A DNA stretch of 64,000 nucleotides from Alphaproteobacteria bacterium (lineage in GTDB: Bacteria > Pseudomonadota > Alphaproteobacteria > Caulobacterales > Maricaulaceae): contig JAAEZM010000001.1 in assembly GCA_018222865.1 (NCBI GenBank), forward strand, positions 415,747 to 479,746. The letters are read 5' to 3'. This document shows positions 1-64,000 of this stretch, piece by piece. The notes under the pieces were generated by a model. The model did no database searches, was not told the origin of the DNA, and was given only the letters and a program-made list of their open reading frames with translations. Each line of letters begins with the position of its first letter. Position 1 is the first letter of the stretch. The position numbers were made by a program, and so were the translations under genes.

Positions 1-1722
1 TATGAAGACGGGTCAGACAAGCTCAGCGTTCAGGTCTCTGACACGCCGAGTGCGGCTCCGACAACCACCGTCAATAATGGCGCGATGGTCTCGGTAGCTG
101 CGGCACTCAACTTTGATGCTCCAGACCTCAGCCCGGTTCATGCACGCGATCTGGGCGCTCTGTCGGCAGCCCCGGGTTCTCCTGCAACCTTCACGAACTC
201 CGGTGACTTCCTGATGGGTCTGTCGGCAACGACATTGCCCATCGACCTTCGTGCCGGCGACACCTTCTATAACCTTGATGCCCAGGGCACGCCGGAGACC
301 AATATCTGGTTCGGTGCCCGGGTCATCAATCAGGTTGATCTGGATGGCAACTTCACCCAGACGGCGGACGGCCGTATGGTCTATGATGTTGCCTATGGAC
401 CGTATGGATCAGACCAGGTCACTTTGACGGGTGACGTCACTGTGGATGGTACGGGTGATGCGACCTTCGTCTGGCTTTCCGACGATGTTCCGCTGCCGCT
501 CTTTGTATCAACAGGCGGCACCGCGACAGATAATGGTCTGGAAATCACTGACACGCTTGCCGTTGATTTCTCAATCACGACAGAAGGCGGCAATATCCTG
601 CTCAATATCGATACCGATTTTGGCGGGGTAAACGGTCTGAATCGTAATGAGAGCGTGCTTGGTGCCCATATGGACTCCAATCTGCAAGTTGGCGGAGCGG
701 AAGGCACAGGTCGTCTCCTGGCATGGCTCGGCAATCTTCAGGATGAAGATGCCTATAACTACCTGATGACCGAGCTGAACCCGGAGCCGCATATCGCACC
801 GCTCCAGGGCCTTTTGAACACGGCAACGAGCTTCAGCGAAGATGTTCTGTCCTGTGGCACTGGCTCGGCAGTCGCGCGGAGCGGTGAATGCACCTATTTC
901 CGCTTCGATGCCGGGATCTCTGAACGAGAAGGCAGCTTCGATCGCTTCGAGACAGATGCGGACACATTCAGCCTGCGCGCAGGTTATGAGCGTCCGCTCA
1001 ACGATCTGTGGCGCTTCGGTGTCGCGATTGGCGCTGAGAGCGTCCAGTATCGCTCCATCGATGGTGATCGCGCCCGCACCCAGGGTGAAGGCGTGACACT
1101 GGGCACCTCGCTTCTGCGTCACTGGAATGATGGCGGCATGGTCGCCTTCTCGCTGACCGGTGGCTGGATGCAGTATGAGACGGAACGTCAGATCAATGTC
1201 TTCGGACCGGTCACGGCGATCTCCTCACCCGATGCCGGTTATGTCGATCTGCGCGCTCGCGGTGCTCACCGCTTCGCGAGAGAAGACGGCCTCTACATCA
1301 TGCCGCGTCTCGATGTGGGCGTGACCTCTCTCATCCATGACGGTTTTGCCGAAACTGGCGCTGAGGGTATTGGCGTCCGGTCAGAAGGTGAGACCCAGTA
1401 TCTCGTCACAGCGCTTCCGGCGGTCGAGATGGGTTGGGAGTATCAAGGCGATGACGGCTCAACCCGCCACTTGTTCGCGACGGTTGGCGGTCGCTTCTCG
1501 AGCGAGGACCATGTTGGTCTGCCGATCCGTTTCGCAGAGGCTCCGGCCGCGACACAGGCAGCGGACATCATTACCGAGATCGACGAACAATTGCTGACGT
1601 TTGAAACCGGCTTCGAGATTGCCAATCCGAATAATCTCGAGATTTCAGTCGGCTATCGTGGTGAGTGGGGCGATACAACGACCAATCACCAGGCTGGCGT
1701 CGAGATCGGCTTCCGCTTCTAA
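1..1722 (+). CDS. Autotransporter-type outer-membrane protein, C-terminal part (partial)
   Basis: The reading frame is open from base 1, so the N-terminus lies outside the window. The visible 573 residues hold the end of a passenger region (up to about residue 280) followed by alternating amphipathic strands ending in GVEIGFRF. A terminal Phe is the usual signal for outer-membrane insertion by the BAM complex, and the layout fits an autotransporter beta-domain. A cysteine pair spaced 12 residues apart (SCGTG and GECTY) sits just before the barrel and could form a disulphide after export. A strong terminator follows at 1749. The passenger's function cannot be judged without the missing N-terminus. 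Confidence 0.8.
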   Translation, partial: YEDGSDKLSVQVSDTPSAAPTTTVNNGAMVSVAAALNFDAPDLSPVHARDLGALSAAPGSPATFTNSGDFLMGLSATTLPIDLRAGDTFYNLDAQGTPETNIWFGARVINQVDLDGNFTQTADGRMVYDVAYGPYGSDQVTLTGDVTVDGTGDATFVWLSDDVPLPLFVSTGGTATDNGLEITDTLAVDFSITTEGGNILLNIDTDFGGVNGLNRNESVLGAHMDSNLQVGGAEGTGRLLAWLGNLQDEDAYNYLMTELNPEPHIAPLQGLLNTATSFSEDVLSCGTGSAVARSGECTYFRFDAGISEREGSFDRFETDADTFSLRAGYERPLNDLWRFGVAIGAESVQYRSIDGDRARTQGEGVTLGTSLLRHWNDGGMVAFSLTGGWMQYETERQINVFGPVTAISSPDAGYVDLRARGAHRFAREDGLYIMPRLDVGVTSLIHDGFAETGAEGIGVRSEGETQYLVTALPAVEMGWEYQGDDGSTRHLFATVGGRFSSEDHVGLPIRFAEAPAATQAADIITEIDEQLLTFETGFEIANPNNLEISVGYRGEWGDTTTNHQAGVEIGFRF

Positions 1723-1748
1723 CAGCGGGCCAGTCATCAAACACAAGG

Positions 1749-1776
1749 CGGGCGCCCCATCGGGGCGCCCGTTTTG
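1749..1776 (+). terminator. Rho-independent terminator after the autotransporter gene
   Basis: A perfect 10-bp stem (CGGGCGCCCC with GGGGCGCCCG, loop ATC) is followed by TTTTG, 26 bases after the autotransporter stop codon. Confidence 0.85.
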
Positions 1777-1849
1777 CGTTCTGGACCCGCACGCTTGCCA
1801 AGCCCCGGGGGGCCAGACAAACTGAACGCATCATCACCTTAGGACGATC

Positions 1850-3394
1850 ATGACCGGACTGACTGGCCCGCGCGCACTCATTCCCGAAATCATCCAGCTG
1901 AATGCTCGCTGGCTGAAGCAAAAGCCGGCCCTTGTCTTTAACGATACAACGCTGAGCTGGACTGACTTCGGCAAGGCTATTTCATCAAGCGCAGGACATT
2001 TTCAGTCGCTCGGCGCTCAGCCCGGTGATCGTGTCACAGTGATCATGCAGAATAGTCCGGACATGCCCGTCGCGCTCTTTGGCGCCGCCCAGGCTGGCCT
2101 CGTCACCGCACCACTCAACCTGACTGTGTCTGATGAAGCGCTCATCCGCATGATCATGGATGCCGGGGCGCGCTTTGTGATCGCCACGGTGGATCAATGT
2201 GATCGCATTGATGCGCTGAGGTCAAAACTCACCTGTGTTGAGCACTTCCTGTGCTCCCAGCCCGATCGGCCAGGCTGGACCCAGTTCGCACCTTGCCAGC
2301 TCGATTATGCTTTTGAGCCCGTCGAGATTGACGCGAACCAGGCCTTCAACATCATCTATTCCTCCGGCACAACGGGACAGCCCAAAGGCATACTCCACAC
2401 GCACCAGACCCGGCTGGACTGGAGCTATGCGCTGGCCCTGGCCCTGCGCTATCATAATGGCGCCAAAACCCTGTGCACGCTTGGCCTTTACTCCAATATC
2501 TCCTGGGTGATGATGCTGTGCACCTGGCTCAATGGCGGAACCCTGGTCCTTCATCCCGGTTTCGATGCCGAAAAGACGCTCTCGGCGATCGCGTCAGATC
2601 GCATCACGCATACCGCCATGGTCCCGGTGCAATTCCAACGCCTGGTCGACCATCCCGCGTGTGACAAGTCCAGTCTCGCCAGCTTGCAGGCAGTCATGTC
2701 CTGCGGCTCGGCCTTGCCGGCAGAGTTGAAAGACCAACTCTTCAAACTGATGCCGTGCGGCGTTATCGAGCTTTATGGCCTCACCGAAGGGGTTATCACC
2801 ACATTGGCACCGGAAGACGCCCCCGGTCGCCTCGCTTCGGTTGGCAAGCCGATGCCGGGCACAGACCTTCTCCTGCTCGGGGAAGATGGCAATGCTTGCA
2901 GAACCGGCGAGGCAGGCGAAATCCTGGCCCGCGGCAGCATTGTTATGCCAGGCTATTTCAACCGGCCCGACGCCAATATCGATGCAAGCTGGGCAGCTGA
3001 GGATGGCAGCACCTGGTTGCGAACCGGCGATATTGGGAAGCTCGATGATGAGGGTTTTCTGTATATCGTCGATCGCAAGAAGGATATGATCATATCCGGC
3101 GGGCAAAACATCTATCCTGCTGATTTGGAGGCCGTATTGCTGGGCCACCCCGCGATCAAGGACGCTGCCGTCATCGGCCTGCCTGACCCGGTCTGGGGTG
3201 AAACCCCCGCAGCAGTCATCGCCGATCCTGAAGCCTCACTACCGGCGCCCAATGTCCTGCTTGACTGGGCAAATGACCGGCTCGGCAGAAGGCAGAAACT
3301 GCGAAATCTCTTCCTCCTCCCCGAACTGCCGCGCAACCCGAATGGCAAGGTTTTGAAGCGTGAGCTTCGGGCGATGTTTGAACAACAGGGCTGA
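1850..3394 (+). CDS. Class I adenylate-forming acyl-CoA ligase
   Basis: This 514-residue protein belongs to the ANL superfamily, which activates a carboxylic acid with ATP and transfers the acyl group to CoA. The P-loop YSSGTTGQPKG lies near residue 169, YGLTE near 309, the RTGD hinge near 391, and the C-terminal catalytic lysine motif NGKVLKREL near 498. The length suits a fatty-acid or aryl-acid CoA ligase; the substrate cannot be read from the sequence. ATG 1850 is preceded by AGGA at 7 bases. It stands alone, behind the autotransporter terminator, and 125 bases before the O-antigen-ligase-like gene. Confidence 0.88.
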   Translation: MTGLTGPRALIPEIIQLNARWLKQKPALVFNDTTLSWTDFGKAISSSAGHFQSLGAQPGDRVTVIMQNSPDMPVALFGAAQAGLVTAPLNLTVSDEALIRMIMDAGARFVIATVDQCDRIDALRSKLTCVEHFLCSQPDRPGWTQFAPCQLDYAFEPVEIDANQAFNIIYSSGTTGQPKGILHTHQTRLDWSYALALALRYHNGAKTLCTLGLYSNISWVMMLCTWLNGGTLVLHPGFDAEKTLSAIASDRITHTAMVPVQFQRLVDHPACDKSSLASLQAVMSCGSALPAELKDQLFKLMPCGVIELYGLTEGVITTLAPEDAPGRLASVGKPMPGTDLLLLGEDGNACRTGEAGEILARGSIVMPGYFNRPDANIDASWAAEDGSTWLRTGDIGKLDDEGFLYIVDRKKDMIISGGQNIYPADLEAVLLGHPAIKDAAVIGLPDPVWGETPAAVIADPEASLPAPNVLLDWANDRLGRRQKLRNLFLLPELPRNPNGKVLKRELRAMFEQQG

Positions 3395-3519
3395 ACCGTC
3401 GGCCACAAGACTCGCGCACTGGATGTAAAAGCTTGCTCTAAAACAGCGATTTCGGTTTGATGATCAGCAGTCCATTCTTGTTGGATCAGTGAAATCGGTT
3501 TGTCGCGAGCTGCTGATAC

Positions 3520-4755
3520 ATGCACCGCCCCCCCAGCATACTTGCCTCGCTAGCCCTGTGGAGCTTTCCTGTCTGGGTCTTGATAGCGGCTGGAATGCTT
3601 GGCGGGGCCAATGACGCTACGACTAGCCTGACAATCTCCTCGCTCATCCTGCTTTATGGGGCGCTGATCGTCCTCCTTGCAGCACGAGGCCCGACACCCG
3701 CCACCCTCATCATTTCAGCGTTTCTGGTGTTGATGATCGGATTTGCGCGTTATCAAGGATGGCTCACCACCGGCGCGCCGGAATATATTTCACTCCTGGC
3801 TTGCGGCACGCTCTTCTATGCCGGCTTCTGCGCCGCTCATGAAAGTCTTCGAGCAGAACACCTATGGCGTCTCACGCTGTATGCCGGCGGCGTAATTATA
3901 ACCCTGGGCTATTACGGGCTCAATCCACTGGCGTGGCTCACACAAACCGAGGGCGTTTATTCTGCGTCGAATCTTGGGTGTTTTTACGCGATTATCGCGT
4001 TGATGTCGGTCTCGGAATTCGCACGCACGCGCACGCTCTTGCGGCGTGCACCGGCACGACAATGGGCCGGGCTTGTCGTCCGCGGCGCTCTGCCATCATT
4101 GGGCATTTGTCTCGTTTCATTGCTCGCGCTGTTGAACACCGGGGCTCAGCTCGATGTGATCGCCTTAATCGTAGGATTGCTGGTCCTTGGGGCCCTCGAG
4201 CTCTTCGGACCTCACCGGTTTGACCTGAAAAGTCTCGCGATCACAGCCATGGGCGCGGTCATGATCGGCCTGGGGCTTTATGCTTTCGGCGCTGACACAA
4301 TAAGACATGCGCTCAGTCCCATTGGCGACCTGTCAGGTCAGCTGAACCGCTTGGCCGCCTATTGGCAGGCCATCCAGCTCGAACCCGTTTTTGGCCATGG
4401 GCTGGGCGGGTTTGCCCATGCCAATGCCCTGTCGGTGACACCGGAGAACCATGCTTTGCTGCTCGGCCGTGAAACCGCTGGAAATCTCTACTTGCAATGG
4501 CTCTTGCAGGCCGGCTGGGTGGGTACGGGCGCGATGGGCCTCATCTTTTCCGCCGGAATGGGCATACTCATTTTCGGGCTCCAGGGCCGGTATCGAAACC
4601 TACATCGTGTTCGCGGCGTGCTGGTCATTCTTCTCCTGGTCGGCCTGAATGGGCTGGTCGATGACACGTTGGAACTGCCCGTATTCGCGTGGCTGATCGC
4701 GTGGCTTTTTGGACTTGGAATCGGGATGACAATCCTGCGGAGGCAAGCGGTATAA
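3520..4755 (+). CDS. O-antigen ligase / Wzy-like polytopic membrane protein
   Basis: A 411-residue protein with about ten hydrophobic segments across its length. The large loop around residues 270-325 contains GHGLGGFAHAN and PENHALLLGRE, resembling the periplasmic loop of the Wzy_C/O-antigen ligase family, which joins or polymerises lipid-linked glycans. The pattern is G-x-G-x-G-x-F-x-H and then N-H with an aromatic-rich following helix. Its stop codon overlaps the next start by one base (TAATG), so the two genes are translationally coupled. No glycosyltransferases or polysaccharide export genes lie nearby, so the substrate is unclear. Confidence 0.75.
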   Translation: MHRPPSILASLALWSFPVWVLIAAGMLGGANDATTSLTISSLILLYGALIVLLAARGPTPATLIISAFLVLMIGFARYQGWLTTGAPEYISLLACGTLFYAGFCAAHESLRAEHLWRLTLYAGGVIITLGYYGLNPLAWLTQTEGVYSASNLGCFYAIIALMSVSEFARTRTLLRRAPARQWAGLVVRGALPSLGICLVSLLALLNTGAQLDVIALIVGLLVLGALELFGPHRFDLKSLAITAMGAVMIGLGLYAFGADTIRHALSPIGDLSGQLNRLAAYWQAIQLEPVFGHGLGGFAHANALSVTPENHALLLGRETAGNLYLQWLLQAGWVGTGAMGLIFSAGMGILIFGLQGRYRNLHRVRGVLVILLLVGLNGLVDDTLELPVFAWLIAWLFGLGIGMTILRRQAV

Positions 4756-5309
4756 TGATCGGATTGCCGCGCTTTCTCGTGAGAGTTTGCTTTTCAGTTC
4801 TGCTTCTGGGCATGAGTGGCTGGGCAGCGCTTAGCGCAATCGACCATGGCGATGTCGAACGCATTGGTCAGAGCAGTGATGCAGCATTTCGTACGCGGAT
4901 GGCGGGCCAGCTGCCAGGTTCAGCCTCCGCAGAGTGGTATAATGCCGTCGCCGAGCGCGCCATGCGATTAAACCCGCCGGATGCGGACCTCGCCAGTCGC
5001 GCCTATCAGCGCAGCCTCCAGAACGCACCGCGCAACGCGGTCGCATGGGGGTATTACGCCTATGCCCTTCAACTCATGGGGCACGATACACAGACCGTTT
5101 TACGTGCTCTGACCCAATCGTACGCGGTGAGCGCAATTGCGGAACTGCCCTTCCGACAGTGGCGGCTGCGCTATGCGGAGACCCTGTGGACCACCTTGCC
5201 CGATACGCTGCGTGCGCGCGTGCTGCAGGAGGCCCAGCTTGAAGATCTGGCTTGGCTTCGAACAGCCTGCCCGCAGATCTATGCGGCACTCGCAGAGGCC
5301 AATAACTGA
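4755..5309 (+). CDS. TPR-like exported or membrane-anchored protein of unknown function
   Basis: 184 residues starting with a hydrophobic segment (about residues 8-27), either an uncleaved anchor or a signal peptide. The rest is helical with TPR-like spacing, for example AMRLNPPDADLASRAY followed by SLQNAPRNAVAWGYYAYAL. ATG 4755 is chosen because it overlaps the upstream stop as TAATG and has GGAGG about 11 bases upstream. Coupling to the Wzy-like gene suggests a partner or regulator of the glycan enzyme. I do not recognise a named family. Confidence 0.6.
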   Translation: MIGLPRFLVRVCFSVLLLGMSGWAALSAIDHGDVERIGQSSDAAFRTRMAGQLPGSASAEWYNAVAERAMRLNPPDADLASRAYQRSLQNAPRNAVAWGYYAYALQLMGHDTQTVLRALTQSYAVSAIAELPFRQWRLRYAETLWTTLPDTLRARVLQEAQLEDLAWLRTACPQIYAALAEANN

Positions 5310-5392
5310 AAACGTTTCCGGTTTGCGAATTGCTCAACGTAAAACAATGTGTGACAGTCTCTGATTGGATACTGGCGGCGAGCCGGTCTCAA

Positions 5393-5401
5393 AGGGAGGG
5401 G
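5393..5401 (+). promoter_or_regulatory. Shine-Dalgarno that fixes a TTG start
   Basis: AGGGAGGGG ends 3 bases before TTG 5405. It supports that codon rather than the in-frame ATG further upstream, and the resulting N-terminus is an immediate lipoprotein signal. Confidence 0.6.
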
Positions 5402-5404
5402 ATA

Positions 5405-6655
5405 TTGAAACTCACACGGATCAGCCTGACAGCAGCGGCATGCCTGGCCATGGCCGCCTGTGGTCAGCCAGCTCAGGAAGCCCGCGACATCTCGACGGCG
5501 GATGCCGGTTATCAAACGGTTCTGCTCGAGCAACTGATAGACGCGCAACCCGGTGACGTAATTGATATCCCTGCCGGGGTTTATCATTTCGACAGCTCGC
5601 TCATGCTGACCGTGGATGGGGTGACCCTTCGTGGCGCGGGAATGGATGAGACTATCCTCAATTTCCAGGGCCAGCTTGCCGGCGCAGAAGGTCTCCTCGT
5701 GACCGCGGATGACTTCACGATTGAAGACCTCGCCATTGAAGACACCTCAGGCGATGGCCTGAAAGTCAATGGTGGCGAGAACATCATCATTCGCCGCATC
5801 CGGGTTGAATGGACCAATGGGTACTCCACCGATAATGGGGCCTACGGGATTTACCCGGTCCAGACCGAAAATGTTCTGGTGGAAGACACGGTTGCCATCG
5901 GCGCTTCAGATGCGGGCATTTATGTCGGCCAGTCGCGCAATGCCATCATCCGCAATAACCGCGCTGAGTGGAATGTTGCAGGAATTGAGATCGAGAACAC
6001 GATCGGGGCCGATGTTTATGGAAATACGGCCACCAATAACACTGGCGGCATCCTCGTCTTCAACATGCCGAACCTGCCTCAGCCAGGCTATAGAACCCGT
6101 GTCTATGACAATGATGTCTTTGAGAATAACACCGAGAATTTCGGTCATGAAGGGACGCCAGTCGCAAGCATCCCCGCTGGATCAGGCATCGTCATAAACT
6201 CCAACGATCAAGTCGAGATCTTCAACAACCGGATCTCCGACAACAACACCGCCAATATCATTATCTCCAGCCTGCACACGACAGGCTATGCCGACAGCGC
6301 TGTGCAAGACGACTTCGACCCGTATCCGGAAACCATCTGGATTCACTCCAACACCTATTCCGGTGGTGGCAATTCTCCCGATGGACTGGACCTCAATGCC
6401 CTGAAAGTCATGATGTTTGGGCTGACAGGACGCCTGCCGGACATTCTGTTCGATGGGTATATTGATGATGCCAAGCGCGTCGATGGCGAACTGCCCGCTG
6501 CTCTGCGGATCTGCGTCGGTGATGCCGTTGATGTGTTAAACGCGGATGCCCCCAACGGTTTCTCCAACCCGCGTGTTGAGACGGAAGCCTATCAGTGTAC
6601 CCATGATGGCCTACCTTCGGTCAGCCTACCGTTTGATGCGGAGAGCGCGCTTTGA
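5405..6655 (+). CDS. Parallel beta-helix lipoprotein of the two-gene beta-helix/cytochrome pair
   Basis: 416 residues from TTG 5405. The N-terminus is a lipoprotein signal with lipobox LAMAAC (Cys about residue 19). The body is a right-handed parallel beta-helix: successive rungs of about 22-24 residues rich in N-ladder motifs such as NAIIRNNRAEWN, NTATNNTGGIL and NRISDNNTANII, preceded by a PGDVIDIPAGVY opening typical of pectate-lyase-like folds. It matches what is known of a family (TIGR03805-like) that regularly occurs next to a TIGR03806-like protein. Function is unknown; polysaccharide binding or cleavage is only a fold-based guess. It overlaps the next gene by four bases. Confidence 0.85.
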   Translation: MKLTRISLTAAACLAMAACGQPAQEARDISTADAGYQTVLLEQLIDAQPGDVIDIPAGVYHFDSSLMLTVDGVTLRGAGMDETILNFQGQLAGAEGLLVTADDFTIEDLAIEDTSGDGLKVNGGENIIIRRIRVEWTNGYSTDNGAYGIYPVQTENVLVEDTVAIGASDAGIYVGQSRNAIIRNNRAEWNVAGIEIENTIGADVYGNTATNNTGGILVFNMPNLPQPGYRTRVYDNDVFENNTENFGHEGTPVASIPAGSGIVINSNDQVEIFNNRISDNNTANIIISSLHTTGYADSAVQDDFDPYPETIWIHSNTYSGGGNSPDGLDLNALKVMMFGLTGRLPDILFDGYIDDAKRVDGELPAALRICVGDAVDVLNADAPNGFSNPRVETEAYQCTHDGLPSVSLPFDAESAL

Positions 6656-7797
6656 CACACAGGCCCTGGCGCGGCGTTTTGAGCGCTGCCGGCTGTATGC
6701 TGCTCGCGGCCTGCGGCAATGACGTCGTGACGCCGCAATTCATCGCTGAAGGCAATCCGCCACTTCTGTCGGATTGGGGCCAAATCGACATACGCGATGG
6801 TGAACTCAGCCTTCCCGGCTCGGTAATGCCATACGATCTGAACACGCCACTCTTCACCGATTATGCCCAGAAGCTGCGAACCATCTGGATGCCTGAGGGC
6901 ATGATGGCGGCTTATAGAGAGGACGAGGTGCTCGACTTCCCGATCGGGACGGTTATCACCAAGACGTTTTACTATCCCCTATCCGGCGACGAAGCGGGCT
7001 CCGTCATGCGGCACGGTACGGACGCGGCCTCCTTCTCAGACGGGTCGCTTGACCTTAGCGCCGTGCGCCTGATTGAAACCCGGATTCTCGTGCATCGCGA
7101 GGATGGCTGGGCGGCTATTCCCTATCGCTGGAATGATGACCAGAGCGAAGCGCGTTTACAAAGAACCGGCTCGATTATTCCTTTGACGCTCGTCGCTGAA
7201 GGCCTTGAAGACGAGGCCTTCAACTATGTCATGCCGAATGTGAACCAGTGCGCCAGCTGCCATGCGCCGGATTCCAATAGCCGAGCCATTTCCCCAATCG
7301 GACCGCGAGCGCGGCACCTCAATCGAGACTTCGGCTTTGAAGACGGGACCGCCAACCAGCTGGACGCTATGGTCGCGCACTCAATGCTGTCTGATTTGCC
7401 ACAAACAGTTTCCTGGCCCAGGAACGCGGTCTGGGACGATGAGTCAGAAGCGCTGAATGATCGCGCGCGTGCCTATCTCGATATCAACTGCTCGCATTGC
7501 CATAGCCCGGTCGGACCTGCCGATACTTCCGGTCTTTTTCTGGAGCCCGATACACCTGTTGGACCACAGCTGGGATTGTGCAAACTACCGATTGCGGCTG
7601 GCCGCGGCACCGGCAATCGACCGTACGACATCGTCCCGGGCCATCCCGACCAGTCGATTTTCATCTATCGCATGGACAGTACCGAACCGGATGTGATGAT
7701 GCCGGAGATAGGCCGATCGACCGTTCATCATGAGGGTGTGGAGCTTATCCGGGCATGGATTGAGAGCCTCGACGGGGATTGCGGGACTGAGCTTTGA
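6652..7797 (+). CDS. Diheme c-type cytochrome lipoprotein, HNE_0200/SO2930-like family
   Basis: 381 residues from TTG 6652, overlapping the upstream stop (TTGA). The signal peptide ends in lipobox MLLAAC. Two haem-attachment motifs are present: C200-A-S-C203-H204 and C280-S-H-C283-H284. Between and around them the sequence fits the family represented by HNE_0200 of Hyphomonas and SO_2930 of Shewanella, found paired with a beta-helix lipoprotein. Both proteins are therefore expected on the same membrane face outside the cytoplasm, perhaps as an electron-transferring surface complex, but no substrate is known. Confidence 0.87.
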   Translation: MTHRPWRGVLSAAGCMLLAACGNDVVTPQFIAEGNPPLLSDWGQIDIRDGELSLPGSVMPYDLNTPLFTDYAQKLRTIWMPEGMMAAYREDEVLDFPIGTVITKTFYYPLSGDEAGSVMRHGTDAASFSDGSLDLSAVRLIETRILVHREDGWAAIPYRWNDDQSEARLQRTGSIIPLTLVAEGLEDEAFNYVMPNVNQCASCHAPDSNSRAISPIGPRARHLNRDFGFEDGTANQLDAMVAHSMLSDLPQTVSWPRNAVWDDESEALNDRARAYLDINCSHCHSPVGPADTSGLFLEPDTPVGPQLGLCKLPIAAGRGTGNRPYDIVPGHPDQSIFIYRMDSTEPDVMMPEIGRSTVHHEGVELIRAWIESLDGDCGTEL

Positions 7798-7817
7798 ACC
7801 GCCGCCCGAGAACACTT

Positions 7818-8456
7818 CTAGTCAAGATACGGGGCTAAGTAACGCTCTAGGGCAGTCATCGCTTCGTCGAAATAGGCATCAGCCTGCTCCGGACTCAGGC
7901 GCTTTTCGAACGCGATCACTTCGGCAGAGGTGTAAATCTCCACGGCCATACGCGCCACGATGTCAGGATCACCATCCTTGAAGTTATCAAGGCCCTGGCG
8001 CCAGCGAGAGGCGAAAACTTCACTGATTTTGCGGTTCCAATCGTCTTTCACCGCGCGCAGTTCAAGCGTGGTCATCGTCAAGCGGAGCACCGCGCCATAG
8101 GCCGGGGTGTCTTGTATCAACTGGCGCAGTCCACGAAGCATGCCGGACACGCTGGGCCGCCAGTCCTGATAGTCTGGATCAGCGAGAATACCCTCTACTA
8201 TCTTGTCTGTATCATCCTGGAATTCCTCCAGAATAGTCCGATGAATCGAATAGATATTGGGGAAGTACCGATAAACTGAACTGACAGGCACATCAGCTTC
8301 TTGAGCCACGGAGCTGGTGGTAATATCGAGCTGACCTCGCTCAAGCAGTGACTTCGTCGCATCAACAATATTCTGGATGCGAGCTTGAGAGCGTTTTTGC
8401 CTTGGAGCGACCCGGCGTTCCAGGTCGATTTCTTCCAGAGGTGCGCGTTCGTTCAC
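7818..8456 (-). CDS. TetR-family transcriptional regulator
   Basis: 212 residues. The N-terminal helix-turn-helix covers about residues 20-68, with the typical RSQARIQNIVDATKSLLE entry and SVYRYFPN recognition-helix end. The C-terminal half is a divergent ligand-binding domain. It converges on the cytochrome gene with 20 bases between stops, so it may but need not control that pair. An imperfect palindrome at 8513-8530 just upstream of its start is a candidate autoregulatory operator. The ligand is unknown. Confidence 0.85.
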   Translation of the reverse strand: MNERAPLEEIDLERRVAPRQKRSQARIQNIVDATKSLLERGQLDITTSSVAQEADVPVSSVYRYFPNIYSIHRTILEEFQDDTDKIVEGILADPDYQDWRPSVSGMLRGLRQLIQDTPAYGAVLRLTMTTLELRAVKDDWNRKISEVFASRWRQGLDNFKDGDPDIVARMAVEIYTSAEVIAFEKRLSPEQADAYFDEAMTALERYLAPYLD

Positions 8457-8512
8457 TTCTACTTCTCCTTTTCGGCGTCACAACCTGCCGTCTAACAAAA
8501 AGCCCAGCAAGT

Positions 8513-8530
8513 GTGGCACTCTTGCGCCAC
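8513..8530. promoter_or_regulatory. Imperfect palindrome upstream of the tetR-like gene
   Basis: GTGGC and GCCAC arms separated by 8 bases lie 57-74 bases upstream of the TetR start. The size and place suit a TetR operator, but no binding can be shown from sequence. Confidence 0.35.
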
Positions 8531-8965
8531 CACGACCCAAAACCGGATCGGAAACAGCTCTGGCAAGTTGAAAACCAGAATTAAATTTTGTTTTTGTTTT
8601 TTAGCCCGTCGGACCCGTATCTACACATATATCGGTTATCCCTATGGGGGAGGGAAGACCAGGTAAGGCGAGCAATGACAGCAGGCTAGCAAAACTTAAA
8701 GATGCATCATAGCCCAAAGTAGAATAATTTACCGGCATGGTTGTGATCCGAAACCACAATGGCGCGATCTTTTCATTTCTGCTGCCTATGATTGCATCCC
8801 GCCCTTGCCTTTCTAGGCCTGATTAAGGTCTAGTTAGACTTCTAGCGTGAAGACTCGCCTGGTTCGCACCTGGCGTGCGCTTACAAGATTCTTGTGCCGA
8901 GCCGGCATCCCGCAAGGGACATCGGAATTGCCCACTAGAACGACCAATGGAGCAGTTGGCCAAGA

Positions 8966-8995
8966 GAGGGGCGGTCAAGAAGCGGGCCGCCCCTC
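8966..8995 (+). promoter_or_regulatory. Strong hairpin in the DEAD-box leader (attenuator or small-RNA terminator candidate)
   Basis: A perfect 9-bp stem, GAGGGGCGG with CCGCCCCTC, encloses a 12-base loop and is followed by ACTTATTTTA. The interrupted T-run makes it a possible intrinsic terminator about 140 bases before the helicase start. Confidence 0.5.
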
Positions 8996-9137
8996 ACTTA
9001 TTTTACATGCAGAGTGCAGCCAAACCGTCCCGAGCATGCTAAAGGGCCCGTTTCATCAACGCCGCTTCGCCTCGTCGACGTGCGCGATGGAACCCCTTGC
9101 GGCGACTTCCGCTGAGATGCGGAAAACTGGAAAGACC

Positions 9138-11234
9138 ATGACAATGCATACCGAAATCCCGGCTCCGCTGGCTCGCGCGCTGGCGGCCAAAGGCTATGAC
9201 ACCCTGACCGAAGTGCAGCAGACCGTTCTCGAGCTGGAAACGCCGCATAGCGATCTCCTGGTATCAGCCCAGACCGGATCAGGTAAGACCGTTGCCTTCG
9301 GTCTCGCCATCGCTCCAACCATTCTAGAAGACCAGGACAGCTTCGGTTTCGCGGCTGAGCCCGTGGCTTTGATCATCGCACCAACGCGTGAACTCGCGCT
9401 TCAGGTCAAGCGCGAGCTGGAATGGCTTTATGGCGAAGCCAAAGCACGGATCGCCTCTTGTGTGGGTGGGATGGACCCGCGACAGGAACGTCGCGCCCTC
9501 GAGCGAGGCTGCCATATTGTCGTGGGAACGCCAGGACGTCTGCGCGATCATATTGAGCGCGGTGCACTCGACATGACGGGCTTGCGCGCCGTGGTGCTTG
9601 ATGAAGCAGATGAAATGCTTGATTTCGGCTTCAAGGAAGATCTGGAATTTATCCTTGATCAAGCCCCTGCCGAACGCAGAACCCTGCTTTTTTCGGCGAC
9701 TGTGCCCCCGGCCATCGCGAAGCTCGCCAAGGATTACCAGAACGACGCCTTGCGGATCGCGACGATCAGCGAAAAAGAGCAGCATGGTGACATTGATTAC
9801 CGAGCGCTTATGACGGCTCCCAAACAGCGTGATCACGCCATCATCAACACGCTGCGCTTCTATGATGCCGAACGCGCCATTGTTTTTTGCTCGACGCGTG
9901 AAGCTGTCAGTCGCCTGACCAGCAAGCTTGGCAATCGAGGGTTCTCTACGGTCGCACTCTCAGGCGAGCTGACCCAGAATGAACGAACGCATGCACTTCA
10001 AGCCATGCGGGACGGGCGGGCGCGCGTTTGCGTGGCCACTGATGTCGCGGCTCGCGGCATTGATTTGCCCGGCCTTGAGCTCGTCATTCACGCAGATCTC
10101 CCCGGGAAATCGGAAACACTGCTTCACAGGTCCGGGCGAACCGGACGGGCAGGGCAGAAAGGCATTTGCGCCCTCGTGGTCCCCGCCAACCGGAAGGGCA
10201 AGGCGAATCGGTTGCTGCGAGAAGCCAATGTCGAGGCCCAATGGGAAAACCCGCCCAGCCTCGAAGCCATCCTGGAGAAGGATAAACAGCGTATCTTCAA
10301 TGATGCCGCACTGCTCGACACCTATGACAGTGAAGCTCTGGAGAACGCCCAGGCATTGCTCGCGATCTACGGGCCCGACCAGATCGCTGCGGCATTCCTA
10401 CGCCGCGCGCAACGTGACCTTCCCGCACCGGAGGAGATCGTGGAAGAGAGCGTTCGCAAGCCAAATGCTCCACGCGAAGTGCGGGAGAATTTCGAAGACG
10501 GTATCTGGTTCACTCTGAGCGCCGGCCGCAAACATCGCGCAGAGCCGCGCTGGCTGCTGCCGCTGATCTGCCGGGTCGGAGACATCACCAAGCGCGAGGT
10601 CGGCAATATAATCATCGGGACCAGTGAGTCGCGTGTGGAGATTTCCGGTGCGGTGAGCGAGGCCTTCCAGGCCAATGTGGCTGCCGCGGGCGGCGGCGAA
10701 AAAAACATTCGCATCTCGCTTCTGCCTGCAGACGCCCCGCCCCTGGAACGTGGCCCGGACAATCACTCCGATGACCGCCCGCAACGCCGCGGCAAGCCGG
10801 ACCGGGATCGCTTCAATAACCGGGAGAAACGCCAGGACAGGGATGGACCGCGCAGGGGTCGTGAGGACCGCCCACGCTACGAAGACCGCCCGCGTCATGA
10901 AGACCGGCCGCGGGATGACCGAAAGCCGGCCCGCAAGCCATCAAGGTTCGACCGCGAGGAGACCGGCGCTGAAACGGCACGCGATGATCACGCTCCGCGC
11001 GATCCCGCAGCGAAGAAGCCGTGGTCGAAAGACGGTCGCAAACCTGGAAAACCGGGGGGCAAGTCCAAAAAACCCTTCCGCCCTGGCGGCAGCAAACCCG
11101 GGCGCGCACCGAGCGCAGAGGATCGCCCCCAGCGGCGCAAGTCCCCGGCAGAAAGCGGTGGGCCGAGCCGGCCGAACCGCAAGCCATCCGAAGGCGGCAA
11201 CAACCTCCGGCGCAAGCCGCGCAAGGACCGCTAG
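9138..11234 (+). CDS. DEAD-box RNA helicase, DeaD/CsdA type with DbpA-like RNA-binding domain
   Basis: 698 residues from ATG 9138. It unwinds RNA duplexes, probably in ribosome assembly, mRNA decay or cold adaptation. The Walker A motif AQTGSGKT is near residue 44, DEAD near 155, SAT near 187 and HRSGRTGRAG near 329. A DbpA-type RNA-binding domain spans about 450-530. The last ~165 residues are disordered and rich in Arg, Asp, Pro and Lys, with a short tandem repeat. ATG 9138 is preferred to the 97-codon longer frame because the helicase Q-motif region begins immediately after it. The long structured leader suggests post-transcriptional control. Confidence 0.88.
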   Translation: MTMHTEIPAPLARALAAKGYDTLTEVQQTVLELETPHSDLLVSAQTGSGKTVAFGLAIAPTILEDQDSFGFAAEPVALIIAPTRELALQVKRELEWLYGEAKARIASCVGGMDPRQERRALERGCHIVVGTPGRLRDHIERGALDMTGLRAVVLDEADEMLDFGFKEDLEFILDQAPAERRTLLFSATVPPAIAKLAKDYQNDALRIATISEKEQHGDIDYRALMTAPKQRDHAIINTLRFYDAERAIVFCSTREAVSRLTSKLGNRGFSTVALSGELTQNERTHALQAMRDGRARVCVATDVAARGIDLPGLELVIHADLPGKSETLLHRSGRTGRAGQKGICALVVPANRKGKANRLLREANVEAQWENPPSLEAILEKDKQRIFNDAALLDTYDSEALENAQALLAIYGPDQIAAAFLRRAQRDLPAPEEIVEESVRKPNAPREVRENFEDGIWFTLSAGRKHRAEPRWLLPLICRVGDITKREVGNIIIGTSESRVEISGAVSEAFQANVAAAGGGEKNIRISLLPADAPPLERGPDNHSDDRPQRRGKPDRDRFNNREKRQDRDGPRRGREDRPRYEDRPRHEDRPRDDRKPARKPSRFDREETGAETARDDHAPRDPAAKKPWSKDGRKPGKPGGKSKKPFRPGGSKPGRAPSAEDRPQRRKSPAESGGPSRPNRKPSEGGNNLRRKPRKDR
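10863..10916 (+). repeat. Three 18-bp tandem repeats coding for (E/D)DRPR units
   Basis: Three consecutive degenerate 18-base units encode EDRPRY, EDRPRH and EDRPRD in the disordered tail of the helicase. Differences between units are mostly at third positions and the last codon. Confidence 0.75.
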
Positions 11235-11282
11235 TTTCCTGCCAAAACGGTTTGAAAACTTGAGGTGAACACTGTTTGCCAA

Positions 11283-11300
11283 GCGCATAAGAATATGCGC
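11283..11300. promoter_or_regulatory. Perfect palindrome upstream of the flavin oxidoreductase gene
   Basis: GCGCATA and TATGCGC arms flank AGAA, about 30-40 bases upstream of the start. It could be an operator or a short hairpin; no nearby regulator is an obvious partner. Confidence 0.4.
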
Positions 11301-11329
11301 ATGCTGCCCGCGGCAGGAGTTAATTCGGG

Positions 11330-12646
11330 TTGTCGTACATGTCTCACAAGATCCAGCTGGGCGACCCGCTGATCCTCCCTTGCGGAGCAGTTTTACCAAA
11401 CCGGCTTTGCAAGTCCGCGATGACCGAGGGCCTCGCCGACGAGAGAAATTCCGCGACGTCTCGCCATGCAGCCCTCTACAAGGCCTGGGCAGATGGCGGG
11501 ATTGGTCTGTCGATAACCGGGAATGTGATGGTTGATCGGCGCTATCTTGAGCGGCCGGGCAATATTGCCATTGAAGGTCCGCAGAGTGATAGCCAGCGCG
11601 GCGCTCTTTCTGCCATGGCTGAGGCCGGACAGTCAGACGGCGGGCATATCTGGATGCAGATCTCCCATGCCGGTCGCCAGTCGCCGAAGTCTGTGGCAAC
11701 TGAACCTGTCGCCCCGTCGGCTATCGGTGAGGTTGCCCTGCCCGGTGGGTTATTCGCCAAGCCCCGCGCTTTAACCTCGGACGAAATCCAAGACGTCATC
11801 ATACGCTTTGCCCATACCGCCGGCATTGCCAAGGCTTGTGGCTTCACCGGCGTTCAAATTCATTCCGCCCATGGCTATCTCCTCTCGGAATTCCTCAACC
11901 CGCTGATCAATCAGCGTGAGGATGAATGGGGTGGGTCATTGGAAAACCGTGCCCGCCTCCTGCTCGAAGTCATCGCCGCCGTACGCGCAGAAGTCGGCAG
12001 CGAGTTTCCAATCGGCGTCAAACTCAACTCCTCAGACTTCCAAAAGGGCGGCTTCACGCTTGATGACTGCATCGCGGTGGTTGGCATGCTGGAAGCTGCT
12101 GGCGTTGATCTTGTTGAAATATCTGGCGGAAATTATGAGCAACCGGCACTCTTGGGAATTGAAGGCCTAGAACCGGTCTATAAGGATGAAGCCGCTGTAA
12201 AAGCGTCGACGAAAGCCCGTGAAGCCTATTTCCTCAACTACGCCGCAGCGATCCGCGTAAATACCAGCATCCCACTCATGGTCACGGGCGGTTTTCGTAC
12301 ACGTGGCGCCATGCTGGACGCCCTGAATGATGACAATATCCAGATGATCGGTCTGGCCCGCCCGCTCTGCGTGGAGCCGGACCTTCCCGAAGCGCTGATC
12401 GAAGGTGAGATCGATCAGCTGACCTCGTATGAAAACCAACTCTCGATCGGCCCCGGCTGGTTTGGTCCGGGCTCATCGAATGCCACGATGCGCGCGATGA
12501 ATGGTTTTGCTGTGATGGCGTTTTTCTATCGCAACATCATCCGGATGGCAGATGGACTGCCAACCAGGAGATCGATGAATCTGCTGGCAGCCTTCATCAA
12601 GCACCAGATGACCGATGCAGATGATGCAAAGAAGCTCCAGCGCTAG
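11330..12646 (+). CDS. NADH:flavin oxidoreductase / Old Yellow Enzyme family
   Basis: 438 residues with the FMN-binding TIM-barrel of the OYE superfamily, which reduces activated C=C bonds or related substrates with NAD(P)H. Diagnostic stretches include QISHAGRQS, GFTGVQIHSAHGYLLSEFL, NQREDEWGGSLENR and VTGGFRTRGAML. The C-terminus lacks the extra Fe-S and NAD domains of 2,4-dienoyl-CoA reductase, so this is the short form. TTG 11330 has AGGAG 10 bases upstream; ATG 11339 is an alternative start. It is probably monocistronic. Confidence 0.88.
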   Translation: MSYMSHKIQLGDPLILPCGAVLPNRLCKSAMTEGLADERNSATSRHAALYKAWADGGIGLSITGNVMVDRRYLERPGNIAIEGPQSDSQRGALSAMAEAGQSDGGHIWMQISHAGRQSPKSVATEPVAPSAIGEVALPGGLFAKPRALTSDEIQDVIIRFAHTAGIAKACGFTGVQIHSAHGYLLSEFLNPLINQREDEWGGSLENRARLLLEVIAAVRAEVGSEFPIGVKLNSSDFQKGGFTLDDCIAVVGMLEAAGVDLVEISGGNYEQPALLGIEGLEPVYKDEAAVKASTKAREAYFLNYAAAIRVNTSIPLMVTGGFRTRGAMLDALNDDNIQMIGLARPLCVEPDLPEALIEGEIDQLTSYENQLSIGPGWFGPGSSNATMRAMNGFAVMAFFYRNIIRMADGLPTRRSMNLLAAFIKHQMTDADDAKKLQR

Positions 12647-12688
12647 AGGCAGACCGGCAAGACTGCCGAGCGTCGAGCATTCAGCCGA

Positions 12689-13114
12689 CTAGCGCGCCAG
12701 GAAGCGCTTGATCGAACCCGAGAAGGACAGGCAGGGCCGGTCCTCTGCGTAAATCGTTCCGCGCACAAAGATTATCGACTTGCCTGCGCGAACGACCTCA
12801 CCGCGAGAGGTCAGCTTCTCGCCCAGACGGGCGGCATCCACGAACTCATTATTGCAAGTGAGGGTCACCCCCATCTCACCGTTCCGGAAGTAATCAAGCG
12901 CAATGGAAAACAGCATGAAGTCGGCAAAGGTCATGAGACAGCCGCCATGCACCGAACCGCCGGCATTCATATGCCGCGTCTCCGCGCGAAAGGCGCCGAT
13001 CACACCCTCTTCATCGATCATTCGGTAAAACGGGCCCGCCCGGCTCTCAAACGCCTCTTCCGGCCAGTATTCCCACCCCTTGAACTCACCCTCAGTCGCG
13101 ATACTCGGCTTCAT
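12689..13114 (-). CDS. PaaI/YbgC-like hotdog thioesterase
   Basis: 141 residues with the hotdog fold signature: HMNAGGSVHGGCLMTFADFM, where the H-G-G-x-L-x-x-x-A-D pattern marks PaaI-like acyl-CoA thioesterases, followed by CNNEFVDAARLGEKL. It hydrolyses a small acyl- or aryl-CoA. Its Shine-Dalgarno (GAGGG) overlaps the end of the upstream thioesterase gene, only 3 bases away, so the two thioesterases form an operon. Confidence 0.85.
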   Translation of the reverse strand: MKPSIATEGEFKGWEYWPEEAFESRAGPFYRMIDEEGVIGAFRAETRHMNAGGSVHGGCLMTFADFMLFSIALDYFRNGEMGVTLTCNNEFVDAARLGEKLTSRGEVVRAGKSIIFVRGTIYAEDRPCLSFSGSIKRFLAR

Positions 13115-13117
13115 TGA

Positions 13118-14032
13118 CTAACCCTCGCGGTCCTGACGGATACGGATCAGGCCTTCCTGTGTGGCACTGGCGATGAGCTTGCCGTCACGCGTGAAGATAT
13201 GACCGCGGTTAAAGCCGCGACCACCGCCCGCCCAGGGGCTGTCGCACGCATATAAAAGCCACTCATCCGCACGCACATCATCATGGAACCACAAGGCGTG
13301 ATCGAGACTGGCAGTCTGCATTTTCGGCATCAGCCAGTTCACCCCGTGAGGCTTCATACTCGTTCCCAGAAGCGTCATGTCGGAAGCATAGGCCAGGATC
13401 GCGCGATGCATGACCGGATCATCGCCGACAGGGCCGGTGGTTTTGAACCATGTCTGACGCTGACCATTGCGGACTTCATTCTCCGGATCGAGCCAGCTCT
13501 CGACCGGTCGCAACTCGATCGAACGCGGACGCATCATGAAGTCTACAAACTTCTGAGGCAGTCGATCCTTGTGTCGAAGGGCGATCTGAGACTCCGTCTC
13601 AAGCTCTTCTGGCGGCGGGACATCCGGCATTTCTGCGGTGTGGGACAAGCCGCTTTCACGCTTCTGGAAAGACGCCGTCATATTGAGAATTGGCTTGCCG
13701 CGCTGGATCGCAATCACGCGGCGGTTGGAAAACGTGCCGCCATCATAATCACGCTCAACCCGGAAAATGATCGGCAGGCGTTCATCACCGGGGCGCATGA
13801 AATAGGCATGCAAGGAGTGCGCGACACGCTCGGGGTCGACAGACCCGACAGCAGACATCAGCGCCTGCGCGATCACCTGCCCGCCGAAAACGCGCCCCTG
13901 ACCACCCGGATTACGTGGCCCGCGATAGAGGTCCTGATCCAGCTCCTCCACGGTCAACAAATCGACCAGCGCGCCGGCAGCCTCATCCTGGCTCGGACGA
14001 CGCTCTTCAGCCTGCTCCATATTTTCACTCAT
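13118..14032 (-). CDS. tesB: Acyl-CoA thioesterase II
   Basis: 304 residues forming a double hotdog, the usual TesB length (about 285-305). It cleaves medium and long acyl-CoA to free acid and CoA. Seen: RVFGGQVIAQAL in the first domain, YASDMTLLG with the catalytic Asp, SLDHALWFHDD and the C-terminal ATQEGLIR with the conserved Gln. First gene of a two-gene operon with the PaaI-like thioesterase. It is transcribed divergently from the SDR gene, 146 bases away. Confidence 0.92.
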   Translation of the reverse strand: MSENMEQAEERRPSQDEAAGALVDLLTVEELDQDLYRGPRNPGGQGRVFGGQVIAQALMSAVGSVDPERVAHSLHAYFMRPGDERLPIIFRVERDYDGGTFSNRRVIAIQRGKPILNMTASFQKRESGLSHTAEMPDVPPPEELETESQIALRHKDRLPQKFVDFMMRPRSIELRPVESWLDPENEVRNGQRQTWFKTTGPVGDDPVMHRAILAYASDMTLLGTSMKPHGVNWLMPKMQTASLDHALWFHDDVRADEWLLYACDSPWAGGGRGFNRGHIFTRDGKLIASATQEGLIRIRQDREG

Positions 14033-14178
14033 TCGACCAATCCCGTCGGAATCTTCGTTATTTTGTTTGCGCTGATATTGGCGGGCATGAACGCGCTTGG
14101 CTAGGCCAAGCTGTATCCAGGCACGCCCTTGTCTGCAGCGATGAACATGCTATGCGGCAAGCAGATTATCGGAGCGAG

Positions 14179-14850
14179 ATGATGGACAAGATTATTGTAA
14201 CCGGCGGACTTGGCATTCTTGGCGACGCTTTGGTCGCTCACCTAGTCAAGCGCGGCGACGAGGTTGCCGTTGTCGACCTGGCCGAAGATGACGGCAGAAG
14301 CGCGGCCCAGCACGTGTTCGGGGGTGTTGATCTCACCCAGCCCGACAAGGTCGAGAAAGCGTTCAAGGATGCAAAGACGGCCATGGGCGGCGTTACCGGC
14401 CTTGCTAATATCGCAGGCGGTTTTATCTGGCAGCCCGTGATTGATGGAGATGTGGCGAGTTTCGACAAAATGTTCGCCATCAATTTGCGCACGGCCGTCA
14501 TTGCATCAAACGCGGTGACAGCCCTGCTGGACCAGGGCGGGTCGATCGTCAATGTCGGTGCCGCAGCGGTGAAAGCGCCCGGAATGGGCATGGCATCCTA
14601 CACGGCATCGAAGGCAGGAGTTCATGCCCTGACCGAGAGCCTCGCCGAGGAAGTTGCCGACCGGGGCATTCGTGTGAATGCGATCCTGCCGACGATCCTG
14701 GACACACCCACCAATCGTGCAGACATGCCGGATGCTGATACATCCAGCTGGGTTCAACCGGACGCCGCGGCGGACGTTTTCGGATTTCTGCTCAGCGATG
14801 CCAGCCGTGCGATTACGGGGGCACTTATCCCGGTCAATCGCGGTCGCTAG
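14179..14850 (+). CDS. Short-chain dehydrogenase/reductase with atypical catalytic site
   Basis: 223 residues. The nucleotide-binding motif TGGLGILG is at residues 8-15, NIAGG follows strand 4, and YTASKAG holds the catalytic Tyr and Lys. The Ser normally 13 residues before the Tyr is Ala here (NVGAAAV), so activity may be altered. ATG 14179 (or the next codon, ATG 14182) is preceded by GGAG. The stop codon interlocks with that of selD (CTAG, 14847-14850). Substrate unknown. Confidence 0.83.
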   Translation: MMDKIIVTGGLGILGDALVAHLVKRGDEVAVVDLAEDDGRSAAQHVFGGVDLTQPDKVEKAFKDAKTAMGGVTGLANIAGGFIWQPVIDGDVASFDKMFAINLRTAVIASNAVTALLDQGGSIVNVGAAAVKAPGMGMASYTASKAGVHALTESLAEEVADRGIRVNAILPTILDTPTNRADMPDADTSSWVQPDAAADVFGFLLSDASRAITGALIPVNRGR

Positions 14851-15893
14851 ACCACCCGCACCTGATGCTCGCCGGCCTCGACATGGCCGACCACGGCCGG
14901 CGAGTGGCCTGCTGCCAGAAAGGCTGCGCGCACGTCATCCAGGGATTCTGGCGCACACGCTGTCAATAATCCCCCACTGGTCTGCGGATCGCAGAGAAGG
15001 GTTTGATCCACATCCGTCCAGTCATCCGGCGTTTTGACATGGGTATGAATGGCGGCCCAATTGCGTCCAGACGCTCCGGTCTTCACACCCTCGGCGGCCA
15101 ACAAACGGGCTGAAGCGAAAATCGGCAATTTGCTGCGATCAATCTGAACCGTCACGCCTGCGCCCAGCGCCATCTCAGACGCGTGCCCGAGCAAGCCAAA
15201 TCCGGTCACATCGGTCAGGGCGTGCACCCCCTTCATCTCACTGAGAGCGACGCCCGGAGTGTTGAGCCGCGTCGTGGACGCAACCATCTCCAAATAAGCC
15301 TGTTCGGACAGTTTTTCCTGCTTGAGCGCTGCACTGTAAACGCCAATCCCCAATGGCTTGCCCAAGACCAGAACATCGCCTGGTTTGGCGCTCGCATTGG
15401 TCTTGAGTTTATCCGGATGGACCAAGCCGAGCGCGACGAGGCCGTATATGGGCTCCGCAGCATCAATCGAGTGACCACCCGCAACCGGCGCACCCGCTGC
15501 TTCGGCGACAGAACGCCCCCCAGCTAGAATTTCGCGGATCGTCTCGGTCTCGAGCGCATTGACCGGCATGCCGACAATGGCGAGGCAGAATATCGGCGTC
15601 GCCCCCATCGCATAGATATCTGACAAGGCGTTGGTGGCAGCGATTTGCCCGAAGGTATACGCGTCATCGACGATGGGGGTGAAAAAGTCCGTGGTCGCAA
15701 CCAGGGCTGTGTCAGCATTGATCCGATAGACGGCCGCATCATCCCGCGTCGCCGCATCAACAATCAGCTCCTTGGGCATGATTGCTGGCGTGTTGGACCC
15801 GAGAAGACTGCCCAGGACCGCCGGGTCCAGCTTGCAGCCGCAGCCCCCGCCATGCGCCATTTCGGTCAGTCTGATCGGCTTGTTCTGAGCCAT
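14847..15893 (-). CDS. selD: Selenide, water dikinase (selenophosphate synthetase)
   Basis: 348 residues. It makes selenophosphate from selenide and ATP. The N-terminal motif HGGGCGCK carries Cys18 at the position that may be Cys or Sec in the family, with Lys21 as partner; here it is plain Cys (no in-frame TGA). ATP-binding residues lie in DAATRDDAAVYR and TTDFFTPIVDD. The gene is divergent from mnmH, 88 bases away, which points to selenium use in tRNA 2-selenouridine. No selA, selB or selC is in the window. Confidence 0.94.
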   Translation of the reverse strand: MAQNKPIRLTEMAHGGGCGCKLDPAVLGSLLGSNTPAIMPKELIVDAATRDDAAVYRINADTALVATTDFFTPIVDDAYTFGQIAATNALSDIYAMGATPIFCLAIVGMPVNALETETIREILAGGRSVAEAAGAPVAGGHSIDAAEPIYGLVALGLVHPDKLKTNASAKPGDVLVLGKPLGIGVYSAALKQEKLSEQAYLEMVASTTRLNTPGVALSEMKGVHALTDVTGFGLLGHASEMALGAGVTVQIDRSKLPIFASARLLAAEGVKTGASGRNWAAIHTHVKTPDDWTDVDQTLLCDPQTSGGLLTACAPESLDDVRAAFLAAGHSPAVVGHVEAGEHQVRVV

Positions 15894-15970
15894 TGGGCTC
15901 TCCTTGGTACGCTATCGCTTCATTGCCTCCTTCATCCCGCATCACCAGCTGACAGGCAAACGCGCGGGAC

Positions 15971-15975
15971 AGGAG
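15971..15975 (+). promoter_or_regulatory. Shine-Dalgarno deciding the mnmH start
   Basis: AGGAG lies 6 bases before GTG 15982, an ideal spacing. The ATG at 15997 is 21 bases away and less well placed. Confidence 0.6.
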
Positions 15976-15981
15976 CATCCC

Positions 15982-17085
15982 GTGTATATAGCGAACATGC
16001 TCAAGTTCGAGACCATCACTGAACTCTCCGCAGAAAAACTCGCGCGATATGATGCCATCATTGACGTGCGATCGCCGTCTGAATTCGCCGAAGACCATAT
16101 CCCGTGCGCGATCAATCTACCGGTTCTCGATGATGAAGAGCGGGCGCGTGTGGGCACGATCTACAAGCAGGTCTCGCCCTTTGAAGCGAGACGGCTCGGC
16201 TCAACGCTCGTCGCGCGCAATATCGCCAGACATATCGAGACCGCCCTAAAAGACAAGCCGGCCCGTTTCAGGCCTTTGGTCTATTGCTGGCGTGGGGGTA
16301 TGCGATCCAACGCGATGGCCACGATCCTCGCCTCTATCGGCTGGCACCCGGCCCTGGTAGAGGGCGGTTATCGGACCTGGCGGCGCCAGGTCAGCGCCGC
16401 ACTGGATGATGATGACACCCCCCTGCCTCTCATCGTCATAGATGGTCAAACTGGCAGTGCCAAGACAGCCCTCCTGCACGTCCTTGAGGCACAGGGAGAG
16501 CAAGTGATCGACCTGGAAGGCTTGGCAGCCCATCGGGGTTCCGTCTTCGGCCCGCTTTCCGGGCAAGAGCAACCGTCGCAGAAGCAATTCGAGACCTGGC
16601 TTTGGGACCGCATACGCCGCTTTGATCAAGAGCGGCCCATCTTTATCGAGGCGGAAAGCGCTATGGTGGGCAAGCGGCGCATACCCAAACGCGTCCTGTT
16701 TTCGATGCGGAATGCGCCACATATCAAGATCGATGCGCCCGCATCGGTGCGGGCTGCATATCTCTTGACGGCTTACCCCGATCTCATGCGCGACCAGAGC
16801 AAGGTCGAGACGGCCCTGTCGCTTCTTATCCCGCATCATGGCCATGAACAGATTGGTGCATGGCGCGCCATGGCAGTTTCAGAAAACTGGCATCAATTGG
16901 CCCTTGAACTTATCGAGACGCATTACGACCCAGCTTATGACCGAGCCAGGAAACGCGTAGGCGATGCGAGCCAGACTGTTATCTCGGCGGACACCCTCGA
17001 TTCACCAGGGCTGGAGGCGCTGGCTAACCAGGTCTGTAGCGCGACTTCTGCCCTGATCCGTTCAGACACCCTAATTGAGCCATAA
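15982..17085 (+). CDS. mnmH: tRNA 2-selenouridine synthase
   Basis: 367 residues from GTG 15982. Replaces sulfur by selenium at the wobble 2-thiouridine of tRNA-Lys, -Glu and -Gln through a geranylated intermediate. The N-terminal rhodanese domain carries the active Cys102 in YCWRGGMRS; the C-terminal P-loop domain has GQTGSAKT at about residues 155-162. Length matches E. coli MnmH (364). Divergent from selD, which supplies selenophosphate, so the two form one functional unit with a shared 88-base control region. Confidence 0.93.
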   Translation: MYIANMLKFETITELSAEKLARYDAIIDVRSPSEFAEDHIPCAINLPVLDDEERARVGTIYKQVSPFEARRLGSTLVARNIARHIETALKDKPARFRPLVYCWRGGMRSNAMATILASIGWHPALVEGGYRTWRRQVSAALDDDDTPLPLIVIDGQTGSAKTALLHVLEAQGEQVIDLEGLAAHRGSVFGPLSGQEQPSQKQFETWLWDRIRRFDQERPIFIEAESAMVGKRRIPKRVLFSMRNAPHIKIDAPASVRAAYLLTAYPDLMRDQSKVETALSLLIPHHGHEQIGAWRAMAVSENWHQLALELIETHYDPAYDRARKRVGDASQTVISADTLDSPGLEALANQVCSATSALIRSDTLIEP

Positions 17086-17109
17086 AGCGGCGCGAGATAG
17101 CGTAGTGTA

Positions 17110-18318
17110 ATGCTGATCTCCCTATTCGCCTCCCTTCTGCTTCAAACTCAGGATCCCGCCGCGCCGGATCCGGAGGAAGCGGCGCGTCTGGAGGCACAGC
17201 AGCAAGAAGCCGCGGCGGAGGCGGAACGCGCACGGCAGCAGGCGGAAACGCTGGCTGAAGAAGTCGCGCTCTTGCAGCAACAATTGGTGGCGATCGGACG
17301 ACGTGTCGGTGCAAGCGAAACCTCCGCCTTGCAGTCCCAGACCGAGTTGGAGCGCCTTGACATTGAAGAACGCGAGCTGGTTGACGCGATTACAGCCAAT
17401 CGTGAAGTGCTGATTGATGTTCTCGCTGCAATACAAAGGGTTGAGACCCAAACACCACCTGCCCTTCTTGCCACGCCAGGCGATGCAGCCGATGCGGCGC
17501 GTGCCGCCGCGCTGATGGGAGATATTGCGCCGGAATTGCGATCACGCGCGCGACGGTTGGCCGAGCAGCTCGATGCGCTCGCGATCTTGCGTGAGAATAT
17601 TCTCAATGAAAGAGACACGCTTGCTTCCACCGAAATCGTCCTGGCCAGACAGCGCCAGGAACTGGAAATACTGATTTCGGAGCGCCGCTCCCTTGAAGCA
17701 CGACGGCGCAATGAGGCCGCTGACCTGCTGGAAGCCTCCTCCCGAGCCGGTCGCCGCGCTCAATCGATTCGCTCTTTGATCGGTGAATTGGCGCGAATGG
17801 CCGATATTGTCCCCGCCATTAGTCCACGTCGCCGTCCTGATCCGTCCGAGATTCCGACGCCTCGCATGCGTCCTTCGCCAAGCCTGGTTGATGCCATGCC
17901 GGCCCCGGCCCCCCTTCAGACACTGCGTTTTACCGATGCACGCGGCCAGCTACAGCCCCCGAGCGCCGGCGAGATTCATCGGCGATTTGGAGATCTGTCC
18001 GATGATGGCACAAGATCTGAAGGAATTTTCATTCGAACTCGGTCGCGAGCGCAGGTAGTCTCTCCCTTCGACGCTCAAGTTGAGTTTGCAGAACCGTTCA
18101 GCACATATGGCGGCCTCTTGATACTTAATGTCGGCGACGGCTACTATATTGTGCTTGCAGGGATGGCGGTCACCTATGCCAGCGCGGGTCAGAGCGTACT
18201 CGCCGGCGAACCAGTGGGCGCCATGCCGGAGACTTCCGGAACGGCACCAGATTTGTATCTGGAGCTGAGACGGGGCGGCGATGCCGTCAATCCGGAGCCT
18301 TGGCTTCGGTCGCGCTAG
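17110..18318 (+). CDS. EnvC-like murein hydrolase activator with degenerate LytM domain
   Basis: 402 residues: a signal-like N-terminus, a long coiled coil from about 15 to 230, a Pro/Arg-rich linker, and a LytM/M23-like domain from about 285 to the end. The M23 metal ligands are missing: the HxH region reads DLYLELRR and the first His motif is absent. It therefore should act, like E. coli EnvC, as an activator of a septal amidase instead of a peptidase. It is followed 42 bases later by ctpA, the usual alphaproteobacterial order. Confidence 0.85.
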   Translation: MLISLFASLLLQTQDPAAPDPEEAARLEAQQQEAAAEAERARQQAETLAEEVALLQQQLVAIGRRVGASETSALQSQTELERLDIEERELVDAITANREVLIDVLAAIQRVETQTPPALLATPGDAADAARAAALMGDIAPELRSRARRLAEQLDALAILRENILNERDTLASTEIVLARQRQELEILISERRSLEARRRNEAADLLEASSRAGRRAQSIRSLIGELARMADIVPAISPRRRPDPSEIPTPRMRPSPSLVDAMPAPAPLQTLRFTDARGQLQPPSAGEIHRRFGDLSDDGTRSEGIFIRTRSRAQVVSPFDAQVEFAEPFSTYGGLLILNVGDGYYIVLAGMAVTYASAGQSVLAGEPVGAMPETSGTAPDLYLELRRGGDAVNPEPWLRSR

Positions 18319-18360
18319 TCGGCAGGACTGGCGATACAGCGATAAAGGACGCGTATAGGT

Positions 18361-19659
18361 ATGCGGATCAACATCATTGCTTCAGTAACGGCTATGGCGA
18401 TAGCAGGTGTCGCGCTCGCCTTCTCGGCAGAAGGCAGTCAGGAAGACCCCACCTTCCGCCAGCTGGAGCTTTTCGGGGATGTTCTCAACCGCATCGAGTC
18501 TGATTATGTCTCCGAGACAGATCAATCTGAGCTGATCGAAGCAGCTATCGAGGGCATGCTGACATCACTCGATCCGCACTCGGCCTACCATAATCCAGAC
18601 AGCTATGAAGACCTTCGCGTGACGACGCGCGGCGAGTATGGCGGGCTGGGCATGGAGGTCACCTCGCGCGATGACTTCATCACTGTTGTCTCGCCCATCA
18701 GCGACACGCCGGCCGAGCGCGCCGGGCTGCGAACGAATGACCGGATCATCGCGGTGAATGGCGAAAACATTATTGGTGTCAGCGTTGATGACGCGGTCGA
18801 AATGATGCGCGGCGCCGTCGGCGACCCTGTCACAATTACGATTTCCCGCGAAAGCGAAGAACCCTTCGATGTAACACTTGTGCGCGACACTATTCCGCTC
18901 CGTACGGTCGCCTGGCGTCTGGAAGAGGGCGTGCCTTATCTGCGCATCGCCGGCTTCAATGAACGCACTACCGAAATGGTCCTGGAAGGCGTTAGCGAGC
19001 TCGAAGAGGAATTCGGCGCGGACCTTCCCGGCCTGGTTCTCGACATGCGTTTCAATCCAGGCGGTCTTCTGGAGCAAGCAATTGGCGTGACCGATGTTTT
19101 CCTGGATGGCGGTGAAGTTGTCTCCACACGCACCCGGGATCCACGCGAAACCCAGCGCTATAATGCCCGCCCGGGCGATCTGATTGAGGGCGCTCCAATT
19201 GTCATCTTGATCAATGAGGGCTCTGCCAGTGCTGCAGAGATTGTCGCCGGTGCCCTGCAAGATCGCGAGCGCGCTGTGCTTGTTGGCATGACCAGCTTCG
19301 GCAAGGGCTCCGTACAGACGATCATCCCGCTGCGGGGGGGCCGTGATGGCGCTCTGCGCCTGACGACGGGCCGTTACTACACACCGGCAGGTCGCTCCAT
19401 CCAGGCAACCGGGATCGTTCCGGACACTCAAATCAGCGCCTTCACTATTGCTGAGGAAGAGGAAATCGGGGAACTCGGTTCCGAAGCGGATCTGCCTGGC
19501 GCGCTGGAAAACGAAAATGGTGTGGCGCGTGAAGTGACCGATACGCTGCTGATCGAACATCCGCCGGAAGACTGGCCGGATGATCGCGACTACCAGCTCT
19601 CGCGCGCTGTCGAGATTCTCCAAGGACAGATGGAAAGCCAGCAAGCCGCGCTGCAATAG
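18361..19659 (+). CDS. ctpA: C-terminal processing protease, S41A family
   Basis: 432 residues. Signal peptide at 1-22, PDZ domain about 85-165, and S41 catalytic domain about 190-355. The catalytic Ser is S290 in NEGSASAAEI and the Lys is K315 in FGKGSVQ, with Q319 four residues on, the standard S41A spacing. It is periplasmic, degrading or trimming envelope proteins from their C-termini. Its position between the EnvC-like gene and the YibQ-like deacetylase is conserved in alphaproteobacteria. Confidence 0.93.
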   Translation: MRINIIASVTAMAIAGVALAFSAEGSQEDPTFRQLELFGDVLNRIESDYVSETDQSELIEAAIEGMLTSLDPHSAYHNPDSYEDLRVTTRGEYGGLGMEVTSRDDFITVVSPISDTPAERAGLRTNDRIIAVNGENIIGVSVDDAVEMMRGAVGDPVTITISRESEEPFDVTLVRDTIPLRTVAWRLEEGVPYLRIAGFNERTTEMVLEGVSELEEEFGADLPGLVLDMRFNPGGLLEQAIGVTDVFLDGGEVVSTRTRDPRETQRYNARPGDLIEGAPIVILINEGSASAAEIVAGALQDRERAVLVGMTSFGKGSVQTIIPLRGGRDGALRLTTGRYYTPAGRSIQATGIVPDTQISAFTIAEEEEIGELGSEADLPGALENENGVAREVTDTLLIEHPPEDWPDDRDYQLSRAVEILQGQMESQQAALQ

Positions 19660-19779
19660 GCTGTTTCCTTAAGAGTCTGCGTCTCGCGTTAACCGTTTTT
19701 TTCACGCTCGGGGCTCATTCTTCCCGCTGACGGCGTGCGCCTTAGGGCCACGCCACAGAAGTCGAAGCGGAATTGAAGA

Positions 19780-21099
19780 ATGGCTACCGCCCTACGTCAC
19801 GCTGCACCCTTATTGTCCATCCGCGCTCCGATCATTGCGGGGCTGGGAGCCGCCGGACTGTTCGCGCTGCTCGCAGCAGGGATCGCGATTTTCGGGGATG
19901 GTCAGATCGAGACGCCAAGCGCCCGGGGTGATGTCACCCTGGCCGCAGCTCCGATCGCGGAGACTTACGGGTCTGAGGAGACCAGTAATCCGATCGAGTT
20001 TTATGAACCGGTCGATGAGGGTGAAGCCTCGCTTACGGGTGTCCCGGAGGGTTTTCGGGATCAGGCCAGGGCACAACCGGATGAAACCGGATCGCAGCCG
20101 GATGAGACCGGGCAGACCGCAAATCTCGCTGCGACCAGCAATTCCCCACGCGCAAATCCCAATGCTCTGCCACATGTCTCCTCTCGCGGCCTCACCGAAC
20201 CGGGGCCAGGTGGACCTTTGCCGATCATCGCCCAGGATGGCCGTCGGGTTTCGCGCGAATATGCGCGTCCCTTCCATGGCGATCCCAACACGCCGATGAT
20301 TGGTCTCGTTGTCGGCGGTATGGGCATGAGCCCACGCGTGACCGAGGCAGCGATCAATGAATTGCCACCGGAAGTCGCCCTCTCTTTTGCCCCCTATGCG
20401 GCCAATCTCCAGGACTGGGTCGATCGCGCCCGCGCGGCCGGTCATGAAGTGCTTATCGAAGCTCCGATGGAACCGTTTGATTATCCCAATAATGATCCAG
20501 GACCGCATACCCTGCTTGCCGACGGACCCTCCGCCGAAAATGAGCGGCGCCTGGCCTGGGTGCTATCGCGCACGAGCGGGTATTTTGGGGTGTCCAATTA
20601 TCTCGGCGCGCGCTTCTCAACCTCATCACCGGCAATGACACAGCTGCTACAATCGCTGGAACGGCGCGGTGTCGCCTTCCTTCATGATGGCGGCGGCCGT
20701 CGCAGCATGATTGAGAATGTCGGCCGGGAAACCGATGTGACCTTTGCGATCTCCGACCGTATCCTGGACGAGAACCCAAATCCCGACGCGATTGATGAAC
20801 GGCTGTTCGCGCTGGAGGCTCTGGCCATTCAGAACGGATCCGCGCTCGGCTCAGGCTTTGCCTATCCCGCAACGGTCGATCAGATCATCGCCTGGGCAGA
20901 AGGCCTAGAGCTGAGAGGTTATCAGCTCGCCCCGCCATCCGCGATCATGGCGCGTCGGCGCCTCGAAAATCGTCTGGAAGCAGAGGCTGCAGCCGCCGAA
21001 AATCATGATACACACGCGTCGACGGATCATCGTTGGGCCAGCGATCCGAGTGAGGGTTCCGACGATGACTATGGCGGCGGCGACGATTACGGACACTGA
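19780..21099 (+). CDS. Divergent polysaccharide deacetylase, YibQ/DUF610 family
   Basis: 439 residues. A single transmembrane anchor at about 12-38 is followed by a low-complexity linker with a 7-residue repeat. The divergent deacetylase barrel lies at about 165-385 (GLVVGGMGMSPRVTEAAINELP, APMEPFDYPNNDPGPHTLL, GVSNYLGARF, LHDGGGRRS). The tail is rich in Asp, Gly and His. The family is found with envC and ctpA and is assumed to act on envelope glycans, though the enzymatic reaction is not established. The stop lies 6 bases before rppH, so the genes are coupled. Confidence 0.83.
   Translation: MATALRHAAPLLSIRAPIIAGLGAAGLFALLAAGIAIFGDGQIETPSARGDVTLAAAPIAETYGSEETSNPIEFYEPVDEGEASLTGVPEGFRDQARAQPDETGSQPDETGQTANLAATSNSPRANPNALPHVSSRGLTEPGPGGPLPIIAQDGRRVSREYARPFHGDPNTPMIGLVVGGMGMSPRVTEAAINELPPEVALSFAPYAANLQDWVDRARAAGHEVLIEAPMEPFDYPNNDPGPHTLLADGPSAENERRLAWVLSRTSGYFGVSNYLGARFSTSSPAMTQLLQSLERRGVAFLHDGGGRRSMIENVGRETDVTFAISDRILDENPNPDAIDERLFALEALAIQNGSALGSGFAYPATVDQIIAWAEGLELRGYQLAPPSAIMARRRLENRLEAEAAAAENHDTHASTDHRWASDPSEGSDDDYGGGDDYGH
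20074..20115 (+). repeat. Two 21-bp tandem repeats coding QPDETG(S/Q)
   Basis: Two adjacent 21-base units encode QPDETGS and QPDETGQ in the linker of the YibQ-like protein. They look like a recent small duplication. Confidence 0.7.
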
Positions 21100-21105
21100 T
21101 CTCAA

Positions 21106-21612
21106 GTGAGCGACGACCCTTTCCCGAACCACCGGGCCAATGTGGGAATTGCCTTGTTCAATTCCGCTGGTCAGGTCTGGACTGGCTGCCGCAATGGCGC
21201 GGAGCCGCCCTGGCAGTGGCAATTTCCCCAAGGCGGCATAGACCCGGGTGAAGATGCGGAAACCGCAGCTATCCGCGAGCTTTATGAGGAAACCGGTATT
21301 CGCGCGCATCAGGTTGAATTGCTGGCCGCGATCAGCGACTGGATTGCCTATGATTATCCGCCGGAGGTGCGGGATGATCCTCGCTTTGCCCGCAAACGCC
21401 ATCTCGGGCAGAAGCAAAAATGGTTCGCCTACCGTTTTCTGGGGAAGGACCAGGACTTCAATCTTGAAGCCCATGGAGAAGTCGAATTTGCCGACTGGCG
21501 ATGGGACGAGCTTGGCTCAATGCCCGAGCGGATAATCCCGTGGAAGCGCGATGTATATCGCCAGGTCGTGGACGCCTTTAGCCAATTCGCCACCAAGGTC
21601 GACGCCAGCTAG
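21106..21612 (+). CDS. rppH: RNA pyrophosphohydrolase, Nudix family
   Basis: 168 residues from GTG 21106. Removes pyrophosphate from mRNA 5' ends and so starts RNase E-dependent decay. The Nudix box runs from GGIDPGEDAE through RELYEETGI with all consensus residues in place, and WQFPQGG precedes it as in other RppH. Starts 6 bases after the deacetylase stop, the last gene of the envC-ctpA-yibQ-rppH block. Confidence 0.92.
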   Translation: MSDDPFPNHRANVGIALFNSAGQVWTGCRNGAEPPWQWQFPQGGIDPGEDAETAAIRELYEETGIRAHQVELLAAISDWIAYDYPPEVRDDPRFARKRHLGQKQKWFAYRFLGKDQDFNLEAHGEVEFADWRWDELGSMPERIIPWKRDVYRQVVDAFSQFATKVDAS

Positions 21613-21648
21613 GCTCGCCACGCTCAAGAATTCAGTTAAGCTTGAGCG

Positions 21649-22518
21649 ATGGAATCAAATCCCTCGCTCGACAGCTATCGCAATACCGCCCGCTGGCTGA
21701 CTGGCCCACACGGCGATATCGCCTGGTGGACCAAGGGGACAGGCAAGCCCTTGCTCCTCATCCATGGCTTTCCAACCTGTTCCTATGATTGGCTGAGGAT
21801 CTGGCCGGGCCTCGTTGCAGCCGGTTTCGACCCGATTGCGCTGGATATGCTGGGCTTTGGGCTTTCCGACAAACCGCCCCAGCATCGCTATCACATGATG
21901 CAGCAAACGGATCTCCAGGTTCAGCTCATCACACAATTGGGACATGAGCGCTGTGATGTCATCGCCCATGATTATGGCGTTTCCATCGCGCAGGAACTCC
22001 TCGCCCGGCAGGAACGCGGCCGGCTGCCGTTCAAGATCGACAAGGTGATTTTCCTCAATGGCGGACTGTTTCCGGATCAACACCGCGCCCGGCTGATCCA
22101 GCGCCTGCTCAACAGCCCGCTCGGCGGGCTAATCTCCCAAGCGGTAAACCGGAAGAGTTTTGGTCGGTCGTTCGCCTCCGTCTTTGGTCCTGATACTCAG
22201 CCAGATGACGCGGAACTGGATCTGTTCTGGACGCTGATGGAGGAGAAGAACGGCCACAGGCTCGGTCACCGCCTGATCAAATATATCAATGATCGCAAAG
22301 CCTATGCGGTACGATGGGCAAATGCCCTTTCAACCCGATCGGCCCGGATTTTCATGATCAATGGTGTATATGATCCGGTATCAGGATCACACCTTGCCGA
22401 TAGCTTTGCCGAAAAACACCCGCAGGCGCCGCTGAAGCGGCTGGACGTCGGCCATTACCCCCAATGGGAAGATGCTGAGAGTGTGCTGAAGCAATCGCTC
22501 GACTGGCTGCAATCCTAG
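21649..22518 (+). CDS. Alpha/beta hydrolase, MEST-like with Asp nucleophile
   Basis: 289 residues. HGFPTCSYDW provides the oxyanion region, and the nucleophile elbow AHDYGVSIAQELL puts Asp108 where most hydrolases have Ser. His269 is in GHYPQWED. An Asp nucleophile is typical of epoxide hydrolases and haloalkane dehalogenases. The stretches FLNGGLFPDQHR, FGPDTQP and YINDRKAYAVRW resemble the eukaryotic MEST/PEG1 branch. The natural substrate is unknown. Its stop interlocks with the opposing gene (CTAG, 22515-22518). Confidence 0.82.
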   Translation: MESNPSLDSYRNTARWLTGPHGDIAWWTKGTGKPLLLIHGFPTCSYDWLRIWPGLVAAGFDPIALDMLGFGLSDKPPQHRYHMMQQTDLQVQLITQLGHERCDVIAHDYGVSIAQELLARQERGRLPFKIDKVIFLNGGLFPDQHRARLIQRLLNSPLGGLISQAVNRKSFGRSFASVFGPDTQPDDAELDLFWTLMEEKNGHRLGHRLIKYINDRKAYAVRWANALSTRSARIFMINGVYDPVSGSHLADSFAEKHPQAPLKRLDVGHYPQWEDAESVLKQSLDWLQS

Positions 22519-23327
22519 CCGTCGAAGCATTCCCACAAGCCGCTTTCCATAACCGACGATAACGCCAGCATTTCGGCGGTGGCACCGCCCTGGATTACGA
22601 CAGCGCCATCAACATCAGGATAAGCATCCAGAGGGAATGTGAAGGTAAAGCTCGCACCGAACGGAGGATAGGGCTCCGGCAGGGGATCAACAAAGCTCAG
22701 AAGTGGCTGACCCGATGCAGCACGCGGATCGAGTGGCACCGCGCCAAGCTGCTCCATCGCCGTCAGATTGGTCGAAATAGCCGCACAGGCATCCTGTCCG
22801 ATGACACGCTCGAGAATGATATCATCAAGCGCGTTATATGCCTGGTCTAAAAGTCCGAAAGCGTCCTGGCGGGCTTCTTCCAAACCCATTTCGCTGATCC
22901 GGGCAGAGATGCGCTCATGATCGAAGACCGCCCGTGCAGCTGAATCGATATCCTCGAGTTCAGGCGCCCTGATACTCCGAACCTGCCACGAACACGCCTC
23001 GCCATTGCTCTCACACATGCGCTCATATCGATAAAAACGCATATTGTGGAAGTTTGATGTGAAACGAAGGTGAGGCCCTGAGCGTTCCAGAACGCGCCCA
23101 CCATCGCGATCATAGCGGCTGGGCAAGCTGAAATCCGCACGACGGTCTATGCGGGCTCTCAGTTCGAAACGCATCCATTGGGAAAAGTCCCGCCAGATCT
23201 CATAGGCGGAATAGCCGGCTATCGTCTCCGGAAGAGTGTCAGGCGGTTCCGCCGGCGGCGGAATGCTAGCCTGAACCGGAGCCGCCGAAACGGCCATGAC
23301 GGCAAGAATTAGAACCAGTTTACGCAT
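22515..23327 (-). CDS. Secreted protein of unknown function
   Basis: 270 residues from ATG 23327, chosen because GGGGGA stands 6 bases upstream and the product begins with a clean signal peptide (MRKLVLILAVMAVSAAPVQA). The mature part has conserved-looking Cys residues (MCESNGEACSW, QDACAA, and a near-terminal WECFDG) suited to disulphides in the periplasm. I recognise no family. It converges with the MEST-like gene. Confidence 0.65.
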   Translation of the reverse strand: MRKLVLILAVMAVSAAPVQASIPPPAEPPDTLPETIAGYSAYEIWRDFSQWMRFELRARIDRRADFSLPSRYDRDGGRVLERSGPHLRFTSNFHNMRFYRYERMCESNGEACSWQVRSIRAPELEDIDSAARAVFDHERISARISEMGLEEARQDAFGLLDQAYNALDDIILERVIGQDACAAISTNLTAMEQLGAVPLDPRAASGQPLLSFVDPLPEPYPPFGASFTFTFPLDAYPDVDGAVVIQGGATAEMLALSSVMESGLWECFDG

Positions 23328-23459
23328 CGCCTGTCCCCCGAACACGTTTTCAGTCACACACCATAAGGGACCACGACAAAAGGGCCAGCGTCTGGCGAGC
23401 CGGTCAAACAGAAAACCGTCGTTTCAAGATGGGTAAGTGGCGGCTCCCTGTGGAAACAA

Positions 23460-24035
23460 CTAATTGGAGCGAGCAATAGTCACCATTAAGCGAAGTGGCA
23501 CTTCCGGCCTTTGCCCATCCAGAGGTCCGCTCGCTGCAAGACGGTCAACACGGTTGAACATTCCTTCGGGGCTTGAATAAGTCCGCTGGCGCATAACCTC
23601 ATTACTCTGATCGGACACCCGCCTCCAAGCAGGCTCAAACGACATAACAGCGCCATCTAGCATCGGCCAGACTTGGTCCGCTTCAACGCCGTAAAGGCCT
23701 ACGCGGCATAGTCGTGCAGTGTTTCCTATGGCTATGGCGACCAAGCCTGTCTCGGTTTCAACCATGGCCGGGATCGCGCCTCCCGGCACTCCAAGGCTAA
23801 GTTCTAATCCGTTAATGCCTTGTCCGGCCGCCTCGGCACGAAACCCGACGAGGCCATAGGCCTCGAATACCGCGTCTGTATCCTGGCGTGCAGGGATAGC
23901 GCCGGATACGACACCGGGGCAAAACTCCGTTGCAATCCTGACAAACTCAGCGCGCGCGTGATCTTCAGGACTTTGAGCGAGGGCTGCCGGTGCAGCTCCC
24001 GAAATCATTGCAAGTACGACACTCAGAATACGCAT
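23460..24035 (-). CDS. Small exported protein of unknown function
   Basis: 191 residues from ATG 24035, which gives a signal peptide ending in AALA; a longer frame begins at 24089. Two Cys (EFCPGV and ARLCRV) may pair after export. It lies downstream of the ATP synthase terminator, so it has its own promoter or depends on readthrough. No recognised domain. Confidence 0.55.
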   Translation of the reverse strand: MRILSVVLAMISGAAPAALAQSPEDHARAEFVRIATEFCPGVVSGAIPARQDTDAVFEAYGLVGFRAEAAGQGINGLELSLGVPGGAIPAMVETETGLVAIAIGNTARLCRVGLYGVEADQVWPMLDGAVMSFEPAWRRVSDQSNEVMRQRTYSSPEGMFNRVDRLAASGPLDGQRPEVPLRLMVTIARSN

Positions 24036-24111
24036 GACTACGCCCCAAAGGAAAAGCAAAATCGTAGTCAGTGCGAGAGTAAATCGCAAGCATTACAACC
24101 GGTAGATGATG

Positions 24112-24147
24112 ACAAAGAAAAAGACCGCCCCATAGGGACGGCCTTTT
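24112..24147 (-). terminator. Rho-independent terminator of the atp operon
   Basis: On the minus strand a 9-bp stem (GGCCGTCCC and GGGGCGGTC with two G-T pairs, loop TAT) is followed by TTTTTCTTT, 23 bases beyond the atpC stop. Confidence 0.88.
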
Positions 24148-24169
24148 CGAGATCAATTTGCGATCGAGC

Positions 24170-24568
24170 TTAGCCCAGAGCCGCCTGGATGGTTTCCAGC
24201 TTGGCGACCTTGGCGATGGCGTCTTCACGCTCCTCGTCAGAATTGGCGAGATCGATATCTTCGCGCGCATCTGAAAGGTCCTGGGCCAGCTGAGCCGCAT
24301 CAACTTCTGAAAGCGGCAGAGCTTCTTCGGCAAGAATGGTCAAGCCTTCCGGCGTGACCTCAGCGAAACCACCCTGGATAAAGGTCTTTTCCGCACTGCC
24401 ATCATTCAGGACCGTGATCGCACCCGTGCGGATCACAGACATGAAAGGCGCGTGGTTCGGCAGAACACCAAACTCACCTTCCTCGCCCGGGACCACAACG
24501 TGATCGACATCGCCCGAGAAGAGGCGGCGCTCCGGAGAGACAAGGTCGAAATGGAGTTTGTCAGCCAT
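24170..24568 (-). CDS. atpC: ATP synthase epsilon subunit
   Basis: 132 residues. Central-stalk subunit of F1 that inhibits ATP hydrolysis. The N-terminal beta-sandwich is recognisable (DLVSPERRLFSGDVDHVVVP, GEFGVLPNHAPFMSVI), followed by a helical C-terminal region (from about 95). It is the last gene of the operon, 34 bases after atpD and followed by a strong terminator. Confidence 0.96.
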   Translation of the reverse strand: MADKLHFDLVSPERRLFSGDVDHVVVPGEEGEFGVLPNHAPFMSVIRTGAITVLNDGSAEKTFIQGGFAEVTPEGLTILAEEALPLSEVDAAQLAQDLSDAREDIDLANSDEEREDAIAKVAKLETIQAALG

Positions 24569-24602
24569 TTTGGCTTCCTCCGCTTAAAAGGACGGGGACT
24601 GC

Positions 24603-26946
<2,344 letters not shown>

Positions 26947-26980
26947 TCGGCTCTCCTCGTGAAGGGTTCAAGCGACGGGC

Positions 26981-28519
<1,539 letters not shown>

Positions 28520-29059
28520 CTACGCCTCTTTCATCGCATTCTTCATCCCGTCCAGCTTCGTGCGGAGGGAACTGTCGAACATGCGGGAACCGACCTTGAC
28601 GATCAGTCCACCGAGTAACTCAGGGCGCACTTCCGTGCGCACTTCGATATCGCGCCCGTAAGCGCTTTTCAGCGAAGCCGCGAGGGCTTCGGTCTGCTTC
28701 TTGGTCAGCGCTGCAGCTGTCGCCACATCCGCCGACAGAACGCCGCGATCTTCAGCGGCCAGGGCTGCGTAGGCTTCCGCCATCGCGCCCAGCTCACCGG
28801 CGCGGCCATTTGTGGCCGCGGTGCCGAAGGCGTTCTTGGTCAGCTCGTTAAACCCAGCCTTGTCAGACAGCGCCGCCAGGACGCCGGTCTTCTCTTCAAC
28901 CGAGTAAAGCGGCGAGGCGAGCGCCTCTGCCAGTTCAGACGACTCAGCCAGGGCTGCGCGGAAAGCCGAAAGATCGGCCTCGACCGCTTCTGCAGCGCCG
29001 GAGGTCTTTGCCAGCTCAAAAAGTGCAGTCGCATAGCGTCCTGCAGCTGTGGCTGTCAT
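28520..29059 (-). CDS. atpH: ATP synthase delta subunit
   Basis: 179 residues from ATG 29059; in-frame GTG codons at 29080 and 29110 would give 186 or 196 residues. It connects F1 to the peripheral stalk. GRYATALFELAKTSG opens the protein, and RPELLGGLIVKVGSRMFDSS is the C-terminal signature. First gene of atpHAGDC. The F0 genes (atpIBEF) are not in the window, as is usual in alphaproteobacteria where they form a separate operon. Confidence 0.93.
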   Translation of the reverse strand: MTATAAGRYATALFELAKTSGAAEAVEADLSAFRAALAESSELAEALASPLYSVEEKTGVLAALSDKAGFNELTKNAFGTAATNGRAGELGAMAEAYAALAAEDRGVLSADVATAAALTKKQTEALAASLKSAYGRDIEVRTEVRPELLGGLIVKVGSRMFDSSLRTKLDGMKNAMKEA

Positions 29060-29303
29060 GGCGTCATTGCCGGTGTTCACCGTGACGTCGCTCTCTATCC
29101 GGATAAGCACCCATGGACCGCCGGATGGCGTAAGTGCTTTGTTTTCAACATCTTATTCTGAGCTTGAAAACCTGCTGCACTGCACGCTTTCAAGGCTCGG
29201 GCGTGCGATAGCACACGGGTTAGTCCGCAGCAAGCCGCCAAGGCTGATCAGCGCACACGCGAAAGCCTTGAGTGCAGTCACTTTCAGCGCAAAACTCTGC
29301 GCC

Positions 29304-30419
29304 ATGACATTTGATGTCGGCATAATTGGATTGGGCGCTATGGGGTCAGCGGCGGCCTGGGCCTTGAGTGCGCGTGGCGCTTCGGTGATCGGGCTGGAGC
29401 AGTTTTCGCTCGGCCATAATCGCGGGTCCTCCCACGGCAGGACCCGGATCATTCGGCGCATCTATTCTGAAGGCAGTCTTTACACCGGGCTGATTGAGGC
29501 GGCCTATGAAGGCTGGGCTGCGATTGGCCGACAGGCGGGACGGGACTTTCTCGATAAAACCGGCGGGCTCGACATCTCACTCAGCCAGGGCGGTATTTTC
29601 GAAGACGCGCTCGCGGCGGCCATGCAATCCGGTCAGCCCTTCGAGGTCCTCGAGGGCGTTGATCTGGAGACGCGGTTTGCGATGATGGATCTGGGCGGGC
29701 GCGGGCGTGGCGTTTTCAACGCGGATGCCGGTCTGATCGACAGCGATGAGGCCACCCAATGGATGCGCCAGCGCGCAGTGGAACAGGGGGCCCGCCTCCT
29801 TGAGGAAACCCCCGTAAATGGATGGTCCAGGACCCAGCGCGGCTTTGAGATCGAGACGGATACAGCGCGCTATCCATGTCGCAAGCTGATCATCGCCGCA
29901 GGAGCCTGGGTCGGCGAACTCGTCCCGGCCCTGGCCCCTGTCATCATACCAGAGCGCCAGGTCATCGGCTGGTATCACGCGGACGAGCGTTTTGATGATA
30001 TGCCGATCTTCCAGCTGGAAAGCGAAGATCGCGAACGTTTCTACGTCTTCCCGCCTCATGGCGGTCATGGCATCAAGGCGGGGCTTTATAATCACAGGCG
30101 CGAGCGCGGGATGGAGCATGTTCCGCCGCGCGGGGTGGACGAAGCGGATCTGGCTCTGCTTGAGCGCGGCCTATCACTCTGCCTGCCGGACATCCGGCCG
30201 GAACCCGTTGAGACGATGGAATGCCGCTTCACCAATGCGCCCGGCGATCGTTTCGTTATCGGAACAATGCCGCAAGACAATGATCTTATTATCCTTTCAC
30301 CCTGTTCCGGGCATGGATACAAATTCACCCCAGCCATCGGGGAGATTGCAGCTGACCTGGCGCTGGAGCAGGAGACGCGTGTGGATATCGAACCGTTCAG
30401 CCTGCAGCGCGTCCTCTAA
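29304..30419 (+). CDS. FAD-dependent amine oxidase, monomeric sarcosine / N-methyltryptophan oxidase type
   Basis: 371 residues from ATG 29304. Dinucleotide fold GLGAMGSAAAWALSARG is at about 7-23, with SSHGRTRIIR following as in SoxA/SolA. MECRFTNAPGDRFVIG holds the Cys that binds FAD covalently in this family, and SPCSGHGYKFTPAIGE is the C-terminal flavin motif. It oxidises an N-methyl amino acid or related amine to imine and H2O2. Divergent from atpH (244 bases apart); its stop interlocks with the M48 protease gene (CTAA, 30416-30419). Confidence 0.88.
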   Translation: MTFDVGIIGLGAMGSAAAWALSARGASVIGLEQFSLGHNRGSSHGRTRIIRRIYSEGSLYTGLIEAAYEGWAAIGRQAGRDFLDKTGGLDISLSQGGIFEDALAAAMQSGQPFEVLEGVDLETRFAMMDLGGRGRGVFNADAGLIDSDEATQWMRQRAVEQGARLLEETPVNGWSRTQRGFEIETDTARYPCRKLIIAAGAWVGELVPALAPVIIPERQVIGWYHADERFDDMPIFQLESEDRERFYVFPPHGGHGIKAGLYNHRRERGMEHVPPRGVDEADLALLERGLSLCLPDIRPEPVETMECRFTNAPGDRFVIGTMPQDNDLIILSPCSGHGYKFTPAIGEIAADLALEQETRVDIEPFSLQRVL

Positions 30420-31603
30420 TTGGTCGTAGCGCTGTCGGTCTCATCCATATGCTCAGCCTTCCACTCCATCGCTCGAAGCACGCGGCGTTCAACGGAGGGG
30501 TGGGTGTAGAAGAGGATTTCCTCAAGGGCGCTCGGTCGCGGATTACGGTATTCGGCCGTTTTCACCAGAGCGCTCGCCAAACCATCGGGCAGCCCGACAG
30601 TCTCCAGGGAATATTCATCCGCCTCAACCTCGCCATGCCGAACAAGCGCGTTGGTTACCGGCTCCGCCAAAGTCCCGAACACACTCACCATGAAGAGCAG
30701 AACCGGCAATCCGGCGGCACGAGCAATGTCGGGATGAGCGCCGAAGACCCCGGCAAAGACCGGAAAGGCACGCGAGGCGATAAAGAAGAAAATCAGCGCC
30801 AGAGCGGAGAAGGCGAACACCAAATTCCAGACATGCCCGGACACGTAATGTCCGATCTCATGCCCTGTCACAGCCAACACCTCATCCAGGGACGCATCGC
30901 CCAGCGCCACATCGGAGATCGCAATGCGAGCAGATGGCCCCACCCCGGCAACATTCGCGGTGAAATTATTCGACTGGCGCGAACCGTCATAAACGAAGAT
31001 GCGATCGGCTGGGATCTCCACCTCGGCGGCCAATACCTCAATCGCGTCGCGAACCTCGCCTTCCGGCAGCGGCTCAAACGCGTTGAAGAGCGGCTCGATA
31101 TAGATGGGAGACAGCACCATGAGCAGCGACACAAAGGCGGCGGTCAGCCCACCGCCCCAGATCCACCAGGTTTGCCGGGCCCGGCGAATGAACAGGTAAA
31201 GCAGAACGAAGAAGACTGGCAGGATGATGGCACCGATCACGGAGCTGATCGCCCACTGGCTGAGGAAGTCTCCCAGCGCCTGACTGGTCCGGTCATATTG
31301 CAATTCCCGCCACCAGTTCGAGTATATCGTCCAGGGCAAGAGAATGACCGCGGAGACAAGGGAATAGACGAGGCCGATCAGGAAAACACCGATATTGGAG
31401 CGTTCGCCGAAACGACGCTCAATCGCGTTCAGCCATCCCATTTTCACGATCAGCCAGGTGACCAGACCACTGGCAATTAGCCCACCCAGCAAAAGCCAGT
31501 GATTGCCGGTCGTATAGGCTGCAGCACGCGCCAGCGCCTCTGGCCCAAGACTGTCGATATAGGCGCGTGTGGCCTCTTCCGGATTAAAGCCTGTCGGTGT
31601 CAT
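30416..31603 (-). CDS. M48-family membrane metalloprotease (Ste24/CAAX protease-like)
   Basis: 395 residues with at least six hydrophobic segments. The zinc site HEIGH is in VTGHEIGHYVSGH, with the third ligand Glu in HGEVEADEYSLE, where VEAD is the M48A signature. SLYNAF-like FNAFEPLPEGEVRDAIEVL and FVYDGSRQSNNFTANVAG match the Ste24 branch. It is likely a quality-control protease of the inner membrane. It follows priA by 68 bases on the same strand. Confidence 0.9.
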   Translation of the reverse strand: MTPTGFNPEEATRAYIDSLGPEALARAAAYTTGNHWLLLGGLIASGLVTWLIVKMGWLNAIERRFGERSNIGVFLIGLVYSLVSAVILLPWTIYSNWWRELQYDRTSQALGDFLSQWAISSVIGAIILPVFFVLLYLFIRRARQTWWIWGGGLTAAFVSLLMVLSPIYIEPLFNAFEPLPEGEVRDAIEVLAAEVEIPADRIFVYDGSRQSNNFTANVAGVGPSARIAISDVALGDASLDEVLAVTGHEIGHYVSGHVWNLVFAFSALALIFFFIASRAFPVFAGVFGAHPDIARAAGLPVLLFMVSVFGTLAEPVTNALVRHGEVEADEYSLETVGLPDGLASALVKTAEYRNPRPSALEEILFYTHPSVERRVLRAMEWKAEHMDETDSATTN

Positions 31604-31671
31604 GCTTGCCTCCCTGGGCGATTATCCCGCCTGCATATTTGAACCCTGCGCGTGCACGCTTCTGGAACACA

Positions 31672-33858
31672 TCAAACGAAACTATAGGGATCAATGTCCA
31701 CCGAAACCCGCACAGATGACGGGGTTTTAACGCGTGAACGCCAGGCTCTGACATAGGCGGATATGTCGATTTCCTTGTCTGCACGCACAAGAACCCGCCT
31801 TCGGTGCCAGCCTCGCACGACCGCCAGAGGCGGTTCGGCTGGCCCCCATATTTCAACGCCATCCGTCACCGGCGCCTTGGCCGCAAAATCCGCAGCCGCA
31901 TCTTCAACAGCTTTGGGGTTTTGCGCCATGAACCCGATGGCGGCCATACGCCCGAAAGGCGGCAGGCCCAGAACTTCCCGCGCCATAATCTCCGCCTCCA
32001 GGAAAGCATCCCGGTCGCCCGCCAGGAGCGCCTGGATTGCTTCATGTTCGGGCTGATGCGTCTGCAGGAGTGCCCGGCCGGGGCGGTCCGCGCGACCGGC
32101 ACGCCCGGCAACCTGAACCAGGGTCTGGAATGTCCGTTCGCCCGCGCGCGGGTCCCCACCGGCCAATCCCAAATCCGCATCGATTACCCCGACCAGGGTC
32201 AGGCCCGGGAAATTATGGCCCTTTGCCGCGATCTGAGTGCCGACAAGGATATCGATTTCGCCCCGCTCCATGCTTTCAACGATTTCAGCGCCGGAGGATG
32301 TATCGGAGGAGTAAATCTCTACGCGATGATCGGGGAAGAGATGCTTGGCTTCTTCCGCCACCCGCTCAACGCCGGGACCGACGGATGTCAGGCTGTCTTC
32401 AGCCCCGCAGCTGGGACAATGCCGGGGCTTGGGCATGGAAAATCCGGTGACATGACAGACCAGCCGGCCGGTATAGCGGTGTTCAACCAGATAGCTTTGA
32501 GTATCCGGCGACACCATGCGATGCCCGCACTTGCGGCAAAGCACCAAAGGCGCATAGCCGCGACGATTGAGGTAGAGCAGGATCTGCTCGCCGCGCTCGA
32601 GTGTTTCGCGCATCGCCTCCAGGAGGGGCGGCGAGAGCCACCGACCGTTTTCTGCTGGCGTTTCGCGCAGATCAATCGTTCCGATCTCTGGCAGGATCGC
32701 CGCACCAGGGCGGGCCGGCAGACGCACATGAACATAGCGCCCGGCCTCCGCATTCGTCAGACTCTCGAGTGAGGGCGTGGCGGAAGCCAGGATGATACAA
32801 GCCCCTTCAAGTTTACCCCGCACCACTGCGAGATCACGTGCCTGATAGTGCAAGCCCTCGCCTTGCTTGTAGGTCGGGTCATGCTCTTCATCGACGATAA
32901 TCATTCGCAGCTTCGGGAAGGGCAGAAAAAGTGCCGAGCGCGCGCCGACAATAATGCGCGCCCGCCCTTCTGCCACCTCGCGATAGGCACGCCGGCGCGC
33001 TTTCGGCCCTGCGCCAGAATGCCAGAGCGCCGGCAAACAGCCAAAACGCTTCTCAAATCGCGACAGAACCGCTTCTGTCAGAGCGATCTCGGGCAACATG
33101 ATCAGGATTTGTGCCTCCGGATCCGTGCGCAGCACTTCGGCAATCGCTTCGAAATAAACCTCTGTCTTGCCCGAACCGGTTACACCGTCCAGCAAAGCTG
33201 CTTGAAAGCCGCCTGCTTTCACCAATCGCCTCAGAACGCCTGCGGCCTCGACCTGAAGTCGCGTCAGCTCAAGACTGGGTCGCTCAGGGTCGGGATCATC
33301 GAAAGGTGGATCGACCAGCCGCGTGACGGATTGCAATGCACCGCTTTCCGCCAGCCCTTTCACCACCCCCGAACTCACGCCCGCCTCGCGGGCCAAGTCC
33401 GCGGCGGACGCCTCCCCGAGGCGCTCCATGGCATCGAGAATCTTCCCTCTCGCCTCGGTTAGACGCGGAGGCTCGGCCTGCCCGCGCATATAGACGGTTT
33501 CGGTGGGAGACGGTTTGAGCGCTTCCTGACTGCGCAGAACAGAGCGCAGGAGAATGCCCGGCGGCTGAACCAGGTATTTCGCCGCCCAATCCACCAGTTT
33601 CCGCGTCCCTTCAGGAATGGGCGCACCCGAGATTTTCTCGGAAACAGATTTCAGCTTGCGCGTTTCAGGCCCCGTTTTCACGGCCCAGACGACGCCGTGC
33701 GCCTCTCGCTTGCCCAGCGGCGCACGAACATGGTCGCCCGGCGCCAGATCCAAACCATCCGGAATCCAGTAATCGAAGGCTTCGGGCAATGGCATGGGGA
33801 AAAGTACCGCGGCCCGGGCTTGAGAATGTTCAGAGGATTTCGCGTTCGGCTCGGTCAC
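31672..33858 (-). CDS. priA: Primosomal protein N', replication restart helicase
   Basis: 728 residues. Restarts collapsed replication forks. Walker A GVTGSGKTEVYF, Walker B VDEEHDPTYKQ and SATPSLES are all present. The zinc region has C-R-K-C and later C-P-S-C plus a single middle Cys (RLVCHVTGF), five cysteines in place of the eight of E. coli PriA. This reduced set is, to my knowledge, common in alphaproteobacteria. Divergent from the DUF484-xerC operon by 78 bases, a conserved arrangement. Confidence 0.95.
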   Translation of the reverse strand: MTEPNAKSSEHSQARAAVLFPMPLPEAFDYWIPDGLDLAPGDHVRAPLGKREAHGVVWAVKTGPETRKLKSVSEKISGAPIPEGTRKLVDWAAKYLVQPPGILLRSVLRSQEALKPSPTETVYMRGQAEPPRLTEARGKILDAMERLGEASAADLAREAGVSSGVVKGLAESGALQSVTRLVDPPFDDPDPERPSLELTRLQVEAAGVLRRLVKAGGFQAALLDGVTGSGKTEVYFEAIAEVLRTDPEAQILIMLPEIALTEAVLSRFEKRFGCLPALWHSGAGPKARRRAYREVAEGRARIIVGARSALFLPFPKLRMIIVDEEHDPTYKQGEGLHYQARDLAVVRGKLEGACIILASATPSLESLTNAEAGRYVHVRLPARPGAAILPEIGTIDLRETPAENGRWLSPPLLEAMRETLERGEQILLYLNRRGYAPLVLCRKCGHRMVSPDTQSYLVEHRYTGRLVCHVTGFSMPKPRHCPSCGAEDSLTSVGPGVERVAEEAKHLFPDHRVEIYSSDTSSGAEIVESMERGEIDILVGTQIAAKGHNFPGLTLVGVIDADLGLAGGDPRAGERTFQTLVQVAGRAGRADRPGRALLQTHQPEHEAIQALLAGDRDAFLEAEIMAREVLGLPPFGRMAAIGFMAQNPKAVEDAAADFAAKAPVTDGVEIWGPAEPPLAVVRGWHRRRVLVRADKEIDISAYVRAWRSRVKTPSSVRVSVDIDPYSFV

Positions 33859-33936
33859 AGGGCAGTATGGAGGTTGATTCGTTTCAATCGCTGGGCCGCC
33901 AACTTGCCCCCAGCGCGAGCCAGAGGCAAAGCGCTG

Positions 33937-34617
33937 ATGCCGACATCCACAGAAGAAACCCCGACTCTAGACGCGGCACAAATCCGAGCCATCCTGATGG
34001 AGCATCCCGATATCGTTCGCGAAGATGCAGAGCTCTTCTCTCTCATCATCGCACCTTCCAGCGATGAGGGCGTGGTTGATCTTGCCTCTGTGGCGCGTGA
34101 AAAACTCATCGCAGAGCTGCGGCAGCTCAAGGCGATCAATTCCAGTATCGTCGAAACCGCTCGGGCAAATCTGGCCATACAGTCGCAAATCCACACAGCT
34201 GTGCTTGCACTTCTGGAAGTCGATAGCCTGCAGGCGCTTGACCGGAAACTCGCCAGTCGCCTGACCGGCGCGCTCGGCGTCGATGTTTGCCGCATTCTGA
34301 TCGAAGGTCACGCCCCCTTGCCGGACGGCGAATGCATTCTGGCGGCGGCAGAAGGATTCGTCGGTGACGTATTGGGCGAGAAAGTGGAACGGCTCGGCTT
34401 GGTTGACCCGGAGCGCGCGCATGAGCTTTACGGCCAGCAGGGTGCGCGCATGCGTTCACAAGCCCTGGTCAGACTGGATTTCCAGGGCCGGGACGGCGTG
34501 TTTGCGCTGGCCGCGCGAGACCCGCAACTCTTCCAATTCGGTCAGGGCACAGAATTGCTCAACTTCCTGGCTCGTGCCGTTGAACGTCTGGTCATTCAAT
34601 GGATGCATCAAAGCTGA
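33937..34617 (+). CDS. DUF484 family protein
   Basis: 226 residues from ATG 33937, chosen over a longer frame reaching into the priA region because DUF484 proteins begin with this acidic stretch and ILMEHPDIV. The C-terminal two thirds resemble a GAF fold. The family regularly precedes xerC; its role is not known. The last 19 bases overlap the xerC start, so the genes are translationally coupled. Confidence 0.85.
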   Translation: MPTSTEETPTLDAAQIRAILMEHPDIVREDAELFSLIIAPSSDEGVVDLASVAREKLIAELRQLKAINSSIVETARANLAIQSQIHTAVLALLEVDSLQALDRKLASRLTGALGVDVCRILIEGHAPLPDGECILAAAEGFVGDVLGEKVERLGLVDPERAHELYGQQGARMRSQALVRLDFQGRDGVFALAARDPQLFQFGQGTELLNFLARAVERLVIQWMHQS

Positions 34618-35537
34618 ACCAGCCGGCGACGGATTGTCTGCCGCTTTTTCTGGCCCATCTGGCCGGAGAGCGACGGCTGAGTGCGCGGACTCTTGAAGCC
34701 TATCAACGCGATATTTCCGGCTTTCTGAGCTTTTTAAGCGAGCATGCGGGGCGCGCGATTGCGCTTGACGATCTGTTTTCACTGCAGGCGAGAGACTTCA
34801 GGGCCTTCATGGCATCGCGGCGGCGCGAAGGCCTGTCGCCCCGGTCATTGGCCCGCAGCCTTTCGGCGATCCGGACCTTCTATGATTACCTCAATCGGCG
34901 CTTTGAGCGCGCCTGCCCGGCGCTGGACCTTATTGAAGCGCCCAAAACGATCCGCTCAAAACCCAAACCCGTCAGCGAAAGCGGCGCGCGAGAATTGCTG
35001 GAAGAGGCGGCATCCCGAGAGCTGCCGGAGTGGGTCGAGGCTCGCGACATTGCTGTTCTGTCTCTCCTTTATGGCTGCGGCCTCCGCATCTCTGAGGCCC
35101 TCGGGCTGAGCGGTGCCGATCTGCCGCTCGGCGACAGCCTGCGCATTCTCGGCAAGGGCGAGAAAATGCGGATCGTTCCGCTGCTTGCACCCGTGCGCGA
35201 AGCCGTTGAACGCTATGTTGCGCTCGCCCCTTTCGATCTCGATCGTGATCACGCGCTGTTTCGCGGCACGCGCGGCGGGGCGCTAAATCCGCGCCTCGTC
35301 CAGAAAACCGTACAAGAGCTCCGGGAGCGCCTGGGGCTGGGCCCCAGCACAACGCCGCATGCCTTGCGTCACGCGTTTGCCACGCACTTGCTTGCGCATG
35401 GCGCAGACCTACGGTCGATCCAGGAATTACTGGGCCATGCCAGTCTTTCCACGACCCAGGTCTATACCGATGTCGAAGGACAAAAACTGCTCGATATTCA
35501 CCGCCAGGCTCACCCACGGGCGAAACGCTCAAGGTGA
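34599..35537 (+). CDS. xerC: Tyrosine recombinase XerC
   Basis: 312 residues. With XerD it resolves chromosome dimers at dif during division. SAM-like N-terminal domain at about 15-105. Catalytic residues are all visible: Arg in GLRISEALGL, Lys in LGKGEKMRIVPL, His-x-x-Arg in HALRHAFATHLL, His in LLGHASLSTTQ and Tyr in VYTDV. The genomic context (DUF484-xerC beside priA) supports chromosomal XerC, not a phage integrase. Confidence 0.95.
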   Translation: MDASKLNQPATDCLPLFLAHLAGERRLSARTLEAYQRDISGFLSFLSEHAGRAIALDDLFSLQARDFRAFMASRRREGLSPRSLARSLSAIRTFYDYLNRRFERACPALDLIEAPKTIRSKPKPVSESGARELLEEAASRELPEWVEARDIAVLSLLYGCGLRISEALGLSGADLPLGDSLRILGKGEKMRIVPLLAPVREAVERYVALAPFDLDRDHALFRGTRGGALNPRLVQKTVQELRERLGLGPSTTPHALRHAFATHLLAHGADLRSIQELLGHASLSTTQVYTDVEGQKLLDIHRQAHPRAKRSR

Positions 35538-35543
35538 TCGCGG

Positions 35544-36107
35544 CTAGGCCGCTTGCTCCAGCCGCTCATGCGCCCAGTAGATGGTGTCCACACCCGTCGC
35601 AGGATCGGTTTCCTGCTTGGACTGGGTAAAGCCCGCCTTTTCAAGCACCCGGTGCGACGCATTGCGGTCCGCCGGGGTTCGTGCCGTGATGCGTTTCACA
35701 CCCGCGTTGCTATAAGCCCAGTCCATCAAAGCGCGGACCCCCTCGGTCGCGAGACCCTGTTCGCGATAGGAGAGCAACATGGAGTATTCGATCTCCACCC
35801 GACCATTGGCGTCCGGACGACCGCGAAACCCGCCTGCCCCCAACAATCGATTGAGAACGGGTGAAATATAGACCCAAGCATACCAGCCAATATCCCCGGC
35901 ATGCTGTGAGAGTTGTTCCGCAACCCAAGCCATGGCTTGGTCATCCATGAATTCCGGCGGCCAGGACGGCTCAGGGGACACACCCAGCGCTTCGAAAAAC
36001 GCAATAGGGTCGCTGACCTGCAGACGTGCAAGCTCAGGCGTCAGAGCGACAAGGCGCAAGCGCGGTGTCGTAATCTCGGTCAATCTCGTCATCGCGTCCA
36101 AACTCAT
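35544..36107 (-). CDS. GNAT N-acetyltransferase, RimJ/RimL type
   Basis: 187 residues with the RimJ/RimL-like GNAT fold: TPRLRLVALTPE at the start, EIEYSMLLSYREQGLATEGVRALMDWA containing the acetyl-CoA Q/R-x-x-G-x-A loop, and NASHRVLEKAGF near the end. Acceptor unknown. Converges on xerC with 6 bases between stops. Confidence 0.85.
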   Translation of the reverse strand: MSLDAMTRLTEITTPRLRLVALTPELARLQVSDPIAFFEALGVSPEPSWPPEFMDDQAMAWVAEQLSQHAGDIGWYAWVYISPVLNRLLGAGGFRGRPDANGRVEIEYSMLLSYREQGLATEGVRALMDWAYSNAGVKRITARTPADRNASHRVLEKAGFTQSKQETDPATGVDTIYWAHERLEQAA

Positions 36108-36232
36108 GACCTCACCACCTCCAAAACACGGAGGCCCATCTGATCGATCATGTATATGCCTGATACGCGCGCGCTTGTCCGCTCAAAATCGTGTCATACG
36201 AGAGTTTTTTCGCTTCACGCGGATACGTCGCA

Positions 36233-37636
36233 CTAGGCTTGCATCGTCCAGCCTTCAACACCCATAGCGGCCTGGCGTACAGCCTCGCTCAAAGTTGGGT
36301 GTGCATGACAGGTCCGGGCGACGTCTTCAGAGGCGGCGCGGAACTCCATGGCCAGGCAGACTTCAGCAATCAGCTCGCCAACATTCGCCCCGATCATGTG
36401 AGCCCCCAGGATTTCATCCGTTTCTGCATCTGCGAGGATTTTCACAAACCCGTCTGTCGTATGATTGGTCCGACCACGCGAATTCGCCTGGAAGGGGAAT
36501 TTGCCCTTCTTGTATTTGCGACCTTCGGCCTTGAGCTCATCCTCGGTCTTGCCGACGCTGGCAATCTCCGGCGCTGTGTAAACCACGCCCGGGATCGTGT
36601 CATAATTGACGTGGCCCGCCTTGCCGGCGATCAACTCGGCGCATGCAACACCTTCATCCTCAGCCTTGTGCGCCAGCATGGGACCATGGGTGCAATCGCC
36701 GATCACCCAGACATTCTCCGCTGAAGTGCGGAAATGACCCTGGGAAATGAAACCGCGCGGATCGGTTTCGATCCCAACCGTCTCAAGGCCCAGCCCCTCG
36801 GTGTAAGGACGGCGACCAATGCAGACGAGGACGGTATCCGCCTCGATGGTTTCAGCATCCCCGCCAGCGGCAGGCTCGATACTCACCTTCAGCGATGCCG
36901 GATCAGAACTGTCGACACCCGTGACTTTCATACCCAGCCGGAAATCCATGCCTTGCTTGGCAAAGATGCGCTGCGCGGTCTTGGCCAGCTCATTATCCAT
37001 GCCTGGCAGAATGCGATCGAGATATTCAACCACGGTGACCTCAGCGCCCAGTCGACGCCAGACAGAGCCCAGCTCCAACCCGATAACGCCAGCGCCGATA
37101 AGCACCAGCTTGCCCGGAACGTCATCCAGCTCGAGCGCACCTGTTGAGGACACGACGCGCTTTTCATCAATCTCAACACCTGGCAATGGCGTCACTTCCG
37201 ACCCGGTCGCGATCACAATGTGTTTGGCGCTGAGTTCCTGCGTGTCACCGTCCAGCTCAACGGCAACCTTGCCAGCCCCGGCAATACGGCCCTTGCCGCG
37301 AATATAATCGACATTGTTTTTCTTGAAGAGGAACTCGATGCCCTTGGTGAGACCATCAACGGCCTCATCCTTTTGTCCCATCATGGTGGGCAGATCCAGT
37401 TCCAGCCCACCGGTCTTGATGCCCATGGCGGCGAAATTCTTGTCGGCTTCCTCATAGAGCTCTGAGGCATGCAGCAGCGCCTTGGACGGGATGCAGCCAA
37501 CATTCAGGCAGGTTCCACCCAGCTTGCCGCGCATCTCGACACAGGCCACTTTCAGCCCAAGCTGTCCTGCCCGAATGGCACAATTATAGCCGCCTGGGCC
37601 GCCACCGATAATCACGACGTCGTAGGATTGGGACAT
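36233..37636 (-). CDS. lpd: Dihydrolipoyl dehydrogenase (E3)
   Basis: 467 residues. Reoxidises dihydrolipoamide on E2 with NAD+. FAD motif [17 protein letters not shown] is at 11-27, the redox disulphide in [13 protein letters not shown], the NAD fold [10 protein letters not shown], and the C-terminal HAHPTLSEA contributes the catalytic His-Glu pair. Its place downstream of sucA-sucB marks it as the E3 of the 2-oxoglutarate dehydrogenase complex. Confidence 0.97.
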
Positions 37637-37725
37637 TTGGGCCTCTTGGTTTGGGGAAGTAAGCAGGAAAGCTCTTTATATGCATAATCTGAGACGGTTT
37701 TTAAGTAGGCCGCTTCAGCACCGGA

Positions 37726-38172
37726 TTATTTGTACAACCCGCTATATCGCAGCCCTAGATATACAGCCGCAGCGAATATCGCTGCCTCAAGCCCAAACAG
37801 CGCCCAATCGATTAAATCCGGCCCCAAGAAGGACTGATTGGCGGCTACCGCATGATCGGCATTATACCTGTGATCAAATGATCGAGCGACCCAGACCGCC
37901 TGGTCGACCAAGAAGACGCATAGGGCTACAGCCAAAAGCCAGCCGCGCTGCCCCCACGCTGCAAGGACAATCAATATATAGCCGAGAAGTATAAAGAGGC
38001 CGAAAGTCAGGTCCAAAGCAGACCGATCAGCGATGCTGGCGGTCACAAATGGCTCATATCCCAGCGTTCCTGGATAACCAAGACGATGCAACTGACCGGC
38101 GAGTAGTGGGCGACAACCATAGAGCACGCGCAAACAGGCGGCTATGATGAGAATTACACGAAGATCTGGCAT
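37726..38172 (-). CDS. Four-helix membrane protein of unknown function (1)
   Basis: 148 residues with four hydrophobic segments and a short C-terminal tail. The third and fourth segments (AVALCVFLVDQAVWVA and DWALFGLEAAIFAAAVYLGLR) parallel those of the next gene (YLGALLIDAGVWVF and LMFNLFDFSVLMFLVVWGLR), so the two look like diverged tandem duplicates of equal length. It lies between sucB and lpd, 89 bases upstream of lpd's start codon. Family not recognised. Confidence 0.65.
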   Translation of the reverse strand: MPDLRVILIIAACLRVLYGCRPLLAGQLHRLGYPGTLGYEPFVTASIADRSALDLTFGLFILLGYILIVLAAWGQRGWLLAVALCVFLVDQAVWVARSFDHRYNADHAVAANQSFLGPDLIDWALFGLEAAIFAAAVYLGLRYSGLYK

Positions 38173-38214
38173 GGCACTGCAGCGATAGGTGATCCGAAAA
38201 GCAAGCTGCTCTGA

Positions 38215-38661
38215 TTATCCGAGCGCCCGACGTCGCTCACGCAATCCCCAAACTACTAGAAACATGAGAACCGAGAAATCAAAAAGGTTGAACATCAAAT
38301 CAACCAGGCCAGCATTGCCGGAATAGATAAACCGATACTCGTCTACAGTTGTCATGAATACCCAGACACCCGCGTCAATCAGGAGCGCACCGAGGTAGAC
38401 GATCCCGGCCCACCAACGCCCGGTGATTAACAATAGCCCCGCGATCAAATACCCGGCGGCGAAAGTAAAAACGGGGACCAGAAGCACAATCGGCAAGCCG
38501 AGTATCAATTCGGCGAGATATCCGTCAATGCCGGCTGGATTGGAAAGCCCCAAACGGAAAAGCGCCACGTTCGACTGAAATACAATGACCCAAAACGCCC
38601 GAGCGACGATCACTGCACCCACGACAAGGGCGATAGGTCTTTTCTCTGCAATTGATATCAA
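38215..38661 (-). CDS. Four-helix membrane protein of unknown function (2)
   Basis: 148 residues, four hydrophobic segments, an acidic loop after the third helix (VDEYRFIYSGN) and a basic C-terminus (RERRRALG). Same length and topology as its neighbour at 37726 and likely a tandem paralogue. Lies 190 bases downstream of sucB on the same strand. Confidence 0.65.
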   Translation of the reverse strand: MISIAEKRPIALVVGAVIVARAFWVIVFQSNVALFRLGLSNPAGIDGYLAELILGLPIVLLVPVFTFAAGYLIAGLLLITGRWWAGIVYLGALLIDAGVWVFMTTVDEYRFIYSGNAGLVDLMFNLFDFSVLMFLVVWGLRERRRALG

Positions 38662-38851
38662 TGCGAGGCGGCCTCTGTCTTCTTTATGACGGACCGCAGC
38701 ATGCGCGCCCTATCCCAAATGGATTATAGCAAAGTCAGAGGCTTGCCTGAGGTTATATTTCAGTCACCGGGAAACGCGTCGCGATCCGCGCTTGCTCGAT
38801 CAAAAACAGAGCGCGACCCGGCCGGTTACCGTGCAATCGACTACGGCTCCC

Positions 38852-40381
38852 CTAGAGATCAAACAGCATGCGTTGCGGGTCTTCGAGATTCTCTTTGACG
38901 CGAACCAAGAAGGTCACCGCTTCCTTGCCATCGACAATGCGGTGATCATAGGAAAGGGCCAGATACATCATTGGCTTGATGACAACTTGCCCATTTTCCG
39001 CCACCGGGCGTTCCTGGATCTTGTGCATGCCGAGGATACCCGATTGCGGCGCATTCAGGATCGGCATGGACATCAAGGAGCCATAGACACCGCCATTGGA
39101 GATGGTGAATGTCGCGCCCTGCATATCCTCAATCGTCAGCTTGCCGTCACGGGCTTTCTTGCCAAGACCGATAATGGTCTTCTCGATATCGGCCAAAGAC
39201 AGCTGATCCGCATCACGGATGACCGGAACAACAAGCCCGCGATCCGTACCGACCGCTACGCCCATATCATAGTAATTCTTGTAGATGAGGTCCGTGCCAT
39301 CGATCTCGGCATTGACCGCCGGGATCTCCTTGAGCGCATTGACGCAAGCCTTCACGAAGAAGCTCATAAAGCCCAGCTTCACGCCATGCTTTGCAACAAA
39401 GGCTTCCTGGTGGGCCTTGCGGGCCTTCATGATGGCGGACATATCCGCCTCATTATAGGTCGTCAGTATGGCTGCAGTGTTTTGCGCATCCTTGAGACGC
39501 TTGGCGATTGTCTGGCGCAGGCGCGTCATGCGGACCCGCTCTTCACGCGGACCGGTTTCGCGCGGCGCTGCCGGGGCTGCGGCAACAGGCGCTGGAGACG
39601 CGGTGGACGGAGGACTCGCCGGCGCTGCCGGAGCCGGCGCGGCAGCGGCGGCTTTTGCATCCGCCTTGGTGATCCGGCCATCCTTGCCTGTGCCGGCAAT
39701 AGCGGACGCATCCAGATTATTCTCGGAGATCACACGCTGTGCTGACGGCATGGCAACACCACCCGTCGCACCACCAGCAGGCGCAGCGGGCGCGCTTGCC
39801 GCTGGAGCAGCAGCCGGTGCGGCAGCGGCACCTTCCGAAATGCGCGCGACGGCATCACCCGGCGCGACGCTGTCACCTTCACCGACCAACAATTCTGTCA
39901 CCGTGCCGGCAACCGGGGAGGGCACTTCAACAGCGACCTTGTCGGTTTCAATCTCGACCAGTGCCTGATCGATCGAGACCGTCTCTCCGACAGAGACAAG
40001 CCAGGAGCCGATCGTGCCTTCGGCAACGGATTCGCCCATTTGCGGAACAGTCGCATCGATCGTCGCACCAGAGGCTGCCGGCGCCTCAGCAGCCGGCGCT
40101 GGGGCCTCTGCAGGACTTGCCGCAGCGGCTGGCGCAGCAGCAGCGCCTGCAGCGCCGAGAACAGCCAGCTTGGCGCCAATCTCAACTGTATCGCCTTCCT
40201 GAGCCGTGATCTCGGTGATCACCCCGTCTGCTTCGGCGCGGACTTCGACCGCGACCTTGTCCGTTTCCAGCTCCACGAGCACATCATCCCTGGAAACACT
40301 GTCGCCAGCCTTCACCAGCCAGGCGCCAACCGTGGCTTCGGTAACGGATTCACCGAGCTGGGGTACGAGAATGTCGGTCAT
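38852..40381 (-). CDS. sucB: 2-oxoglutarate dehydrogenase E2, dihydrolipoyl succinyltransferase, with two lipoyl domains
   Basis: 509 residues, longer than the usual 400-420. There are two lipoyl domains, at about 2-76 and 105-180, each with the lipoylation motif ETDKVAVEV. Each is followed by an Ala/Pro-rich linker; then come a peripheral subunit-binding domain ([30 protein letters not shown]) and the catalytic domain ending with the active site [12 protein letters not shown]. It transfers succinyl from lipoate to CoA. The extra lipoyl domain is more typical of pyruvate dehydrogenase E2. Starts 35 bases after sucA. Confidence 0.95.
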
Positions 40382-40416
40382 ATCGATCTCTTTCCTCTTG
40401 AAGATCCTTGCAGCGC

Positions 40417-43398
40417 TTAGGACAGCGCTTCTTCAACCAATGCGTCTTGCTGCTCTTTATGCTTGGATGCGATGCCGGTCGCCGTCGACGCGGTAGGCTG
40501 ACGGCCCACATAGCGCGGCCGCGTTGCGTTGCAGTCCAGCTTGGTCAGAACATATTCCAGATTGGGCTCAACGAAGGTCCAATAGCCCATATTGAACGGC
40601 TCTTCCTGACACCACACGATATCGGCGTGCTTGAAGCGTTCCAGCTCAGCCAGGAGGGCCTTGAACGGGAAGGGGTAAAGCTGCTCGACGCGCATCAGGT
40701 AGATGTCATCAATGCCCTTGGCCTCACGCGCTTCGAGCAGGTCGTAATACACCTTGCCGGTACACAGCACGACGCGGCGGATTTTTTCATCCGGCTGAAG
40801 CTCAACTGTCGTGTGAGAGGGTTCATTATCCGGACGTTTGGGATCTGCATCATCCCACAAGACACGGTGGAAGGATGAGCCCGGCCCCATGGCCGCCAAG
40901 GTCGACACACAACGCTTGTGACGCAGAAGACTTTTCGGCGTCATAATCACCAGAGGCTTCCGGAAATTCCGGTGAATCTGGCGTCGCAGAATGTGGAAAT
41001 AATTCGCCGGCGTCGAGCAATTCGCCACCTGCATATTGTCTTCCGCACACAATTGCAGGAAGCGCTCAGGGCGAGCAGACGAGTGCTCCGGCCCCTGCCC
41101 CTCATAACCATGCGGCAAAAGCATCACCAGTCCGGACATGCGAAGCCATTTGCGCTCACCCGACGAGATGAACTGGTCGATGATGACCTGGGCGCCATTG
41201 GTGAAGTCACCGAACTGGGCTTCCCACATGACGAGCGTATTCGGTGCCGACAGCGAGTAGCCGTACTCAAACCCCAAAACGGCTTCCTCTGACAGCATGG
41301 AGTCGATGACTTCATACTTCATCTGGCCATCGCCGAGATTGTTGAGCGGGGTGTAGCGCTCTTCGGTTTGCTGATCGATGATATGGGAATGTCGCTGCGA
41401 GAACGTTCCGCGGCCGCAATCCTGGCCCGACAGGCGTACAGGGAAGCCTTCGGTCAGAAGTGTGCCGAATGCCAGATGTTCCGCGGTCGCCCAGTCGATA
41501 TTCTCACCGGTCTCGATCATCTTGCGGCGAGCGCCAATAACGCGAGAGAGCGTCCGGTGGGCATTTACGTCCTCCGGAACCTGCGTCATCGCCATACCAA
41601 CAGCTTTGAGATTATTCATTGAGGCCGAGGTTTCACCGCGACGATCATCGCCCTCCGGCAAGCCAAGGCCTGACCAGCGGCCGTCCAGCCAGTCTGCTTT
41701 GGCCGGCTCAAATGCCTTGCCCGCTTCGAATTCTTTATCGAGGAACTCGTCAAACTCGTTCTCAATGGCCTCGGCTTCAGCCTCAGAGAGCAAGCCTTCA
41801 GAGACGAGGCGCGCCTGATATTTTTTCCGAACCGGCGGCAGATCCTTGATGATGCGGTACATGATCGGCTGGGTGAATGTCGGATCATCACCCTCATTAT
41901 GGCCGTAACGGCGATAACAGATCATGTCGATCACCACATCCTTGCCGAAGAGCTGACGGTATTCCGTCGCGATCTTCGTGGCGTGGACCACGGCTTCAGG
42001 GTCATCACCATTCACGTGGAAGATCGGCGCCTGCACCATCAGCGCCACATCGGACGGGTAGGGGCTGGAGCGGCTGTCTTTCGGATTGGTGGTGAAGCCA
42101 ATCTGGTTATTAACGATGAAATGGATGGCGCCGCCGGTCCGGTGACCGCGCAGGCCGGAAAGCCCGAGACACTCCGTGACAATACCCTGGCCGGCAAAAG
42201 CCGCATCACCGTGGAGCAAGAGCGGGAGTACGCTGGACCGCGGGGTTCCCGCTTCCTTCCGGCAATTCTCTTCTTGCTTGGCGCGCGCCTTGCCCAAAAC
42301 CACTGGATCAACGGCTTCCAGGTGCGAGGGGTTGGCCGTCAAAGACAGGTGAACCGTATTGCCGTCAAACTCACGATCCGAAGACGCGCCAAGGTGATAC
42401 TTCACATCACCAGAGCCGAACTCGTCCTCGCCCTGGGTGTTGCCACCCTGGAATTCGTGGAAGACTTGGTGATAGGGCTTGCCCATCACCGCGGCGAGCA
42501 CATTCAATCGGCCGCGGTGCGGCATACCGATGATGATATCCTCGACACCCATCGCGCCGCCGCGCTTGATCACCTGCTCCAGCGCAGGAACCATCGCTTC
42601 GCCGCCATCCGCGCCAAAGCGCTTCGTGCCCGGATAGCGCTTGTGCAGGAATTGCTCAAAGCGCTCGGTTTCGATCAACTTCTCGAGGATCGCCTTCTTG
42701 CCCTCGGCAGTAAAAGCGATTTCCTTGTTCGGGCCTTCAAAACGCTCCTGGAGCCAGGCCTTCTCCTCCGGATTGGAGATGTGCATGAACTCCACGCCGA
42801 TAGGACCGCAATAGGTCCGGCGCAGGATTTCCAGCATGGCGCGCGGCGTGGCGACTTCGAGGCCAAGATAGCCATCGATGAAGATCTCTTCGTCCATGGC
42901 TTCACCGACAAAGCCATAGGTCGCCGGATCGAGCTCCGGCTGCGGACCGAAATCCGTCAGACCCAGCGGATCCATATCCGCGGCCAGGTGCCCACGCATG
43001 CGGTAGGCACGAATCATCATGATCGCCTTGATCGAAGCCTGGGTGGCCTTGCGCACATCGGCTGCGCTCGCTTCCGGGGCCTTCGCCTCGACATGGGCGG
43101 CCACTTTGTCGACCATTGACGCTTCATCCGGTCCGATATCACCGAGCGCGGAAACCAGCTCGCCATTTGCGGGGCGCGGCCAATCCGGACGCTTCCACGC
43201 CGGGCCAGCGGCCGCACGCGTAGTCTCAGCAGCACCATCGGCAAGACCGGCAAAGAAATTGCGCAAGCTCTCGGGAACCGAATGGGGATCCTTCGCATAG
43301 GCCGCAGCCATTTGCTCGAGATAGATGGCATTCGCGCCTTGAAGGAATGAGGTGTCCAGGAAGGCCTGGTTTTCAGAAGAACGATTTTCGTCAGACAT
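40417..43398 (-). CDS. sucA: 2-oxoglutarate dehydrogenase E1
   Basis: 993 residues, the thiamine-diphosphate decarboxylase of the complex. It opens with the E2-binding N-terminus ([21 protein letters not shown]). The ThDP core contains [26 protein letters not shown] and [10 protein letters not shown], and the pyrimidine domain has [22 protein letters not shown]. All are standard. It is preceded by 200 bases that include the sucD terminator, so it probably has its own promoter. Confidence 0.97.
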
Positions 43399-43541
43399 GG
43401 GGGGAAGACCTGAGTCAGGAAGGTGTCTGGAAGTGGGCTAAGCCCTAAGGGTTAAAAATGATCTATGCCCCTTTCGCCAACAACAGAAGATTTACGCTCG
43501 CGTCTGCTGACAAGAAGATGACATGGGCAGGCCCGGCCCAA

Positions 43542-43573
43542 GAAAAACCGCGCCCCAGAAAACTGGAGCGCGG
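43542..43573 (-). terminator. Rho-independent terminator after sucD
   Basis: Minus strand: stem CCGCGCTCC with GGGGCGCGG (9 bp, one T-G pair), loop of 8, then TTTTTC, 28 bases past the sucD stop. It separates sucCD from sucAB. Confidence 0.85.
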
Positions 43574-43600
43574 CTTGTTTCTTCGGCACTGAGAGCGGCC

Positions 43601-44509
43601 TTAGCCCTTGAGGACATCCGCAAGCGTTTTGCCAAGCCGCGCCGGGGAAGGCGAGACGGTAATGCCTGCTGCTTCCATGGCTGCGATCTTGTCTTCAGCA
43701 CCGCCCTTGCCGCCGGAGACGATGGCACCGGCATGGCCCATCGTACGGCCTGGAGGCGCAGTCCGGCCGGCGATGAAGCCAACCGTCGGCTTTTTACGGC
43801 CTTTCTTCGCTTCGTCGGCGAGGAATTGAGCGGCTTCTTCCTCGGCGGAACCACCGATTTCGCCAATCATGATGATGGACTTGGTCTCATCGTCAGCGAG
43901 GAATTTCTCCAGCACGTCGATGAACTCGGTACCCTTGACCGGGTCGCCGCCAATCCCGACGGCCGTGGTCTGACCCAGGCCTTCAGCCGTGGTCTGGAAG
44001 ACCGCCTCATAGGTCAGCGTACCCGAGCGGGACACAACGCCCACAGAGCCCTTGGAGAAGATGGAGCCCGGCATGATACCGATCTTGCACTCTTCAGGGG
44101 TGAGAATACCCGGGCAGTTCGGTCCGAGCAGCATGGAATTGGATTTTTCCAGCTTGGCCTTGACCTTGACCATATCCATCACCGGAATGCCTTCCGTGAT
44201 GCAGGAGATGAACGGAATGCCCGCATCAATCGCTTCGATGATGGCGGCACCAGCGCCGGCCGGCGGAACGTAAATCACAGAGGCTGTCGCACCTGTGGCC
44301 TCTGCTGCTTCACCGACAGAGGTAAAGATCGGCAATTCGGCCGATGCATCGAGACCAGAGGTCCAGGTTGAACCGCCTTTTTTCGGATGCACGCCGGCGA
44401 CCATTTTGGTGCCGTAATACTGCAGCGCCTGCTCCGTGTGGAACGTGCCGGTCTTACCGGTCAGGCCCTGGACGATGATCTTCGTGTCTTTATTGACGAT
44501 CACAGACAT
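43601..44509 (-). CDS. sucD: Succinyl-CoA synthetase alpha subunit
   Basis: 302 residues. Binds CoA and carries the phosphohistidine. CoA-binding fold with [16 protein letters not shown] at the N-terminus, and the active-site His in [16 protein letters not shown] overlaps the sucC stop by one base (TAATG on the minus strand). With SucC it makes succinate and NTP from succinyl-CoA. Confidence 0.97.
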
Positions 44510-45708
44510 TATTCGGCCTCCTTCACGGCGGCGACGATTTTCTGGGCAGCATCATCGAGATCGTCAGCGGCGATCACGTTGAGGCCTGAATTATTGATGA
44601 TGTCCTTGCCGAGCTCGACATTCGTGCCTTCGAGGCGAACAACGAGCGGAACCTGCAGACCGACTTCCTTCACCGCAGCAACAACACCTTCAGCGATCAC
44701 GTCACAACGCATGATGCCGCCGAAGATATTCACCAGAATACCAGAGACATTCGGGTCTGCTGTAATGATCTTGAAGGCCGCCGTGACCTTCTCTTTGGAG
44801 GCGCCGCCACCCACATCAAGGAAGTTCGCCGGCTCAGCGCCATAGAGCTTGATGATGTCCATGGTCGCCATGGCCAGACCAGCGCCATTCACCATACAGC
44901 CGATATTGCCGTCGAGTGCGACATAGGCGAGGTCGTACTTGGACGCCTCGATTTCTTTCTCGTCTTCTTCAGTGGTGTCGCGCAGCTCCATGATGTCGTC
45001 ATGGCGGAAAAGCGCGTTCCCATCGAATGAGACCTTGGCGTCGAGAACGCGCATCCGGCCATTTTCCATGACAATCAGCGGGTTCACTTCGAGCAAGGAC
45101 ATGTCCTTCTCGGTGAAGGCCTTGTAGAGGATGCCGGCGAGCGAGATCATGTCGTCGCGTGCAACACCGGTGAGTTCGAACGCATCAGCGATCTTGCCGG
45201 CATCATCCGGCGTCACACCGGTTTCCGGGTCGATATCGATGGTGTGGATCTTCTCCGGCGTGTCTTCTGCAACCGCCTCAATGTCCATGCCGCCTTCTGT
45301 GGAGACCACGAAAGCAACCTTGCCGGTTTCGCGATTCACCAGGAGCGAACAATAGAGTTCCGAGGCAATGTCAGCGCCATCTTCGATGTAGAGGCGATTG
45401 ACTTGCTTGCCTTCAGGGCCGGTCTGGTGTGTGACCAGCGTATTGCCCAGCATTTCCTTGGCGTGAGCGACAACCTCGTCCTTGGAGAAGGCGAGGCGAA
45501 CGCCACCCTTCGCATCGGGACCAAGTTCTTTGAACTTGCCCTTGCCGCGGCCACCAGCGTGGATTTGCGACTTCACGACCCAAAGCGGGCCAGGCAGTTG
45601 ATCCGCTGCTGCTGCAGCTTCATCGGCGGAGTAAATGGCGACGCCGTCAGCGACGGGCGCACCAAAGGATTTCAGGACAGCTTTTGCCTGATGCTCATGA
45701 ATATTCAT
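44509..45708 (-). CDS. sucC: Succinyl-CoA synthetase beta subunit
   Basis: 399 residues. ATP-grasp domain in the first 240 residues ([32 protein letters not shown]), then the CoA-ligase domain with [17 protein letters not shown] and FLDVGGGA. In most alphaproteobacteria mdh lies directly upstream; here the upstream gene is a histidine kinase and mdh is 15.5 kb away. Confidence 0.97.
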
Positions 45709-45818
45709 GTAATGGGCCTCGCGGGAGGAATGAGCGAAAGGATGGCCAGGTGAGGCTCGCCTTATAGCATTGGCAAAAGATGGCGCAATGGTGAAGCCGT
45801 ATCCCGGCGCAGAACCGC

Positions 45819-48053
45819 TCAGATATCAGAGACTTTCCCGGCCCCTGATCCGCGCAAAACACTGTCCAGGGTGATTTGCATCTTCCCAAGATCCAAAGGC
45901 TTGGTGAAATAGGCATCAGCTCCAAGACGGCGTGCCTGGCAATCGGACTCCGGTGTCACATCGCCGCTCAGGACGAAGATCGGAAGCTTGCCCGCATCGC
46001 CGGATAATTTGCGGATTTCTGCGATCGCCGAATCACCGCGCATCAATGGCATGCGCACATCCATCAGGACCGCATCGCATTGGCCCTCGCGCACAATCTT
46101 GATCGCGTCTGCGCCATTGGATGCCAGAAGCACGCGATAACCGGCCTGTTGCAGCGACTCGCGCAGCACCATCCTATTGGTCTCGGCATCTTCAACGACC
46201 AGGATCGTTTTCTCTTCGCGATCATTCGCGGCGTCCAGAAACGCCATATCCATATCCGGCTGAGCCTGACGCTCTGCTGGCGGCGCAACCGCGCCCAACG
46301 GCAATTCACACCAGAACAGGCTGCCCGTGCCTTTTTCGCTGTCGACACCGATCCGCCCGCCTGCGGCCTTTACGACCTCCTGACAGATAGACAGTCCCAG
46401 CCCCGAGCCCTCGGCCTTGCGCGTCCCTTCATCATCGACGCGGCTGAACCGATCAAAGACGATGGCGCGCTCTTCCGGCGTCAGGCCTGGCCCGGTATCT
46501 TGAACTTCAATACGGATTTGCCCGTCCAGGCCGCGATTCAAGCGCAGCACGACCTGACCCTGTTGCGTAAACTTGACTGCATTGCCCAGGAAGTTCGTCA
46601 GGATCTGCCCAAAGCGCTTGGGATCGCCCAACACCCAGGCCGGCAAGGCCTCGTCGAACTCTATGGAGAATTCGAGCTCTTTCTGCTTGGCGAGAACACC
46701 GATGCCCGCACTCACTCCGAAGACGGTGGCGGCCAAATCAAAAGGTCGCTCGGACCAGCTCACACCACCCGCTTCGATATGAGAGATGTCGAGTATCTCC
46801 TCGATGATGGAGAGCAGGTTCTGACCCGCGGCCTGTATCACCTCGACGAAACGCCCCTGGCGCTCATCAAGTTCAGTGCGGCCGAGCAATTGCGCTGCCC
46901 CTAAAACACCATGCAGAGGCGTACGGATTTCATGACTCATATTCGCGACGAAAACCGACTTCGCCTGATTGGCCGCAGCTGCGGCCCGCTCTGCCTTTTT
47001 CAGACGGCGGGCATTGTCACGGATCGCCCCGGTCAGCTCGCATTGCACCCATTGCGAGGCCATCAACGAGGCGATCGCCGTGAGCATCTGAAGATCGTCT
47101 TCACAGAACCAACCCTTCTGGGGGTGCTCGCAATCGATAACGCCGAGCAAGCGCCCTTCATGCAGAATAGGGACACAAAGCTCCGCCCCCGGCTCCATGA
47201 GGTCGTAGACATAGCGCGGATCCTGCCCGGCATCAGCGAGAAGCAGCGGCTCTTTCGTTGTGGCGACGGCGCCGGTAATCCCGCGATTAATCGGTATGAT
47301 CAGCGGGTTGAGGATAACCCCACGTGTCGGCGTCTTCTCACCAATTGCAGCCACTTGATGGAGTGTTTTTGTTTCGTCGACATAGCGATAGATCAGGCAA
47401 TCGATAAAGCCGAGCTTTGCGACGACCTCCTCAGCGACATGCCACTGAAGATCCTCGATATTTCGGACATGTATGATATCGCGCGCCGCAGCCATCAAAA
47501 CAGCGAGCTTGTCCTCGGCTGACCGGGATCCATGCAACCCGCCCGGCATTGAAGACATGAGCATTTGCAGCCCTTGGCTCTGGACCGCGCTTCCTTTGGA
47601 GTCGAATTGCATACGCGCTCCAGCACGCAGCAGGAGCGGCGAAATCGCCTGTACGAGATCACCAATCAAATCGATATCAGCGGGCTGATCCGTCTTCTCC
47701 CGGCCGATTACAGCAAGCGTACCGAGACAGCCACCTTGACCGTTGCAAAAAGGAAAACCGCCGCGCTCCTCATTCAGGAAGCGCGTTTTCAACATCACCG
47801 CCTGGTCCTGCAACTGGGCCAATTGCAGACCCTGCAAATGCTTACAATCCGCTTGCGCTTGTGCCTTGGCTTCGCTCGCACGCACCCCGGCGGCGGCGAC
47901 GCAAACCGGTTCATCCTGCCCGACAAGGCAAATCGCAACCCCTTGCCCGGCGCTTATCCGGAGCGCGGAGCGAGCTATCGCATTGAGCGATGCGGCGTCC
48001 TGACTAGACAATTGCAAGTCAATGATCGCGGTATCAACCAGCGCATTGATCAT
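45819..48053 (-). CDS. Hybrid sensor histidine kinase (GAF-HisKA-HATPase-REC)
   Basis: 744 residues with no membrane segment. A divergent GAF-like N-terminus covers about 1-170 (with a Cys-rich patch, [10 protein letters not shown]), then a clear GAF domain about 185-340. HisKA carries His374 in [12 protein letters not shown], HATPase_c about 480-595 has GSGLGLSI, and a C-terminal receiver carries Asp665 in LMDVRMPL with Lys in FTKPLD. It should sense a soluble cytoplasmic cue and pass phosphate to an unlinked partner, as no response regulator or phosphotransfer gene is adjacent. Confidence 0.92.
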
Positions 48054-48184
48054 TCAAACCCACCACAGTGAATAATTCTCTGTTTTGCCTACAGTACCGT
48101 GCAATGACCCTACTTTGCGAGCGTGAATTTGTTTATTTTATTTCATATTACACGCTGAGATTTAGATTTCGCCTGCCAATACAA

Positions 48185-49549
48185 CTAAACATAGGCAATA
48201 TCATCATCGCCGGGTTTATTGGCTCGATTACGAATATCCACCGGTGTGAATTTTTTAGGCGGCGAGGGCTGTTGCTGGTCATCCGCCAGAAGACTCCCAG
48301 AAAACAGACGCACACCAGCGGCGATACCAGCATCAAGATAGCCCTGTGTCTGGACGCCTTCGAGCTGAACACCCGCCCCAAGCTGATTGGCAATCTCCAC
48401 AAGCGATAAAAGACTGCCGACCGCTTCATCCGTTGGCTCTTTCGACGCCAGCCGCTCTGGCAGAGCTGTCGCGAAGACAGAGACTCCACAGCTCTCGAAG
48501 CGACGCAAATCCCAGCTTCGCTCATAAACAAGCTCCGCCACGATCAGCGAACCAAAGTGCCGCATCGAACGGAAAACTTCCTGCATCTGACCGATCGGAG
48601 CGCCTTCTGGAATTGACGCGACCCGCAATTGGAAGAAGCGACGAATACGCTGCGGCACCGCCTGCAAAAGCGAGAAATAGTCCATCCTCTCAGATATCGC
48701 GGTGAGCGTCTCATAGTGCACGGGAATGACGACAGAACAGCTACCGCCCGTCGCAAAGACGGATTGAAAGCCCCGCTGTGCGGCCATGGCGACTTCACGA
48801 TCAAGATCACGCAGGCGCGCCTTCTCGTCTTCCCCCGTCAGCGTTTCACGACCATAGACCCAACCGGAACCGGTATAGCGCCGTGCCAGGCTGGTATTGT
48901 GTACAAACCGCCCCGCACTGGCATCCCAGACCGGCCGGAAGATCACATCATCCCAAGACCGCGGAGGCTCCGCTTCATCTGGCCAGTCCGGCGCGGCGCT
49001 CTCAGGCTTCTTCTCCGTGCGCTTCTCAATGTCCTTCCACGCCGCGGCCGCCTTCTCCGCCGCTTCTTCATGGGTTTCCGGCTGCGGCTCCACCTCGTAT
49101 TCCGCCTCATCCTCGACCTGGCTTTCCGCCATCAGGGTCAGGAACTCATCTGTCGGCACACGACGGGCTTCAGCAGCAACACGAAGTTTCTCGAGATTTT
49201 TTTCACCCAGAAAGAAGGCGTTTAACTCATCCTGGATGTCGCAAACTCGCGCTTCGGCCTCCACACCCCCCAACTCTTTGAAGATGATGAGGAAGCCACC
49301 CTTGACCCTGATAAACACATCATCCTCGTCGAGACGCTTCTCGATGAAATGTCCACTGACTTCATAGGTTTTCGCGCGGATCTGTGGCCATTGCCGCCCC
49401 GCCTCGGACCGGATGTCATCTAGATTCAGAAACTGGAACTGGCCCATCTCGACGGCTGTCTTACCAGCGAGGGCTTTTTTCAGTTTCTGTTTGAGCTCGG
49501 GCGACATCGTGTCGGCTACCTCATCAATCCGGAAGGGCCGTTCAGGCAT
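48185..49549 (-). CDS. Degenerate EAL-domain protein, probably non-catalytic
   Basis: 454 residues from ATG 49549 (a longer frame begins at 49582 and ATG 49507 is also possible). The C-terminal about 230 residues resemble an EAL phosphodiesterase fold, with VQLEGVQTQGYLDAGIAAGVRLFSGSLL recalling the Q-G-x-x-x-x-x-P end of that domain. The EAL signature and metal ligands are not recognisable. The N-terminal part has RVKGGFLIIF, which may be a relic of a GGDEF core. It probably binds rather than cleaves cyclic-di-GMP, or has a protein-interaction role. Follows the hybrid kinase region on the same strand. Confidence 0.6.
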   Translation of the reverse strand: MPERPFRIDEVADTMSPELKQKLKKALAGKTAVEMGQFQFLNLDDIRSEAGRQWPQIRAKTYEVSGHFIEKRLDEDDVFIRVKGGFLIIFKELGGVEAEARVCDIQDELNAFFLGEKNLEKLRVAAEARRVPTDEFLTLMAESQVEDEAEYEVEPQPETHEEAAEKAAAAWKDIEKRTEKKPESAAPDWPDEAEPPRSWDDVIFRPVWDASAGRFVHNTSLARRYTGSGWVYGRETLTGEDEKARLRDLDREVAMAAQRGFQSVFATGGSCSVVIPVHYETLTAISERMDYFSLLQAVPQRIRRFFQLRVASIPEGAPIGQMQEVFRSMRHFGSLIVAELVYERSWDLRRFESCGVSVFATALPERLASKEPTDEAVGSLLSLVEIANQLGAGVQLEGVQTQGYLDAGIAAGVRLFSGSLLADDQQQPSPPKKFTPVDIRNRANKPGDDDIAYV

Positions 49550-49621
49550 GACAGGATGAACCGGGCACCCGGGGATTCGCAATCAAAGATTTGACCTTAG
49601 CGCAGCTTTCCCCTTGCCCCG

Positions 49622-50068
49622 CTATCGCGTCGTCGCGGCAATAGAGCCATCAAGGGACAACGCCCCGCCGCCGCGCACAAAGAGATAGAAGGCAACAGCT
49701 GAGAAAACCAGCGCCGAGGTCCAATTCTCCGGGCCAATCCAGCTCATATAGGCCAAACTCGCCGCAAAGAGCGTCAGGCCGACAATGCGGGTCATGAACC
49801 CGGCCACCAGGAGCGCGGCCGTAAAATGAGCTCCCCAGACGGCGAGCTGTGCCAGAAACGGCGCCGGCAATAACGGCACGTCCCAATAATCCGCAGCGAT
49901 GACCAATTCAGGAACCACGCCGGGCCAGGCTTCGGCGTTTGCGCGCCCCCATCCCCATAGGCCGGGAACGAGCGCTGCCCGCATGACCGCGCCAAGTATC
50001 CAGTCTGGAATCAATCGATCAGCGATGATCTTGCCGTCCGAACGGGACGAGCGAGGACTGTTGAACAT
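49622..50068 (-). CDS. DoxX-family membrane protein in the bufferin cluster
   Basis: 148 residues from ATG 50068, selected because GGGGGGAAGA directly precedes it. Four hydrophobic segments and the DoxX-like pattern LAVWGAHFTAALLVAGFMTRIVGLTL. It is the last gene of the buf run, 68 bases after the first DoxX gene. DoxX proteins in such clusters are thought to help with copper or redox handling in the membrane. A second DoxX is an addition to the common four-gene layout. Confidence 0.8.
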   Translation of the reverse strand: MFNSPRSSRSDGKIIADRLIPDWILGAVMRAALVPGLWGWGRANAEAWPGVVPELVIAADYWDVPLLPAPFLAQLAVWGAHFTAALLVAGFMTRIVGLTLFAASLAYMSWIGPENWTSALVFSAVAFYLFVRGGGALSLDGSIAATTR

Positions 50069-50136
50069 TCTTCCCCCCGGAATACGCAGCCGCTCGGTTA
50101 ATGCCCGACCGGTCCCGATGGGGCAATGCAATGCGC

Positions 50137-50676
50137 CTAAGCGGCGAATCTATTTCCAAGAGTGTGATCGATTGACAACCGCCCCGGACCGTTCACCACC
50201 AGATATCCGGCCATGACCATCCAGAGGGCATGCGATCCCCACCACGCTTCCGGATAGACGAAGAACTGGATCACCAGCGTCATCACAATCAGTCCCAGAG
50301 CCGCAAAACGGGTCATGAGACCAAGCAGCAGCAAGATAGGCAGGATGAACTCGCCTATCGTAGCCATCCATGCCGCAGCACTGGCCGGGAGCAAAGGAAG
50401 GGCGAACTCGGCAGCGAATTGATGCAGCGTGGCTGCTTTCAGCTCCAAGGGAAGTACAGGCAGCTTCACATGCGAGCGTTCAATCGCGAAGTCATTGATA
50501 TACTCCGTATAATTGAACACCCCAAAAGTCTCGACCTTGGTGAGGAGCGAACGCCAGAACACACCCGCGAGCGTCAACCGGGCGAGCAAGGGCAAGAGCG
50601 AGCCACCGAAGAGCGTTGTGAGCGTCCGGAAGAATTGCGTGTAAGCGGTGTGAAGGGATTGAATCGGGCGGTTCAT
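50137..50676 (-). CDS. DoxX-family membrane protein (BufD-like)
   Basis: 179 residues with four hydrophobic segments; GEFILPILLLLGLMTRFAALGLIVMTLV is the DoxX hallmark. A periplasmic-side loop between helices one and two is long (about 40 residues, VFNYTEYINDF). The start overlaps the stop of the DUF2063 gene (ATGA, 50673-50676), so the two are translationally coupled within the bufferin operon. Confidence 0.85.
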   Translation of the reverse strand: MNRPIQSLHTAYTQFFRTLTTLFGGSLLPLLARLTLAGVFWRSLLTKVETFGVFNYTEYINDFAIERSHVKLPVLPLELKAATLHQFAAEFALPLLPASAAAWMATIGEFILPILLLLGLMTRFAALGLIVMTLVIQFFVYPEAWWGSHALWMVMAGYLVVNGPGRLSIDHTLGNRFAA

Positions 50677-51440
50677 AACAGGTCTTTCGGGTCTAGACTC
50701 ACGAAAAGGCCATTGCTGAGCCCGTGTCCGAAGACACGACCCGCAAAGCGTTCATCAGTATCAGGCCCAGCGCGGTCCAGCGCTTGGCCAAGGGGTTGGG
50801 GCGTAGCGAGTGCGTCCAGGAAGACAGCATGCTCGGCGGTAACAATTTCATGGCAGACCTGCCCGCGGTGACGCCAGATCAGGATGTTCTGTCGCCCCGG
50901 CACAAGACGCGTCTCCTCTGGCACACGCCGGGCGCGGCTTGCCAGCCAGAAGTCGAAGAGTGACAGCTCGCATTCAACACGTCGCAATGTCGGGTGGAGC
51001 CCCAGCAATAATGCAGGCAGATCGGAAGGGGCGAGTTCTGCGACCCGAGCGGCATTGAGCGGTTCGCAATCCGCACCATGATGGGCTTCCAGCCAAGCTC
51101 GATCGAGACGCGCGATATCTGGCAGGTAGGGCAATCGGGATGCGGGCGCATAGGTCGAAATGAAGCTGTCAAACCCGTCGCCATAAAGCGTCATGGTCTG
51201 ATCAACCGGCGGAGACGCCTCCCAGAAAGCCTTCGCCAATGGCGAAAAGAAGTTCTCGCCGACGATATGGTTCACGGACGGGTAGGCCGCCCTGAGCGCT
51301 TCGATAGCACTACGCACGACATTATTACGATAAACGGCGAAACGCTCTGCGGCGCCAGGCATATCCAGCCACGCGTTCAACCCGTCTGTCGTGCCGCTCT
51401 GAAGCGCTTCAGCAAAAGCATTATGGAAGGTTTCAGACAT
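50673..51440 (-). CDS. bufC: DUF2063 bufferin maturation partner, BufC-like
   Basis: 255 residues from ATG 51440, which overlaps bufB by 8 bases. DUF2063-type N-terminal domain (FAVYRNNVVRSAIEALRAAYP, VGENFF, AKAFWEASPP, PYLPDIARLDRAW), followed by a winged-helix-like C-terminal region. In known MNIO systems this family recognises the precursor peptide and presents it to the DUF692 enzyme. Overlaps with both neighbours show that bufB-C-D are translated together. Confidence 0.9.
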   Translation of the reverse strand: MSETFHNAFAEALQSGTTDGLNAWLDMPGAAERFAVYRNNVVRSAIEALRAAYPSVNHIVGENFFSPLAKAFWEASPPVDQTMTLYGDGFDSFISTYAPASRLPYLPDIARLDRAWLEAHHGADCEPLNAARVAELAPSDLPALLLGLHPTLRRVECELSLFDFWLASRARRVPEETRLVPGRQNILIWRHRGQVCHEIVTAEHAVFLDALATPQPLGQALDRAGPDTDERFAGRVFGHGLSNGLFVSLDPKDLL

Positions 51441-52317
51441 GCTGCACTGCTCGCGACTGGACACTAGCAAGCAGGCGCGCAGCCTCGTCTCGCTCTTCGC
51501 GGATCACATTATAGGCTGGAATATTGGTATCGCGCTCGATCAGGGTCGGCCTCGCACCAATCCGTTCAATCAGTTTCGCATAAAGCGTCCAAACCGCGAC
51601 TGTTACAGCGGCCCCGTGGGTGTCGATCAGCAAGGCTTCGCCAAGGGCCTCGTCAGCCTCATGGCCGGCCAGGTGAATTTCTCCGATCGCCTCTGCTGGG
51701 AGCGCTTCGAGATAGGCAATGGGATCGTAGGCGAGATTATGGGCGCTGACATGGACATTATTGACATCGACCAGCAGGCCGCAACCGGTGCGCCGGACCG
51801 TCTCACTCAGGAAATCGGCCTCGCTGATCTCTTCTCGCATCGGGATATAGCGAGAAGGGTTTTCGATCAGGATTTTCCGTCCCAGCACCTCTTGGACGCG
51901 GTCGACATGGCGACAGAAATGGTCGAGGGCTTCCTGCGTCATCGGCGTGGGCAGAAGGTCGTTGAAATAGACACCGGAGTGCACACTCCAGGCCAGATGC
52001 TCAGAAACCAGCGCAGGCTGGTAACGATCGACCAAGGCCTTTAGCCGCGCAAGATGCCGCTCATTCGGAGGCTCTGCCCCACCGAGTGACAGGCCAACTC
52101 CATGCATGGACATGTCATGATCGGAGCGGATCGCCTCCAGCCAGGCCAGCCTCGGCCCGCCATCGGCCATGTAGTTTTCCGGATGCACTTCAAACCAAAG
52201 ACCGTCCGTCCGGTCCTCCAGAGCCTCTCGATAGTGCTCTGGTTTGAGACCAAGCCCAGCAGTGGGGGATAAGGGCGCTTGGGGCAAGACGAACGGCCTC
52301 CGGTTTCGGGAGGCCAT
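51433..52317 (-). CDS. bufB: DUF692 multinuclear iron oxidative enzyme, BufB-like
   Basis: 294 residues, TIM-barrel DUF692 (MNIO) family. The iron-binding His/Asp/Glu motifs are seen in order: FEVHPENYM, MSMHGVGLSLGG, VSEHLAWSVH, LIENPSRY, VDVNNVHVSAHN, IHLAGH, DTHGA and PTLIERD. In bufferin pathways this enzyme converts cysteines of the precursor into oxidised heterocycles (thiooxazoles). It lies 29 bases after the bufA-like gene, whose product is the presumed substrate. Confidence 0.93.
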   Translation of the reverse strand: MASRNRRPFVLPQAPLSPTAGLGLKPEHYREALEDRTDGLWFEVHPENYMADGGPRLAWLEAIRSDHDMSMHGVGLSLGGAEPPNERHLARLKALVDRYQPALVSEHLAWSVHSGVYFNDLLPTPMTQEALDHFCRHVDRVQEVLGRKILIENPSRYIPMREEISEADFLSETVRRTGCGLLVDVNNVHVSAHNLAYDPIAYLEALPAEAIGEIHLAGHEADEALGEALLIDTHGAAVTVAVWTLYAKLIERIGARPTLIERDTNIPAYNVIREERDEAARLLASVQSRAVQHV

Positions 52318-52346
52318 GCAGGCCTCCCATGCAACGGGTCGGTCGC

Positions 52347-52631
52347 TTACGGACGCTCAACCGGCTCGAGCGAACCGTTTCCGTACGGTGTTTCAATCGT
52401 CGTGCAGGTGCCCTCTGGGACATAGGTCCAGGCATTACCCTGGAAGTCGGCCGTAGACGTGCCAGCGCAGGACGTGCCGGGGCCCGCTGCGCAGTCGTTT
52501 TCGCCCGCGAGGGCGATACCGTAACACTGCTCCATTTCGCCATCGACAGTGGCAGCATTGGCAGCGGCCGAAGCCAGTGACAGGGCCAGGGCGGACGCGG
52601 CAAGAACCGCCATTTGCTTTTCAGCTTTCAT
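52347..52631 (-). CDS. bufA: Bufferin-type RiPP precursor, DUF2282
   Basis: 94 residues. A cleavable signal peptide (through AAANAA, about residue 27) directs it to the periplasm. The mature part has exactly four Cys, in [22 protein letters not shown] and EGTCTTI, the DUF2282 pattern. The middle two are the ones modified in characterised bufferins. A GPGT insert replaces the more common short spacer before the third Cys. RBS AGGAGAG precedes ATG 52631. Expected role: copper-binding peptide protecting the envelope. Confidence 0.92.
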
Positions 52632-52745
52632 CTCACAACTCTCCTCGATGAAGGTCCGGCGAAAAGGGGGGAAAGGGCCGGATCCGATGACCGAAAGCTA
52701 GCCGAGAAAGCTCAAGAGAAGCCAATAACGAGGCCCTGCCGCGCA

Positions 52746-52761
52746 ATAACCTTCGTGTTAT
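52746..52761. promoter_or_regulatory. Small inverted repeat upstream of the buf operon
   Basis: ATAAC and GTTAT flank CTTCGT about 115-130 bases upstream of the bufA start and just after the phosphatase stop. It could be an operator or a weak hairpin; no ECF sigma factor or known copper regulator is adjacent. Confidence 0.3.
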
Positions 52762-52778
52762 CGCGTGTCAGCGACGCG

Positions 52779-53924
52779 TTAGTTATTCGTGAGCGCGTCA
52801 ATATCGATGGATTGAGATCGAACCGTTTCGCCGGCGTCATCGCGAATTTCCAGAGCGATGGAGCGATCCTCCCAATCGATCTCGATGGCACCGAAGTTTA
52901 CAGGTGCATACATCTCACCAATACGATTTGGGCCCGGCTCATTGTTTTCGTCGCGATAAGACATGTTCAGCGCGGATGAGGTGATTTCATAAAGCGGGTA
53001 GCCGATCACATCATCGCGGAGATACAGGCCGGAAGAATGGCGATCGCCAGAGACAAGGACCACGCCTTCCGCACCGGACCGGGAAATCGTTTCGTAGAAA
53101 CGCTCGCGCTCATGCGGCATGGTGCGCCAGGCCTCCCAGCCATGCCCATCGGCGATCACCTGGATGGAGGAGACAACCAGGCGCAAATCCGCCGGCTCAC
53201 TCAGAACCTCTTCAAACCAGGCCCATTGTGTATCACCCAGCATTGAAACACTGGTATCCTCCGTCGGGATATAGCGCTCCATACCGACCGCACCGCGATC
53301 AGGCGTCCGTGTCAAATCGCCCCGGAAATAACGTGTATCCAGAAGGATGATCTGCACCCGCTGGCCCTCCGGACCATAGGTGCGGCTGGTGTAGATACCC
53401 GGGCGAGACCGACGCTCATCATCACTGGCGACACCCCAGAATTCGAGGAATAGCTCTTCGGCGAAACCCTTGTAGGGGAAGCGCTCACCCATATCATTCA
53501 TGCCATAATCATGATCATCCCAGGTCGCGAGCATGGGGGTTGTATCCCGCAGCGTCTGGAAGGGTTCGGCGGCGGCCAGCTCTGAATAGGCCGTGCGCAG
53601 CTCCGTCAGGGTCGCATCCCAAGAGTATGCGTCGCCATAGACATTATCGCCAGTATAGATGAAGAGGTCGCCATTCTGGCCGGCGATCGTGTCGAGAATA
53701 TCGAGCGGTCGTTCCGTGCTGTGGCAGGATCCAAAGAAAATCGATTCCAGAACCGCATCGGCAGCCGGCTCACCCGCACCGGCTGGTGCGCGCGGGCGCT
53801 CCACATCCAACTGGGCATAGTAAGGCGCCAGCGCGTCCACAACATTGTCCGGCGTTTGAACGGTCTGTTCGCCCTGACACGCGGCAATGACGAGTACGGA
53901 TGCGGTTATAAGAAGCTGGCGCAT
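52779..53924 (-). CDS. PhoD-like alkaline phosphatase/phosphodiesterase lipoprotein
   Basis: 381 residues from ATG 53924, chosen because AGGGGA sits 6 bases upstream and gives a lipoprotein signal with lipobox VIAAC. The PhoD-type metallophosphatase core shows FGSCHS, YTGDNVYGD, ATWDDHDYGMND, LLDTRYFRGD and VSGDRHSSG, covering the metal ligands. It hydrolyses phosphomonoesters or diesters outside the cytoplasm and may help phosphate scavenging. 147 bases upstream of bufA on the same strand, so cotranscription is possible. Confidence 0.88.
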   Translation of the reverse strand: MRQLLITASVLVIAACQGEQTVQTPDNVVDALAPYYAQLDVERPRAPAGAGEPAADAVLESIFFGSCHSTERPLDILDTIAGQNGDLFIYTGDNVYGDAYSWDATLTELRTAYSELAAAEPFQTLRDTTPMLATWDDHDYGMNDMGERFPYKGFAEELFLEFWGVASDDERRSRPGIYTSRTYGPEGQRVQIILLDTRYFRGDLTRTPDRGAVGMERYIPTEDTSVSMLGDTQWAWFEEVLSEPADLRLVVSSIQVIADGHGWEAWRTMPHERERFYETISRSGAEGVVLVSGDRHSSGLYLRDDVIGYPLYEITSSALNMSYRDENNEPGPNRIGEMYAPVNFGAIEIDWEDRSIALEIRDDAGETVRSQSIDIDALTNN

Positions 53925-53982
53925 AAGATTTCCCCTGTTTTCACTCGGAGGTATTCCGTTTTTGTGACAGGGGAATGATAGG

Positions 53983-54705
53983 TTATGCAGGTTCGGCAAG
54001 CCGAACAAAACTCATCGGCTGGCCACCAACATCAATCCTCACAATCCGGCGCGTCTCGACATCGACAAAGAAGTCGTTTGCGGGCTCTCCACCGCGTTGT
54101 TCGATACGTATGGTCGTAAACGCTCCGCCAGGTGTTTCGATATCGACGGTTTCGATCGCACTGAAGGTGACGGTCTCTACAGCATTGGACAGGGAAGAAT
54201 ACCAGTCCACCGAAAAGGACTCGCCGGGATCAAGCTCGACTCGGTCTACAAGCATAAAGGTTTGAGCGCGCAGTAGAACACCGCCTGGGAGTGGCGCTTC
54301 GATCGAGCGCTCCTGGGCGTCCTCGCCAGGCCGACTCATCGACATCACCCCATTTGCCGCATCGGAGGTGAAACCGATCTCCCAACGAATACTCGTTTCG
54401 CCGGTATGAAAATCGATACGAACCTCTTGAGGACTCAGACTGTCAGCATTTACCCGAGCCTCGTAAAGCTCGTAAACCTCCTGAGAGGCGAACATCGTGC
54501 GATCCCAGAGGTGCAAATTATCGCCATCGCGATACCAGCCCAGGCGCATAAAACCGTCCGCTTCGCCGTTAAAGAGCATGCCAAGATGGATCTGACCGGC
54601 TTCAAGATCCTCCTCGGTCAGGCGCTCACGCCAGTCAATCGGTTGCGCGAAAACCGCCCCGGAAAAGACCAAGGCCAAGCCAAACGCAGACATTACTTTT
54701 TTCAT
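53983..54705 (-). CDS. Secreted protein of unknown function
   Basis: 240 residues from ATG 54705 (GGGGGCGAAG just upstream). Signal peptide to about residue 20 (GAVFAQ), then an all-beta mature region with DFFVDVETRRIVRIDVGG near the end, which recalls DUF3108-type lipid- or outer-membrane-associated proteins, but the match is weak. Same strand as the phosphatase, 58 bases apart. Confidence 0.6.
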   Translation of the reverse strand: MKKVMSAFGLALVFSGAVFAQPIDWRERLTEEDLEAGQIHLGMLFNGEADGFMRLGWYRDGDNLHLWDRTMFASQEVYELYEARVNADSLSPQEVRIDFHTGETSIRWEIGFTSDAANGVMSMSRPGEDAQERSIEAPLPGGVLLRAQTFMLVDRVELDPGESFSVDWYSSLSNAVETVTFSAIETVDIETPGGAFTTIRIEQRGGEPANDFFVDVETRRIVRIDVGGQPMSFVRLAEPA

Positions 54706-54849
54706 CTTCGCCCCCGAAAACTGTTCCAATTGCCCCACACTATTGCCAAGTCGGACAGTTCCGGCGTTAAACCCGCGTAAAGCGCTTCACTCTCGCGTGA
54801 AAAATGATTCCAACAGCTTACACGGGATCACATTCTGACAAGCACCGAC

Positions 54850-55242
54850 CTATCCAAGCGCAATCTCCCACATCAAACGCCCGGGTACGAAGGCGAACAG
54901 ACCTGGTATGATGAGCGCTCCGAAAAACAGTCCTCTCACTGTGCTGAGATGGCCCTTGAAGTCGCCGGTTACGGCATTCCGGACAATCCCGAACAAGCCG
55001 AAAAAGGTCAGCGGCACAAACAGGTGAATGAGGGAGAAACTCCCATCATTGATCTCGCGAATGAAAATGGCCGTGCTCGCCACCATCGCCATCAAGGCCA
55101 CCCATACCATGCCCATGATCCGGTGCGGCAAGGCGCCTTTGGGCGCCAGAAGCTGTACCGCGCCGAGACCCAAGGCCGCCAAGGCGGAAAGGGCGTGAAG
55201 CTGGACGACCAAAGGCGCGTCAAAAAAAGCCTGAATATTCAT
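54850..55242 (-). CDS. DUF2306 four-helix membrane protein
   Basis: 130 residues from ATG 55242, which has GGAG 6 bases upstream; ATG 55254 lacks proper spacing. Four transmembrane segments with the DUF2306 pattern: VQLHALSALAALGLGAVQLLAPKG, HRIMGMVWVALMAM, SLIHLF and PGRLMW (shortened here). Function is unknown. It is the last gene of the DUF2141-carotenoid oxygenase operon. Confidence 0.82.
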   Translation of the reverse strand: MNIQAFFDAPLVVQLHALSALAALGLGAVQLLAPKGALPHRIMGMVWVALMAMVASTAIFIREINDGSFSLIHLFVPLTFFGLFGIVRNAVTGDFKGHLSTVRGLFFGALIIPGLFAFVPGRLMWEIALG

Positions 55243-55257
55243 ACCTGTCTCCATTCC

Positions 55258-56769
55258 TCAGGCTTGTCGCCAGCACCCATGAAAGCCGAAGGGGCAGGCA
55301 TAGGGGAGTTGCCAGCTCGCCAGCGGCCCGTCGGATAGGCGCAGGGCATCAAAAACATGAAGCTCGGTCCGGCGATCGCGGGCATTGAGCGCGGTATGGA
55401 TCACCCAGCCTTCACCTTCAGCACCTCGCTCCGATGGCAGGAAGAGCGGCTCCTCTACGAAAACGTGCTCGCCATGATCGAAGCCGTCTTGCGTGCCGGT
55501 CTCGAGATCGCGGCGCTCAATCCGGGTCGCACCCCGTTCATCCGCCTCGCTCCAGGCAATATGCCAGGTCTGCCGCCGCCGACGACCCACAAAACGCGGA
55601 TCCACTTGCGGAAACTCAATGTAATCGGGTCCCAGCACCTCGCTCCGGGCGCGACCACCGGCCCCGAGGGTGACCAAGCGGTGTTGGGTGTGCGAACCGA
55701 ATTCGCCTTCTGGCTCACCGCGCATGATCATTTGCGCACCCTGACTGACCATGCGCGCATCGTCGGACAGCGCAGCGTCAAGCCGGATTTCGCCGTCCGC
55801 GCTTTCCCACGCACCGCCAAAATGAAACAGGAAACCCGGGTCGAGCTCCCAAGTCCGACGCTGCGACCAGTCATTCTTGTCAAGCGCCACCGCTAGCATG
55901 GGCGTGCCGGCTTCAAATCCGAAACTTCCATTGAACGTGTCCGCGCGCCCTTGATAGCGATAGCTCCCCACGAGGAAGACCAGCGACCGCTCGGTGATCA
56001 CAAAGTCGTGGACCATGCCGCCTGGAATGTCGGGAATGAGCCCCGCATCGAGCAGTTGACCATCCGGTCCGATCTTCCAGATCACCAGCCGGTCATTGAA
56101 TGCGTCCTGGCCGAAATTCCAGACAATACCGGTTTGCGGCTCCACCTTGGGATGGGCTGAGAAGGGCACGCCATCCAGACCCTGACCCCAGCGACGCGGG
56201 CCGCGGCTCTCCAGCGTTTCAGGATCGAGAGACCAGGCCGATCCGCCTTCCCAGAGCGCCAGCAACTCGTCTCCGACAAGCATGACCGAGGTATTGGCCA
56301 CATTCATATCATCAGGGCCATTCAGCCCGCTCGCGCCGGGTGGCAAAGATCCGAAGCCTGGCCGCAGAAACCGCCCTGCCGCCTCTTCCTCCACCCATTT
56401 ATCCGTCTGGGTGAACTGGCCACGGTGCGAAACACGACCATTCGCCAGCTGCCAGGACTGAATGAAACCGTCTCCATCAAACCAATGCCGGTAACGCCAG
56501 CCCTGACGACTGAAACGTCCGGGACCATTGCGATAAAGCGTGCCGCTGAGGCCCGAAGGCATTTGGCCGTGGATTAGCTGGGCGTCTCCGGAAAACCCGT
56601 CAGCGGGAGCATCGCGAACGATGAGCGTCCAGGGATCCTGCTCGGCATTGCGCTGATATGCAGCGAAGACCGGGTCTTCACCCGCCGCGCCTGCGATTGC
56701 CGGCAGGCCAGCCATCCCGCCAGCAGCGATCAGGAATTGCAGGGCTTCACGACGATTGGTCGACAGCAT
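55258..56769 (-). CDS. Carotenoid cleavage oxygenase, Tat-exported
   Basis: 503 residues. A Tat-like leader (NRREALQFLIAAGG) precedes the seven-bladed propeller. The four iron-binding His are identifiable: H206 (FSAHPKVE), H254 (MVHDFV), H316 (FLFHFGG) and H497 (FGFHGCW), so the enzyme should be active. The family cleaves carotenoids, apocarotenoids or related stilbene/lignin compounds with O2. A strong AAGGAGGT precedes the start. Export of such an enzyme to the periplasm is unusual for carotenoid turnover. Confidence 0.9.
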   Translation of the reverse strand: MLSTNRREALQFLIAAGGMAGLPAIAGAAGEDPVFAAYQRNAEQDPWTLIVRDAPADGFSGDAQLIHGQMPSGLSGTLYRNGPGRFSRQGWRYRHWFDGDGFIQSWQLANGRVSHRGQFTQTDKWVEEEAAGRFLRPGFGSLPPGASGLNGPDDMNVANTSVMLVGDELLALWEGGSAWSLDPETLESRGPRRWGQGLDGVPFSAHPKVEPQTGIVWNFGQDAFNDRLVIWKIGPDGQLLDAGLIPDIPGGMVHDFVITERSLVFLVGSYRYQGRADTFNGSFGFEAGTPMLAVALDKNDWSQRRTWELDPGFLFHFGGAWESADGEIRLDAALSDDARMVSQGAQMIMRGEPEGEFGSHTQHRLVTLGAGGRARSEVLGPDYIEFPQVDPRFVGRRRRQTWHIAWSEADERGATRIERRDLETGTQDGFDHGEHVFVEEPLFLPSERGAEGEGWVIHTALNARDRRTELHVFDALRLSDGPLASWQLPYACPFGFHGCWRQA

Positions 56770-56791
56770 GGCTGACCTCCTTGAGCGGTGA

Positions 56792-57220
56792 TTAATCGAA
56801 ACGGATGGACTGATTGGCGCTTTGGGCTGTCAGCTCAAAGGCTGCATCATCCCAGGAGGCCGGGCCGAAGCGGCCGCGTGCATTGTTGGAGAAGGCGAAA
56901 GGCTCGCTGGGGATACCCATGAGATTGGTGTCCATCTCGCCATTGGCATTCACATCATGGTACATTTTGATGCCATAGCGACCCGCCGGCAGGGTACCCA
57001 GTGTCGCCGTGACTTGCTCGCCGTCTACGCTGGCGCGAATACCAGCAACCGGCGCGCCACCATTCCAGGCATCAGCGCTGTCAAAAACGGCGATCATCAA
57101 GGAACCTTCGCTCGGGGCGATCCCATCGACCGTCAAGCTCAGCTCAACCGGCATTTCTTGGGCATAGGCCGCACCCATCATGTGTGCGGAAACAAGTAGC
57201 GTGCTGATAAATTTAAACAT
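56792..57220 (-). CDS. DUF2141 secreted protein
   Basis: 142 residues. Signal peptide to about 20 (AAYAQE). Mature beta-sandwich with the DUF2141 marks: GSLMIAVFDSADAW, LPAGRYGIKMYHDVNANGEMD and IPSEPFAFSNNA. It could bind a ligand or calcium (the D-x-N-x-N-G loop resembles a calcium loop). First gene of an operon with the carotenoid oxygenase, which starts 22 bases later, and divergent from the LytTR gene. Confidence 0.87.
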   Translation of the reverse strand: MFKFISTLLVSAHMMGAAYAQEMPVELSLTVDGIAPSEGSLMIAVFDSADAWNGGAPVAGIRASVDGEQVTATLGTLPAGRYGIKMYHDVNANGEMDTNLMGIPSEPFAFSNNARGRFGPASWDDAAFELTAQSANQSIRFD

Positions 57221-57382
57221 TCACTCTCTCCAGAATTCAAATTCGAAAGCCGGATCAGCCGGCGGTGGAAAGAGTGATGCGGTCCGAGGTCCCGGCTTGC
57301 CAGCGCGTTTACGCAAACAAGCTGCCTAAGCACGCGAAATGCGCTAGGTGTTCACTGACGTATCGCGAACCGACACCTGCCC

Positions 57383-58111
57383 ATGCCTTTGTCAGTCAAA
57401 AAAACGCTCTCTACCCTGATCCCGATCCTGGCGATTGGATCATTCCTGGCCTTTATCGGCCCCTATAACACCCAGGCTTTCGGCACGCCGGGCGTCTGGT
57501 TTTACTGGACAGGTTTAATCGCCCTGGGCTGGGGGGCGGGCGCTCTGGCGGGGCTGTTTTTCGACCGGGTCAAACCACCCTGGCCGATGTGGAGCATCTA
57601 CATGGCGGTCTCGCTCATGGTGTCCGTTCCAGTGACCAGCGCCGTTGTGCTGATACAGGCGCTGATCTGGGGGCCTTTCGCCTGGCCCTATATTCCCGGC
57701 GTCTTCCTGTCGGTCTGGGTGATCAGTGCCGCGGTCACCGCAATCAGCTATTTGCGCGATGCGCGAACCCAAAGTGTCGGCAACACGACGTCCGTGGGGA
57801 GTACGCTTATCGAGAAACTGCCGCATCGGCTTCGCAAGTCTGAAATCATCGCCCTGGTCTCAGAGGATCATTATTTGCGGGTGCATACCCGCGATGGTGA
57901 CGCACTGATCTTGATGCGCTTGAGTGATGCGATAGCAGCTGTGGAGGCCCTGGAAGGTGCCCAGACACACCGCTCCTGGTGGGTGGCGCGACAAGCCGTG
58001 GAAGGCGTCGAGCGCGGCAATGGCCGCGCCACGTTAAGCCTCCCCGGCGGTCTCGAGGCTCCGGTGAGCCGGACTTTTGCGCCAAAACTACGTGAAGCGG
58101 GCTGGTATTAG
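57383..58111 (+). CDS. Membrane-anchored LytTR-family transcriptional regulator
   Basis: 242 residues. Four hydrophobic segments in the first 125 residues, then a linker and a C-terminal LytTR DNA-binding domain (about 140-240: IALVSEDHYLRVHTRDGDALIL, RSWWVARQAVEGV). This one-component layout senses a membrane-related signal and binds DNA directly. It is divergent from the DUF2141 operon with 162 bases between starts, which makes that operon its likely target. Stop interlocks with the next gene (TTAG, 58108-58111). Confidence 0.87.
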   Translation: MPLSVKKTLSTLIPILAIGSFLAFIGPYNTQAFGTPGVWFYWTGLIALGWGAGALAGLFFDRVKPPWPMWSIYMAVSLMVSVPVTSAVVLIQALIWGPFAWPYIPGVFLSVWVISAAVTAISYLRDARTQSVGNTTSVGSTLIEKLPHRLRKSEIIALVSEDHYLRVHTRDGDALILMRLSDAIAAVEALEGAQTHRSWWVARQAVEGVERGNGRATLSLPGGLEAPVSRTFAPKLREAGWY

Positions 58112-58947
58112 TGTGCCAGCAAGATGGCAAACGGCACTTTCTTGATCAGCGCCGTGGTTTCGTCACGCCCGAGTGAACGCTGCCAGCCTGGCGCACCAAA
58201 ACCGCCCATCACCAAAAGGTCCGCACCATTCGCCGTCGAGGTTTCGATCAGGGCCCGCGCCGCGCTGCGCCCTTCAAGCGTGACGCTGCGAGTCGCGCTC
58301 TTAATCCCGTGCGTATCGAGATAGGCGGCGAGATCTGCGAGCTGGTCTGCCGAGTCAGCATCTGCGCCCGCGTGAAGCAGGAGAACGGTTTCAGCTGCCG
58401 CCAGGAAGGGCAGAGCACCGACGACGGCGCGGGTCGCTTCCAAAGACCCATCCCAAGCCACGACGACATCCTTGAAACACCCTGCATCGCCACACTCTTC
58501 AGGCATAACCAGAACCGGGCGCCCGGACTCAAATGCGGCGGTCTCGATCGCATTGAGCTGGTTGCGCAGATCCCGTTCCTGAGGCTTTTCCATGATGATG
58601 AGATCGCTGAGGCGACCCTCGCGAGCCATCGCCGCGCGTGGCAGGCCGATATATTCAATGAAGCGGCCAATCACCCCTGATGGCGCATCATCCGCTACAT
58701 CGGTAAAGGCGGCATGAGCCGCATCACTCGCCTTCGCCGCCGCATCGTCTAGTGCCTCCAGGACAGCTTCCATCCCATAGGTGGAGAAAGCATCGCCCAG
58801 GAAATCCCCTCCGCTCGCAGCGTTTCGCCTGACGAATAATCCGTCCAGCTTCGCATCCCAGGCCGCGCAGATGGAAACGGACTGACGCAGCAGTCCAGCA
58901 TCGGTTTCTTCGCCATCCAGTACTGTTAGAATACGCCGCGGTTTCAT
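58108..58947 (-). CDS. Universal stress protein, tandem UspA type
   Basis: 279 residues, two Usp-like halves. The second half ends with the nucleotide-loop type sequence ADLLVMGGFGAPGWQRSLGRDET, followed by VPFAILLAH, as in ATP-binding Usp proteins. The first half is more divergent. GGAGGAG precedes ATG 58947. A general role in stress survival is assumed; no specific partner is adjacent. Confidence 0.85.
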   Translation of the reverse strand: MKPRRILTVLDGEETDAGLLRQSVSICAAWDAKLDGLFVRRNAASGGDFLGDAFSTYGMEAVLEALDDAAAKASDAAHAAFTDVADDAPSGVIGRFIEYIGLPRAAMAREGRLSDLIIMEKPQERDLRNQLNAIETAAFESGRPVLVMPEECGDAGCFKDVVVAWDGSLEATRAVVGALPFLAAAETVLLLHAGADADSADQLADLAAYLDTHGIKSATRSVTLEGRSAARALIETSTANGADLLVMGGFGAPGWQRSLGRDETTALIKKVPFAILLAH

Positions 58948-59144
58948 CCTGCCACTCCTCCAATATCGCGCGATTATCCTCGCGTCCTGCCTTACGTTAT
59001 GAGTGTGCGCCAGCGCACGGCAAACGGGAAGAGGCCGCCATGTCGCAGGCTGGAGGTGAGTTTGCCGCAGGCGAGGTTCTTGCCATTACGCGCGCAGAAA
59101 GCGATGACTTCTGCAAGAAGCCTTGTGACTGGCGGAGTGAAAGC

Positions 59145-59888
59145 ATGGAACTCAAGCTCAATCCGAATATCGATGTGGACGCCTATGCCGCGGCCTATCG
59201 CGAAGACCCGCTGGTACGCATTCCTGATGTCTTCACCGAGGAAACGGCAGAGACCATTCACCAAATCCTGTCCAAACAGATTTCGTGGCGATTGGTCTTT
59301 CCAATCCGGGATGAGCAGGGCGAGCGGATTGAAACCTTGTCGCAGGCAGAGATTCAGGCGCTGGGTCAGCAAGGCATGCGCGCGCGGATCAACCATGTCA
59401 TGGAGCGCGCCCAGCGCAATATCGGCTATCTGTACTCAACCTATCCGATGATCCAGGCCTATATTCAGGGCTGGGACCAGGGCCATCCAATCCATACCAT
59501 CACAGAGTTTCTCAACTCTCCGGAATTTCTGGAGTTCGGCGGACAGGTGATCGGCGTCCCAGGCATCACCAAGACGGATGTCCAGGCGACTCTTTACACG
59601 CGAGGCCAATTCCTTACCCGGCACATTGATAGCGGTATGGATAATGAACGCCGCGCGGCTTTGACCTTTGGTTTCACCAAGAATTGGCAAACCGACTGGG
59701 GCGGGCTGCTGATGTTCATCGATGAAAACCTTGATATCAGCCAGGCCTTCTTGCCGCGCTTCAACGTATTGTCGATTTTCGATGGTCGCCGGATTCACTC
59801 GGTAAGCCCGGTTTCACCTTTCGCGGGCCAGGGGCGCTATCAAATCACCGGCTGGCTTCGCGATGATCCACCGGCCAACGCCAGCTAG
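59145..59888 (+). CDS. 2-oxoglutarate/Fe(II) dioxygenase, prolyl-4-hydroxylase-like
   Basis: 247 residues from ATG 59145, preceded by GGAG at 8 bases; a longer frame to 59040 has no support. The double-stranded beta-helix core has the iron triad H160-x-D162 (RHIDSG) and H218 (RIHSVSP) and the 2OG-binding R231 (GRYQITGW). WGGLLMF lies between. Resembles the P4H/Ofd1-like branch that hydroxylates proteins or tRNA-linked substrates; the actual target is unknown. Confidence 0.88.
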   Translation: MELKLNPNIDVDAYAAAYREDPLVRIPDVFTEETAETIHQILSKQISWRLVFPIRDEQGERIETLSQAEIQALGQQGMRARINHVMERAQRNIGYLYSTYPMIQAYIQGWDQGHPIHTITEFLNSPEFLEFGGQVIGVPGITKTDVQATLYTRGQFLTRHIDSGMDNERRAALTFGFTKNWQTDWGGLLMFIDENLDISQAFLPRFNVLSIFDGRRIHSVSPVSPFAGQGRYQITGWLRDDPPANAS

Positions 59889-59897
59889 CAGGATCTG

Positions 59898-60431
59898 CTA
59901 GGCGTGCCGCTGAGCCCATTCGCCTGCGTCCTGCTCCCAAACATCCACGGTCATGCCGAAGCCGGGCACTTCAGCGCGGCGCCCCTTGAACTGCGAGCCC
60001 AGCTTGCGGGCCACACCCTGGCTGGCGACGTTTTCCGGGTCGATCAGGTGGATGACCTCCGGCCAACCGAGATGGTTGAACACATAATCGACGCACGCTT
60101 CCGCAGCTTCATAGGCATAGCCACGCCCCCAGGCCTCCCGCTTAATGGTCCAGCCGACCTCTGGCTGAGGCCAGAGATGGGGATTCCATGGCCCGACGCG
60201 TCCAAGCCACTCACCACTTGATTTTTCGATCACGGAAAAGAAGCCGTAGCCGCGCAATTGCCAATGCCCGAGAAGAGTACAGAAGGCGCGCCAGCTTATG
60301 GCCGGTTCCTGCGCCCCGCCGATGAAGCGGGCCGTTTCTACATCCTGCATCATGACGCTGAGCGGCTCGAAATCGGGCTCCTCAGGCTTGCGCAAGATCA
60401 ATCGTTCAGTTTCCAGGACAGGAGCGTTCAT
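59898..60431 (-). CDS. GNAT N-acetyltransferase
   Basis: 177 residues, RimJ/RimL-like: LETERLILRKPEEPDF opening, EVGWTIKREAWGRGYAYEAAEACVDY with the acetyl-CoA loop R-x-x-W-G-R-G-Y-A, and DPENVASQGVARKLG. Similar architecture to the GNAT at 35544 but not a close copy. Converges with the dioxygenase gene, 9 bases between stops. Confidence 0.85.
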   Translation of the reverse strand: MNAPVLETERLILRKPEEPDFEPLSVMMQDVETARFIGGAQEPAISWRAFCTLLGHWQLRGYGFFSVIEKSSGEWLGRVGPWNPHLWPQPEVGWTIKREAWGRGYAYEAAEACVDYVFNHLGWPEVIHLIDPENVASQGVARKLGSQFKGRRAEVPGFGMTVDVWEQDAGEWAQRHA

Positions 60432-60642
60432 GGATTAAAGCGACCCGTTTCGACACAGAAGGTCAAGCCCGCAACACAATAATCGCTCATAGGATATAAC
60501 TGCTGAACACACTTCTCTACGCCTTTCGTCTCGGCAACATTTTGAAGTGTTACGAAATTGACGTCTTGTCCTCAATCTCGCCAGACTCTGGCGCGAGGCT
60601 TGCAAAGTAACAGTGTTTGTTGGAGTTGGGTGGGTAGTATCC

Positions 60643-61161
60643 ATGGACGAACAGCATCGTCCCGGCGTGGTTCGATTTCTGATCTACATGATCACCGCAG
60701 CGGGTCTCGCCGGCGGCCTCGCCGGCTGGATCAACGCCAGCGGTGATCTCGCCTGGTCGCAATCGCTGGCCGGTCCGAGCTGGTCGATGCAGTCTGACAT
60801 CAATGTCATAAGCGGCATGTTCATGCTGCAGCTCATCGCGATCTCACTCTGGCTCAGCCAATCGAGCGGCCGAGATGGGTATCGGACACTGTGCACCTTC
60901 GCCATATTGGGCATTCTGGCTGCTTTGTTCCTGCAATTGCTCGCATTTTTCGGGGCGCGAGACCTTGAGATTGCCTTCCTCGCCCATTTCGGCACCGGCA
61001 TTTATATGATCTTTGTCAGCTGGCTTGTCGGCCGATGCTCCAAGGCCGCGGGCTACCTTCTGTGGCCACCGCTGGTTTGGCAGGTCTATCACATCGCCTT
61101 GATGTTTGAGCTGATGCGCCTGAACGGAGATGACTCGCTCGCTCGCTTGGCCGGCCTGTAG
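60643..61161 (+). CDS. TspO/MBR-like tryptophan-rich membrane protein
   Basis: 172 residues from ATG 60643, five hydrophobic segments. The C-terminal AAGYLLWPPLVWQVYHIALM and ELMRLNGDD parallel the TspO ending (A-G-x-L-L-x-P-Y-L-x-W and R-L-N), and SLAGPSWS early on recalls the K-P-S-W segment. Trp is abundant (seven or more). TspO proteins bind porphyrins and, in Rhodobacter, modulate pigment genes under oxygen. A divergent member; confidence is moderate because the central helices are not typical. Confidence 0.68.
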   Translation: MDEQHRPGVVRFLIYMITAAGLAGGLAGWINASGDLAWSQSLAGPSWSMQSDINVISGMFMLQLIAISLWLSQSSGRDGYRTLCTFAILGILAALFLQLLAFFGARDLEIAFLAHFGTGIYMIFVSWLVGRCSKAAGYLLWPPLVWQVYHIALMFELMRLNGDDSLARLAGL

Positions 61162-61188
61162 AACGAAAAGAAAACTGTCACAGCAAAG

Positions 61189-61224
61189 AAAAAAGGGCAG
61201 CGGCCACCGCCACTGCCCTTTTTT
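61189..61224. terminator. Bidirectional terminator between the TspO-like gene and mdh
   Basis: A perfect GGGCAG/CTGCCC core, extended by GTGGC-like pairs, is flanked by AAAAAA on the left and TTTTTT on the right, so it can end transcripts from both sides. Confidence 0.88.
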
Positions 61225-61244
61225 GATCTGGATGGGTCAGACGC

Positions 61245-62231
<987 letters not shown>

Positions 62232-62329
62232 TCAGTCGAGTTTTTCTGAGAGCGGTCTAGCGCCCCCTACCGCGTGCTGCAAGTGCACGGGTGAGCCACA
62301 AACGCCGCACCCCCTGTCGCGTCTGACAA

Positions 62330-62935
62330 TTATGAGATCTGTGGAAGATCCAATTCCAACTCGCGTGCGTCCCGCCGATTAGTCAGGAGCCGGCGCCCTG
62401 GCGAGTAGGTGAATTCGGGCCCCATCGCACCCGCGCGGTAGAATTGATAGCAACACACCCGTCCCGCAGGGCGCGGCTTGGTGCAGGTTTGGCATTCCTC
62501 CCGAAGCTCAAGCGGCCCGTCCTCATACGGGATAGGCTCAAAGCGCATGGCCTCGACATTTCCCCGTGAGCCGGCTCCGTAATCCGCCAGAGCCGCGCCG
62601 GTATAGATCTTTGTCCAAGGCCCCACGCCCCAGCGCTCCACCGCCGCAAAACGCGCTTCCAGCATGAAGGCCTGCAGGCCAAACCCGGTATAATCGGCAC
62701 GTACCAGCGCCCCGCCGACCTCGAACTTGCCCTCGCTCAATGGCAGGACGCCCGACATCGCGATCACCTCGCCCTCCACAAGTATCGCCACCAAGACACC
62801 GGTCTCGATCGCCCTTTGGAAGGTCTCGGCTGTGCGATAGCAAATCCCGCCGCGGCCATACGTGCGGACAAAGGCCTCCAGCGCCTCTGGCGTGGGGAAG
62901 CCCGCCTGTTTCTGGGTGAGCAGTGTCGCCAGCAC
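62330..62935 (-). CDS. GNAT-like protein of unknown function
   Basis: 201 residues. The central part (EGEVIAMSGVLPL, VGGALVRADYTGFGLQAFMLEARFAAVERWG) looks like a GNAT core with a G-x-G-L-Q loop in place of the usual acetyl-CoA loop. The C-terminal region has four Cys (EECQTCTKPRPAGRVCCYQF), which might bind a metal. It starts 4 bases after the O-methyltransferase, so the two form an operon. The name is not settled. Confidence 0.6.
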   Translation of the reverse strand: MLATLLTQKQAGFPTPEALEAFVRTYGRGGICYRTAETFQRAIETGVLVAILVEGEVIAMSGVLPLSEGKFEVGGALVRADYTGFGLQAFMLEARFAAVERWGVGPWTKIYTGAALADYGAGSRGNVEAMRFEPIPYEDGPLELREECQTCTKPRPAGRVCCYQFYRAGAMGPEFTYSPGRRLLTNRRDARELELDLPQIS

Positions 62936-62939
62936 GGGA

Positions 62940-63617
62940 TCAGCGCTTGGTCGCCATCAAGATCCCGTCACCGATCGCGGTAAACGCCATGTCTACGCGC
63001 CTATCCTCCCGGATCTTCTCAGCCAGCTCATAAAGCGCTGACGTGTCACGATCACCCGCGCGCTTGCGCGCATCCGCTACATCACCGGACCAGAGCACAT
63101 TATCCAGCAAGATAAGCCCGCCAGGACGGAGAATTTGCAGGCCAGCCTCGTAATAAGCGTCGTAATTGGCCTTATCGGCATCAATGAACATCAGATCTGC
63201 TTTACCCGGAATCTCTTCGACCAATTGCGAAGCCGTTTCCGTCGCATCGCCTTGCCGCATCTCGATCAGATGGGTCACCTCGCCTTGATCCCAGAAACGT
63301 TTGGACTGGCGGAAATAGTCCGCATTGATATCGCACGCATAAAGCTTGGCTGCATCACCATGCAGTTCTTTCATGGTCAGAAGCGTTGCCAAGGAGGAAT
63401 AGCCGGTAAAGACACCGATCTCGACCGCGGTCTTCGCATTCACCAGGCGCGCACACATTTGCAGAAAAGCGCCTTGTTCCGGCGAGATCTGCATGCGGGA
63501 AATCTGCCCCATATTGTCGGTGAACACACGGCAAGCCTCGAGCGCAGGATGCTCCCTGCGGTTGGCGTTACGGACATAGGCGGTAAGGGTTTCATCTAAA
63601 CCGATGGAACGAGACAT
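62940..63617 (-). CDS. Class I SAM-dependent O-methyltransferase, caffeoyl-CoA type
   Basis: 225 residues of the Methyltransf_3 family. SAM-binding AVEIGVFTGYSSLATLL at about 61-77, YACDINADYF, metal-site DADKANYDAYY, and RPGGLILLDNVLWSGDV. These enzymes methylate catechol-like hydroxyls using divalent metal. Substrate unknown. It lies between zapE and mdh with a coupled GNAT-like gene downstream. Confidence 0.9.
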   Translation of the reverse strand: MSRSIGLDETLTAYVRNANRREHPALEACRVFTDNMGQISRMQISPEQGAFLQMCARLVNAKTAVEIGVFTGYSSLATLLTMKELHGDAAKLYACDINADYFRQSKRFWDQGEVTHLIEMRQGDATETASQLVEEIPGKADLMFIDADKANYDAYYEAGLQILRPGGLILLDNVLWSGDVADARKRAGDRDTSALYELAEKIREDRRVDMAFTAIGDGILMATKR

Positions 63618-63634
63618 TTATCAACTTCCTTGAA

Positions 63635-63724
63635 CTAGTCTTGGGAGCTGTATCGCGATAGCCCCTCATCGGCAAAGGTCTGCATTTCTTCGATCAGTTC
63701 AGAACGCCTTGCCTCCGGCTCCAT
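63635..63724 (-). CDS. Possible 29-residue small protein
   Basis: ATG 63724 with GGCGAG 6 bases upstream opens a 29-codon frame (charged, starting MEPEARRSEL) that ends 18 bases before the methyltransferase gene. Nothing is known of it; its composition looks protein-like, but such short frames occur by chance. Confidence 0.3.
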   Translation of the reverse strand: MEPEARRSELIEEMQTFADEGLSRYSSQD

Positions 63725-63784
63725 ATTGTTCTCGCCACAAATGTATCCGAGATCGGGAAGCCCCTAACTGGTAAAGCTCATCAG

Positions 63785-64000
63785 CTATTCGGCGGCATCC
63801 ACAACCCGCCGCTCGGCGGCCAGATAATCATGAGAGCGCATTTCGATCAGGCGAGATGCTGTGCGCTCGAACTCGAATGCCCCGTCACCATCCGGATAAA
63901 GATCCTGGGGTTCGGCGTCAGCACTCATCACGAGCTTAGTCTTGGCTTCATAGAGCGCATCGATCAGGGTTACGAAACGCTTGGCTTCATTGCGTTTATC
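63785..64000 (-). CDS. zapE: Cell division protein ZapE, C-terminal end (partial)
   Basis: The last 71 residues of an AFG1/ZapE-type P-loop ATPase, cut by the window edge. NEAKRFVTLIDALYEAKTKL, VMSADAEPQDLY and FERTASRLIEMRSHDYLA are the usual C-terminal family segments. ZapE associates with the divisome in gammaproteobacteria. In alphaproteobacteria it commonly stands just upstream of mdh, as here apart from two inserted genes. Confidence 0.88.
   Translation of the reverse strand, partial: DKRNEAKRFVTLIDALYEAKTKLVMSADAEPQDLYPDGDGAFEFERTASRLIEMRSHDYLAAERRVVDAAE

Follow-up and report, generated by a model that had tools for sequence, protein, structure and literature searches.

Two copper-related operons resemble the locus described here. 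The bufferin-1 operon of Caulobacter crescentus comprises CCNA_03363-03366 (CC3254-3257) and is controlled by sigma-F and NrsF. The gigPABT genes of Cupriavidus metallidurans are induced by copper and gold, and RT-PCR places them in one operon ending after gigT, as far as the available part of PMC10304878 goes. A third group, the Hvf/oxazolin clusters with EGKCG precursors, yields a 5-thiooxazole product (PMC13097082 and PMC13419390, in the portions available).

Here we analysed a stretch of 64,000 nucleotides (the window) of contig JAAEZM010000001.1 from the alphaproteobacterial assembly GCA_018222865.1. We infer that the host genus is Maricaulis. The host is a marine bacterium. The genes bufA-bufB-bufC-doxX and a doxD-type gene all lie on the minus strand (Table 1), and we consider it very probable that the locus joins a canonical bufferin cassette to an independent doxD-type neighbour, with control outside the sigma-F/NrsF system and a candidate operator.

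Table 1. Features of the bufferin locus, in window coordinates
Feature	Position	Strand	Evidence or remark
bufA, bufferin-1 (DUF2282) precursor, 94 aa	52347..52631	-	Pfam PF10048, 87.6 bits vs cut-off 22.4, E 5.2e-25
bufB, MNIO bufferin maturase	51433..52317	-	PF05114, 340.4 bits vs cut-off 25, E 8.2e-102
bufC, DUF2063 partner protein (PME type 1), 255 aa	50673..51440	-	PF09836, 69.2 bits vs 27.2
doxX of the bufferin cassette	50137..50676	-	PF07681, 56.1 bits vs cut-off 23.6
doxD-type gene, resident neighbour outside the cassette	49622..50068 (start about)	-	PF04173, 30.5 bits vs 22.7
Conserved upstream element of the doxD-type gene (TTCGC...AGGNGC...TTGC-N17-CAT)	50097..50149	-	runs into the doxX 3' end
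Candidate operator region: TNAC half-sites 10-11 bases apart, palindrome TAAC-N6-GTTA (52747-52760), then GTTATTGG	52722..52783	-	
Putative bufA promoter, TTGGCT-N17-GCTAGC	52697..52725	-	by eye, weak; no promoter here in consensus scan

Genes of the bufferin cassette

Judged by its sequence, bufA-bufB-bufC-doxX is a canonical bufferin-1 cassette, and the earlier note was right to call it a complete bufferin operon: the DUF2282, MNIO, DUF2063 and DoxX profiles all score over their cut-offs. It encodes a four-Cys DUF2282 precursor with a signal peptide, a bufferin-type MNIO maturase and a DUF2063 partner of the usual size (~250-260 aa). BufB reaches 376.5 bits with NCBIfam NF050167, 'MNIO family bufferin maturase' (cut-off 310); no NCBIfam model is passed by bufA, for which BufA2 is the best with 23.3 against 60. 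The overlaps claimed for bufC are real, with 8 bases shared with bufB, inside which the bufC ATG lies, and 4 bases (ATGA) shared with doxX. In an alignment of 19 sequences the bufB residues N186, N187, D232, H234, E261 and D263 are invariant, and its metal-site residues appear to match N175/D242/H244 of HvfB, by motif reading from the available text of PMC13419390. The cassette doxX has R33, S43, K47, E109, R123 and D170, which are typical of bufferin DoxX.

The precursor, which had been taken for a variant with a GPGT insert, is ordinary. Its cysteines stand at 36, 47, 55 and 76, behind a Sec-type signal peptide recognized by inspection, and the resulting spacing, C-x10-C-x7-C-x20-C, is the common one among the 79 bufA genes of named loci. 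GPGT itself is found in 35 of these 79 and G-x-G-T in 72, so that the supposed insert is a usual loop and was rejected as such. A PDB search with BufA gave no match.

By analogy with characterised relatives, BufB and BufC would convert the central Cys47 and Cys55 of BufA to copper-binding 5-thiooxazoles, Cys36 and Cys76 would form a disulphide, and the peptide, exported by Sec, would buffer copper in the periplasm. DoxX would act in the membrane and may have a part in quinone-linked redox. Its AlphaFold2 model has a mean pLDDT of 94.3; a Foldseek search with this predicted structure returned 50 matches, none below E 1.0, of which the top one, vitamin K-dependent gamma-carboxylase (prob 0.80, TMq 0.41), may serve as a lead only. 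The 34 cyclin chains that a PDB search with DoxX gave, at E 0.009 or worse, were taken as chance.

Could the cassette be a decaying relic in this genome? A DUF2282 match is absent in 7 of 19 same-genus genomes, two of these seven being less than 70% complete. However, all four frames are intact here and the catalytic residues and cysteines are conserved, which makes decay highly improbable.

The doxD-type gene behind the cassette

The last gene had been described as an extra DoxX ending the operon. This picture of a doubled DoxX is misleading, since the gene belongs to another branch of the DoxX superfamily and remains in place where buf genes are absent. It scores 19.4 bits with Pfam DoxX, below the cut-off of 23.6. 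We place its start at an ATG behind a GGGGGGAAG ribosome site; the open-reading-frame list starts it at TTG 50131. A structure model of the protein (from 3 sequences, mean pLDDT 60.5) was too poor to use.

DoxD (PF04173) is the small subunit of archaeal thiosulfate:quinone oxidoreductase. Passing this model does not by itself separate the two genes, because the cassette doxX passes both the DoxX (56.1) and the DoxD (29.9) models. Indeed, all three cassette DoxX proteins scanned exceed the Pfam DoxD cut-off, as do three of five doxD-type proteins, those of the relatives G031 and G022 failing. It is the tree and the residues that separate them. E109 and S43 are present in 56 of 56 bufferin DoxX sequences and K47 in 55 (two of the 56 are duplicates), and all three are missing from the 22 doxD-type sequences, the window's gene included. 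These 22 form one clade with a support of 100/100 in a tree for which the tool warned of long branches meeting.

The two genes are adjacent and share 36% identity over 84 C-terminal residues, as a recent tandem duplication of doxX would have it. We give this explanation almost no credence and rejected it on the tree clades and the diagnostic residues: the doxD-type sequences are not among the Maricaulis DoxX sequences, and the diagnostic residues differ in 22 of 22. Four other genera of the family moreover have relatives of the doxD-type gene close to sucC. A scan of genome contigs with the doxD-type protein gave 31 stretches, none confirmed.

Synteny, too, shows the doxD-type gene to be independent. 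Of the 19 same-genus genomes, our own among them, 18 have it at the locus (it was missed in G012, which is 65% complete), and in all 18 a gene of 465 aa and sucC come next, with ~1 kb intervening in G009. The buf cassette stands directly before it in 10 of the 18 and elsewhere in the genome in two (G015 and G017); eight have no buf genes at the locus, and DUF2282 was not found in six. Upstream of the gene, the pattern TTG[CA]-N15/19-[GC]CA[TC] is found in 17 of the 18 same-genus regions, whether or not buf is there (shuffles gave a mean of 1.48 and at most 6), the pattern having been drawn from the same sequences in which it was counted. In our reading, the doxD-type gene has long resided in the mdh...sucC region and has an upstream element of its own, being a neighbour rather than a duplicated cassette gene.

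Alternatively, the five genes might form a true operon, with the doxD-type protein as a dedicated second membrane subunit that helps DoxX to mature the bufferin, oxidise copper or pass electrons to quinones. Their order is kept in 10 same-genus genomes, and doxX and the doxD-type gene lie on one strand, 68 bases apart (66-87 across the ten genomes, with 87 in G016), with no intrinsic terminator found in the gap, where a scan for sigma-70 promoters and terminators stayed at chance level. From this short gap, common strand and lack of a detected terminator it follows that buf transcripts may run into the doxD-type gene. A dedicated subunit is nevertheless improbable, for the gene stays in six genomes without a DUF2282 match and in two with the cassette elsewhere, and its upstream element is alike in the presence or absence of buf. 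Furthermore, a single DoxX-family gene is found in 72 of 80 named buf loci and tandem ones in only two, both from Maricaulis.

Control upstream of bufA

No sigma or anti-sigma gene was seen adjacent to the cassette, which bears out the earlier note, and NrsF has no match anywhere in the genome. Among the 19 same-genus genomes NrsF occurs in two, those with the cassette elsewhere. The lack of NrsF at buf loci is not rare, an NrsF-like gene lying near 39 of 80 named loci, some of whose stretches end early at contig ends. The sigma-F promoter, GTAACC-N16-CGAA, was not found upstream of bufA in the window; with a spacing of N15/17 it was present in none of the 11 operons examined at the same locus versus 4 of 5 NrsF-linked ones, and in 30 of 38 NrsF-linked versus 4 of 39 other named loci. 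Sigma-F control was rejected on these grounds. The suggestion that control differs from the Caulobacter type is supported because NrsF and this promoter are absent and a different upstream motif is conserved; in this lineage the cassette would lie outside sigma-F/NrsF control. A site for UzcR, whose half-sites are given as CATTAC-N6-TTAA in the available text of PMC8963506, was rejected as not matching by eye.

The conserved motif is a palindrome, TNAC-N6-GTNA, within an array of TNAC half-sites whose last box overlaps the first hexamer of the putative bufA promoter. We regard it, on its sequence, as the candidate operator of another regulator. It stands before bufA in 10 of 10 same-locus Maricaulis operons and is missing in G024 (same locus) and G030. 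On sequences that had no part in drawing it, the palindrome was counted in 4 of 6 further relatives lacking NrsF (shuffle mean 0.15) and in 8 of 37 named loci without NrsF (mean 1.37), figures that none of 1000 shuffles attained in either set. The NrsF-linked named loci have it in 3 of 38 (mean 0.99, attained by 73 of 1000). These shuffles ignore relatedness among the sequences. Of 39 named non-NrsF loci, 29 lack the palindrome. As for the rest of the array, the TNAC repeat recurs in 2 of the 6 other non-NrsF relatives (G044 and G028), and none of the six has the GTNAYTGG tail.

In searches of the host genome for further array copies, up to 2 mismatches gave 120+117 hits where the reversed control gave 133+144; two more searches gave 3 against 1 and 6 against 5, the last with a fixed spacing that misfits the window's own array and thus says little. 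Since no copies exceed the control counts, no regulon or regulator supports the palindrome. This would fit a palindrome that is no operator but arose by chance, was inherited in common or is left over from the 3' end of phoD, as would the start of the window's array inside the end of phoD, the first drawing of the motif from the same sequences and the two operons that lack it. Such an origin is unlikely, given the recurrence in relatives and named loci not used for drawing, the presence of the palindrome in four Maricaulis operons without phoD, and arms that covary in several genomes (ATAAC/GTTAT versus GTCAC/GTGAC), with G002, G004 and G025 as exceptions.

If the palindrome is an operator, its half-site spacing in Maricaulis suggests a response regulator of the OmpR/PhoB type. 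A single cassette lineage of Maricaulis may come under one or the other control system, depending on its position. We tentatively propose, at somewhat short of even confidence, a second control class of bufferin-1 beside sigma-F/NrsF, with a candidate regulator acting on TNAC-N6-GTNA before bufA in Maricaulis, relatives and other Alphaproteobacteria, together with use of either system by cassette position and run-through to the doxD-type gene. If true, the response could gain a second membrane protein by run-through into this resident gene.

Significance and comparison with described systems

The cassette is ordinary, and what deserves further attention is the candidate operator. Doubled DoxX and variant precursor were a false lead, now removed, that would have drawn chemical and genetic work to an ordinary peptide. 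The palindrome makes bufferin control outside sigma-F directly testable, and relatives with the cassette at the site, elsewhere beside NrsF, or without it offer a natural comparison, 18 of 19 keeping the doxD-type gene. The set E109, K47 and S43 is a usable marker for the DoxX proteins of bufferin clusters.

With archaeal DoxD the doxD-type gene shares a passing PF04173 score, but the match covers the C-terminal part only and is not specific, as the cassette doxX shows. Hvf/oxazolin clusters with HvfX have the same MNIO, DUF2063 and DoxX-type partners in the available text of PMC13097082 and PMC13419390, whereas the precursor here is DUF2282 and not made of EGKCG repeats, and doxX scores 45.7 with the HvfX NCBIfam model, below its cut-off of 80. 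Cupriavidus metallidurans gigPABT is likewise a four-gene cluster with a DoxX-like gene last (PMC10304878, available part); it differs by its divergent sigma/anti-sigma genes, of which there are none here. The Caulobacter crescentus operon has DUF2282, DUF692/MNIO, DUF2063 and DoxX genes in identical order (PMC3511200, available part), but sigF and nrsF adjoin it and its promoter is GTAACC-N16-CGAA, whereas here neither those genes nor that promoter were found and the upstream motif is a different one. The buf operons of G015 and G017 have a bufB that groups with the Maricaulis sequences and one adjoining DoxX; they lie elsewhere in the genome, beside NrsF and behind a promoter of the sigma-F type.

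The bufferin cassette and its precursor

The five reading frames claimed in an earlier note are real, all on the minus strand, and the overlaps it reported, 8 bases between bufB and bufC and ATGA between bufC and doxX, are borne out. Pfam assigns DUF2282, MNIO (MbnB_TglH_ChrH), DUF2063 and DoxX to the first four frames, each above its curated cut-off; bufB is also the NCBIfam 'bufferin maturase' MNIO (376.5 bits, cut-off 310), and no NCBIfam model reaches its cut-off for bufA or doxX. The own genome holds one MNIO match and one DUF2282 match. Directly upstream of bufA is a PhoD-like phosphatase gene; of the 10 genomes of the same genus, inferred to be Maricaulis, with buf genes at this locus, 6 have this gene there.

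Features of the buf region and of two loci in relatives
Feature	Location	Strand
bufA	52347-52631	minus
bufB	51433-52317	minus
bufC	50673-51440	minus
doxX	50137-50676	minus
doxD-type gene	49622-50068	minus
Gene for 465-aa protein	48185-49582	
PhoD-like phosphatase gene	52779-54008	
Second DUF2282 gene of G025	L039:6974-7453	
DoxX-like gene with flanking bufA-like genes, G043	L048:6323-8267	

GPGT, read in the note as an insert in the precursor, proved to be a common feature. Among 79 bufA genes from 80 named buf loci, GPGT occurs in 35 and G-x-G-T in 72; the loop between the second and third cysteines is 7 residues long in 74 genes, with 8 residues in three and 6 in two, and the C3-C4 spacing is 20 in all 79. 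A second set of 24 relatives' sequences plus that of the window, which shares L100 and L101 with the first, contains GPGT in 18 and G-x-G-T in 21. The AAGPGTS loop itself recurs in 12 named sequences. Judged from its sequence, the window precursor is ordinary and insert-free.

Two relatives carry unusual genes. The second DUF2282 gene of G025 encodes a lipoprotein-like product of 159 aa (LMACS near the N-terminus), in which a long linker rich in Asp, Ala and Met precedes the bufferin domain, and no bufB, bufC or DoxX match was found within its 12-kb stretch. In G043, two bufA-like genes flank a DoxX-like gene, with an NrsF gene and a distantly related MNIO gene (38% identity) nearby.

The doxD-type gene downstream

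The last gene, which the note had called a second DoxX, does not belong with the bufferin DoxX genes. It scores above the Pfam DoxD cut-off and below that of DoxX, while the cassette doxX passes both. In a maximum-likelihood tree, for which the tool gave a long-branch warning, all 22 doxD-type rows form a single clade (100/100) apart from the Maricaulis DoxX. Residues invariant or nearly so in the bufferin-cluster DoxX are 33, 43, 47, 109, 123 and 170. S43 and E109 occur in 56 of 56 bufferin DoxX rows (two duplicates) and K47 in 55; no doxD-type row carries any of the three, and R33, G119, R123 and D170 are retained in all 22. The conserved charged or polar residues lie in or near predicted helices and possibly form a functional site. 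The predicted DoxX structure is confident (mean pLDDT 94.3), and its best solved-structure match is a vitamin K-dependent carboxylase, at only E 1.0.

The gene is also present without buf. At E 0.001 its protein finds matches in 25 of the 61 genomes searched (the own one and 60 relatives), two of which (G038 and G054) match only through the cassette DoxX. Within the genus it is matched in 18 of 19 genomes, the sole miss being G012, of 65% completeness; DUF2282 is present in 12 of the 19. The cassette directly precedes it in ten (G000, the own genome, G002, G003, G004, G005, G006, G008, G010, G014 and G016) and lies at another site in G015 and G017; no DUF2282 was found in the remaining six (G001, G007, G009, G011, G013 and G018). 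Downstream of it, all 18 loci examined have the 465-aa gene and sucC, beginning about 1 kb away in G009. Four further genera of the family (G022, G027, G031 and G032) have weaker relatives of the gene (31-39% identity) close to sucC, and buf genes are absent from the stretches examined around them; G032 has a cassette elsewhere. A single DoxX-family gene is present in 72 of the 80 named buf loci; two loci, both Maricaulis, have a tandem pair, and in six there is none within the stretch available. The gene for the 465-aa protein, flanked by the doxD-type gene on one side and the kinase/sucC genes on the other, is genus-conserved and seems to be doubled in G007, G013, G017 and probably G003; at E 0.01 its product matches nothing in Pfam or NCBIfam.

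The end of doxX and the ATG at 50068 are 68 bases apart. In the 120 bases before the doxD-type gene, TTG[CA]-N15/19-[GC]CA[TC] occurs in 17 of 18 same-genus regions (shuffle mean 1.48, maximum 6) and TTCGC...AGG...TTG[CA] in 14 of 18 (shuffle mean 0.04), both patterns having been derived from the very sequences counted. The element is common to genomes with and without buf, and in the window the doxX stop codon lies inside it. The gene thus seems to have a start of its own. Since a scan found no terminator between doxX and the doxD-type gene, transcriptional run-through would also be possible.

Control and history of the cassette

The suggestion that control may differ from the Caulobacter type is supported. 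Of the 61 genomes, 13 have an NrsF match, among them two of the 19 in the genus, G015 and G017, both times close to buf genes; in G015 an ECF sigma gene, recognised by eye, is also near. GTAACC-N15/17-CGAA, searched as the sigma-F promoter form given in part of PMC3511200, is present in four of five NrsF-linked operons (the exception being G043) and in none of the 11 same-locus operons tested (ten Maricaulis and G025). In the named loci, three of 80 of which had no bufA found, it occurs in 30 of 38 NrsF-linked ones versus 4 of 39 others.

Upstream of bufA, all 11 same-locus operons carry the palindrome TNAC-N6-GTNA (shuffle mean 0.25), with TNAC repeats at 10-11-base spacing in nine and GTNAYTGG after it in eight. 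Because these patterns were derived from the same 11 sequences, further sequences were used to test the palindrome. Four of six further relatives with buf and no adjoining NrsF have it (G028, G032, G034 and G044; shuffle mean 0.15, 4 reached by 0/1000 shuffles); it is missing in G024, at the same locus, and G030. Outside Maricaulis it occurs in 8 of 37 named loci without NrsF (shuffle mean 1.37; 8 reached by 0/1000), all titled Alphaproteobacteria (L113, L143, L145, L151, L161, L162, L163 and L175), and among NrsF-linked loci in 3 of 38 (shuffle mean 0.99; 3 reached by 73/1000); these shuffles ignore relatedness of the sequences. It is absent from 29 of 39 named non-NrsF loci, and additional palindrome or array copies in the own genome were not above controls. 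Its recurrence in sequences not used to derive it supports a putative motif associated with bufferin operons of the non-sigma-F kind.

In a tree built from 12 locus proteins, with uneven coverage and several branches below 80, buf presence at the site requires at least three changes among 18 same-genus genomes (5/1000 label shuffles as low). Buf genes also precede sucC at this site in G024 and G025, of other genera, with other genes intervening in G025, which suggests that the position is old and that some lineages later lost the genes there. In the relocated copies of G015 and G017, BufB clusters with G006 and G008 (87/93), outside a ten-row clade (95/96) in which nine rows are NrsF-linked; BufB of the NrsF-linked row L107 groups with G025.

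Relation to known bufferins

By titles and abstract starts among the matches listed, no paper treats the arrangement of cassette and doxD-type gene or the palindrome, a weak negative, subscription papers, figures and supplements being largely outside its scope; the phrase 'two doxx' is nowhere in the searched text of PMC12452194. Parts of that paper describe DUF2282 bufferins with four cysteines, of which the two central ones are modified and the two outer ones joined by a disulphide, and passages of PMC13097082 assign the modification as 5-thiooxazole and report copper binding. Caulobacter is severely impaired in growth with copper once sigF is inactivated (PMC8224329, in part), and for the Cupriavidus DoxX-like protein GigT it is proposed, in sections of PMC10304878, that periplasmic Cu(I) is oxidised and electrons pass to the quinol pool. 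For the window organism all such chemistry would hold by analogy. The cassette itself is another example of an already known bufferin type.
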